A stretch of DNA of 38,691 nucleotides from Bacteroidota bacterium. GTDB taxonomy: Bacteria > Bacteroidota > Bacteroidia > Bacteroidales > FEN-979. The notes beneath the pieces are model-generated. The model saw only the letters and a list, made by a program, of their open reading frames with translations, was not told the origin of the DNA and searched no databases. Every line of letters starts with the position of its first letter. Position 1 is the stretch's first letter. Position numbers and translations under genes: made by a program. Below, in pieces: positions 1-38,691 of this stretch. The DNA is taken from the NCBI GenBank assembly GCA_026391845.1, contig JAPLDG010000340.1:8838-47528 (forward strand). The letters run 5' to 3'.

Positions 1-2
1 TG

Positions 3-230
3 GCTATTTTTCCACAATTCAATCCGGAATACCTGGTTGAAAATACCTTTGAATATCCGGTTTCATTCAATGGAAAGACCCGGTTTAAAATGGTCCTGCC
101 AACCAACCTGACAGTTGCTGAAATTGAAAAGGCTGCGCTGGAGTCTCCTGAATCTGACAAATGGCTTCTGGGGAAACCGCCGAAAAAAGTGATCATCGTG
201 CCAAACAAGATCATCAACCTGGTGATCTGA
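3..230 (+). CDS. leuS: Leucyl-tRNA synthetase, C-terminal end (partial)
   Basis: The frame is open from the left edge and gives 75 residues that match the C-terminal tail of bacterial leucyl-tRNA synthetase. This includes the VSFNGK segment, a helix of the type AEIEKAALES, and the terminal KKVIIVPNKIINLVI, which is the family's closing beta strand. The enzyme charges tRNA-Leu in the cytoplasm; this tail packs against the tRNA elbow. The catalytic and editing domains lie outside the window. The gene converges on the stressosome operon with only about 20 bases between the stop codons, and I see no clear hairpin terminator there. The family call is firm despite the short length. Confidence 0.85.
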   Translation, partial: AIFPQFNPEYLVENTFEYPVSFNGKTRFKMVLPTNLTVAEIEKAALESPESDKWLLGKPPKKVIIVPNKIINLVI

Positions 231-251
231 TCCAGGGAATAAAAAGGTTTT

Positions 252-2531
252 TTAAGGATTATCCATCAACCAGTACTCGAGTTTTGAAAATAATTCATCG
301 GGGCTAATGGGTTTGGAAAGGTAATCGTTCATTCCGGCGGTCAGGCAATCTTCCCTGTCGCCTTTCATGGCGTTGGCTGTCATGGCAATGATGATTGTTT
401 TATCCATTTTTAATTCTTCCCTGATATAGCGTGTCGCCGATAAACCATCCATCTTCGGCATTTGTACGTCCATCAATACCAGGCTGTAATCTGTTTTCTG
501 CATGGCTGTAACAGCCTCTTCACCATCATTTGCCACATCAACGGCAATGTTTGTTTTTTTTATCAAAGCCATGGTCAGCCGTTGGTTGATCAAATTGTCT
601 TCGGCAAGCAGAATTCTGGTCGAAACCGGCAAAGAATTTAACCTGGATAAATTGGAATGCTGCTTTTCCTCTTTTTTCCCAACCTTCCATTCAGGGACTC
701 CCAGTAAATTGATGATGGACTGGAATAAAACCGACTGTTTGGCTGGTTTGGTGATATAGGCAATATTGCCAAGTTGCATAAACATCTTTTTTTCGCCCCA
801 TGCCCCCACCGAAGTGAGGACAATGGCAGGAACCTGACGGCTCTTGCGCACCTCCTTCAGGAATTCATAACCATTTATTTCAGGCATCAGGTAATCGGAG
901 ATGATTAAATTGTAGGGTTCATTTACATCCGATTGAATTGCCTGTAAAGCTTCCCGCGCAGTTTCAAAAATATCTGTTACGAAGCCATAGCTTTTCAGGA
1001 TTTCACTCAAAATAATACGGTTGGTTTTGTTATCGTCAACAGCCAGGATTTTCAGACCCTGAATTTTTTCAGGCATCTTTAAAACAAAGGCATCGCTTTT
1101 TTCAGAAGGTTTCATCCTCACCGTGAAAAAGAAAGCGCTTCCGCTTCCTACCGTGCTTTTTACCCATATTTCACCATTCATCAGTTTAACCAGGTTCTTG
1201 CAAATGGTCAGACCCAGTCCGGTGCCGCCAAATTTACGGGTTGTAGAAGTGTCGGCCTGAGAGAAGCTCTCAAAGATGGCGTTTTGTCTTCCTTCCGGGA
1301 TTCCGATACCCGTGTCGGATACCGAAAACAGCAGTTCCAGTTCGTCATTTCTTAATGGTTTGCCGGATGCAGGGCTGCCGGAGTTATTGCTGACAGTGAT
1401 GGTAATTTCCCCTTTGTCGGTAAACTTAAGGGCGTTGCTAACAAGATTGATAACTACCTGCCGCAACCTCATTGGGTCGCCAACCAGGAACAAGGGGACG
1501 TCGTTTTTGATTAAAACATTTAATTCCAGTCCTTTGCTTTCAACCTTCTGGATTACAACATCAGAAACGCCTTCAATAATTTCGTGCAGGTTGTAGTCAA
1601 TTTCTTCCAGTTCCAGTTGCCCTGCTTCGATTTTTGAAAAGTCAAGAATGTCGTTCAGTAAACTCAGCAATACATCGGCGCTGTCTTTGGCCATCTTCAG
1701 AAACTGGTACTGGTCTGAATTCAATTCTGTTGTTAAAACAAGATCGAGCATGCCCAGAATCCCATTCATGGGAGTGCGGATCTCATGGCTCATATTTGCC
1801 AGAAATTCACTTTTAGCGCGATTGGCTTGTTCGGCCTCCAATTTAGCTTTTTCAATCGCTGCTGCAGTGTCTTGAAGCTCACGGTTCAGGGCGACCACTC
1901 CCCGGTTGGTCTCTTCCAGTTCATGGTTGATGGCCTCAATCTGATTATTCCGTTCCTGGATCTGTTTCAGCAGAAAAATAAGTTCGTTATTTTGTGCGTG
2001 GATGGTGTCGACCATGCTGGCATCGCCACGCTCGATCGTTTTTTGAAAAGCCTGCTGGATTTCGGTCAGCCGTTCCTTCTCATGCCGGACAGAGAATCGG
2101 GGGAGCCATTTGGCCGTTGTGATGGTGGTCCCCATCCCGGCCTTAGACAGGATGTCAAAATCATCCATTAAACGCTGCGAGCCCATCAGCCCGACCCCCA
2201 TGCCGGTTTTCGACTTAAAGTTCCCGGATTCAATCTCATCCAGTTCACGGATACCTGGTCCATGATCCGTAAAAACGATCACAACGCCATCGGATGCATC
2301 GGTTCTGACCGCAATTGAATAGGTCACTTTACCACCCTGTGCATGTTCGATGATATTGCGTGATAATTCCGACACCGCGGTGCCAATCCGGATACAGGTT
2401 GTCTTATCAAACTGCAATTCACTGGCCAGCAGGGAAGCCAGGTTTCGTGACCGAACCACATCTGATTCGAACTGAACCTGAATTTCACCGATTTTAAATA
2501 ACGTAGCGGATGATAAGAACGGTAGCGTCAT
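252..2531 (-). CDS. Hybrid histidine kinase with N-terminal RsbT-like ATPase and two receiver domains
   Basis: 759 residues. Domain order: an RsbT/RsbW-type GHKL ATPase (about 12-143; N-box ELSRN at 55-59, DHGPG at 89-93, GMGVGLMG around 110); a coiled coil (about 150-240); HisKA with H249 in SHEIRTP; a canonical HATPase_c (about 348-475, N366, GTGLG near 436); receiver 1 (about 493-610, phospho-acceptor D546); receiver 2 (about 638-755, D688). Both receivers keep the acidic pair, the acceptor Asp, the Thr/Ser and the Lys. There is no membrane segment and no DNA-binding domain, so it should be a cytoplasmic phosphorelay node. It is the last gene of the stressosome operon, and its ATG lies 38 bases inside the preceding gene, so the two may be translationally coupled. 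By context (inferred), it is the output kinase of the RsbRST module. The partner Hpt protein or DNA-binding regulator is not in the window. Confidence 0.9.
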
Positions 2532-3555
2532 CGTTCGGTCTTGAAAAGTGAGTTAAAATATTTTGTGCGATTTTCTGGGTGTTTTCAGTCCAGTCAATTT
2601 CATCGAATTTCCACCGTGAAGTGATCCCGTCAGAAAACATGCAAATGATGTCTCCCGGCTTGAAATTAAAATCAAAAACCCTTGGCGTACGCATATTATG
2701 CCCCATGATGCCTCCAAAAGACAAGAAGTTTTTCTTCCCTTCAGGCGTAAACAGGAACCCTTCGATGTTCCCGATCCCGGAAAAAGAAATTTTTTGGATT
2801 TCCGTATCAATTCGCAACAATCCAATGGTTGAACCGCGTGTACCCTGAAGCGCGTTGTGGACATGCTGCATGAGTGCGCTCACCGGCTGTTCCGATTTCA
2901 GGATAATTTGTCCGCGTGCAAGCTGAGATGCCAGATTGGCTTCGCTGCCGTGGCCCAAGCCATCGATCACTGCTGCGACCGACAAATGAGGCCCCAGGTG
3001 GGTCACAAGATAACTGTCGCCATTGAGCAACTCCCCGGGTTTGCAGCGTGAAGCAGCGCCAATTTCAAGATTTTTGTTTGTGCCCATCCAATATTTGTTC
3101 GGTAAATATTTGATGGTCCGAATACAGTTTTGAAATGTCGGGTTATCCGAAAAAAAGGTGTCCCTGAAACTGCCGGTAAGTAGCGGATTGATTTCCATCT
3201 CATCCGAAAACCGGCGGATGGTTCCCAAACCAATTCCGAGAGAATCTTTTCCCGGGTAGCCGTCTTTCAACACCTTTTTAAAATCGCTGATTCCATTTCC
3301 CGAATCACAGCACCAGATTTCCATGGCATGGTGATTTTGTTCATCACAAAACTGGCAGATGACCAGCTTCCCCTTGCCACCTCCATGCTTAATAACATTC
3401 GTAACCAACTCGGTAACCATAATGGCAACCTCTCCGGTTTTTACCTCATCAAATCCCATCTGTGAAGCTAGGCTTACAGCTTTTCTGCGACAAACACCCA
3501 CATCAGATTCATTGTCAATTTGCAGGCTGAGAATATTTTGGCGGGCTACTTCCAT
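2494..3555 (-). CDS. rsbX: RsbT/RsbW-like ATPase fused to an RsbX-like PP2C phosphatase
   Basis: 353 residues in two parts. Residues about 10-170 are a GHKL serine-kinase-type fold (N-box [16 protein letters not shown] box, SLGIGLG lid). Residues about 185-352 are a SpoIIE/RsbX-type PP2C phosphatase with [18 protein letters not shown] and a closing NDDATVLI, which together carry the expected metal-binding aspartates. In characterised stressosomes RsbX dephosphorylates RsbR and RsbS to reset signalling. By analogy this protein would do so, with its kinase-like half either docking to STAS partners or phosphorylating them. The gene overlaps rsbT by 10 bases and the following kinase gene by 38 bases. 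The ATP lid seems shortened, so whether the ATPase half is active is open. A generic PP2C-ATPase fusion is the alternative, but the neighbours argue for RsbX. Confidence 0.85.
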
Positions 3556-3974
3556 TTCATCATTCGCACGGTGGTGCCTTCCTTTAATTTTGATTGGATT
3601 TCAAACCGGTCCACCAGACGTTTGGCGCCAGGTAAACCGTACCCCATTCCCTGGCCCGAAGTATAACCATCGGTCATGGCCAGTTCAATATCTTCGATCC
3701 CAGGTCCCTGATCTGTGCATGTAACGATCAGCGCATGGTGATTTTCAACTTCGCCCCGTTCAATCAGCACCTCTCCGCCACCGGCATAATTGTACATGTT
3801 GCGGAATAACTCGCTGACGGCAGTGGTGATACGGGTTTGATCCACAATGCCCATGCCCATGTCCTTGGCGTATTGCCTGATGGTTTGTCTTACGGTAACG
3901 ATGTCGTACTCAGTATCAATTTTAAATTTACCAAGCAAATCACAATGGGCTTTGTAAGTAAATTCCAACATCAA
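3546..3974 (-). CDS. rsbT: RsbT-like serine/threonine switch kinase
   Basis: 142 residues, the usual RsbT length, made of a single GHKL ATPase domain. Visible motifs are the N-box AVSELFRN (N59), the G1 box DQGPGI (D88) and the lid/G2 region GQGMGYGLPGAKRL (107-120). In known stressosomes RsbT is held by RsbS/RsbR, phosphorylates conserved Ser/Thr residues in their STAS domains on stress, and is released to act on an output partner. The gene follows rsbS after 9 bases and overlaps the next gene by 10. The AVSEL-RN segment is strikingly like the N-terminus of the hybrid kinase in this operon, suggesting duplication or shared partners. Start chosen at the first ATG; MM could begin at either Met. 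Confidence 0.92.
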   Translation of the reverse strand: MMLEFTYKAHCDLLGKFKIDTEYDIVTVRQTIRQYAKDMGMGIVDQTRITTAVSELFRNMYNYAGGGEVLIERGEVENHHALIVTCTDQGPGIEDIELAMTDGYTSGQGMGYGLPGAKRLVDRFEIQSKLKEGTTVRMMKWK

Positions 3975-3983
3975 AAAAGGATA

Positions 3984-4373
3984 TTAAAAGGAATCTGTTT
4001 TCCGGCTATTCAGCCTTCTTTCGAGCATCTCCATGCCTTTTTCCATATTGAGTGCAGTATCCACACCGGGCATTTCAAGGCCAAGTTCAACCAGGGTAAT
4101 GGCTACTGCGGGCTGCATGCCGACAATTACCACAGAGGTATCCATGATCGCAGCCATGGAAGCCATTCCGGAAAGCATCCGGCCAATAAACGAATCGACC
4201 ATTTCGAGCACCGAAATATCAATTAAAACCCCTTTGGCCCTGGTTTTTGCAATCTCTTCAAGGATTTGTGACTGCAACTGAATGGCCAGCTTATCGTGCA
4301 TATCCACCTGAATGGGAACAATCAGATAGTCGTGGATTTTGATGATTGGTATTCTTTTTTCGTGTAGGTTCAT
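3984..4373 (-). CDS. rsbS: RsbS-like STAS-domain stressosome scaffold protein
   Basis: 129 residues, one STAS domain with no extension, as in RsbS. The segment LIDISVLEMVDSFIGRML places S61 where B. subtilis RsbS has the Ser59 phosphorylated by RsbT. A second conserved stretch, VVIVGMQPAVAITLVELG, is the usual post-acceptor beta-alpha element. RsbS co-assembles with RsbR into the icosahedral stressosome core and sequesters RsbT. The gene sits 6 bases after rsbR and 9 before rsbT, the canonical R-S-T order. The residue equivalence is by eye against the family pattern, not by computed alignment. Confidence 0.92.
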   Translation of the reverse strand: MNLHEKRIPIIKIHDYLIVPIQVDMHDKLAIQLQSQILEEIAKTRAKGVLIDISVLEMVDSFIGRMLSGMASMAAIMDTSVVIVGMQPAVAITLVELGLEMPGVDTALNMEKGMEMLERRLNSRKTDSF

Positions 4374-4379
4374 GGCCGT

Positions 4380-5069
4380 CTAATCTGTTTTTTCATTTGG
4401 CAATGCCAAATTACCAAGTGCCCTGACCTCGTCGGCGCGTTTATTCTGTTTCATGGCAAAAATCATCGCATCCTGCAAGGTGGCTTTTGTGCGGATGGCC
4501 GACAAATCAATTCCCAGATGCACGATGGTTTGGGCGATGGCCGGACTTATTCCGGAGATGATGCATTCAGCGCCCAGCAGGCGGGCAGCCGTAACCGTTT
4601 TTAACAGGTGGTTGGCAACCTGGGTATCCACGGTCGGAACACCAGTAATGTCCAGAATGGAGATGGTGCAACCGGTTTCCACGATTTTCTGCAGAAGATT
4701 TTCCATCATCACCTGGGTGCGCTGGCTGTCTAAGGTGCCAATGACAGGGAGGATCAAAATATTGTCCCATACTTTACTGACGGGACTCGACAATTCAAGT
4801 AAATCTTCCTGCTGTTGCAAAATGGTTTTTTGCTGGTCCTGGATCTTCGATAATTTGTTTTCCAGCTCTTTCTGCATGTTTTCGCGTTGTCGTAATTCAT
4901 CTGTCAGGTCATTGATCAGCAAATCAATCGCAGCTTCAATGCCGCTGAAATCATCTTCAATCTCTGAGTTGATACGGGCATCCATATCACCGGAAGCTAC
5001 CGAGGCAAGGATGTCCTCAATCCTGTCTATCCGTTCTTTCGTGTTTTTAATATTCAATATTTCTTTCAT
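4380..5069 (-). CDS. rsbR: RsbR-like stressosome protein with HAMP-like N-terminus and C-terminal STAS domain
   Basis: 229 residues. Residues about 10-60 look like a soluble HAMP signal-conversion segment (SGDMDARI followed by an acidic helix ending in AIDLLINDL). Residues 58-92 form a Gln/Glu-rich coiled coil. Residues about 98-215 are a STAS domain with DITGVPTVDT and GISPAIAQTIVHLGIDLS, the RsbR paralogue signature. T149 sits where RsbR proteins have a phospho-acceptor Thr; T181 is a candidate for the second site, with less certainty. The globin-like sensor domain of B. subtilis RsbR is absent, so the input domain is unusual. The ATG overlaps the stop of the upstream STAS-like gene (ATGA type), and rsbS follows after 6 bases. 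Confidence 0.9.
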   Translation of the reverse strand: MKEILNIKNTKERIDRIEDILASVASGDMDARINSEIEDDFSGIEAAIDLLINDLTDELRQRENMQKELENKLSKIQDQQKTILQQQEDLLELSSPVSKVWDNILILPVIGTLDSQRTQVMMENLLQKIVETGCTISILDITGVPTVDTQVANHLLKTVTAARLLGAECIISGISPAIAQTIVHLGIDLSAIRTKATLQDAMIFAMKQNKRADEVRALGNLALPNEKTD

Positions 5070-5437
5070 ACCTGTTTTCTCCTTTTTTCAATCCATTTAA
5101 TCGCTGCATTAAAATCTTTAAAAAAGTCTGATTCGGCCTTTAACGATCCGAGTTTCATCAACACCTTTGCGATCATGCGAGCTGCGGCGTTTGCGCCCAC
5201 ATAGGCAACATCCGTAATTCCTGCCTGATTCAGCATCTTATTAGATACAGAGCGTGTTTCGCGGCTTTCCATATTGCCGAATTCAAACAGGTCAACAACC
5301 ATTTGGCGATAAGGTTTACCTTCAAGCAGCTCGATGCATTTTTTGCCATGATAAATTGTTTCTTCCGTGGTATACTCTCCAATAATTTTCATTTGGACCA
5401 GCTGATGTTCTTCATCATACCAGATTTTGTGTTCCAT
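5066..5437 (-). CDS. SpoIIAA-like (STAS-fold) protein heading the stressosome operon
   Basis: 123 residues resembling the SpoIIAA-like/STAS-related family. It has an N-terminal sheet strand (EHKIWYDEEHQLVQMKIIGE), a YTTEETIYHGKKCIELL helix, a buried VVDLFEFG strand, then VAYVGANAAARMIAKVLMK and a basic tail. It lacks the D-S/T-G acceptor motif of classical STAS anti-sigma antagonists. It is the first gene of the operon, with a candidate promoter upstream and a 4-base overlap with rsbR, so it is probably stoichiometric with the stressosome. An input or accessory scaffold role is inference from position only. The family call is moderately confident. Confidence 0.75.
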   Translation of the reverse strand: MEHKIWYDEEHQLVQMKIIGEYTTEETIYHGKKCIELLEGKPYRQMVVDLFEFGNMESRETRSVSNKMLNQAGITDVAYVGANAAARMIAKVLMKLGSLKAESDFFKDFNAAIKWIEKRRKQV

Positions 5438-5470
5438 GCTTTTAGCGTTTATATTATGACTTTTTGCTTG

Positions 5471-5504
5471 TAAAGATAGGGCTTTTCAAAGAAAAAGCAA
5501 GAAG
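5471..5504 (-). promoter_or_regulatory. Candidate promoter of the stressosome operon
   Basis: On the minus strand the -7-like box TATCTTTA occupies 5471-5478 (consensus TAnnTTTG, last base differs), about 33 bases upstream of the first ATG. A CTTG about 20 bases further upstream could be the -33 box, but it is weak. It is the only good match in the divergent gap to the macroglobulin gene. Confidence 0.4.
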
Positions 5505-5548
5505 TATATTTGCCGGTTTGAAAATTAATCACACTCCGATTCCGGCAC

Positions 5549-5556
5549 AATCTTTG
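5549..5556 (+). promoter_or_regulatory. Candidate -7 box for the alpha-2-macroglobulin gene
   Basis: AATCTTTG differs by one base from TAnnTTTG and lies about 58 bases before the ATG at 5615. No convincing TTTG was found at the right distance upstream. A second near-match, TAATATTG, lies nearer the gene, so the assignment is tentative. Confidence 0.25.
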
Positions 5557-5614
5557 TAAATCTCCCGCCTTTTGCTAATATTGTATCTGATTTACCCGAA
5601 CCAACTCTTTCCCT

Positions 5615-8600
5615 ATGAAAATCAATCGTTCATTTCCCTTTCTTGCCATGTTCCTGATAATGATTTCTGTCTTTGGAAATCCACAAAATCCACAAAAACC
5701 ACAGAACCGTCAAAGCGCCCGGCCTGCCAATTCGCCGGGTGGCGATTTCACAATATCCTGGAAGCAGGTCGATTCCCTCACCAATCTTGGCCAGCCGAAA
5801 TCAGCGCTGGCGATTGTCGATAAAATATACGCACAGGCCAAAACCGGGAAAAATGATCCGCAGGTGATCAAGGCCATCATGTATGGCATTCGCCTGAAAG
5901 CCGACTTTCAGGAGAACTTCATGGCACTTGCAATAGCGGACCTGCAAAAAGAGATATCTGCATCATCGCAACCGGTGAAGCAAATGCTGCAATCCATTCT
6001 TGCTGAAGTTTACCTGAAATATTACCAGAACAACCAGTTCCGTTTTCGCAACCGTACACAGGTTCAGGCAAGCCTCCCCGACAGCCTTGAAACCTGGGAT
6101 CTGGCTTCGATCTCAGGGGCGATCACTAAAAACTACCTCCTGTCGCTTGATAACCCCGACTCCCTGAAACGAATTCCCATCACGCAATTTGATGCCATCC
6201 TCGACCAGGAGGTCTTTGGTGAAGGCAAGCGCGATGTCCGGGCATCCGAAGCAGCCAGATTTACCCCCACCCTGTATGATTTTCTGGCAGGCCGGGCGCT
6301 TGACTATTTCACCTCCGCCGATGCCGGCCGGCAGGCGCAGCATTTCGAAGTCGATCAGCCGTGGTATTTCGCACAATCGTTCAACTTCACCATGAACAGA
6401 ATGATGATCCCGGCCGATCCTTCCGCTTCGGCAAGTTATGCATTGCGCATTTTTCGCGACCTTGCCAATTTTCATCTGAAGGATAAAGATCCCCGCGCCC
6501 TGATCGACATCGAACTGAAGCGGTTTGCTTTTGTGCACGAAAACTATACGCTTCCGGGCAAAGACAGCCTGTACCTGGATGCGCTCCGTCAATTTGAACA
6601 AGCAGAGATCGGGTCCCCCTGGAGTTCTTTGGTATCATATGCCCTCGCCGTATTTCTCAATGGTCAGGGACAGTTGTATGTGCCTTTGGCCTCCGGCCTG
6701 CACAAGTGGGATGTCAGATCTGCCCTCGAGGTGTGTGATCGTGCCATAAAACGTTATCCCGATTCGGAAGGATCGAAAAATTGTAAAATTCTGGCAACTT
6801 CCGTCAGGGAACCTGGCCTCCAGATTACAACCGAATCGGCTGTTCCGACCAATAAACCTTCACTGGGGCTCATCGGGGTGAAAAATATAAAACAGCTGTT
6901 TTTCCGCCTGGTAAGGACCGATCCGGAAACCTATTCAGAAAAATCCGGGATGTACGATCATGAAATGTACTTCAAATTTCTGACGGACCTTCCCTTTGCA
7001 AAGTCATGGTCACAGAATTTTCCGGATGACGGGGATTACCAGAAACATCAGGCTGAAATACCCATTCCGGAGGTTCCGGCAGGGTTTTGGGTGTTGTTGT
7101 GCTCAGCAGGAAAGGATTTCACGGATTCAAAACAGGTTTTTGCATTTACCCCTTTTTGGTCAACACAGATCAGCTATATCAGCAAACGCAACAACGACGG
7201 AAGTTATTCCTATTTTCTGGTTGACAGGGAAACCGGCATGCCGCTTAGGAATGTTGTGGCAGAAGCCTGGGAGAAAAATTACAATTACCGGGAACGAAAA
7301 TATACCACTTTAAAACTGCAGAATTACACTTCCGACGAGCAGGGATATTTTCTGATTCCGCCTTCCTCTGACAATGGTCAGAATTCGAACCGGTTTTTAA
7401 AAATCCATGATAAGGGAGACTCCCTGATAACCGATCATTTTTATCAATATCCTCTTTACAAAGGTCAGGTGCAGACGATCGTTCAAACCCAGTTTTACAC
7501 TGACCGTGCCATCTACCGGCCGGGGCAGATCGTCTATTTCAAGGGGATCATTTTAAGCAGAACCGGCGACAAGTCAGAGATCAGCGTAAACCATGCGACA
7601 AAAGTGGTTTTTACGGATGCCAACGGACAAAAAGTATCTGAACAAAGCCTTGTTTCCAATCAGTTCGGCTCGGTCAACGGATCTTTTATCGCACCCGCCG
7701 GCGTTTTGCTTGGGCAAATGACGATCTCCAACGAATCCGGGTCAACCACTATTTCCGTGGAGGAATACAAACGTCCGACTTTCGACGTATCCTGTGCGCC
7801 GCTGGAGGGAAACTACAGGTTGGGGGAAACGATCAGCCTGACGGGCAAGGCCCTCGCCTTTGCCGGAAACCCCATCGATGCTGCCCGGGTAAAATACCGT
7901 GTGACAAGAACCGCTCGTTTTCCTTACTGGGACCGGGGCTGGTGGTGGCCGATGCCTGCCTCCCCGCCGGTCGAAATTACCAATGGCACTACTACCACGG
8001 ATGCCGGGGGTAATTTCACTGTTCCGTTCACGGCAATTCCCGACAACAGCATTGACAGGAAAACATGGCCGGTGTTCGATTTTTCGGTAAGCGCTGATGT
8101 TACCGATATCAACGGAGAAACACAATCCGCGGAACAGAGCGTATCCATTGGGTATAAGTCGCTGTTGATTGAAAGCAACATTCCCGAAACGATCAATTTA
8201 GCCAAAGATACCATTTTCAAAATATCAACCACCAATCTGAACGGCCGTTCTACGCCGGCAATGGTTACTATTACCCTTCAACGGCTTCACCAACCCGGTC
8301 GTGCGTTCAAACCGAGGTTGTGGGAACGGCCCGACCTGAATCTCATGACACAGGATGAGTTTCATGCTCAATTCCCGGATGATGTTTACGGGGATGAAAA
8401 CAATCCCGCCACCTGGGCGAAAGAAGAGACGGTAGTTGAGAAAACGATCAACACCGCAAACGATTCCATTTTCGGTATCCTGGACCCCGTTACCCGCCTA
8501 CTCCGGTCCGGGTCCTACCTGATGGTTCTCAAAGCCACTGATCCTTATGGAGAGGCAGTTGAAGTTATCAGGTATTTAACCGTGTTTTCGCCTGCATCCA

Positions 8601-11600
8601 AAGAGGTTCCCGTCAATGCCATCAGTTGGGTTGTGCCGTTGAAAACATCCGGGGAGCCGGGTGAGTCGGCCAGGTTTCTCATCGGATCCAGAGAAGAAAA
8701 TGTCAATATGATCTACGAAATCCGGATCGATGACAGCCTGATTTCGCGGGAATATATTAAGCTCAACAACCGGGCGATGCTGGTTGAAATTCCGATTACC
8801 GAACAATACCGTGGCAATTTTTCTGTGAATTTTATGTTTGTCAGACTGAACCGGGTCTTTCAGAACAGTCTGATCGTCAGTGTTCCCCATGTCAATAAAA
8901 AACTGGGTATTTCATTTGAAACCTTCCGCAGCAAACTGGAGCCCGGCGCAAAAGAAAGCTGGAAAATTAAGATTTCCGGTCCAAACGGGAAACCTGCGGT
9001 TGCCGAATTCATGGGTGCCATGTATGACGCATCACTTGATCTGTTTCGCACAAATACATGGGCTTTCGATCTGTATCGGCGTTATTCCGGAATCATTCCC
9101 TGGGACATCAACAATGCCTTTCGCACATCTACGGCGCAGTGGATGGCATCCAATGAATCCGGCAACGCTTATTTGTTCCATCCGGGGTTAAAGTTAAACT
9201 GGTTTGGCGCCAGCTATTTTGGAGGAAACACGCGCTATTCGAGACATTATGCTGCAGGCGGAAGGGACAAAAGCAGGCAGATGGAGATGATGGATACTCC
9301 TGCAACCACGTCAGTGCTAACCTCCGGAATGGATACTCCCCCGGAGCCAGGAATGCAAAAAGTGGCAGATACAGCGGCAGTGTCGGGAAGCAAACTGCCC
9401 TCCATGAAAGCGAAGCCGGAACCGGCCATCCAGATCCGTCGTGATTTCAGGGAAACAGCATTTTTCTATCCCACCCTTGAAACCGATTCGGCAGGCAATT
9501 TGTCGCTGAAATTCACAGCGCCGGAATCGCTTACAAGCTGGAAGTTCCTGGGGTTGGCTCATGCAAAAAATCTCGATTACGCACTGGTCGAAAAGGAGCT
9601 TGTAACCCGCAAGGATCTGATGGTATTTCCAAACCCTCCCAGGTTTGTCAGGCAAGGCGACACCTTGATTTTCAGCGCTAAAATCGTCAACCTTTCCGAT
9701 CACCCGCTTTCCGGCGAAGTTATCCTTGACCTGGTTGATGCCATAACCCTGCAGCCACTCAACAATTTACTCATCACCACAGAGGATCCCATGCATCAGG
9801 ACCGGCATCAGCTTTTCCTTATTGATCAAGGCCAAAGTTCACTTGTCTCATGGAAGATTGCCGTTCCTTTCACTGCAAGCCTTTCCCTCCTCCAATACCG
9901 CATTACGGCGGTTTCAGGCAGTTTCAGCGATGGGGAGGAAAAAGCCATTCCTGTTCTCACGAACCGCACTCTGGTAACGGAATCGCTGCCGTTGCCCATC
10001 CGGGGAAAAGGAACAGCCTTTTTTTCATTCGACAAACTATTGAAATCGGGGATGCAGGATTCGGGCGCTGCAACCCTGAAAAATTACACACTCACCCTTG
10101 AATTTGCTTCGAACCCGGCTTGGTATGCCATACAAGCGCTGCCATCCCTGAATGAAAAGCAATATGATAATGCAGATGCCATTTTCTCCGCCTTCTGGTC
10201 AAACAGCGTTGCGGCGTTCATTGCCAACTCAAACCCGAAAATCAAAGCCGTTTTCGAATCGTGGAAAAGTCTGACTCCCGATGCATTGCAGTCGAACCTT
10301 GCTAAAAACCAGGAACTGAAATCTGCATTGCTGCAGGAAACACCCTGGGTGATGGAAGCCGCCAGTGAAACCGGGCGTAAGCAAAAGCTGGGCCTCTTTT
10401 TCGACCTCGATAACATCGGGGCCAACCTGCAGGAAAACCTGAAAAAGTTAAAAAAACTTCAAACCCCGAATGGAGGCTGGACCTGGTTTGCCGGGATGCC
10501 TGAAAACCGTTATATCACGCAAGCCATTCTCAGCGGATTGGGTCAGTTGGATCATCTTGGCATTACCAACATTCTCCAAGACCAGACTTCAAGGGAAATG
10601 GTGGTGAAGGCAATCGGTTTCCTTGACGGGGAAATTCAGAAAGATTATGAAAGCCTGAAAAAGATTCCGTCAGTTAACCTTGGAGACAACCATCTTGGGA
10701 GTAGCCAGATTCAGTATTTGTATGCCAGATCCTTTTTTACCGGCAATCCCGGATCCGGGATTCCGGAGCCAGGATCAGCTTTCAAAGAAGCATTCGGCTA
10801 TTATAAAAGCCAGGCGGAAAAATACTGGTTGCAAAACGATCGCTATTTGCAGGGAATGGTTGCCCTGGCATTGAACCGCATGGGCAACAGGGATATTCCC
10901 GCCCTCATCCTGAAATCTTTTTCAGAGAAAGCGCTTCACAACAACGAAATGGGTATGTATTGGGCCAGTGAGCAGGGTTATTTCTGGTACCAGGCTCCCA
11001 TTGAAACGCAGGCGCTGATGATCGAGGCCTTTGATGAAATAGCCGGGGATAAAAGCACCGTTGACGAGCTGAAAATATGGCTGTTAAAACAAAAGCAAAC
11101 CCAGGACTGGCGCTATCCGAAGGCAACCCTTCAGGCTTGTTACGCGCTGTTGTTACGCGGAACAGACCTGCTTGCTGATGATCCGGATGTGAAAATTTCA
11201 CTGGGAAAAGAAAAGATCAGTTCAGCCGGCCTGACCGATGTTAAAAAAGAGGCCGGGACCGGTTATTTTCAACTCTCCTGGTCGGGCAATGAAATACAGC
11301 CGGAAATGGGAAACATCACGGTTTCGAAATCAGGAGACGGAGTTGCGTGGGGAGCCGTTTACTGGCAATACTTTGAAAATCTGGATAAAATCACCCCTGC
11401 TTCAACCCCGATGAAACTGGAGAAAAAACTCTTCATTGAGCGTAACACACCCTCCGGGCCTGTCCTTGAACCTATTTCAAACTTCAAATCTCAAACTTCA
11501 AATTTCGAATTAAATCCCGGTGATAAAATCGTTGTGCGCATTGTGCTGAGTGTGGACCGGGATCTTGAGTTTGTGCACATGAAGGACATGCGGGCAAGCG

Positions 11601-11884
11601 GGTTGGAACCTCTTTCCCCTGCTTCATCTTCAAAAAGGGAGGGGCAGACCGGCGACGGTCTTTCCGGCTATCGTTATCAGGAAGGACTTGGCTATTACCA
11701 GAGCACGACCGACCAGGCAACAAATTTTTTCTTCGACTATCTTCCGAAAGGCAGCTATGTTTTTGAATATGCCCTGAAGGTGAACGCTGCAGGCGCCTAT
11801 TCCAATGGCATAACAACCATACAGTGCATGTACGCCCCTGAGTTTACAGCTCATTCGGAGGGAATAAGGATAAAAATTAAATAA
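5615..11884 (+). CDS. Bacterial alpha-2-macroglobulin family protein, thioester-less
   Basis: 2,089 residues with an N-terminal signal peptide (MKINRSFPFLAMFLIMISVFG) and no lipobox. It is likely periplasmic. The first 500 residues are helical/TPR-like. An MG2 domain begins near residue 630 (YRPGQIVYFKG). The A2M/MG7 region near 1280-1320 contains FFYPTLETDSAGNLSLKFTA. The alpha-helical thioester-type domain spans about 1500-1800. A Pro/Ser/Thr-rich, bait-like stretch lies near 1225-1275. At the thioester position the expected C-x-E-Q is replaced by N1519-A-D-A, so covalent trapping should be impossible; many Bacteroidota homologues seem to have taken this route. Three segments in the C-terminal third look like captured intergenic repeats (see findings). 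Protease-trapping or envelope-defence function is inferred from the family. The gene is divergent from the stressosome operon and stands alone. Confidence 0.88.
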   Translation: MKINRSFPFLAMFLIMISVFGNPQNPQKPQNRQSARPANSPGGDFTISWKQVDSLTNLGQPKSALAIVDKIYAQAKTGKNDPQVIKAIMYGIRLKADFQENFMALAIADLQKEISASSQPVKQMLQSILAEVYLKYYQNNQFRFRNRTQVQASLPDSLETWDLASISGAITKNYLLSLDNPDSLKRIPITQFDAILDQEVFGEGKRDVRASEAARFTPTLYDFLAGRALDYFTSADAGRQAQHFEVDQPWYFAQSFNFTMNRMMIPADPSASASYALRIFRDLANFHLKDKDPRALIDIELKRFAFVHENYTLPGKDSLYLDALRQFEQAEIGSPWSSLVSYALAVFLNGQGQLYVPLASGLHKWDVRSALEVCDRAIKRYPDSEGSKNCKILATSVREPGLQITTESAVPTNKPSLGLIGVKNIKQLFFRLVRTDPETYSEKSGMYDHEMYFKFLTDLPFAKSWSQNFPDDGDYQKHQAEIPIPEVPAGFWVLLCSAGKDFTDSKQVFAFTPFWSTQISYISKRNNDGSYSYFLVDRETGMPLRNVVAEAWEKNYNYRERKYTTLKLQNYTSDEQGYFLIPPSSDNGQNSNRFLKIHDKGDSLITDHFYQYPLYKGQVQTIVQTQFYTDRAIYRPGQIVYFKGIILSRTGDKSEISVNHATKVVFTDANGQKVSEQSLVSNQFGSVNGSFIAPAGVLLGQMTISNESGSTTISVEEYKRPTFDVSCAPLEGNYRLGETISLTGKALAFAGNPIDAARVKYRVTRTARFPYWDRGWWWPMPASPPVEITNGTTTTDAGGNFTVPFTAIPDNSIDRKTWPVFDFSVSADVTDINGETQSAEQSVSIGYKSLLIESNIPETINLAKDTIFKISTTNLNGRSTPAMVTITLQRLHQPGRAFKPRLWERPDLNLMTQDEFHAQFPDDVYGDENNPATWAKEETVVEKTINTANDSIFGILDPVTRLLRSGSYLMVLKATDPYGEAVEVIRYLTVFSPASKEVPVNAISWVVPLKTSGEPGESARFLIGSREENVNMIYEIRIDDSLISREYIKLNNRAMLVEIPITEQYRGNFSVNFMFVRLNRVFQNSLIVSVPHVNKKLGISFETFRSKLEPGAKESWKIKISGPNGKPAVAEFMGAMYDASLDLFRTNTWAFDLYRRYSGIIPWDINNAFRTSTAQWMASNESGNAYLFHPGLKLNWFGASYFGGNTRYSRHYAAGGRDKSRQMEMMDTPATTSVLTSGMDTPPEPGMQKVADTAAVSGSKLPSMKAKPEPAIQIRRDFRETAFFYPTLETDSAGNLSLKFTAPESLTSWKFLGLAHAKNLDYALVEKELVTRKDLMVFPNPPRFVRQGDTLIFSAKIVNLSDHPLSGEVILDLVDAITLQPLNNLLITTEDPMHQDRHQLFLIDQGQSSLVSWKIAVPFTASLSLLQYRITAVSGSFSDGEEKAIPVLTNRTLVTESLPLPIRGKGTAFFSFDKLLKSGMQDSGAATLKNYTLTLEFASNPAWYAIQALPSLNEKQYDNADAIFSAFWSNSVAAFIANSNPKIKAVFESWKSLTPDALQSNLAKNQELKSALLQETPWVMEAASETGRKQKLGLFFDLDNIGANLQENLKKLKKLQTPNGGWTWFAGMPENRYITQAILSGLGQLDHLGITNILQDQTSREMVVKAIGFLDGEIQKDYESLKKIPSVNLGDNHLGSSQIQYLYARSFFTGNPGSGIPEPGSAFKEAFGYYKSQAEKYWLQNDRYLQGMVALALNRMGNRDIPALILKSFSEKALHNNEMGMYWASEQGYFWYQAPIETQALMIEAFDEIAGDKSTVDELKIWLLKQKQTQDWRYPKATLQACYALLLRGTDLLADDPDVKISLGKEKISSAGLTDVKKEAGTGYFQLSWSGNEIQPEMGNITVSKSGDGVAWGAVYWQYFENLDKITPASTPMKLEKKLFIERNTPSGPVLEPISNFKSQTSNFELNPGDKIVVRIVLSVDRDLEFVHMKDMRASGLEPLSPASSSKREGQTGDGLSGYRYQEGLGYYQSTTDQATNFFFDYLPKGSYVFEYALKVNAAGAYSNGITTIQCMYAPEFTAHSEGIRIKIK
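10745..10762. repeat. Perfect 18-bp palindrome inside the macroglobulin gene
   Basis: AATCCCGGATCCGGGATT reads the same on both strands. It encodes the Gly/Pro-rich insert NPGSGIP at about residue 1711, unlike the surrounding helical domain. It may be an inserted hairpin element; function unknown. Confidence 0.6.
11475..11511 (+). repeat. TCAAA-type intergenic repeat captured in coding sequence
   Basis: The stretch contains the alternating words ACTTCAAATCTC and ACTTCAAATTTCG, translated as NFKSQTSNFE. The same word family occurs in non-coding DNA at 37078-37105. Here it is in frame and interrupts an otherwise ordinary loop, which suggests insertion of a spacer-type repeat. Confidence 0.5.
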
Positions 11885-11888
11885 TGTT

Positions 11889-11896
11889 TATCTTTA
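11889..11896 (+). promoter_or_regulatory. Candidate -7 box for the HTH regulator gene
   Basis: TATCTTTA fits TAnnTTTG except for the last base and begins 31 bases before the ATG at 11920, putting a start of transcription near 11903. No clear TTTG lies about 20 bases upstream. Confidence 0.35.
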
Positions 11897-11902
11897 CCTG
11901 CT

Positions 11903-11922
11903 CATAACAATTAGTTGTCATG
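11903..11922. promoter_or_regulatory. Operator-like palindrome over the start codon of the HTH gene
   Basis: CATAACAATTAGTTGTCATG has half-sites CATnACAA and TTGTnATG around a 4-base centre. It covers the presumed transcription start and the ATG itself. Binding of the encoded regulator to its own start region is a reasonable guess, not shown. Confidence 0.35.
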
Positions 11923-12927
11923 AATCAGCAACTTACCATCCAGGAAATTCTTTTCCAGTCGATCAGGAGCAAGCTGGCGCCAAATTTATCATTTGTGCAC
12001 GAACTCTCGGAACTTCTGGAGATAAGCTACGACAGTGCTTACCGAAGGATCAGGGGGGAGAAGGAGCTCACACTGGAGGAGATGAAAACCATCTGTTTCC
12101 GGTATGAAATTTCGGTCGACGCGCTCTTTAACTTTCAGAGCAATCATGTGATTTTTAACTCCCTGGCCATCGGTGAAAATGGTTTTAACATCGAAAACTG
12201 GCTGCAATCCTTACTGGGTGCGATAAAGAGGATCCATGCTTCCAAACAGCGGGAGATCATATATGCGGCCAAGGACATACCGGTTTTTTATTACTTTGAA
12301 TTTCCGGAAATAGCTGCATTTAAAATATATTTCTGGAACAAAGCCCTGATCCCGGCCAGCGGCTACGAAAATAAAACACTGACATTGGAAGCGCCTGAAG
12401 GTTTGTATGAAACCGGGCGACAATTACTCTCACATTATATTAAAATTCCGACCACCGAAATCTGGAGTGAAGAGACGATTTCCAGTGTGCTCAGGCAGAT
12501 TGAATACTGCTATGTTTCCGGTTTTTTCAAACAGACCGATGACGTTTTCAGGTTGTGCGATGTTCTGGAAGCATGGCTGAATCATGTTCAAAGCCAGGCT
12601 GAACAGGGGGTTCAGTACCTGCATGGTAACTCCCCGGAGGGAATAGAGAACAGCTTTAAATTATTCCACAATGAAGTGCTTGTAACAGATAACACGATTC
12701 TGGTAAAAACAGATGGCCAAAAGACCTGCTATAATACATATAATGTTATCAACCAGCTGATCACGACAAATCCGGTGTTTTGTGATCAGGTCGAGAATTC
12801 ACTGAGAAACCTCATGAGGAATTCGACCATGATCAGCGGAACCTCCGCCAAGGAGCGGTATCGTTTTTTCAATTCATTGCATGATAAGGTCAAGGCTCTC
12901 AGAACACGGATCGAGCGGTTGAACTGA
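11920..12927 (+). CDS. HTH-domain transcriptional regulator with uncharacterised C-terminal domain
   Basis: 335 residues. An N-terminal XRE/BetR-like helix-turn-helix spans about 5-70 (LSELLEISYDSAYRRIRGEKELTLEEMKTIC), with SYDSAYRRIRG as the recognition helix. The remaining 260 residues are mixed helix and strand with many aromatics and fit no family I can name. Proteins of this architecture occur as single genes in Bacteroidota. It is likely cytoplasmic and DNA-binding, with a C-terminal part for sensing or oligomerisation (inferred). A palindrome overlaps its own start codon. The stop abuts that of the convergent FISUMP gene (TGA|TCA), leaving no room for a terminator between them. Confidence 0.75.
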   Translation: MNQQLTIQEILFQSIRSKLAPNLSFVHELSELLEISYDSAYRRIRGEKELTLEEMKTICFRYEISVDALFNFQSNHVIFNSLAIGENGFNIENWLQSLLGAIKRIHASKQREIIYAAKDIPVFYYFEFPEIAAFKIYFWNKALIPASGYENKTLTLEAPEGLYETGRQLLSHYIKIPTTEIWSEETISSVLRQIEYCYVSGFFKQTDDVFRLCDVLEAWLNHVQSQAEQGVQYLHGNSPEGIENSFKLFHNEVLVTDNTILVKTDGQKTCYNTYNVINQLITTNPVFCDQVENSLRNLMRNSTMISGTSAKERYRFFNSLHDKVKALRTRIERLN

Positions 12928-13956
12928 TCACTCATAGTCCCTGATACACCTCACGGGAAAACTTGCAGTTTTATCCTGCCGGCTAAATATGATCCCGGCT
13001 GTTTTCCCGTCTGAATAGAGGTTTTTAGTTACGGCGCTGGATTTCTGCGTGGAGGTCCACCATTGGAATTCCCGTTTATCGGTAAATAAATTTTGCATCA
13101 CTTTTCTTCCCTCGTCACTATCCATACCCGGCAAACTGAAAAGCAGGGTCCATTCCCATTGTGATGGTACATGCCAGCCTGCAGGGCAGAGGTGACGGCG
13201 ATTGGTAACGGCATCCCAGTTGTAAAGGTTCCCTGATCCTGAACTATCTCCCGTCACACCGGCAATTTCTGTTCCGTCGAGGTAGTGTGTGGCTCTTAAA
13301 TTTTCAGCCATCCATACCTGTTTGTCAACTAAACAGGTTTTATATGCATTCCGGTCAATATCGGTCACAGAGTCGTATACCTTTGATGAGGCACGGGCAA
13401 CAGCAGTTGTTAAATCCGGATTGTATTTCATCGAATAGTTATTCAGTTCAGTTTTATGCTTGTCAAACTGCTTTTGGTTTCCGTTGATCGGGATTACGAT
13501 TTTGGCAACCCCTGTCAACGCGCCCAAGGCACAACCAAGTCCGGTTATCAGCGGGGGAGCGGCCAGGAACAGAAACACATTTTCTTCTGTAAATTTTCCA
13601 CCGGCTGCCAGCATGCCAACCGTCACTCCGGCCGCTAACCCGATAAATCCTCCGATCACGATCCCCTTCCCGGGGCGGTTATTTTTGCGGATCTCGACAA
13701 CATCGATCGATCTGACATCCACTGTTGAAACGTCAAATTTGCCGTGTTCATAATCCTTTTTTCTCAGGCTGTTCGACATCATCACAGATGAATCTTTCAC
13801 CTCAAAAAGTCCGCCTTCCATGATCTTCATGTTTTCAACGGGTCTGATCCACAAATGATATATTTTCTTCGGGGTGATGGAATCGTTTTGCGCCTCTAAA
13901 GGTTGAAGAACCGAGAGTATGAAAATCGGGATTAAGGTCAATACTTTCATAATCAT
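12928..13956 (-). CDS. FISUMP-domain protein with glycine-zipper segments
   Basis: 342 residues. A signal peptide (about 1-22, ending LEAQ) is followed by a beta-rich part and two Gly-rich hydrophobic stretches (about 98-120 and 128-155, e.g. GIVIGGFIGLAAGVTVG). The C-terminal FISUMP (Fib_succ_major) domain spans about 195-342, with QVWMAENLRATHY, GNLYNWDAVTN, CPAGWHVPS and the closing VRCIRDYE. The domain is common in secreted or surface proteins of Fibrobacter and Bacteroidota; its biochemical role is unknown. The Gly-rich segments resemble membrane-inserting glycine zippers, which is unusual ahead of FISUMP. A decayed paralogue lies immediately upstream on the same strand, so the pair arose by tandem duplication. 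MIMK offers two start codons, two codons apart. Confidence 0.85.
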   Translation of the reverse strand: MIMKVLTLIPIFILSVLQPLEAQNDSITPKKIYHLWIRPVENMKIMEGGLFEVKDSSVMMSNSLRKKDYEHGKFDVSTVDVRSIDVVEIRKNNRPGKGIVIGGFIGLAAGVTVGMLAAGGKFTEENVFLFLAAPPLITGLGCALGALTGVAKIVIPINGNQKQFDKHKTELNNYSMKYNPDLTTAVARASSKVYDSVTDIDRNAYKTCLVDKQVWMAENLRATHYLDGTEIAGVTGDSSGSGNLYNWDAVTNRRHLCPAGWHVPSQWEWTLLFSLPGMDSDEGRKVMQNLFTDKREFQWWTSTQKSSAVTKNLYSDGKTAGIIFSRQDKTASFPVRCIRDYE

Positions 13957-14012
13957 AGTTTTTTATTGATTGATTTTCCTGATTAAAAATTATCCTGACA
14001 GTCTGCTTTTTG

Positions 14013-14995
14013 CTAATTATTCCTGATGCATCTCACAGATAATTTTGAATTTTTAGCTACGCCGAATAACATGATGTCGGATGTTTCAGTATTCAGATAT
14101 AAGGTGTGGGCATTATCGGCGTTCATTGCAGTTGATGACCACCATTGCCTAGTCGCCCCCCCGGTAGAAAAACTATCCTCCAGACTGACTCCCGCAGCTT
14201 CTCCTCCTCCAAGGGAATTGTACAGCGATGTCCATTCGTCAGCCACGGCAAGCCAATCATACTGGCAACCGCTTCCCGGGATTTTTTTGCCAATATCAGG
14301 AATTTCCTTTCCGCTGCAAAAGTGTGTGGTCTTCAGGTTTTCGGCCATCCAAACCTGTCCTCCAAGTGAAAGGGTGTGGTAAATATTTCCGTCAATATCG
14401 GTCACAGTGGAAGGGAGTTTTCTGAATGTTTTACCTCCCAATGCCGGATTTTGGTTCAATGAATAATCATTCAGAAGGGGTTTGTTCTGGTCAAATTTCT
14501 GCCTGCTTCCATTGATCGGAATGGTAATCTTCGCTGCGCCGACAGCTGCCCCGATACCAATACCGGTGCCAATACACGCGATTTCTATCATACTGGCCAT
14601 TATGGCAAAATAGGTAGGTGACTTCGATATCGAATAGGCCAAACCATCGCCAAAGTTATCTCGATAGCAGCACCGACAGCCAGCCCGGTGATGGCACCGA
14701 TCAAAATTCCCATATGGGTACTTTTTTCGTTTCTGATTTTAATGACATCGATTGAGCGGGCATCGATTTTTGACATGTCAATCTTAGCCGAAGAACCGAT
14801 TCGGGTCGGGGAAATGGTTGATATTGTGATGGATGAATCGTTTACTTCATACAATGCACCTGTCACCGGTGCACGCCCTTCATAGGTTTTAATCCAGGTA
14901 TGATAGGTGGCTTTTTTCTCCGGGGGATCGGTTTGTGCCAGTGTTGCATGACAGATCTGCAAGACAAACATTGGAATTAAAATATATGTTTTCAT
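14013..14995 (-). pseudogene. Decayed tandem paralogue of the FISUMP protein (frameshift and internal deletion)
   Basis: Two overlapping frames (14600-14995 and 14013-14642) together match the full length of the neighbouring FISUMP protein. The first supplies the signal peptide (MKTYILIPMFVLQICHATLAQ), the beta-rich part and the first glycine-zipper. The second supplies the second zipper, ITIPINGSRQKFDQN and the C-terminal domain ending LSVRCIRNN. The frame changes near 14635-14660. In addition YDWLAVA runs straight into DEWTSLYNSLGGG, so the core CPAGWHVPS block of FISUMP is missing, as if about 45 bases were deleted in frame. Two independent lesions argue for real decay rather than one sequencing error, although the conserved ends suggest it is recent. 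Confidence 0.75.
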
Positions 14996-15032
14996 GTTTT
15001 CCTGATTTATTGAAATATGGGTAAATTCAACG

Positions 15033-15062
15033 TAAAAGTAGTTTCAGATGGCTTACATTCAA
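15033..15062 (-). promoter_or_regulatory. Candidate promoter of the decayed FISUMP gene
   Basis: On the minus strand TACTTTTA (15033-15040) has a TTG (15060-15062) 19 bases upstream, the spacing expected of Bacteroidota -7/-33 boxes. It lies 38 bases before the ATG. Confidence 0.4.
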
Positions 15063-15074
15063 TTTGGAATTGAG

Positions 15075-15109
15075 CGGCAGGAAAACCTGTTGTTGCAGGA
15101 ATTCTGCCG
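15075..15109. other. Nested inverted repeat in the divergent gap
   Basis: CGGCAG (15075-15080) pairs with CTGCCG (15104-15109), and inside it CCTG (15086-15089) pairs with CAGG (15096-15099). The right arm could also pair with CGGC just before the T-run near 15137. It is the only structured element in the roughly 295-base gap between the FISUMP pseudogene and the EEP gene. No function assigned. Confidence 0.3.
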
Positions 15110-15238
15110 GACAGCAGCAACAAGGCGGCTTTTTATTGCGTAACCATTTTTTCATATAGATTTTATAGTTTTTATATGATTTTATGCAACATTAACCGGG
15201 TGGATTTGCAAATATTGCAAAAAAAACAGGAATAAAAG

Positions 15239-15271
15239 TTTTTTCAGGCCGGAAAGTTCCTTCTATCTTTG
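15239..15271 (+). promoter_or_regulatory. Promoter of the EEP lipoprotein operon
   Basis: TATCTTTG at 15264-15271 is a perfect TAnnTTTG box. A TTTTTT run at 15239-15244, 19-20 bases upstream, can stand in for the -33 TTTG. The predicted transcription start is about 12 bases before the ATG at 15291. Confidence 0.6.
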
Positions 15272-15290
15272 GTCTGTCTCTGGTAAAGTC

Positions 15291-16424
15291 ATGTTAAGCT
15301 GTCGTCGGGTAATATTCACTTATTTCAGGTTGCTGCTTTCAGCGGTATCCATTTTTTTTATTTTACTGGCGATCACCTCCTGTGAACCATTGGCCACAGA
15401 TTTCGAGGATACAGAAGGGGCAATCTGTTATTCTGCGGAAACTATTCTTCCGGTGCCCGATACCTTCACCGTCGTACGTGTAATGACATGGAATATACGT
15501 TTTGGAGCCGGAAGACTTCCCTGGTTTGGAGATGCCTGCGGCAACCGGGTTATCCTGACAGAAGATGAGGTTTACGGATCGCTGCAATCCATTGTCAATA
15601 AAATTAACCTTGTTAAACCGGATGTGTTGTTGCTCCAGGAGGTTGATCTTAATTCAAAACGCTCATGCTACATTGATCAGTTGCGATGGATCATGGATCA
15701 TACCTATTTCAATTATGCCGTTTATGGTTCTCAGTGGAAGGCACAATTTATTCCCAGCGACGGACTGGGCCGGATGGATGAAGGGAATGTGATCCTTTCA
15801 CGGTGGAAAATCAGCAACGCACAAAGGATCCAGCTGGCCTTGCGCAGTGACCAGGACAACCTTACCCGCTATTTTTATGAACGGTGCTGTATGGTGACCG
15901 GGCAGATTGAAATTCCCCGTATGAATAACTTTTATGCTGTGAATATTCATGCTTCTGCTTTTGCAACGGATGAAACAAAGCAAAAACACATCGGTCAGTT
16001 TAAGGAAGAACTCGACAGAATAAGCAACAATGGCGGTTTGTTTGTCGCAGGAGGCGACCTGAATACCCTGCCGCCCGATTCCGATACGACCGATTATTGT
16101 TTGCAGGATATGTGTTCCGGGGAATCATTTCATGGCTCCGGCGATGATCCTCAGCATAAAGAGGGAAGCAATTATGAGCCGGAGAAGCATTGGCTGGATT
16201 CGCTGTATGCCAGGTATGCGTGCGCGGTTCCGGCCGATGTTTACAAAAACAATCAGTTCCGGTATTTTACGCATACCACGAGGGGAGCCCATTTCTGGGA
16301 CAGGACCCTCGATTACCTTTTTACAAATTATCAATGGGTTGATCATTCTGTAGTTACGCACCAGGATGCTACGAAGGAATCAGATCATGCCCCGGTGAGT
16401 GTCCTTTTTATATTGCCTAAATAA
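15291..16424 (+). CDS. Endonuclease/exonuclease/phosphatase-family lipoprotein
   Basis: 377 residues. A signal peptide ends in the lipobox LAITSC, with C31 as the lipidated cysteine. The remainder is an EEP (DNase I-like) fold with all key elements: MTWNIRFG (N68), LLLQEVD (E117), the NIHASAF strand, GGDLNTLP (Asp/Asn pair), LDYLFTN and the closing SDHAPV (Asp/His dyad). The family hydrolyses phosphodiesters in nucleic acids, phosphoinositides or sphingolipids; the substrate here is not evident. As a lipoprotein it should face the periplasm or the cell surface, pointing to extracellular phosphate or nucleic-acid scavenging (inference). A presumed outer-membrane protein gene follows after 9 bases, so they form an operon. 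Confidence 0.88.
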   Translation: MLSCRRVIFTYFRLLLSAVSIFFILLAITSCEPLATDFEDTEGAICYSAETILPVPDTFTVVRVMTWNIRFGAGRLPWFGDACGNRVILTEDEVYGSLQSIVNKINLVKPDVLLLQEVDLNSKRSCYIDQLRWIMDHTYFNYAVYGSQWKAQFIPSDGLGRMDEGNVILSRWKISNAQRIQLALRSDQDNLTRYFYERCCMVTGQIEIPRMNNFYAVNIHASAFATDETKQKHIGQFKEELDRISNNGGLFVAGGDLNTLPPDSDTTDYCLQDMCSGESFHGSGDDPQHKEGSNYEPEKHWLDSLYARYACAVPADVYKNNQFRYFTHTTRGAHFWDRTLDYLFTNYQWVDHSVVTHQDATKESDHAPVSVLFILPK

Positions 16425-16433
16425 CGGTTCCGG

Positions 16434-17216
16434 ATGAGAAAAGCGCTTCTTTTACTGATCGGGGTAATCATGGCATGTAATCTGTTTTCACAGGATTCAC
16501 CGGCAAAGAATTACTGGACCGGCGGAACGGCCTGCAACATCCCGAAGCATCGGTGGGAGCTGGGACTTTTCACCGCATCACGGTATGGCATATCCGACAG
16601 GCTTGAACTTTCAGCTCATCCTGTGATGTTTTTCCTGATGCCACAGGTCCGGCTCAAGGTGAACTGGGGCGAATATTCCGGTTTCAGGCTTGCAACCGAG
16701 CATGGGATCTTCTATCCGACCGTCTTTATGCGACTGGCGGCAACGAAAGGCACAGGCGGGCTGATCTCTCCTGAGTTCACTATTCCGCAGATGTTCTCAA
16801 TATATAACGGATTCCGTAGTTCATACAAACCTTTCAGAAGTGCCATCCTTACGGTCCACGCGGGAATTGCCTTTGCTGTAAAATTCGGGCCGTTGAATCC
16901 GCAAAGCACGATCGATCTCCCGGTCATTTATCCAAGGCTTGCTGTATTTTATAACGAACCGGAATTCGATGCAGGCATTGACTTCCGGGGGAAATTTATT
17001 CCCCGTTTCGGATGGCTTTTCAATGTTGAAAATTTCATTGTTTGTGGTACGCCGGAAAATTATTTTCTTGAAAACAAGGGTCTCCTGGCTTATACCTCAA
17101 AAAAAGAGACACTCAGAATTGAAGCCGGATACAAGTTGTGTTTCGGGAAATATCCGGCAGGTCCGCAGTGGCATTTGCTCCCTGTACTCGATGTGATATT
17201 CGGGATCGGGCGCTGA
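16434..17216 (+). CDS. Secreted, probably outer-membrane beta-barrel protein of unknown family
   Basis: 260 residues with a cleavable signal peptide (MRKALLLLIGVIMACNLFSQ). The mature part is rich in alternating hydrophobic/polar strands with many Phe, Tyr and Gly and ends in DVIFGIGR. This is typical of small outer-membrane barrels, but I recognise no named family. It starts 9 bases after the EEP lipoprotein gene with no promoter box between, so it is co-transcribed and may help display or anchor that enzyme (inference). ACN in the signal region is a poor lipobox. It converges on the WYL regulator gene with 23 bases between stops. Confidence 0.7.
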   Translation: MRKALLLLIGVIMACNLFSQDSPAKNYWTGGTACNIPKHRWELGLFTASRYGISDRLELSAHPVMFFLMPQVRLKVNWGEYSGFRLATEHGIFYPTVFMRLAATKGTGGLISPEFTIPQMFSIYNGFRSSYKPFRSAILTVHAGIAFAVKFGPLNPQSTIDLPVIYPRLAVFYNEPEFDAGIDFRGKFIPRFGWLFNVENFIVCGTPENYFLENKGLLAYTSKKETLRIEAGYKLCFGKYPAGPQWHLLPVLDVIFGIGR

Positions 17217-17239
17217 CCAAGGTTCATGGGTGTCTTTCC

Positions 17240-18148
17240 TTATTCCTGCCCGTATTGCGCGGCGGCGCCTTTGTAGATTCCCTGCATCGCTTTGATCAGC
17301 CGGTCCGGGGAGATGATTTTCACCCCCATGCCGTAGGAGAGGAGTTCCATAACCAGATCATGGGTGATGAAGAGCGTTATTTTGATCCTGAGTTCATGGT
17401 CATTATCGGTGATGATGGATTGGGATTCATGAATTGGGTAGCTTTTGATGTATTTTCCCTGTTCCGGCTCAAAAGAGAGTATGATCTCATCAGGCGGTAT
17501 GTCGTCGGGGTTGATAACGCCGAAACAGAACCTGAACATTTCATTGACATCAAGGTGTGCCGGATAATCAAAGCGGCCCGGAGTGAGTTGGAAACCAAGG
17601 ATGCGGTCGAGGCCGAACGTTTTGATCCTCCGGTCATGCCGGTCCTTTGCCAGCAAATACCATCTTCCCTTTGATTCTTTCAGGGCATACGGTTCCACCG
17701 GCCGTTCCTTTGGTGTGTCGCTGTCAAATTTCTGGTGTACCAGCAGGATGACCACCCGGTTTTTAATGGCATGCAGGAGTCCATAAAAGTGATGCGTGCC
17801 ATGCGCCCTGCGTTTTTCAAAAAACATGTATTTGGTGATGTCGCTCATCATTTTCAGCGAATTGATGGTGTCGATCGATTCGAGCATGCGGTTGTTCAGA
17901 TCGCTTTGCTGGTCTTCGGCCAGAAAATAGACCCCTTTCGAGAAATCGTACCGGATATCAACTTTAAACAGAGCCCTGATCTCAGTCAGGTCGCGGATAA
18001 AGGTTCGGTTTGATACGGAATAGGTGCGGTCAAGGAATTCCGATTCCTTCCCGAGATAATCGTTGATCTCTTTAAATGTGGCTTCGCCGCTTTGACGCAG
18101 CTTCTTGATGATGGTGAGATACCTGAAAATATAATCCTGCTTCGCCAT
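17240..18148 (-). CDS. WYL-domain transcriptional regulator
   Basis: 302 residues in the YafY/PafC style. The N-terminal winged helix (about 1-70; SNRTFIRDLTEI as recognition segment) is followed by a linker and a WYL domain (about 145-235; RPVEPYALKESKGRWYLLAKD, then KTFGLDRILGF). A WCX-like C-terminus (about 240-300) includes LLSYGMGVKIISP. WYL domains bind nucleotides or nucleic-acid ends and often control stress or defence genes. Here it lies 17 bases downstream of a small acidic-protein gene on the same strand, so the two are probably co-transcribed. No defence or CRISPR genes are nearby, so the target is unknown. Confidence 0.88.
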   Translation of the reverse strand: MAKQDYIFRYLTIIKKLRQSGEATFKEINDYLGKESEFLDRTYSVSNRTFIRDLTEIRALFKVDIRYDFSKGVYFLAEDQQSDLNNRMLESIDTINSLKMMSDITKYMFFEKRRAHGTHHFYGLLHAIKNRVVILLVHQKFDSDTPKERPVEPYALKESKGRWYLLAKDRHDRRIKTFGLDRILGFQLTPGRFDYPAHLDVNEMFRFCFGVINPDDIPPDEIILSFEPEQGKYIKSYPIHESQSIITDNDHELRIKITLFITHDLVMELLSYGMGVKIISPDRLIKAMQGIYKGAAAQYGQE

Positions 18149-18165
18149 GGTGGAGGAAATTCATG

Positions 18166-18477
18166 TTAATATCCTGTGTGGCGCAAGTTACAGCTTTGGC
18201 TGAACATTTCGAAACGGTAATCTGCCCCGGGAAAACCTTCCTCGCGGTCATCATCCAATCTGTGTTTTTTCCAGAGGTCTTCCTTATCATCGTAATACCA
18301 GTCATCATCCTCTCTTACATTGATTTCGTTCCAGTCGATGATCTTGCGGGTAACGGGGTCGTAAATCTCATAATCCGAACCGGTTTTCTGTCCGAATTCA
18401 ATTGCATCCTGGATCCGGAAGAATTCCTTCTTCTCTCTTTTTCCAACGGGTTCTTTGTAAACTGTCAGTAAAATCAT
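18166..18477 (-). CDS. Small acidic hypothetical protein upstream of the WYL regulator
   Basis: 103 residues, with a clean ATG start and a highly charged middle (REDDDWYYDDKEDLWKKHR). There is no signal peptide or membrane segment. I do not recognise the family. Its composition, the ordinary N-terminus (MILLTVYKEPVGKREKKEFF) and the 17-base spacing to the WYL gene support a real gene. The tail after residue 80 is Cys/His/Tyr-containing and less typical. Co-expression with the WYL regulator is inferred. Confidence 0.6.
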   Translation of the reverse strand: MILLTVYKEPVGKREKKEFFRIQDAIEFGQKTGSDYEIYDPVTRKIIDWNEINVREDDDWYYDDKEDLWKKHRLDDDREEGFPGADYRFEMFSQSCNLRHTGY

Positions 18478-18507
18478 GGCTTTTTTTTTATGATTGTATA
18501 TGAACTA

Positions 18508-18533
18508 TTTGCGTCTTTGCGTCTTTGCGGTTT
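18508..18533 (+). repeat. Short 8-bp tandem repeat (CGTCTTTG)
   Basis: Two copies of CGTCTTTG (18512-18527) end in CGGTTTA. The unit and end match the nine-copy array at 25168-25245, so both belong to one dispersed intergenic repeat family. Confidence 0.7.
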
Positions 18534-18569
18534 AGAATTTTGGTTGATGATCGGATGTAAAATTAATAC

Positions 18570-18598
18570 AAGACTACGCCAAAACATGACGTAGTCTT
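18570..18598. promoter_or_regulatory. Perfect 9-bp inverted repeat before the START-domain gene
   Basis: AAGACTACG (18570-18578) and CGTAGTCTT (18590-18598) are perfectly complementary around an 11-base spacer. The element lies in a divergent gap, ending 16 bases before the -7 box of the START gene. That position suits an operator. There is no T-run to make it a good terminator for either neighbour. Confidence 0.45.
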
Positions 18599-18614
18599 AA
18601 CTTATTTGAAGGAA

Positions 18615-18622
18615 TATCTTTA
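18615..18622 (+). promoter_or_regulatory. Candidate -7 box of the START-domain gene
   Basis: TATCTTTA, one base from TAnnTTTG, lies 25 bases before the ATG at 18647. It supports the ATG over the TTG at 18644. Confidence 0.4.
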
Positions 18623-18646
18623 TCTTGCATAAAAATTCACCCCTTG

Positions 18647-19264
18647 ATGAGACGAATTCGTATTTCATTGCCGGCACAGATCTTTTTTATGCTCCTCTTA
18701 TCATGTCCGGCAGTTGCCCAGTCATGGAAATTTATCAAGGAAAAGGACGGTGTGAAAATTTATACGCGAAAAGAGGCGGGGAATTCGTTGAAATCTTTCA
18801 GAGGGGTTGCCGATATCTACGCACCGGTTGAAATGGTTTACAACCTGATCGGGAATGTTAAAAATGTGGATTGGTGGGATAAAAACGTCAGGGAGATCAA
18901 GGTCCTCTATTATGAAAAGGCAGCCATTTCCCGGTATTATCTGGTGTATGACTCTCCCTGGCCGGTAGCCGACCGTGACTTATGTGCAGAAGCCCTGATC
19001 ACAACCGACCCGGTAACAGGTGTGCGAAAGATCAGTGCAAAACCACTGCCTGGCGTTATTCCTGAGCGACCCGACCTGGTGCGGATCAGGAATTACTGGC
19101 AAACCTGGACCTTAGAACCAGTGAGCAGGAATGTTATCCATGTTGTTCTGGAAGGCTATGTGGATCCCGGTGGAAGTGTGCCGGACTGGGTCTATAACAT
19201 GGTGATAACTGAAACACCACTAAAGATCATCCGGGGGATCAAACAAAGATTGGAAAAGAAATGA
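18647..19264 (+). CDS. Secreted START-domain (StAR-related lipid transfer) protein
   Basis: 205 residues from the ATG at 18647; a TTG one codon earlier is open but less likely. A signal peptide (MRRIRISLPAQIFFMLLLSCPAVAQ) precedes a START fold: WKFIKEKDGVKIYTRKEAG, VDWWDKNVREIKVL, YLVYDSPWPVADRDL, and a C-terminal amphipathic helix (VYNMVITETPLKIIRGIKQRL). START domains bind lipids or hydrophobic ligands in a deep pocket. A periplasmic lipid carrier is likely, ligand unknown. The gene appears monocistronic, with an inverted repeat and promoter box upstream, and converges on the CBM48 gene. Confidence 0.87.
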   Translation: MRRIRISLPAQIFFMLLLSCPAVAQSWKFIKEKDGVKIYTRKEAGNSLKSFRGVADIYAPVEMVYNLIGNVKNVDWWDKNVREIKVLYYEKAAISRYYLVYDSPWPVADRDLCAEALITTDPVTGVRKISAKPLPGVIPERPDLVRIRNYWQTWTLEPVSRNVIHVVLEGYVDPGGSVPDWVYNMVITETPLKIIRGIKQRLEKK

Positions 19265-19312
19265 GGCTGTCATCCCGGTGATTGCTCATCTTGATGACAG
19301 CCCCGGAAAATC

Positions 19313-19618
19313 TCAGAGTGCGAGAACGGAATTCTCGGAACCAAGTCCGCTCGGAACGAATTTATCCGCTTCGGAATCATTTTCCCAGTTGGTGCCATCA
19401 ATCAGATAGCGGAACTGGTACTCTTTGCCTGTTTCCAGGTCAAGCGAAACCGACCATACGCCGGTTTTGGCCAACTTTAAAGGGGTTTCACCAAGTTGCC
19501 AGCTGTTGAAATCGCCAACAAGCAGGATGGAGGATGCAGATTTATACTGATCTCCAGAAAGAGAGAATTTAACTTTACAAACAGGTTTTGCTTTTGAAAA
19601 CTTTTTTTCGAGACTCAT
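19313..19618 (-). CDS. Stand-alone CBM48 / isoamylase early-set domain protein
   Basis: 101 residues, no signal peptide. The sequence VKFSLSGDQYKSASSILLVG, DFNSW and GVWSVSLDLETGKEYQFRYL is the glycogen-binding CBM48/AMPK-beta type domain, including the paired tryptophans that contact glucan. It consists of that domain alone. Such mini-proteins are widespread in Bacteroidota and may tether partners to glycogen, though their role is unproven. Monocistronic. Confidence 0.85.
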   Translation of the reverse strand: MSLEKKFSKAKPVCKVKFSLSGDQYKSASSILLVGDFNSWQLGETPLKLAKTGVWSVSLDLETGKEYQFRYLIDGTNWENDSEADKFVPSGLGSENSVLAL

Positions 19619-19650
19619 TGTGATTGTTTTAATTTATACTAAATCGCCGG

Positions 19651-19658
19651 CAAAATTA
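19651..19658 (-). promoter_or_regulatory. Candidate -7 box of the CBM48 gene
   Basis: On the minus strand TAATTTTG is a perfect TAnnTTTG match about 33 bases before the ATG. No TTTG lies 19-21 bases further upstream. Confidence 0.4.
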
Positions 19659-19807
19659 AAACATTTTTTATTTATGGATGTGAAATTTTTGTTAAATCTG
19701 TTGTCGGGCACTTAAAACTATCATAATATCAGTGTGTTATGAATAGTTATCAAAGTAATGAAAGAGAGGCTTATCATGACTGGATGGCAGTACATTTTGC
19801 AGTTTCA

Positions 19808-19837
19808 TTGTTTTTAATAATTCCCGCCATACCTTTA
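19808..19837 (+). promoter_or_regulatory. Candidate promoter upstream of the basic hypothetical protein and P-ATPase
   Basis: TTG at 19808-19810, a 19-base spacer and TACCTTTA at 19830-19837 fit the Bacteroidota -33/-7 layout. The ATG follows at 19874. Confidence 0.45.
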
Positions 19838-19873
19838 CACCTTCAATAAAAGTATCAATCCAAACACATCGGT

Positions 19874-20347
19874 ATGAAAGGCAAAAAGAAGAAAGCCGGG
19901 AAAAAGGGCAATGGCAGCAAATTGATCACAAGAGCCGGATTGGCCATCAAACAGGAGTTTTATCTGGAAGCCTCATGGATCTTATCCGCTCTGTTTGAGC
20001 GGAAACTTAAGAAATTGCTTGGCCTGGTTGAAAAGCAGCCACCGGCATCCGGTTTTACCCTGGAGCAATCGATCAAACGAGTCAAATACCTGCATGTCAG
20101 CTCAAAGCATCCTGATCTTACCTCAGGTTTAAACCTGCGTATAGTTGACGAGATCCGGAACTGGAAAAATCAGCGCAACGAGATCCTGAAGGACATCCTG
20201 AATATCCACGTTTCGCAGGCCAGGATGGAGCGTCTGGCCACCGAAGGAGTGAAGCTGTATAAGGAGTTGAATAAATCTGTGAAATCTTTCGTTTCAACGG
20301 CGGCGCCGGCTGACAAGGAAGGAAAGGGCAACAGGAAAGCCATTTGA
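19874..20347 (+). CDS. Basic helical hypothetical protein
   Basis: 157 residues, no signal peptide. The N-terminus is strongly basic ([16 protein letters not shown]), followed by an all-helical core ([23 protein letters not shown] ... [20 protein letters not shown]) reminiscent of HEPN-like helical bundles. The HEPN catalytic R-x4-6-H spacing is not present, so I do not assign that family. The Lys-rich start suggests nucleic-acid binding. It lies 19 bases upstream of the copper-type ATPase and shares its promoter, but a link in function is unclear. Confidence 0.65.
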
Positions 20348-20366
20348 ATATCTAAACCGGTCAAAG

Positions 20367-22570
20367 ATGGGTGATGTGAAGGGGATATACCGTGTTGACG
20401 GCATGTCATGCGCATCCTGCGCAGGCAGTATCCAGACTATGCTGTCGGCACAGGAAGGGATGCGCTCGGCCAGCGTAAACCTTGCATCTGAGCAGGTCAT
20501 GGTGGAATTTGATCCAACGGTGATTTCGCTTGAGCAGATCGCGAAGACGGTGGATGAACTGGGATTTACACTCATCACCCGCGATCTCTCCCTGGAAGAG
20601 GAGAACGATCTGGCCGTTGTGAGGTTAAACCGGCTTCGGTTGAACACCATCCTGTCGGCAGCATTTTCAATTCCGGTGGTCATGATCGCCATGGCGTTTC
20701 ATCATATGCCATATGGAAACCTGATCATGTTTGCCCTCACGATACCTGTTCTAGGCTGGTTTGGGAAGGAATTTTTTATCATTGCCTGGAAGCGCATGCT
20801 TCATTTTTCAGCCAACATGGACACCCTGGTGGCGCTTGGTACCGGAAGCGCCTTTGTTTTCAGTACATTCAACACTTTTTTCCCTGAATACCTGTTGGAA
20901 CGGGGTTTGGAGCCACATGTTTACTTTGAAGCGGCCACCGTTGTTGTCACATTCATCCTTCTGGGCAGGTACTTTGAAGAGAAGGCGAAAAGAAAAACGT
21001 CGGAAGCCATCAAAAAACTGATGGGACTGGGTGTGAAGACAGCACGGGTTATCCGCAATGGCGTGGAAAAAGAGATGCTCATCTCCAGGATCATTAAAGG
21101 GGACATTCTGGTCATCCGCCCGGGTGAAAAAATTCCCACCGACGGAAGGGTTCTGGAAGGGTCAAGCACAATTGATGAGAGCATGATTACCGGTGAATCG
21201 GTTCCTGTAACCAAGTGGCCCGGTGATGAGGTGATCGGCGCCACCATCAATCAAACAGGCAGTTTGAAAGTTGAGGCTGAAAAGATTGGAAATGATACGC
21301 TGCTTGCCCAGATCATCAGGCTGGTACAGGAAGCCCAGGGAAGTAAGGCGCCAATCCAGAAAATGGCAGATAGAATCGCCTCGGTATTTGTTCCGGTGGT
21401 GATGGGAATTTCCCTGCTCACCTTTGTTGCATGGACGATATGGCCGCCGGCGGGCGGCGCTTCATTTGCATTTATTGCGGCCGTTACCGTGCTGGTGATC
21501 GCCTGTCCGTGCGCCCTGGGGCTGGCAACACCAACTGCCCTGATGGTCGGACTGGGAAAGGCCGCGCAACTCGGTATCCTCGTGAAAGATGCTCAAAGCC
21601 TTGAAGTGGTTTGCAAAGCCACGGCCATCGTGTTGGATAAAACAGGAACGGTAACCATCGGAAGGCCGCAGGTAACCGATGTGATATGGGCCCGCGAGGC
21701 CGATAATCCGGCATTACAATCCGGACGGGATCTGCGGAGAGCGATTGTTGCCATTGAATCGATGTCGGAGCATCCGTTTGCACAGGCATTGGTAAATTTT
21801 TTCAGTCACAATCCGGTTGTGGAGACGGAAGAAGTTTCACATCAACCTGTTGGATCTGATGTTGTTTCCGGATTTGAAAGCGTCACCGGAAAAGGCGTTT
21901 CGGCTTTTTTTTCCGGCGATTTATATCACATCGGGAGCCGGTCGTATATCGCCGGCAGTGGTTGTGTAACGCCGGAAATGTTTGCAGAGCATGAAACACA
22001 GCAGAAACATCTGGCGCGGTCGCTGGTATATGTGGCCTGCAACAACAGGGTTGTTTCCATGGTGGCACTTGCCGACACCATTAAACCTGGTTCTGCAAAA
22101 GCGATTGCCATGCTTCAGAACCTGAGTCAGGAATCGGATTTTTCAAAGCAGAAGCCACGCCAGGCGAAAAATCAGCCTATGTGAGCCGACTGAAGGAACA
22201 AGGATTTGTCGTGGCCATGGTGGGAGATGGTATAAACGATTCGCCGGCGCTTGCCATGGCCGATATCGGTATTGCCATGGGCACCGGAACAGATATTGCC
22301 ATTGAAAGCGCCCAGATCACCCTGATCAAAGGGGATTTGGGAAAATTGGTGACGGCGCTGAAACTTTCGCATGAAACGGTGAGAACCATCCGGCAGAATC
22401 TCTTCTGGGCATTTTTTTACAACCTTATTGCCATTCCGTTAGCTGCAGGGGTTTTTTATCCATTTACCGGTTTTATGCTGAACCCGATGCTGGCCGGGGC
22501 TGCCATGGCTTTCAGTTCGGTATCGGTGGTGAGCAACAGTTTACGGCTCAGGTCAGCACGCATCGATTGA
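20367..22570 (+). pseudogene. copA: Copper-type P1B ATPase, disrupted by deletion of the TGDN hinge with frameshift
   Basis: Frame 1 (20367-22184) encodes an HMA metal-binding domain (GMSCASC, C15/C18), membrane helices, the actuator motif TGES (about 275), the CPC metal-site helix IACPCALG (about 378), the phosphorylation motif DKTGT (about 423) and the SEHP motif (about 467). It then runs out of frame in [12 protein letters not shown]. Frame 2 resumes the family sequence as [19 protein letters not shown] and continues through [15 protein letters not shown] and two C-terminal helices to 22570. Between MLQNL and SGIGFF some 20-25 residues with the TGDN hinge are absent. The damage near 22123-22145 is therefore a deletion not divisible by three, not a single-base slip. 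An intact product would export Cu+ (or Ag+). As read, the ATPase cannot work. A misassembly remains possible. Confidence 0.8.
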
Positions 22571-22603
22571 ATCTCAGAAAACTGAAAGATTCATTATTTT
22601 TCC

Positions 22604-22611
22604 TATCTTTG
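22604..22611 (+). promoter_or_regulatory. -7 box of the TPR-PAS histidine kinase gene
   Basis: TATCTTTG is a perfect TAnnTTTG match, with a predicted transcription start about 15 bases before the ATG at 22634. The -33 region is not recognisable. Confidence 0.5.
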
Positions 22612-22633
22612 ACCGCTTAGGCAACACCGGTTT

Positions 22634-25000
22634 ATGGTTAAGTGTTTTCTGACAGTCACCTTGTTTCTCATCTTTTTTTCACAGGAAATTTCCGCGCAGC
22701 ATACTCCGCTGGATCGCTGTGTCAGGGATAGTTTGTTCCTGGTGATGCCCCATGACAACACGATTCAGCAGGCAATCATATACCTTGAACTGGCAGAACT
22801 GATTAAAGATAAACTGCCGCAAAAATCGTTCAGTTATATCGTCTCGGCCTTCAGGATTTCGATCCTTGAAAAAAACGACAGCCTGAAGGCATTGGTCCGG
22901 ATGAGTATGGGTGATCATTACACCACCAGACATAACTTAATGCATGCTTATGAGCAATATGTGGCTGCCTGGAAAACATACGAGCTGATTTCGGACACGG
23001 CAGGGCAGATAATTGGCTTGTTGAAAATCAGTTCAACCCACCGTTCACTGACAAACTACGGGAAAGCGCTTGAATGTCTCCGGCGAGGCATGGCTTTGGC
23101 CCAAAAATCAAAGGACCAGTCGTTGACCGGGAGACTTTATTGTGATTTGGGGATTACTTACCAGGCCATGGGTGACCGGGTACAAGCGGCGGATCAATAC
23201 AGTAAGGCCCTGGCCATATTTCAACTGACCGGAGAAAAGAACTACGAGGGGTGGGTACAAAACAACATTGGGACGTTATACCTGGATGAAGGCAGGTTTG
23301 ACGAGGGGCTTGCCTTTTATCTGAAGTTGCTTCCGGCATCCGAAGCGTTGAATCTGGATTTAAAAGGTTCCATTTACACACGCATCGGCCACATTTATTC
23401 AAAAAAACACGATTACCGGAATTCGCTGAAATACAACCTGAAAGCGTTGGTTTTCAGACAGCGTAACGGGGAGGTTCCGGTAATTATCAGTTCTTTGATC
23501 AATATTGCGGGGGATTATTACAACCTGAACAAACCTGATTCTGGCAAGCCATACATGGATTCAGGATTGATGCTGGCAAAGAGGTTTGACTTGAAGAACC
23601 TCCTGGAAAATGCTTACCGTCACCTCTATTCCTATTATCTTAACCAGGGCGATTACAAGATGGCCCTTGAGTATTATGCGCATTACAGTGCGGTGGTCCA
23701 TGGGATGAACATGGACAGGAACAGGAACAATATTGCAATACTGGAAGCCAATCAGAGGCTGCAGCGAATAGAACAGTCGGGGTTGAAGATTGCCAGGCAA
23801 CATGACATTCAGGCATTGAATTTAAAGTACCATGGTTATCAGTCTGTTTTTTTACAGTTCATGATGGGACTGGCTGCCCTGCTTGTACTTGTTTTTATTC
23901 TGTTACTATTATATCTGCGTCAGGTCAGAAGAAAAATGCAGCGTCTGAATGTTCAGTTATCCGAAGAGGTTGGTGAGCGCAAGGCTACAGAAGAGCAAAC
24001 CCGCGACCGGGAGAGCAAGTATAAGTTTATTACCGATCATTCCGTTGATTTTATCACCCACATCGACAGTCAGAAAAAACGGATATATGCCTCCCCTGCA
24101 TCCGTTACGGTTTATGGGTATGAACAAGATGAAATCATTCAGAAATCGCCCTATGACCTTACCCTCCCGGATCATCATGCTCTGATGGAGTCCCAGCTGA
24201 AGGAGATGATTGAATCCCGGTCCTCGAGGCAGTTTGTATATCAGGCACAAAAAAAAGACGGGAGCGTCTTTTGGGTTGAATCGATATTAAATCCGCTGTT
24301 TGATCCGATCAGCGGCGATTTTAAAGGGATGGTGGGGGTAACCCGCGATATTCAGGAACGCAAAACCAAAGAGTTGGAAATCATGGAAGGAACAAAGCAA
24401 AAAGAAAATCTTCTGAAAGAGATTCATCACAGGGTGAAAAATAATTTCGCCATTCTGGTGAGCCTGATCAACATGCAGATGGCTCAGACCAAAAATGAGG
24501 AGTTGCTGCAATCACTGACCAATCTGCAGCTCCGGATACGCACCATGTCGCTTGTTCATGAAATGCTCTACCGTTCAGGCGATTTTGAAAAGATATCGTT
24601 CCCGGGGTACATCCGGTCGCTGGCTTCTGTTGTGGCAGGAACGTACAACCGGCGCGAGATTGAATTATCCATTGAGGCAGATGAGGTGGTGATGGATATT
24701 GAAGCCTCGATCCCGCTTGGGTTAATCATCAATGAAATTTTAAGCAATGCATACAAACATGGATTTCCCGACCACCGCGCCGGGAAAATAGAGATCCGTT
24801 TTACCATGAACCCCGATAACGGAATAAGCAAACTGGTACTGCGGGATGACGGCATCGGCATGCCCAACGGGGTAAGCCTTGACCGGTATAAGAGCATGGG
24901 ACTTCAGGTGGTACAGATTTTATGTGCTCAGATTGAGGGCGAACTGGTTGTTGACAATAATCCCGGCGCATCGTTCACCCTGACATTTCAATCTGCATAA
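22634..25000 (+). CDS. TPR-PAS sensor histidine kinase (HisKA_2 family)
   Basis: 788 residues. A signal peptide (MVKCFLTVTLFLIFFSQEISAQ) is followed by a periplasmic TPR array (about 60-390; repeats such as GRLYCDLGITYQAMGDRVQA), one membrane helix (about 408-430), a short coiled coil, a PAS domain (about 455-580; YKFITDHSVDFITHID), HisKA_2 with the dyad H598-H599 in KEIHHRVKNNF, and HATPase_c (about 690-785; GLIINEILSNAYKHG, DDGIGMP). This architecture is common in Bacteroidota two-component systems. HisKA_2 kinases often signal to single-domain or AraC/LytTR regulators, but no response regulator is adjacent. It is followed by the phosphate operon, but 450 bases and a separate promoter separate them, so I would not assume it is the phosphate sensor. 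Confidence 0.88.
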   Translation: MVKCFLTVTLFLIFFSQEISAQHTPLDRCVRDSLFLVMPHDNTIQQAIIYLELAELIKDKLPQKSFSYIVSAFRISILEKNDSLKALVRMSMGDHYTTRHNLMHAYEQYVAAWKTYELISDTAGQIIGLLKISSTHRSLTNYGKALECLRRGMALAQKSKDQSLTGRLYCDLGITYQAMGDRVQAADQYSKALAIFQLTGEKNYEGWVQNNIGTLYLDEGRFDEGLAFYLKLLPASEALNLDLKGSIYTRIGHIYSKKHDYRNSLKYNLKALVFRQRNGEVPVIISSLINIAGDYYNLNKPDSGKPYMDSGLMLAKRFDLKNLLENAYRHLYSYYLNQGDYKMALEYYAHYSAVVHGMNMDRNRNNIAILEANQRLQRIEQSGLKIARQHDIQALNLKYHGYQSVFLQFMMGLAALLVLVFILLLLYLRQVRRKMQRLNVQLSEEVGERKATEEQTRDRESKYKFITDHSVDFITHIDSQKKRIYASPASVTVYGYEQDEIIQKSPYDLTLPDHHALMESQLKEMIESRSSRQFVYQAQKKDGSVFWVESILNPLFDPISGDFKGMVGVTRDIQERKTKELEIMEGTKQKENLLKEIHHRVKNNFAILVSLINMQMAQTKNEELLQSLTNLQLRIRTMSLVHEMLYRSGDFEKISFPGYIRSLASVVAGTYNRREIELSIEADEVVMDIEASIPLGLIINEILSNAYKHGFPDHRAGKIEIRFTMNPDNGISKLVLRDDGIGMPNGVSLDRYKSMGLQVVQILCAQIEGELVVDNNPGASFTLTFQSA

Positions 25001-25167
25001 AAGGTTGGTAAGGTATTGGTTATCAGACCACATCCCCGGATCCCCTTCCCCAATAAGGGCTACTTTTTATACGCATCTTATTGCAACATAGAAGAGCCAC
25101 AGAGAAGGCACAGAAGGACCACAGCGTTTAATGCCAATCATTGTTATAGTGAACGATGAATAATATA

Positions 25168-25245
25168 CGTCCCTGCGTCCCTGCGTCTCTGCGTCTCTGC
25201 GTCTCTGCGCCTCTGCGCCTCCGCGTCTCCGCGTCTCTGCGGTTT
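25168..25245 (+). repeat. Nine-copy 8-bp tandem repeat (CGTCTCTG family)
   Basis: Nine consecutive 8-base units from 25168 to 25239 vary only at pyrimidines (CGTCCCTG, CGTCTCTG, CGCCTCTG, CGCCTCCG, CGTCTCCG), then CGGTTTA closes the array. Absence of any longer unit with spacers rules out CRISPR. Confidence 0.9.
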
Positions 25246-25365
25246 AAAGAGATTTATAACTTTTCGGAGCAGGCTTTTTATTAGAGATGTGTTTAAGGAG
25301 TTGTCTTCCCGGGAGGGGTACAATAATGAACGAAATGTTATTACGGTTTAATTTCCGGTCAATCG

Positions 25366-25404
25366 TTAACAATTATTTAACCCAAAGGTAATCATTTGTT
25401 AACA
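25366..25404 (+). promoter_or_regulatory. Candidate Pho box: 11-bp-phased TTAACA repeats
   Basis: TTAACA (25366), TTAACC (25377) and TTAACA (25399) start at intervals of 11 and 22 bases; the missing third register holds GTAATC (25388). Direct repeats every 11 bp are the hallmark of PhoB/PhoP binding sites. The word resembles the B. subtilis PhoP repeat TT(A/T)ACA. The last repeat ends 20 bases before the -7 box, in the activator position. The downstream genes are phosphate-uptake genes. Confidence 0.55.
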
Positions 25405-25424
25405 TGGCCTGTGAAGGGCTGAAA

Positions 25425-25432
25425 TACCTTTG
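25425..25432 (+). promoter_or_regulatory. -7 box of the phosphate porin/pst operon
   Basis: TACCTTTG is a perfect TAnnTTTG match. The ATG lies 21 bases after it, at 25453. The -33 position is occupied by the end of the Pho-box repeats, as expected for an activator-dependent promoter. Confidence 0.55.
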
Positions 25433-25452
25433 CCGCAAATTAAAACCTGTAT

Positions 25453-26997
25453 ATGACCAGATTTACAAAGCTTCTGCTGACAATTGGATTTGCATTGCCA
25501 ATGTTGGTATTATCTTCCCGGATTAAAGCACAGACCGAAATGGAAGTCCTCAAAACCGAACAGGACACATTGAAAGAAAATGTAGTCACCCTGCGCGATA
25601 GAATCGGCGCCGTTGAAGAGCGGATTGCAACGGCCGAGGGCGATCTTGCCAAGCTGACCAAGATAAAACTGTCGGGGTACATCCAGGCCCAGTTCGTGCA
25701 TTATGAAGCCTCTTCCGCTTTTCCGTCGGATGTGTTCATGCTTCGCAGGGCCAGGATAAAATTTCAATATGAGCCGGTGAATGGCGTTGTATTTGTGCTG
25801 CAACCCGACTTCGTACCCGGCAACATTACCCTGAAGGATGCCTATGTGCAGCTGAATGACCGTTGGTTGAAGACTTTCTCGTTATGGGCCGGAAAATTCA
25901 ACAGACCCAACTACGAAGTGGAGTATTCCTCGAGCAGCCGGGAAGTTCCGGAGCGCTCCCGGGTTATCCGTGCCATTTACCCCGATGAGCGCGCCACCGG
26001 GGCCAAATTGGAAGTTGCTCCCCCTAATCTGCCAATAAAAGTGCAACTGGCATTGTTTAACGGGAATGACGGCCTAACCATTGCCGATGCCTCCGGAAAT
26101 AACATCAACCCCCTGAACAACGATTTTGACAACCACAAGGACTTCATGGGACGTGTAACCTACACCTTCAAACTCGGCCAGATTGGCGCTCTGGGAATTG
26201 GCGCACATGGTTATTATGGCGCTATTAAAGCCAATACCACCGATGTGCTGAATTCAGATTATACCTATAACAAGTCGCTCGACAACATCGGCAAACTTAT
26301 CAGGAAGAACTGGGTGGGTTTTGAAGCACAACTTTATTTTGATTTCCTGGGCGGTCTTGCCATCAAGGGAGAATATATCTTTGGAGTGAACGGAACCCCT
26401 GGGTACAAAAGTAAAACAACTGTTGTCGGATCTCAGGTGGTAAACGGAATGAAGAATGACACCCTCTTCATGACAACCACCACCTCTGTCACAACCAACA
26501 ACCGCCCGGCCATCGAACGGAACTTCAGCGGTTATTATGTTTACCTGATCAAGAATATCGGCAAACATCATCAGGTTGCCGCGCGCTATGATTACTATGA
26601 TCCCAATACCAGGCTCCCCTCCGATCTCATCGGCGTGAACGCATACCCGGGCGATGTTGCAACAAAAACCACCGACAGTTACACCTATTCCGGAACAAAT
26701 CCGGTGGTTGCAACCAATGCCCAGACAAAAACCACGGTGTACAATTCTCTGAAAAGCGGCGCCGCCGATATCAAATACCAAACCATTACACTTGGATATA
26801 CCTATTTCTTTGACGATAATATTAAAATAATGCTTGGCTATGAGATCCCGATGAATAAAAAGGTTGGCGTAAATGAAAAAACCGGTGTGGGCAATTTTAC
26901 CACAACCTATGCTGTTAATGGTGTTCCCGGCGTATATGATTACAGCAATTCAATCAAACAAAATACCCTGACGCTTCGGTTACAGGTGAAATTCTAA
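25453..26997 (+). CDS. Phosphate-selective porin O/P family protein
   Basis: 514 residues. A signal peptide (about 1-26) precedes a short coiled coil (EVLKTEQDTLKENVVTLRDR ... AEGDLAK) of the type that trimerises porins, and then an OprP/OprO-like barrel (about 72-514: KLSGYIQAQFVHYE, FMLRRARIKFQY, LWAGKFNRPNYEVEYSS) ending in the aromatic-rich TLRLQVKF. OprP-type pores pass phosphate or polyphosphate across the outer membrane. Placement as first gene ahead of pstS behind a Pho-box-like repeat strongly supports phosphate uptake. The gap to pstS is 53 bases and AT-rich. Confidence 0.9.
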   Translation: MTRFTKLLLTIGFALPMLVLSSRIKAQTEMEVLKTEQDTLKENVVTLRDRIGAVEERIATAEGDLAKLTKIKLSGYIQAQFVHYEASSAFPSDVFMLRRARIKFQYEPVNGVVFVLQPDFVPGNITLKDAYVQLNDRWLKTFSLWAGKFNRPNYEVEYSSSSREVPERSRVIRAIYPDERATGAKLEVAPPNLPIKVQLALFNGNDGLTIADASGNNINPLNNDFDNHKDFMGRVTYTFKLGQIGALGIGAHGYYGAIKANTTDVLNSDYTYNKSLDNIGKLIRKNWVGFEAQLYFDFLGGLAIKGEYIFGVNGTPGYKSKTTVVGSQVVNGMKNDTLFMTTTTSVTTNNRPAIERNFSGYYVYLIKNIGKHHQVAARYDYYDPNTRLPSDLIGVNAYPGDVATKTTDSYTYSGTNPVVATNAQTKTTVYNSLKSGAADIKYQTITLGYTYFFDDNIKIMLGYEIPMNKKVGVNEKTGVGNFTTTYAVNGVPGVYDYSNSIKQNTLTLRLQVKF

Positions 26998-27050
26998 TAA
27001 AATTAAAAATTAAAGATTAAAAATTACTATATTTCGTAAAATTATAACAA

Positions 27051-27890
27051 ATGAAAACAATTCAGAAAAAGTTGGGAATAACAGCGATGGTAATCATCGT
27101 AGTGCTGGGCTTCGCATTTATGCCTGCGCCTAAAAAAATAACGGTAAAGGGTTCTGACACAATGGTCATCCTGGCACAGAAATGGGCTGAAGTTTACATG
27201 AAGTCTCACCCCAACACGATTATACAGGTAACCGGGGGTGGTTCGGGAACAGGAATTTCTGCTCTGATCAACGGTGCGACCGATATCTGCAACGCGAGCC
27301 GCCCGATGAAACAATCAGAAATGGATAAGCTGAAAGACCGCTATGGTTCACTCGGTATTGAAATTCCCTGTGCCAAAGACGGCGTTACCATTTTTTTAAA
27401 TGAATCAAATCCGGTAAAGGAGTTGACCATCAAACAACTGGGTAATATTTTCTCAGGTAAGACAAGGAACTGGAAAGAGGTAGGCGGGCCTGATCAGGAT
27501 ATCAAATTATATGGCCGTGAAAATAGTTCCGGAACCTATGTGTTTTTCAAGGATCATGTCGTGAAAACCGATTATGCAGCCAATTGCCAGACTCTGCCCG
27601 GTACCGCTGCAGTGGTGAATGCTGTGTCGAAGGATAAATTCGGCATCGGATATGGCGGCGCTGCTTATGCTGCCGGAGTAAAACATTGTGCCGTGAAAAA
27701 GGATGACAAGAGCCCCGCCTTTGTTGCCAACCCCGCAACCATCAAATCGGGTCAGTACCCAATCACCCGTTACCTGTATATGTATCTGACCAACAGGCCG
27801 ACAGGGGAGATAAAGGCATACATCGACTGGATTCTCAGTGCAGAGGGACAAAAACTTGTGACAGAGATAGGATATTTTCCGGCAAAATAG
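27051..27890 (+). CDS. pstS: Phosphate ABC transporter substrate-binding protein PstS
   Basis: 279 residues, near the usual length. An N-terminal signal/anchor (ITAMVIIVVLGFAFMPAP) lacks a lipobox Cys. The phosphate-pocket motifs are visible: GSDTM near 36, QVTGGGSGTGISALINGATD near 60-80, NASRPM, the GRENSSGTY loop near 155, and the GIGYGGAAYA strand. The protein captures orthophosphate in the periplasm for PstCA. It is the second gene of the operon after the porin; a 77-base AT-rich gap precedes pstC. Confidence 0.93.
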   Translation: MKTIQKKLGITAMVIIVVLGFAFMPAPKKITVKGSDTMVILAQKWAEVYMKSHPNTIIQVTGGGSGTGISALINGATDICNASRPMKQSEMDKLKDRYGSLGIEIPCAKDGVTIFLNESNPVKELTIKQLGNIFSGKTRNWKEVGGPDQDIKLYGRENSSGTYVFFKDHVVKTDYAANCQTLPGTAAVVNAVSKDKFGIGYGGAAYAAGVKHCAVKKDDKSPAFVANPATIKSGQYPITRYLYMYLTNRPTGEIKAYIDWILSAEGQKLVTEIGYFPAK

Positions 27891-27967
27891 TTTTAGTTTA
27901 TCAGTTCATGTGCAAATCAATGACGGGCGACATTCTTGATGTTGCCTTTCATTGTTAAAAATAAATA

Positions 27968-29092
27968 ATGGAGAATCCGATCAACAAAAAAGAGTTTGTT
28001 TTTACCAGAGAGTCGTTGAAGAAGAAATTCAGATGGTCTGAATTTCTTTCAGAGAAGATCATCACCGGAGTGGCTTTTTTATCCATCACCATCATTGTTC
28101 TGATATTTTTCTTTGTGTTCAAGGAATCCATTCCGATTTTTTATGCCAAGAAAAAGGAGCCTGTAAAAGTTGAGACGATTCAGAAGCAGGAGCAATACGG
28201 TGGAGAGTCGGAGCAAAGTCAAACCAACTCTTCGGGGCAGGAACAGTATGGTGTAACAACTAACGACACCATGATGATCGAGAACCAGGCCAGGGTGGAA
28301 GATACCATCGTTCACGGTTCTGATCAGGCCACATTTAAAAGTCTGACAGGGAAACAATGGCTGCCTGTTTCCGACAATCCCAGGTATGGGTTGATCCCGC
28401 TTTTTGTCGGCACGTTGAAAATAACCCTTATCGCGATGCTGTTTGCGGCGCCCATTGCCATCCTGGCCGCCCTTTTTTCGGCAGCGTTCGCCCCCTATTG
28501 GATGCGTGAAATAATCAAACCTGCCATTGAATTACTGGCGGGATTTCCGTCGGTGGTCATCGGTTTTTTCGCCCTGATGGTGATGGCTTCATTTTTTCAG
28601 AACATATTCGGCTACGATGGCCGGCTGAATGCATTTGTGGGGGGTGTGGCCATGGCCCTCGCCGCCATTCCGATTATTTTCACCATAACCGAAGATGCGC
28701 TCACGGCTGTTCCGCGAACCTACACCGAAGCCAGCCTTGCACTCGGGGCTACCCGGTGGCAAACAGCCTTGTTTGTGACTCTTCCGGCAGCAACCCCGGG
28801 AATTTTCGCCGCGGTACTGCTGGGGATCGGACGTGTGTTCGGGGAGACCATGATCGCCCTGATGGCTACCGGGAACGCCGCCATGATTTCGGCCAATCCG
28901 TTTGAATCGGTCAGGACTCTCGCTGCCACGATCGGCGCTGAAATGGCGGAGGTCGTATTTGGCGATACCCATTATAATGTACTCTTCCTGATAGGATCTT
29001 TACTTTTCGTCTTTAATTTCAGCCTCAATGCCCTGGCCGAATTCTATGTGAAAGGGAAATTGGTGAAACGGTTTCAGGGAAAGCAGTCATGA
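27968..29092 (+). CDS. pstC: Phosphate ABC transporter permease PstC with periplasmic insertion
   Basis: 374 residues. The first membrane helix (about 32-52) is followed by an unusual polar insertion (about 61-125, rich in Gln, Ser, Glu and Asn) before SLTGKQWLPVSDNPRYGLIP, the usual start of the transporter core. The core has five further helices and the EAA-type cytoplasmic loop EASLALGATRWQTALFVTLPAATPG. It forms the channel with PstA; the two genes overlap by 4 bases (ATGA). The insertion faces the periplasm by topology. Confidence 0.93.
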   Translation: MENPINKKEFVFTRESLKKKFRWSEFLSEKIITGVAFLSITIIVLIFFFVFKESIPIFYAKKKEPVKVETIQKQEQYGGESEQSQTNSSGQEQYGVTTNDTMMIENQARVEDTIVHGSDQATFKSLTGKQWLPVSDNPRYGLIPLFVGTLKITLIAMLFAAPIAILAALFSAAFAPYWMREIIKPAIELLAGFPSVVIGFFALMVMASFFQNIFGYDGRLNAFVGGVAMALAAIPIIFTITEDALTAVPRTYTEASLALGATRWQTALFVTLPAATPGIFAAVLLGIGRVFGETMIALMATGNAAMISANPFESVRTLAATIGAEMAEVVFGDTHYNVLFLIGSLLFVFNFSLNALAEFYVKGKLVKRFQGKQS

Positions 29093-29988
29093 GCAGAAAA
29101 AAAACAATCACCGGCGGATTATTCATCGGCGCAACCGCGTTCTCCGCATTGCTGATCATCGCCATTATTATTATCCTGCTGGTGGTCATTATCATCGGAG
29201 GCAAGAGTACCTTTTCCTGGGAATTCCTCACAGCCTTTCCGGAAGATGGCATGATGAAAGGGGGAATTTTTCCGGCAATTTACGGTACGGTACTGCTGGT
29301 GCTGATCATGTCTGTCGCGGCTGTTCCGTTCGGAACCATCACGGCGATCTACCTCACGGAATATGCCCATGAGAAATCGATCCTGGCTCAAACCATCCGA
29401 TTTGCCGTGAGAACCCTGGCAACCGTTCCCTCCATCATTTTCGGGTTGTTCGGACTGGGGTTTTTTATCAAGTTTATCGGTACCGGGATGGACGATGCTT
29501 TTTTAGGCGGACAACTGAAGTGGGGGCAGCCCAACATTCTCTGGGCCAGTCTCACCATGGCCCTGCTGACACTTCCGGTGGTGATCGTTTCGGTTGAAGA
29601 GGCCATCCGCACCGTGCCACGCGAGTTGCGCGAAGCAAGTCTCGCCCTGGGCGCCACGAAATGGGAAACCATCAAACGCATTGTGATTCCCGGTTCGCGG
29701 TCGGGAATTATGACGGGCACTATTTTAGCAGTGAGCCGCGGCGCGGGCGAAGTTGCCCCGATCCTCTTTACCGGCGCAGCTTATTACCTGGCCACACTTC
29801 CCACCTCGCTGAGCGATCAGTTCATGAACCTGGGATATCACATTTACATCATGGCTACCCAATCGGCCAACGTGGATCAAACGCTGCCTATCCAGTTTGC
29901 CACCACCATGGTTTTGTTATTGCTTACCTTTACCCTGAATTTAGCCGCTGTTATCATCCGCTCAAGATTGCGGCGAAAAGCGAAATGA
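29089..29988 (+). CDS. pstA: Phosphate ABC transporter permease PstA
   Basis: 299 residues with six predicted helices. The N-terminal segment FSWEFLTAFPEDGMMKGGIFPAIYGTV is typical of PstA. The EAA loop REASLALGATKWETIKRIVIPGSRSG lies near 185-210. The pair of EAA loops in PstC and PstA engages PstB. The start codon overlaps the pstC stop by 4 bases, indicating translational coupling; 20 bases separate it from pstB. No insertion like that in PstC is present. Confidence 0.94.
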   Translation: MSRKKTITGGLFIGATAFSALLIIAIIIILLVVIIIGGKSTFSWEFLTAFPEDGMMKGGIFPAIYGTVLLVLIMSVAAVPFGTITAIYLTEYAHEKSILAQTIRFAVRTLATVPSIIFGLFGLGFFIKFIGTGMDDAFLGGQLKWGQPNILWASLTMALLTLPVVIVSVEEAIRTVPRELREASLALGATKWETIKRIVIPGSRSGIMTGTILAVSRGAGEVAPILFTGAAYYLATLPTSLSDQFMNLGYHIYIMATQSANVDQTLPIQFATTMVLLLLTFTLNLAAVIIRSRLRRKAK

Positions 29989-30008
29989 CCGATGAAGAAA
30001 ACTGAAGC

Positions 30009-30767
30009 ATGAAAGAAATTAAAATTAAAACCAGGGATCTGAGTTTGTTTTACGGCCCGAAAATGGCGCTGAATTCGATCTCCCTGGATATTCCCGAGAA
30101 GGAAGTTACAGCCTTTATCGGACCGTCGGGATGTGGAAAGTCCACCTTTCTCCGAACACTGAACCGCATGAACGACCTGATCCCCAATGTAAGGATCACC
30201 GGTGAAGTATTGATCGATTCGCTGAATATCTATGACAGGCAGATCGACGTGGTCAACCTCCGCAAGAAGGTGGGGATGGTTTTTCAGAAGTCAAACCCTT
30301 TTGCCAAGTCGATTTTCGAAAATGTGGCCTATGGCCCACGGATCAATGGGATCAATCATAAAGCAAAACTGGAAGAGATCGTTGAAACATCCCTGAAAAA
30401 AGCATTCATATGGGAAGAGGTGAAAGACCGGCTTCATGACTCAGCCATGGGATTATCCGGCGGCCAGCAGCAGCGCATGTGCATTGCACGAACACTGGCT
30501 GTAGAGCCTGAGGTTATTTTAATGGATGAGCCGGCCAGCGCGCTCGACCCGATTTCCACGGCGAAGATCGAGGAGCTGATCTTTGAATTGAAAAAGAACT
30601 ACACCATCGTCATCGTAACGCACAACATGCAGCAGGCTGCCCGCGTGAGTGACCTGACCGCCTTTTTCTACCTGGGAGAACTGATTGAATTCGGGAAAAC
30701 AAAGAAAATTTTTACCACACCGGATAAGAAACATACGGAGGAGTATATTACGGGGAGGTTTGGATAG
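30009..30767 (+). CDS. pstB: Phosphate ABC transporter ATPase PstB
   Basis: 252 residues, standard length. Walker [10 protein letters not shown] (38-46), Q-loop in [11 protein letters not shown], signature LSGGQQQR, Walker [14 protein letters not shown] and the H-loop [13 protein letters not shown] are all intact. It hydrolyses ATP at the inner face to drive phosphate import through PstCA. It starts 20 bases after pstA. A 7-bp tandem repeat follows its stop, ahead of phoU. Confidence 0.95.
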
Positions 30768-30772
30768 GAAGT

Positions 30773-30800
30773 CGTGACGCGTGACGCGTGACGCGTGACG
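30773..30800 (+). repeat. Four exact 7-bp tandem copies (CGTGACG)
   Basis: CGTGACG occurs four times without a mismatch between pstB and phoU. Each junction creates ACGCGT, a palindrome. Function unknown; it could alter pstB-phoU mRNA or be a neutral array. Confidence 0.85.
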
Positions 30801-30855
30801 GTCCCAATACCCCGGCCATGCTCCTGAGAACGGGCTTAACGCTAAAACAAAAATT

Positions 30856-31539
30856 ATGGAACGTCATTTTGAACAAGAACTGGAGAAACTGAACAAGCGG
30901 CTTTTAAAGATGGGGAACCTGGTGTATGATCAGGTGCACAACTCTCTGGAGGCTTTGCTTACCTGCAATATTGAACTGGCGCAGCAGGTTGTTGACAAAG
31001 ACAACAAGGTGGACAAACTTGATGTGAAAATCGACAAGCTTTGTCAGCGTATTTTTGCCCTGACTCAGCCGGTGGCAACAGATTTGCGTCTGATCATGTC
31101 GGCATTGAAGATGAACAACGACCTCGAACGCCTGGGCGATCTCGCGGTGAACATCTCCGGAAAAATTGAAGGCGTAAGTGAATACAGGGAAATCCTCACC
31201 GAGCTGCATGTCGATGAATTGGCCAACATGGCCGACCTGATCGTGAAAGATGTTGTGACCATCCTGAATACCCGCAACACCACCTTTGTAAAGGATATCT
31301 TTTCTTCCGCCAGCGCCATTGAAGGGAAAGTCCAGGCAATTTCAGGGCGTATCCTGGAGGAGATGATGCATAAAACCGAAGTAATTGTTGTGGCCACCAA
31401 CCTGATGATCATCCTGACCCAGATAGACCGGATCGCCGGATATTCCACCAACATTGCCGAATCTATTGTGTTCATTGTGGATGGCAAAATGATCAAGCAT
31501 AAAAACCCCTTCAGGGAGGATGGTGCGCCTTCGACATAA
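30856..31539 (+). CDS. phoU: Phosphate signalling protein PhoU
   Basis: 227 residues in two PhoU helical repeats. Repeat 1 has RHFEQELEKL at its start and a D-x-D metal patch (VVDKDNKVDKLDVKID), then TDLRLIMSALKMNNDLERLGD. Repeat 2 repeats the pattern with TNLMIILTQIDRIAGYSTNIAES. PhoU links PstSCAB activity to PhoR and represses the Pho regulon when phosphate is plentiful. The sensor kinase and response regulator are not in this window. It lies 88 bases after pstB, a gap that includes the CGTGACG repeat, so separate expression is possible. Confidence 0.93.
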   Translation: MERHFEQELEKLNKRLLKMGNLVYDQVHNSLEALLTCNIELAQQVVDKDNKVDKLDVKIDKLCQRIFALTQPVATDLRLIMSALKMNNDLERLGDLAVNISGKIEGVSEYREILTELHVDELANMADLIVKDVVTILNTRNTTFVKDIFSSASAIEGKVQAISGRILEEMMHKTEVIVVATNLMIILTQIDRIAGYSTNIAESIVFIVDGKMIKHKNPFREDGAPST

Positions 31540-31544
31540 TTCCC

Positions 31545-31552
31545 TATTTTTG
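31545..31552 (+). promoter_or_regulatory. -7 box for the FucP-like transporter gene
   Basis: TATTTTTG fits TAnnTTTG exactly and lies right after phoU, 41 bases before the ATG at 31593. The -33 region is weak. Confidence 0.4.
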
Positions 31553-31592
31553 CCGGTGACAATCTGAAAAAAGTCATCACCAATTTTTCACC

Positions 31593-32948
31593 ATGGCAAA
31601 CCAGGCAGGAATTGCGCTCACCCACCGGTCGAAGGGCAATTATATTCTTTCGATCACGATCATCGGCATTTTTTTCTTCATTTTCGGGTTTGTCACCTGG
31701 CTCAATTCGGTACTGATCCCTTTTCTGAAAATCGCCTGTGAAAAGAACAATTTTGAATCCTATTTCGTTGCATTTGCCTTTTACATCTCCTATTTTGTGA
31801 TGGCCATTCCATCCTCTTTTGTGCTGCACAAAACCGGGTTTAAAAACGGCATGTCGCTGGGACTGATTTTAATGGCCATCGGCGCCCTGATCTTCATCCC
31901 TGCCGCCTATTCGCGGATGTTCGGACTCTTCCTCACAGGTCTGTTTGTGCAGGGAACCGGGCTTGCGGTACTGCAAACAGCCTCAAACCCCTACGTTACC
32001 ATTCTCGGGCCGATCGAAAGCGCGGCGAAGCGCATCAGCATCATGGGAATCTGCAATAAAATTGCCGGGGTGATCAGTCCGCTGATTTTAGGCGCCATCG
32101 TTTTAAAAGGCATGGACCGCTATGATAAAACGCTGCTTGGCGCCATGGATGAACTCCAAAAAAACACTGTACTCAACGACCTTGCCGGACGTATCATCCT
32201 GCCTTACGTCATCATGGCGGGGGTATTGGTCATCCTGGCGGTGCTGCTCCGGTTTTCAGTGCTGCCCGACATCGACACAGACAAGGAGGATGATACTACT
32301 TCAGCGGCTAATTTACACAAAACCAGTGTCTTTCAATTTCCGCAACTGGTACTGGGTGTGATCGCCATTTTTGTATATGTCGGCGTGGAGGTGGTTGCGG
32401 TTGACACGATCATCAACTATGGAAAAGCGCAGGGTTTTTCATTTGAACTTGCCAGATATTTTGCCTCCTACACGCTGGCTGCGATGGTGCTGGGTTATAT
32501 CATCGGGATTGTCGCCATTCCAAAGTACCTGAAACAGGATAGAGCTTTGATGATTTCGGCTGTTTTGGGCATCATTTTCGGTGTGCTGGCGATTGTTTCC
32601 GCCGGGATGCAGGTTCAAACCACCTTCTCGCTGGCTGTGGCAGGCGTTACCATGGTCTTTCCGTTTGATTTATCGGTGTTCTTTATTGCCATGCTTGGCC
32701 TTGCCAATGCCATCATGTGGCCGGCCATCTGGCCTCTGGCCATCAACGGGCTGGGCCGGTTTACCAAAATCGGTTCTTCTCTGCTCATCATGGGAATCGC
32801 AGGGGGAGCCCTGTTGCCGTTGCTCTACGGCCGGATGGTTGACCTATTCAGCCCGCAGCAGGCTTACTGGATATTGATTCCCTGCTATTTGTTCATATTT
32901 TACTATGCTCTTTCCGGGCATAAACTGCGATATTGGAGATTAAATTAA
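31593..32948 (+). CDS. FucP/GluP-type MFS sugar transporter
   Basis: 451 residues with about 12 membrane helices. Signature stretches are GIFFFIFGFVTWLNSVLIPFLK in helix 1, LFVQGTGLAVLQTASNPYVT in helix 4, AKRISIMGICNKIAG, VEVVAVDTIINYGKAQG in helix 7 and MLGLANAIMWPAIWPLAINGLG. These match the fucose-galactose-glucose:H+ symporter family widespread in Bacteroidota. The exact sugar cannot be read from sequence. It has its own promoter box after phoU. The next gene is a sugar nucleotidyltransferase, but a 131-base repeat-rich gap separates them. Confidence 0.92.
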   Translation: MANQAGIALTHRSKGNYILSITIIGIFFFIFGFVTWLNSVLIPFLKIACEKNNFESYFVAFAFYISYFVMAIPSSFVLHKTGFKNGMSLGLILMAIGALIFIPAAYSRMFGLFLTGLFVQGTGLAVLQTASNPYVTILGPIESAAKRISIMGICNKIAGVISPLILGAIVLKGMDRYDKTLLGAMDELQKNTVLNDLAGRIILPYVIMAGVLVILAVLLRFSVLPDIDTDKEDDTTSAANLHKTSVFQFPQLVLGVIAIFVYVGVEVVAVDTIINYGKAQGFSFELARYFASYTLAAMVLGYIIGIVAIPKYLKQDRALMISAVLGIIFGVLAIVSAGMQVQTTFSLAVAGVTMVFPFDLSVFFIAMLGLANAIMWPAIWPLAINGLGRFTKIGSSLLIMGIAGGALLPLLYGRMVDLFSPQQAYWILIPCYLFIFYYALSGHKLRYWRLN

Positions 32949-33067
32949 ACACAATAGGCACAATAAAACACAATAGGCACAATAGGACACAATAGCAAGG
33001 CACAATAGGAAGATGCTGTTTGATTTCTGCTGTTTCCTACTGTGCTCTAATGTGCCTAATGTGGTAA
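32949..33067. repeat. CACAATAGG direct repeats followed by inverse copies
   Basis: About seven degenerate copies of CACAATAGG/CACAATAAAA on the plus strand (32950-33009) are followed by CCTACTGTGC and CCTAATGTGG words (33036-33067), which are the same motif on the opposite strand. The whole gap can thus fold as an imperfect hairpin. It carries no gene. Confidence 0.7.
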
Positions 33068-33079
33068 AAAAACCAGACG

Positions 33080-33988
33080 ATGAAACCAACACTATTGATT
33101 CTTGCTGCCGGAATGGGCAGTCGTTACGGAGGGCTCAAGCAGCTTGACCAGGTCGGCCCTTCGGGAGAGACCATCATTGACTACTCCATTTATGATGCGA
33201 TCCGCGCCGGGTTTGGCAAGGTGATCTTCATCATCAAGGAGTCTATCGAGGACGATTTCAAGGAGGTTTTTGTGGAGCGGCTGAAGGATAAAATAGCCAT
33301 CGATTATGTATTCCAGGAAACCTGGATGGTCCCTGAAGGCATCACGATCCCCGACAACCGCAGCAAACCCTGGGGTACCGGCCACGCGGTGATGATGGCC
33401 GACGGCAAGATCAAAGGGCCGTTTGCCGTGATCAATGCCGATGATTTCTATGGCAGCCGGGCATTCAGCACGCTTGCTGAATATTACAGGGATTGGACCC
33501 CGGCCGGAGAGGGAGACTATTGCATGGTGGGTTACCGCATTGCCAATACCTTGTCGGAATTCGGATCGGTATCTCGGGGCGTTTGCCAGCCCGACACCGA
33601 TTCATTCCTTGTGGATGTTACGGAACGAACGCATATTGAGCGGCTTGCAACAGGTGTTGCTTATCAGAACGAACAGGGGCAACCGGTTCCTGTTCCCGAC
33701 GACAGCATTGTCTCCATGAACTTCTGGGGATTCACCCCCTCGTTTTTCGGGTTTCTGAACAAAGGGTTCGAAACCTTTATTGCAAAGAATGCGGATAATC
33801 TGAAAGCTGAATTTTTCATTCCGAGTGTTGTCAATGACCTGATCAAGTCGCAGCAAGCCACCGTGAGGGTTCTCCAGTGCAACGAAAAATGGTTCGGGAT
33901 GACCTACAAGGAAGACCGGGAAACGGTGGTAAAAAGCATCCGTGCGCTGGTTCAGGAGGGTGTTTACCCGGAAAACTTATGGGGCTGA
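33080..33988 (+). CDS. NTP_transferase-family sugar nucleotidyltransferase
   Basis: 302 residues. The N-terminal signature LLILAAGMGSRYGGLKQLDQVGPSGE is the nucleotide-binding loop of NDP-sugar pyrophosphorylases. KPWGTGHAVMMA and VINADDFYG follow as the sugar/metal-binding strands. The C-terminal part (MNFWGFTPSFFGFLNKGFETFI ... EFFIPSVVNDLI) is typical of a Bacteroidota subgroup often found near aminoglycoside/choline-kinase-like genes, though no such kinase is adjacent here. It is cytoplasmic and likely makes an NDP-sugar or a related nucleotide-activated polyol; the substrate is unknown. Confidence 0.9.
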   Translation: MKPTLLILAAGMGSRYGGLKQLDQVGPSGETIIDYSIYDAIRAGFGKVIFIIKESIEDDFKEVFVERLKDKIAIDYVFQETWMVPEGITIPDNRSKPWGTGHAVMMADGKIKGPFAVINADDFYGSRAFSTLAEYYRDWTPAGEGDYCMVGYRIANTLSEFGSVSRGVCQPDTDSFLVDVTERTHIERLATGVAYQNEQGQPVPVPDDSIVSMNFWGFTPSFFGFLNKGFETFIAKNADNLKAEFFIPSVVNDLIKSQQATVRVLQCNEKWFGMTYKEDRETVVKSIRALVQEGVYPENLWG

Positions 33989-34033
33989 GCCAATTTTCTG
34001 AACATTTAATCGTTATTCAGCCTGTTAAATCGC

Positions 34034-34041
34034 TATTTTTG
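34034..34041 (+). promoter_or_regulatory. -7 box of the outer-membrane barrel gene
   Basis: TATTTTTG is a perfect TAnnTTTG match 20 bases before the ATG at 34062; -33 not clear. Confidence 0.45.
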
Positions 34042-34061
34042 TAACCGGCAAAACCCATTTT

Positions 34062-34757
34062 ATGAAAAGCATCCGCAAAACCCTGCTTATCCTGACAGCA
34101 GCAATGATATGCATTACGACCTTGATTCCAGCCTCAGGACAGGCGCAGGTGATCAAGCCATCAACCAAAAAACGCATCAGCATTGGTGTCGGATTATTCA
34201 CCGATATCTGGATGAATACCCCGGCCGGGATGAAAACCCGAACCATCAATCAGGGGTTTCAGTTGGTAGGTACATACAATACGCCATTTGGCAAAAGCAA
34301 TGTCAGCTTTGCCATCGGGATCGGTATCAGCACACACAACCTCTACTGGAATTACGTTTACAAAGGAAGCAATGATTCGCTGCAATTCGTACAAATCCCC
34401 GACACGCTGGGCTACAAGCGCAGCAAGCTGACCCTGCCCTATATTGAAATCCCGATTGAATTCCGGTTGAAAACGAAAATAAAACTCTCGGTAGCGCTTG
34501 GTTTCAAGGTTGGATACATGATTTACGGTCATTCGAAGTGGGTCGGCGACGACTATCTGTTCAAAACAAACAATCTTCTCAAATCTTCGTTCAAGGATAT
34601 TAAGAACATAGAGAAATTCGCTTACGGTCCCACCTTTCGCATTGGATACAAGTGGTTCAATGTCAATGCCTATTATTCGCTGGGAAGTATATTCACGAAA
34701 GACAAAGGACCGGATATTTACCCGATATCCATCGGTTTCCTGCTGATGCCTTTCTGA
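34062..34757 (+). CDS. Outer-membrane beta-barrel protein (OMP_b-brl type)
   Basis: 231 residues. A signal peptide (MKSIRKTLLILTAAMICITTLIPASGQA) is followed by about eight amphipathic strands with many Gly and aromatic residues (ISIGVGLFTDIWMN, VSFAIGIGISTHNLYWNYV, LPYIEIPIEFRLKTK, FRIGYKWFNVNAYYS), ending in SIGFLLMPF. The pattern matches the porin-family/OMP_b-brl proteins common in Bacteroidota. No specific substrate is apparent. Its TGA stop abuts the TCA (reverse stop) of the convergent membrane-protein gene. Confidence 0.85.
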   Translation: MKSIRKTLLILTAAMICITTLIPASGQAQVIKPSTKKRISIGVGLFTDIWMNTPAGMKTRTINQGFQLVGTYNTPFGKSNVSFAIGIGISTHNLYWNYVYKGSNDSLQFVQIPDTLGYKRSKLTLPYIEIPIEFRLKTKIKLSVALGFKVGYMIYGHSKWVGDDYLFKTNNLLKSSFKDIKNIEKFAYGPTFRIGYKWFNVNAYYSLGSIFTKDKGPDIYPISIGFLLMPF

Positions 34758-35372
34758 TCAGATGAGCGTAATCAACACCGTCATCACCACAACTCCAACG
34801 CCGAACCCTGCATATATTTCAGCCGGCTGATGGGAGTCTGATTTCAGCCTGGCAAACCCGATCATTCCCGCCAGCAGGATTCCTGCGATTATTTCTGTAT
34901 TGAGCTGAAGGCCGAATTTCAGGGCAAGCCCGAGAAACAGTCCGGTGAAACTGCCGGCCGCGATCATGTGCAGGCTTATTTTCCGGTAAAAATTAACCAT
35001 CAGTGCAATGATCGCCAGCAACGTGGCGCCGAGCATGTAATAGCTGAAGATGGTTGAGATGTGGATTCCCCGGAGGAGAAAATAGGTAAGGTAGTAAAAC
35101 ACGGAGAGGGCCAGGATCGGGTAAATCCGTTCTTCCCGGGTGGTCATGAAAATGGAGGAGATTATATTCAGGCGGAAGAGCATCCAGGTGAGAAACAGGG
35201 GAAACATCAGGGTGGTCAGCAGTACGACTCCTGTTAAAGCCGCTTTATAGGACAACGGCAGCGCGAAGGAGAGAAAAGTGTCGATATTCAGCAGCATCAG
35301 CAGAATATAGGTCGGGATCAGCAACGGATGAAAAACGTAGGAGATCATCCTGGCAAGTTTTGTCTCAATCAT
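34758..35372 (-). CDS. PAP2-like integral membrane protein
   Basis: 204 residues with six or so hydrophobic helices, no signal peptide. The C-terminal ARLKSDSHQPAEIYAGFGVG echoes the third PAP2 phosphatase motif (SR-x5-H-x3-D), and SLHMIAAGSFTG resembles the second (PSGH). The acidic residue after the His and the N-terminal K-x6-RP motif are not clear, so catalysis is doubtful. It lies 11 bases downstream of rpoN on the same strand and is presumably co-transcribed. A lipid-phosphate or envelope role is inferred only. Confidence 0.65.
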   Translation of the reverse strand: MIETKLARMISYVFHPLLIPTYILLMLLNIDTFLSFALPLSYKAALTGVVLLTTLMFPLFLTWMLFRLNIISSIFMTTREERIYPILALSVFYYLTYFLLRGIHISTIFSYYMLGATLLAIIALMVNFYRKISLHMIAAGSFTGLFLGLALKFGLQLNTEIIAGILLAGMIGFARLKSDSHQPAEIYAGFGVGVVVMTVLITLI

Positions 35373-35383
35373 GTGGCGGGTGG

Positions 35384-36871
35384 TTAAAGTTCTTTTCTGA
35401 GACGGGCAACGGGGATATTCAGTTGCTTGCGGTATTTTGCGATGGTGCGGCGCGCGATGTTGTACCCCTTTTCTTTCAGCAGGGCCATCAGTTCATCGTC
35501 GGTAAGCGGTTTGGGTTTCGATTCGGCTTCGATGGTGTCTGAAAGGATCTTCTTAATTTCCCGGGTCGAAATTTCCTCCCCTTCGGTATTCAGCATCGAT
35601 TCGCTGAAAAAGCTTTTCAGCAGCAGGGTTCCGAAGGGTGTTTGAACGTATTTGCTGTTGGCCACCCGGGAAATGGTGGAGATGTCGAGGGAGACGATGG
35701 TGGCAATGTCTTTGAGGATCATGGGCCGCAGCCGTGTGTCATCTCCGGTAAGAAAGTACTCACGCTGGTACTCCATGATGGCTTTCATCGTGGTGTAGAG
35801 CGTTTCCTGACGTTGTTTGATGGCGTCGATGAATCCGCGGGCTGAATCGAGTTTTTGTTTGATAAAAGTTAGGGCATCCTTCTCCGCGGATTTGTGTTTT
35901 GCGCTGCCATATTCGTGCAGCATGCTGATATAATCACGGTTCAGCGACAATTCGGGTGTATAACGCGTGTTGAGGGTCAGCTCGAGGATGCCATCGTTGT
36001 TGGTTATCAGAAAATCGGGCACGACGTACTGGCTGTCGCGGGCCACTTCCGAGATGGTATTCCCCGGCTTCGGGTTCATGGTTTGAATTTCGGCAATGGC
36101 TTCCCTGAGTTCATCTTCCGAGATATTTCCCTTCTGAAGGATCTTGTCGTAGTGTTTTTTGCTGAATTCATCGAAATAGAACCGCAGGATGATGATCGCC
36201 AGGTCGGTGGCGTAGGTGCGATCGGGCTTGTGTTCGAGTTGAATGAGCAGGCACTCCTGCAGGTTGCGTGCGGCAATCCCAGGAGGGTCGAAGGTTTGTA
36301 CGATTTTCAGCACCTCCAGGATTTCATCGTGGGAGGCTTCGATGGCCTGGTTGAAGGCAAGGTCGTCGGCCAGGGCCGGAATTTCACGGCAGAGGTAACC
36401 CGATTCATCCAGGTTGCCGATGATGGTTGCGGCGATGATGTATTGTTTGTCATTCAATTGATTCAATCCGATCTGGCTGATGAGGAAATCCTGGAAGCTG
36501 ATGCCCGAAACGATCGGGATTTCGCGGGTGACCTCATCGGGGCTTTGGTTGTTGGCGACCAGCCTGTATTCGGGAATCTCTTCCTCGTCAACATAATCTT
36601 CAAAGGTGAATTCATCTTCGGCGGAAGCCGGAGGCTCGGCTTCGTTGAATTCATCTTCATCCGAATCGATTGAATCGATGGTGCTATCCTCGTCCATGGT
36701 TTCGACCTCATCCTCGTCGGCGCCGGCTTCTTCCAATGCCGGGTTTTCCTCAATTTCCTGTTTGATCCGCTGGTCGAGCGACAGGATGGGCTCCTGCAGC
36801 AAACGCATGACCAGCACCTGCTGTGGGGAGAGTTTTTGTAATAGCCGCTGCTGTAGTTTCTGGTTCAACAT
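35384..36871 (-). CDS. rpoN: RNA polymerase sigma-54 factor RpoN
   Basis: 495 residues from the ATG at 36871. A longer in-frame TTG start at 36889 would place the start inside the -7 box, so I reject it. Region I is Gln/Leu-rich (MLNQKLQQRLLQKLSPQQV). Region II is very acidic (about 48-95). The core-binding and helix-turn-helix regions follow, and the RpoN box ARRTIAKYRKQL is near the C-terminus. Sigma-54 directs transcription from -24/-12 promoters with AAA+ activators. No such activator is in the window. The PAP2-like gene follows 11 bases downstream. Confidence 0.95.
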   Translation of the reverse strand: MLNQKLQQRLLQKLSPQQVLVMRLLQEPILSLDQRIKQEIEENPALEEAGADEDEVETMDEDSTIDSIDSDEDEFNEAEPPASAEDEFTFEDYVDEEEIPEYRLVANNQSPDEVTREIPIVSGISFQDFLISQIGLNQLNDKQYIIAATIIGNLDESGYLCREIPALADDLAFNQAIEASHDEILEVLKIVQTFDPPGIAARNLQECLLIQLEHKPDRTYATDLAIIILRFYFDEFSKKHYDKILQKGNISEDELREAIAEIQTMNPKPGNTISEVARDSQYVVPDFLITNNDGILELTLNTRYTPELSLNRDYISMLHEYGSAKHKSAEKDALTFIKQKLDSARGFIDAIKQRQETLYTTMKAIMEYQREYFLTGDDTRLRPMILKDIATIVSLDISTISRVANSKYVQTPFGTLLLKSFFSESMLNTEGEEISTREIKKILSDTIEAESKPKPLTDDELMALLKEKGYNIARRTIAKYRKQLNIPVARLRKEL

Positions 36872-36877
36872 GGGCGA

Positions 36878-36885
36878 CAAATATA
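36878..36885 (-). promoter_or_regulatory. -7 box of rpoN
   Basis: On the minus strand TATATTTG is a perfect TAnnTTTG match ending 6 bases before the ATG at 36871. Transcription would start at or within a few bases of the start codon. The -33 match is poor. Confidence 0.55.
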
Positions 36886-36935
36886 ACAAATAATCTATCC
36901 AAGTTGTTTTCTGACCAGAGAAAAAAATAAACGCG

Positions 36936-37007
36936 GATGTGCTGATGTGTTGATGTGTTGATGTGTTGATGCGTTGTTCATGCGTTGTTGATGCGTTGCT
37001 GATGCGT
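36936..37007 (+). repeat. Tandem array: five 8-bp units, then three 11-bp units
   Basis: GATGTGCT, three copies of GATGTGTT and GATGCGTT (36936-36975) run into GTTCATGCGTT, GTTGATGCGTT and GCTGATGCG (36976-37007). The 11-bp unit looks like the 8-bp unit with GTT added. Confidence 0.85.
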
Positions 37008-37013
37008 CTGCCT

Positions 37014-37072
37014 TTCGTTTAGGAACCGTTTAGGTTTCGTTTAGGTTCGGTTCGGCATGCGTGATGCTGGCC
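37014..37072 (+). repeat. Left 59-bp direct repeat flanking higBA
   Basis: Begins TTCGTTTAG and contains three 11-bp units (CGTTTAGGAAC, CGTTTAGGTTT, CGTTTAGGTTC), then GCATGCGTGA. By eye it matches 37881-37939 at 51 of 59 positions. Confidence 0.85.
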
Positions 37073-37150
37073 AGATCTCAAATTTCAAATCTGAAATTCG
37101 AATTCGGAGAGCTCAATGTGGGATTTGAGACCTGAAATTTTCGATCGTTA

Positions 37151-37182
37151 TGTTGTACTTTAGGGAAACAGTTGTATCTTTG
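37151..37182 (+). promoter_or_regulatory. Promoter of higBA
   Basis: TGTTG (37151-37155), a 19-base spacer and a perfect TATCTTTG (37175-37182) match Bacteroidota -33/-7 boxes. Transcription should begin near 37187-37190, at the proposed GTG start of higB. Confidence 0.6.
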
Positions 37183-37186
37183 CAAT

Positions 37187-37534
37187 GTGGACAAAAACCG
37201 GAAATATAGAAAGATTGCGTTTTTCAAGGACTACTTCCAAACCTTCTTTGAAAAACAATCAAAAAAAGTAAAAGCCAAAATTGTCTGGACTTTCGATTTG
37301 GTTGAAGATATGCCACGTGTTCCTGAAACCTATCTCAAACACATTGAGAACAGCGATGGACTTTATGAAATCAGAGTTCAACATGGCCGGGAGATATTCC
37401 GTATCTTTTGTTTTTTCGATGAGGGACAATTGGTCGTTTTGATAAACGGGTTTCAAAAGAAAACTCAAAAAACACCAAAAAAAGAGATCGAATTAGCCCT
37501 TAAAATCAAAGCAGAATATGAAAGCGAAAAATAA
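37187..37534 (+). CDS. higB: HigB-like toxin (RelE/ParE superfamily, Gp49/DUF891 type)
   Basis: 115 residues from the GTG at 37187. The frame also opens upstream at a TTG (37172), but that codon lies in the promoter. Family features are the N-terminal RKIAFFKDYFQTFFEKQ, a PRVPETYLKHIENSDGLYEIRV centre, REIFRIFCFFDEGQLVVLINGFQKKTQKTPKKEI and a Lys-rich end. Such toxins cleave ribosome-bound mRNA, and the toxin-first order with an XRE antitoxin defines the HigBA layout. The antitoxin starts 7 bases after the stop. The pair sits in repeat-rich DNA between 59-bp direct repeats, hinting at acquisition. Confidence 0.88.
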   Translation: MDKNRKYRKIAFFKDYFQTFFEKQSKKVKAKIVWTFDLVEDMPRVPETYLKHIENSDGLYEIRVQHGREIFRIFCFFDEGQLVVLINGFQKKTQKTPKKEIELALKIKAEYESEK

Positions 37535-37541
37535 CAACTTA

Positions 37542-37818
37542 ATGACTCTTGAGGAATTTAAAGAAAAAAACTTTGGGAGATAAAGAGCGTGATGAGCTCG
37601 AAGCGGGCTACGAAAACTTTAAAATTGGGGCATTAATCCACGATGCCAGGATTGAGAAGGGTATGACTCAGGAACAACTTGCTGAAAAAGTCGGAACCAC
37701 AAAATCGTACATTTCCAAAATTGAAAATAATGTCAAGGAGGCTCGCATTTCGACCCTTCAGAAAATTGTAGAGCTGGGTTTTGGCGGACATCTGGAACTT
37801 TCAATCAAACTCTGGTAA
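37542..37818 (+). CDS. higA: HigA-like antitoxin, XRE family, with apparent one-base frameshift
   Basis: The ATG at 37542 gives MTLEEFKEKNFGR then a stop. The frame that encodes the rest is shifted and lacks an ATG upstream, opening only at TTG 37549. If the A7 run (37564-37570) had six As, the product would be a normal antitoxin: MTLEEFKEKTLGDKERDELEAG-YENFKIG, then the helix-turn-helix (MTQEQLAEKVGTTKSYISKI) and LGFGGHLELSIKLW. The run is thus a real frameshift, a sequencing error or a slippage site. The HTH domain is intact, so a shorter protein from TTG 37549 may still function. As second gene it should neutralise HigB and repress the promoter. Confidence 0.8.
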
Positions 37819-37880
37819 AACGGCATCCTGACGACATATGACAAATTATGCGGCCCCCTCCTCCCTTCCCTTTTGGAGAG

Positions 37881-37939
37881 TTCGTTTAGAAACCGTTTAG
37901 GTTTCGTTTAGGTACAGTTGAGCATGCGTGAGCCTGACC
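37881..37939 (+). repeat. Right 59-bp direct repeat flanking higBA
   Basis: Begins TTCGTTTAG with three 11-bp units (CGTTTAGAAAC, CGTTTAGGTTT, CGTTTAGGTAC) and GCATGCGTGA, matching 37014-37072 in the same orientation. Confidence 0.85.
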
Positions 37940-37987
37940 GGACCCCATTTCCGATCTCTGATCCCAATTTGACCCCATCCCCCTTGA

Positions 37988-38013
37988 CCCCCTTCCCCAC
38001 ACAGGGAAGGGGG
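37988..38013. other. Perfect 10-bp C/G-rich inverted repeat
   Basis: CCCCCTTCCC (37988-37997) and GGGAAGGGGG (38004-38013) are perfectly complementary around CACACA. It follows higA and could act as a terminator stem, but no T-run follows; it is more likely a repeat-family hairpin. Confidence 0.5.
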
Positions 38014-38111
38014 AGTAAGTGCCTCCCTGAATTGGGGAGGGATTTAGGGAGGGTTCGGGAAGTTATCAACATTCGGTTGACCATTTCACTGTTTTCCTAT
38101 TAACAGGGAAA

Positions 38112-38555
38112 ATGACTTATCATACCAACCCACGACTCGGATACCCGATTTATTCCGACACAGATCCGCTGATATTAAAAATGGCCAGGGAAAACAGGAA
38201 GAATTTGACTCCTGCCGAAAGAAAACTCTGGGAATTTCTCAGAAAGAAAAAAATAATTGGAATGAAATTCCGGCGACAGCACCCTGTTTCCAGATTTATT
38301 GCTGATTTTTATTGCCATCAGGCTAAGCTGATTGTTGAAGTTGATGGAGGTTATCACAATGACCCGGAACAGGTAAAATATGACAAGGGACGACAAAATG
38401 AATTAGAGAATATTGGATTGATGACTATCCGGTTTAGGAATGATGAAATTGAGATGGATATACAAGGGGTGATTGAGAGGATTAAAAGCGTTCTACAAGG
38501 CAGATTAAGATTGCAAAACCCCATCTCCTCCGCCCCATTCCCTATGACCCTGTAA
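38112..38555 (+). CDS. DUF559-domain (Vsr/restriction-endonuclease-like) protein
   Basis: 147 residues. The DUF559 core is clear: MARENRKNLTPAERKLWEFL, GMKFRRQHPV, the PD-(D/E)xK-like segment FIADFYCHQAKLIVEVDGGYH and ELENIGLMTIRFRNDEIEMD. By relation to Vsr and other PD-(D/E)xK enzymes it is probably a DNA endonuclease, but the family's substrate is unestablished. The last 15 residues (QNPISSAPFPMTL) look like readthrough into intergenic sequence. It stands alone amid repeats, a frequent setting for this family. Confidence 0.85.
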   Translation: MTYHTNPRLGYPIYSDTDPLILKMARENRKNLTPAERKLWEFLRKKKIIGMKFRRQHPVSRFIADFYCHQAKLIVEVDGGYHNDPEQVKYDKGRQNELENIGLMTIRFRNDEIEMDIQGVIERIKSVLQGRLRLQNPISSAPFPMTL

Positions 38556-38591
38556 CCAGAAAATAACAATGTCTCAAAATCGGTAATTAGT

Positions 38592-38645
38592 GATGTAGTG
38601 AATTCGGAAAACAAGAATGTAGTGTTTTCGGAAAACAGCGATGTA
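38592..38645 (+). repeat. Imperfect 23-24-bp tandem repeat
   Basis: Two units (38592-38614, 38615-38638) share GATGTAGTG-like starts and TTCGGAAAACA ends, followed by a partial third (CGATGTA). No gene function apparent. Confidence 0.7.
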
Positions 38646-38653
38646 TGATTCAA

Positions 38654-38691
38654 GGGACTGGGTTTTGCCCCATGGGGCAAAACCCAGTCCC
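38654..38691. repeat. Perfect 38-bp palindrome at the end of the window
   Basis: The arm GGGACTGGGTTTTGCCCC is followed by AT and its exact reverse complement, 18 of 18 pairs, and the sequence stops on the last base of the right arm. It could be a stem-loop, a recombination site or a fold-back assembly artefact. Confidence 0.85.

Follow-up and report, generated by a model that had tools for sequence, protein, structure and literature searches.

A probable Pho box of four 11-bp registers ahead of a porin-pstSCAB-phoU operon in a Bacteroidota genome

The 38,691-nucleotide stretch of Bacteroidota DNA analysed here (the window) carries a porin-pstSCAB-phoU operon, and the sequence at 25366-25404 just ahead of it is very probably a Pho box, an operator at which a PhoB-family regulator would activate the operon under phosphate starvation. 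The site is a regular array of hexamers with a period of 11 bp and a fixed phase to the -7 box; it is conserved, and it prefers genes of phosphate type. A reading of the window from its sequence alone had proposed PhoB/PhoP control, and comparative sequence data support this proposal: the period recurs in 32 of 58 upstream regions outside the family and the phase in 26 of 29 arrays there, the box stands before phosphate genes in relatives, and the pstC promoter of Bacteroides fragilis is built alike.

The array, its promoter and the operon

Successive registers of the array are separated by steps of 11, 11 and 11 bp (Table 1), as the sequence-only reading had stated, and its count of 20 bases from the end of the array to a perfect -7 box is equally correct; the spacer at 25405-25424 is followed by TACCTTTG, and the first ATG downstream of this box is at 25453. 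The gene order that it gave, with the box directly upstream of porin-pstSCAB-phoU, agrees with the reading frames and with the family profiles. The product of the first gene has no match of its own in Pfam or NCBIfam and is recognised through a 54% identical relative, located before pstS in another family (L242), that matches Porin_O_P (PF07396).

Table 1. Coordinates of the features discussed (positions in the window unless a contig is named).
Feature	Position	Strand	Basis or remark
Pho box register 1, TTAACA	25366..25371	+	family consensus from 29 script-scored promoters
Pho box register 2, TTAACC (consensus TTAAYM)	25377..25382	+	sequence, family comparison
Pho box register 3, GTAATC (consensus KTAAYM)	25388..25393	+	sequence, family comparison
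Pho box register 4, TTAACA	25399..25404	+	would occupy the -33 site
Spacer, 20 bp	25405..25424	+	length constant, sequence mostly unconserved in the family
-7 box, TACCTTTG	25425..25432	+	sequence; perfect TAnnTTTG match
Porin-like outer-membrane gene, first of the operon, 514 aa	25453..26997	+	homology to Porin_O_P relative
pstS	27051..27890	+	TIGR02136 above cut-off
pstC, long form	27968..29092	+	TIGR02138 above cut-off
pstA	29089..29988	+	TIGR00974 above cut-off
pstB	30009..30767	+	TIGR00972 above cut-off
phoU	30856..31539	+	TIGR02135 above cut-off
Candidate second Pho box	C86:17642-17680 (L011)	-	21.0 bits at period 11
PhoB-like regulator gene	C11:52889-53575 (L177:3390-4076)		TIGR02154 best family, below cut-off

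The consensus described for the primary sigma factor of the Bacteroidetes is TAnnTTTG at -7 with TTTG near -33 (PMC7366714). The promoter ahead of porin-pst has a perfect -7 box but lacks a conserved -33 element at the normal spacing; there is a TTTG at 25396-25399, 25 bp away from that box, and not all relatives retain it. Four hexamers of the form [GT]TAA[CT][AC] at 11-bp steps occur once in the window and in none of 300 dinucleotide shuffles of it, and shuffling the intergenic region 20,000 times never produced three or four registers. Allowing up to three mismatches, four registers are matched at three places in the 4.6-Mb genome, against none for the reversed pattern, the sole match without mismatches being the site at 25366-25404, and matches to three registers followed by N20 and TAnnTTTG (up to three mismatches) are confined to the pst site. 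Two registers by themselves have no specificity for a Pho box: allowing one mismatch there are 57+65 = 122 matches in the genome versus 67+81 = 148 for the reversed control, so that the two-repeat genome search proposed earlier does not discriminate and is unusable alone.

The surrounding DNA has several features of its own. Upstream of the box, at intergenic positions 25168-25241, an 8-bp unit (CGTCTCTG) is repeated about nine times. A gene for a TPR-PAS-HisKA_2 sensor kinase (22634-25000, plus strand) lies immediately 5' of the pst promoter region, and a metal-transporting P-type ATPase (HMA, E1-E2_ATPase, Hydrolase) is encoded in two overlapping plus-strand frames, 20367-22184 and 22181-22570; the split across 20367-22570 appears to be a frameshift, either genuine or made by assembly.

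Conservation in the family and the genes behind the box

The porin-like protein was searched in 61 genomes and matched in 40, and 30 of the matches, with that of its own genome included, yielded loci for comparison. In all 30 family promoters four registers are followed by TAnnTTTG at a distance of exactly 20 bp, as established for 29 by a script whose scoring covers the 20-bp setting alone and for L031, in which the contig begins at the first base of the array, by eye. A lack of the repeats upstream of orthologous pst operons had been named as one observation that would speak against a Pho box; every one of the 30 family orthologues keeps both array and spacing, although these are not 30 independent events because some loci are near-identical (e.g. 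L024 and L025). Register 1 reads TTAACA in 27 and TTCACA in two of the 29 scripted promoters, and TTAACA by eye in L031; among the scripted 29, register 3 begins with G in 26. The first alignment places the array of L037 one step off, and the script scores GAAACA as its last register.

Column counts over the 30 promoters, in which L031 is misplaced and L037 displaced by one step, show the fixed register positions to be identical in 26-30 promoters while the C/T and A/C positions vary. Columns of the outer flanks and of the 20-bp spacer mostly agree in 10-20 of 30, with a few reaching 24. Registers 1 and 2 are separated by a spacer that is conserved almost at the level of the registers (24-29 of 30 per column), so something besides the hexamers is also retained; the spacers behind registers 2 and 3 are more variable than the registers themselves.

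Scans of 43 family genomes gave 149 matches to the four-register pattern (up to two mismatches, overlapping shifts counted) versus 5 in the reversed control, and 132 matches to the box plus promoter versus 10. The box-plus-promoter and three-register-plus-N20 patterns have the 20-bp spacing built in; evidence on spacing comes instead from the column alignment, the four-register scan, the reading of 20 stretches and the phase count outside the family. Two sets of 20 stretches were fetched, both picked from the match lists and neither a random sample.

Among the 20 four-register stretches, six have the array before a metallophosphoesterase gene with a -7 box at 20 bp; the homologue scanned, from L165, matches PF12850/PF00149 and is plcP-like by eye and context. 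In four others the array precedes a gene of TonB-dependent receptor type, three of them with 20 bp to TAnnTTTG and one with a near match. One lies next to a putative PiT gene, named by eye, with a -7 box one base off, two (L090, L091) stand before rpiB without an in-phase -7 box, and in one the gene behind the box is unclear. The remaining six (L082-L085, L092 and L093), before SusC-like genes named by eye, were rejected, being in reverse orientation and without an in-phase -7 box. All six have, some 156-160 bp upstream of the SusC-like genes, a conserved block that is rich in A/T and contains TTAA repeated every 11 bp.

The 20 further stretches, fetched with the box-plus-promoter pattern, contain 31 matches. 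They stand before phoB itself, a plcP-like gene, a PHO4 transporter, a porin-pst operon and a CHAD protein (one each), two PafA-type phosphatases, one of which was scanned (NF042991, above cut-off), two genes of TonB-receptor type, eight small proteins of CarbopepD_reg type, one of them scanned, and eight other small proteins (three of CBM48 type and two unnamed families of three and two); six are apparently unrelated. A Pho box is expected to lie in the promoters of genes for phosphate acquisition, pst and phoB among them, and such locations are found, pst in the window and the others in relatives.

The small CarbopepD_reg-type proteins behind Pho boxes (L159, L160, L163-L166, L168, L176 and L382) are 113-118 aa long, have N-termini that look secreted and in several genomes are encoded close to a phoB-like gene. 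The family is possibly an uncharacterised protein of the Pho regulon.

Three other places in the host genome were considered, two of which (on C86 and C26) are the remaining matches to the four-register pattern. The candidate on contig C86 lies 60 bp before the ATG of a MoxR-type gene (AAA_3), itself followed by a DUF58 gene. Three of its registers are good and one is poor; its score is 21.0 at period 11 and 12.7 at period 12, and it is 31 bp (9 modulo 11) ahead of a perfect -7 box, TAAATTTG. As a single site with one poor register it is weak evidence for a second Pho box of the genome; the MoxR-type gene behind it parallels the reported binding of the Riemerella anatipestifer PhoP to a moxR promoter (PMC9603813). 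A site at C26:748 before rpiB (L010, PF02502; score 18.9) was not accepted as a Pho box because it lacks a nearby -7 box, the nearest being 88 bp on; the similar matches L090 and L091 in relatives lack one in phase. In the window itself, two registers with one mismatch are followed by 20 bp and TAATTTTG at 19651-19695 on the minus strand, before a 101-aa CBM48-like protein, and a similar arrangement precedes its homologues in other family genomes; this may be a weak Pho site or an unrelated promoter.

Period and phase outside the family

PstC-type proteins are present in 119 of 148 genomes of the phylum; a search of the order with a stricter threshold found them in 113 of 198 genomes. Sixty stretches upstream of non-family pst genes were fetched, 55 with the long form and 5 with the short form of PstC, and the regions upstream of porin, pstS and pstC were scored at periods 7-16 with a register matrix built from the family set. 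After prior exclusion of gaps under 120 bp and of the five short-form loci, 58 regions from 44 long-form loci were scored. Period 11 exceeds the 99% shuffle threshold in 32 of these, every other period from 7 to 16 in 0-2; an array above threshold is absent from 26 regions (16 of the 44 loci). By gene, arrays are found before 20 of 23 porins, 8 of 12 pstS and 4 of 23 pstC genes. Of 63 other genes in these stretches, 8 have an array, three of the 8 being OmpR-type response regulators with Trans_reg_C, and 55 have none.

Of the 32 arrays 29 have a -7 candidate, and for 26 of them the best candidate falls at 9 modulo 11 (binomial P ~2e-24 assuming independent regions, neither this value nor the shuffles taking account of relatedness); the remaining three also have some candidate in phase 9, so that all 29 do. 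The tandem 11-bp direct repeats and fixed helical phase to the core promoter that characterise a Pho box are both present, and the array may stand in for the -33 element. The best arrays end 9 bp from the -7 box in 17 of the 29 and 20 bp from it in seven, although picking the best array of each region may overlook a weak extra register. The closest pst relatives (L242-L244) are among the seven with the 20-bp setting, and in the family promoters the hexamer in the 9-bp slot scores as background (mean -8.56 versus -7.92 window-wide). A strict 9-bp pattern searched across the class gave six matches in 6 of 149 genomes, with one in the control, and the genes behind them encode two Porin_O_P proteins, a PstS-type protein, PhoU_div, a small CarbopepD_reg protein and an unnamed 446-aa protein. 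The Bacteroidota consensus is specific where it is found and, since this pattern is rare, is not universal in its strict form.

A scan of named genomes provided 80 PstC loci, two of them from B. fragilis; 62 have an array above threshold, 17 do not and one is truncated, and in several of the 17 the upstream sequence reads as pstS coding sequence. The B. fragilis pstC promoter has registers GTAACA, GTAACA, GAAACA, TTCAAA, TTCACA and TTAATA at 11 bp, with 9 bp between the sixth and TTTCTTTG; its score is 18.8 bits at period 11, and no other period exceeds 2.9. Purified PhoB (BF1576) is reported to shift a 512-bp fragment of this promoter, and deletion of phoB to reduce pstC expression to traces (PMC3547664). 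The two promoters are alike in preceding pst genes and in the helical phase of their 11-bp registers to the -7 box, and B. fragilis, like relatives of the host, also has a phoB-like gene that carries an array; the promoters differ in that B. fragilis has six looser registers, ending 9 bp rather than 20 bp before a -7-like box. As far as that account goes, no PhoB site is mapped within the 512-bp fragment (PMC3547664).

The arrays before phoB-like genes score 23.4 in B. fragilis, 17.5 in B. ihuae and 19.7 in Phocaeicola vulgatus, each 9 bp before a near -7 box. We infer from similarity and the neighbouring kinase gene that the B. fragilis gene is the phoB of the published work. PhoB-like proteins of the host family and of the Bacteroidaceae are about 41% identical, with DVHIRR and DVNITR, respectively, in their recognition helices, and one may speculate that this difference explains the looser registers of B. 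fragilis.

Candidate regulator, competing explanations and known systems

The regulator encoded on contig C11 scores 211.3 bits against the TIGR02154 PhoB family, the top scorer among 99 families, and is called PhoB-like because this is under the equivalog cut-off of 296.2. The nearest solved structures of its DNA-binding domain are PhoB (1qqi, 1gxp and 3t72), the first two of which we take to be those of Escherichia coli PhoB, and its recognition helix reads DRTIDVHIRR against DRTVDVHIRR in PhoB; the domain is thus of PhoB type. At full length the best solved matches are RpaA and RegX3, not PhoB. The C11 gene is likely to encode the regulator of the pst Pho box; a kinase gene lies directly behind (L177:4076-5083), its best families being PnpS and PhoR, both under cut-off.

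The host genome has one PhoB-like protein at 75% identity or more, that of C11, and each of the six family relatives searched has two or more. Sixteen phoB-like loci were examined, in three of which the gene start was not found. The type adjoining boxed TonB receptors has an array above threshold with a -7 candidate at 20 bp in four of six loci; in a fifth, three registers precede a perfect -7 box by 20 bp. No array precedes any of the four readable C11-type genes of relatives or the C11 gene of the host (best score -5.6), so the missing array of the host gene is typical of its type. A second pst operon of the host (C328:41000-48000, L158), with a PstC shorter than the long form of the window, likewise has no array, the best score in its 7 kb being 8.4 with a threshold of 11.3. 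Short-form pst loci elsewhere have an array in none of five cases, and the long- and short-form types seem to be under different regulation. A plcP-like query from a relative has no match in the host genome, which is 93% complete; in a search that had no positive control this is weak evidence of absence.

By far the most probable scenario is that the four tandem registers (TTAAYM), one per helical turn, serve as the operator of a response regulator of the PhoB family. Scarcity of phosphate would lead a PhoR-type kinase to phosphorylate the regulator, which would then bind in head-to-tail order on a single face of the helix with its last protomer at -33 and recruit the primary sigma factor, turning on porin-pstSCAB-phoU. 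Recruitment is proposed because the -7 box is perfect but has no conserved -33 element at the normal spacing, and, by analogy with E. coli PhoB at the -35 element, the position of register 4 fits an activator-dependent promoter in which PhoB would replace the -33 element. Phosphorylation and binding, like the contact with sigma and the sign of the regulation, are inferred.

Sites of OmpR-family regulators are often 11-bp direct repeats and the genome encodes six regulators with Trans_reg_C, and the array could be the operator of another member, ArcA-like or RprY-like, that happens to control pst; the authors of the R. anatipestifer study note that the TTTAACA motif of its PhoP resembles that of ArcA (PMC9603813). 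This seems unlikely, however, given that the box in relatives stands before phosphate-type and phoB-like genes, that the counterpart promoter of B. fragilis is reported to bind PhoB and to lose pstC expression without it (PMC3547664), and that the R. anatipestifer PhoP is itself described as raised in phosphate starvation (PMC9603813).

Two explanations do without a regulated operator. The four-register pattern can catch UP-like elements, because the SusC-like blocks that make up 6 of the 20 stretches match it, reversed and A/T-rich, without an in-phase -7 box; together with the conserved A/T-rich spacer between registers 1 and 2, this could suggest an UP-like element of a strong constitutive promoter. 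Such an element is highly improbable, for period 11 stands out among periods 7-16 with a fixed -7 phase, the registers are less variable than the spacers that follow registers 2 and 3, and 55 of 63 upstream regions of other genes have no array. Chance combined with common descent of a single operon's promoter would account for the kinship of the family promoters and for a two-register unit no commoner in the genome than its reversed control. We consider it exceedingly improbable, as none of the 300 window shuffles has four registers, period and phase recur at non-family pst promoters and before different genes, and the registers have been kept despite divergence in the outer flanks and in most of the 20-bp spacer.

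A Pho box under PhoB-family control thus remains our reading of the site, and Pho boxes are a known kind of operator. The PhoP box of Bacillus subtilis has TTAACA-type registers and the SphR box of cyanobacteria CTTAACC-type registers, both at 11 bp; they differ from the array here in belonging to other phyla and to promoters of other sigma factors. Pho promoters of E. coli are of the -10/-35 sigma-70 type, with PhoB standing in for the -35 element. The E. coli Pho box shares the tandem 11-nt repeats, but its register is of CTGTCAT type, unlike TTAAYM (PMC4415409).

Partial precedents come from within the phylum and from marine bacteria. The DAP-seq motif of the R. anatipestifer PhoP, a regulator reported as raised in phosphate starvation, as binding the moxR promoter in EMSA and as acting on the Bat operon, is most conserved at TTTAACA (PMC9603813). 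Its register is nearly identical and comes from the same phylum; it differs from the window in that no 11-bp array or -7 phase is reported, neither 'pst' nor 'direct repeat' occurring in the main text (PMC9603813). A study of marine bacteria that covers the flavobacterium Dokdonia sp. MED134 describes putative Pho boxes at plcP clusters, predicted before plcP as in the host's relatives; the main account gives no sequence, spacing, promoter phase or assignment to Bacteroidota (PMC4796936). In Flavobacterium johnsoniae phosphate depletion is reported to induce PhoB, a TonB receptor beside phoBR, and PlcP, the types of gene that carry the box in the host's relatives; 'pho box' and 'motif' do not occur in the main text (PMC8115612). 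In the open-licence literature, as far as its texts were accessible, we found no account of a Pho box in Bacteroidota that sets out array, period and phase.

Control of pst by PhoB is already known in the phylum, and a mapped PhoB site at pst was not found in the literature accessible to us. The comparisons leave evenly balanced the broader proposal of a phylum-wide grammar (TTAAYM-like registers at 11-bp steps in phase 9 modulo 11 to TAnnTTTG) from which this lineage departs by placing its array one helical turn further upstream; the shift is suggested by the 20 bp of the family against the 9 bp of most others. If it is real, two geometries of PhoB-sigma contact would exist on one type of promoter. 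From the grammar, predictions can be made for individual bases in B. fragilis and in laboratory relatives; it also allows Pho regulons to be read from genomes, and raises the question of what distinguishes the 9-bp and 20-bp settings.
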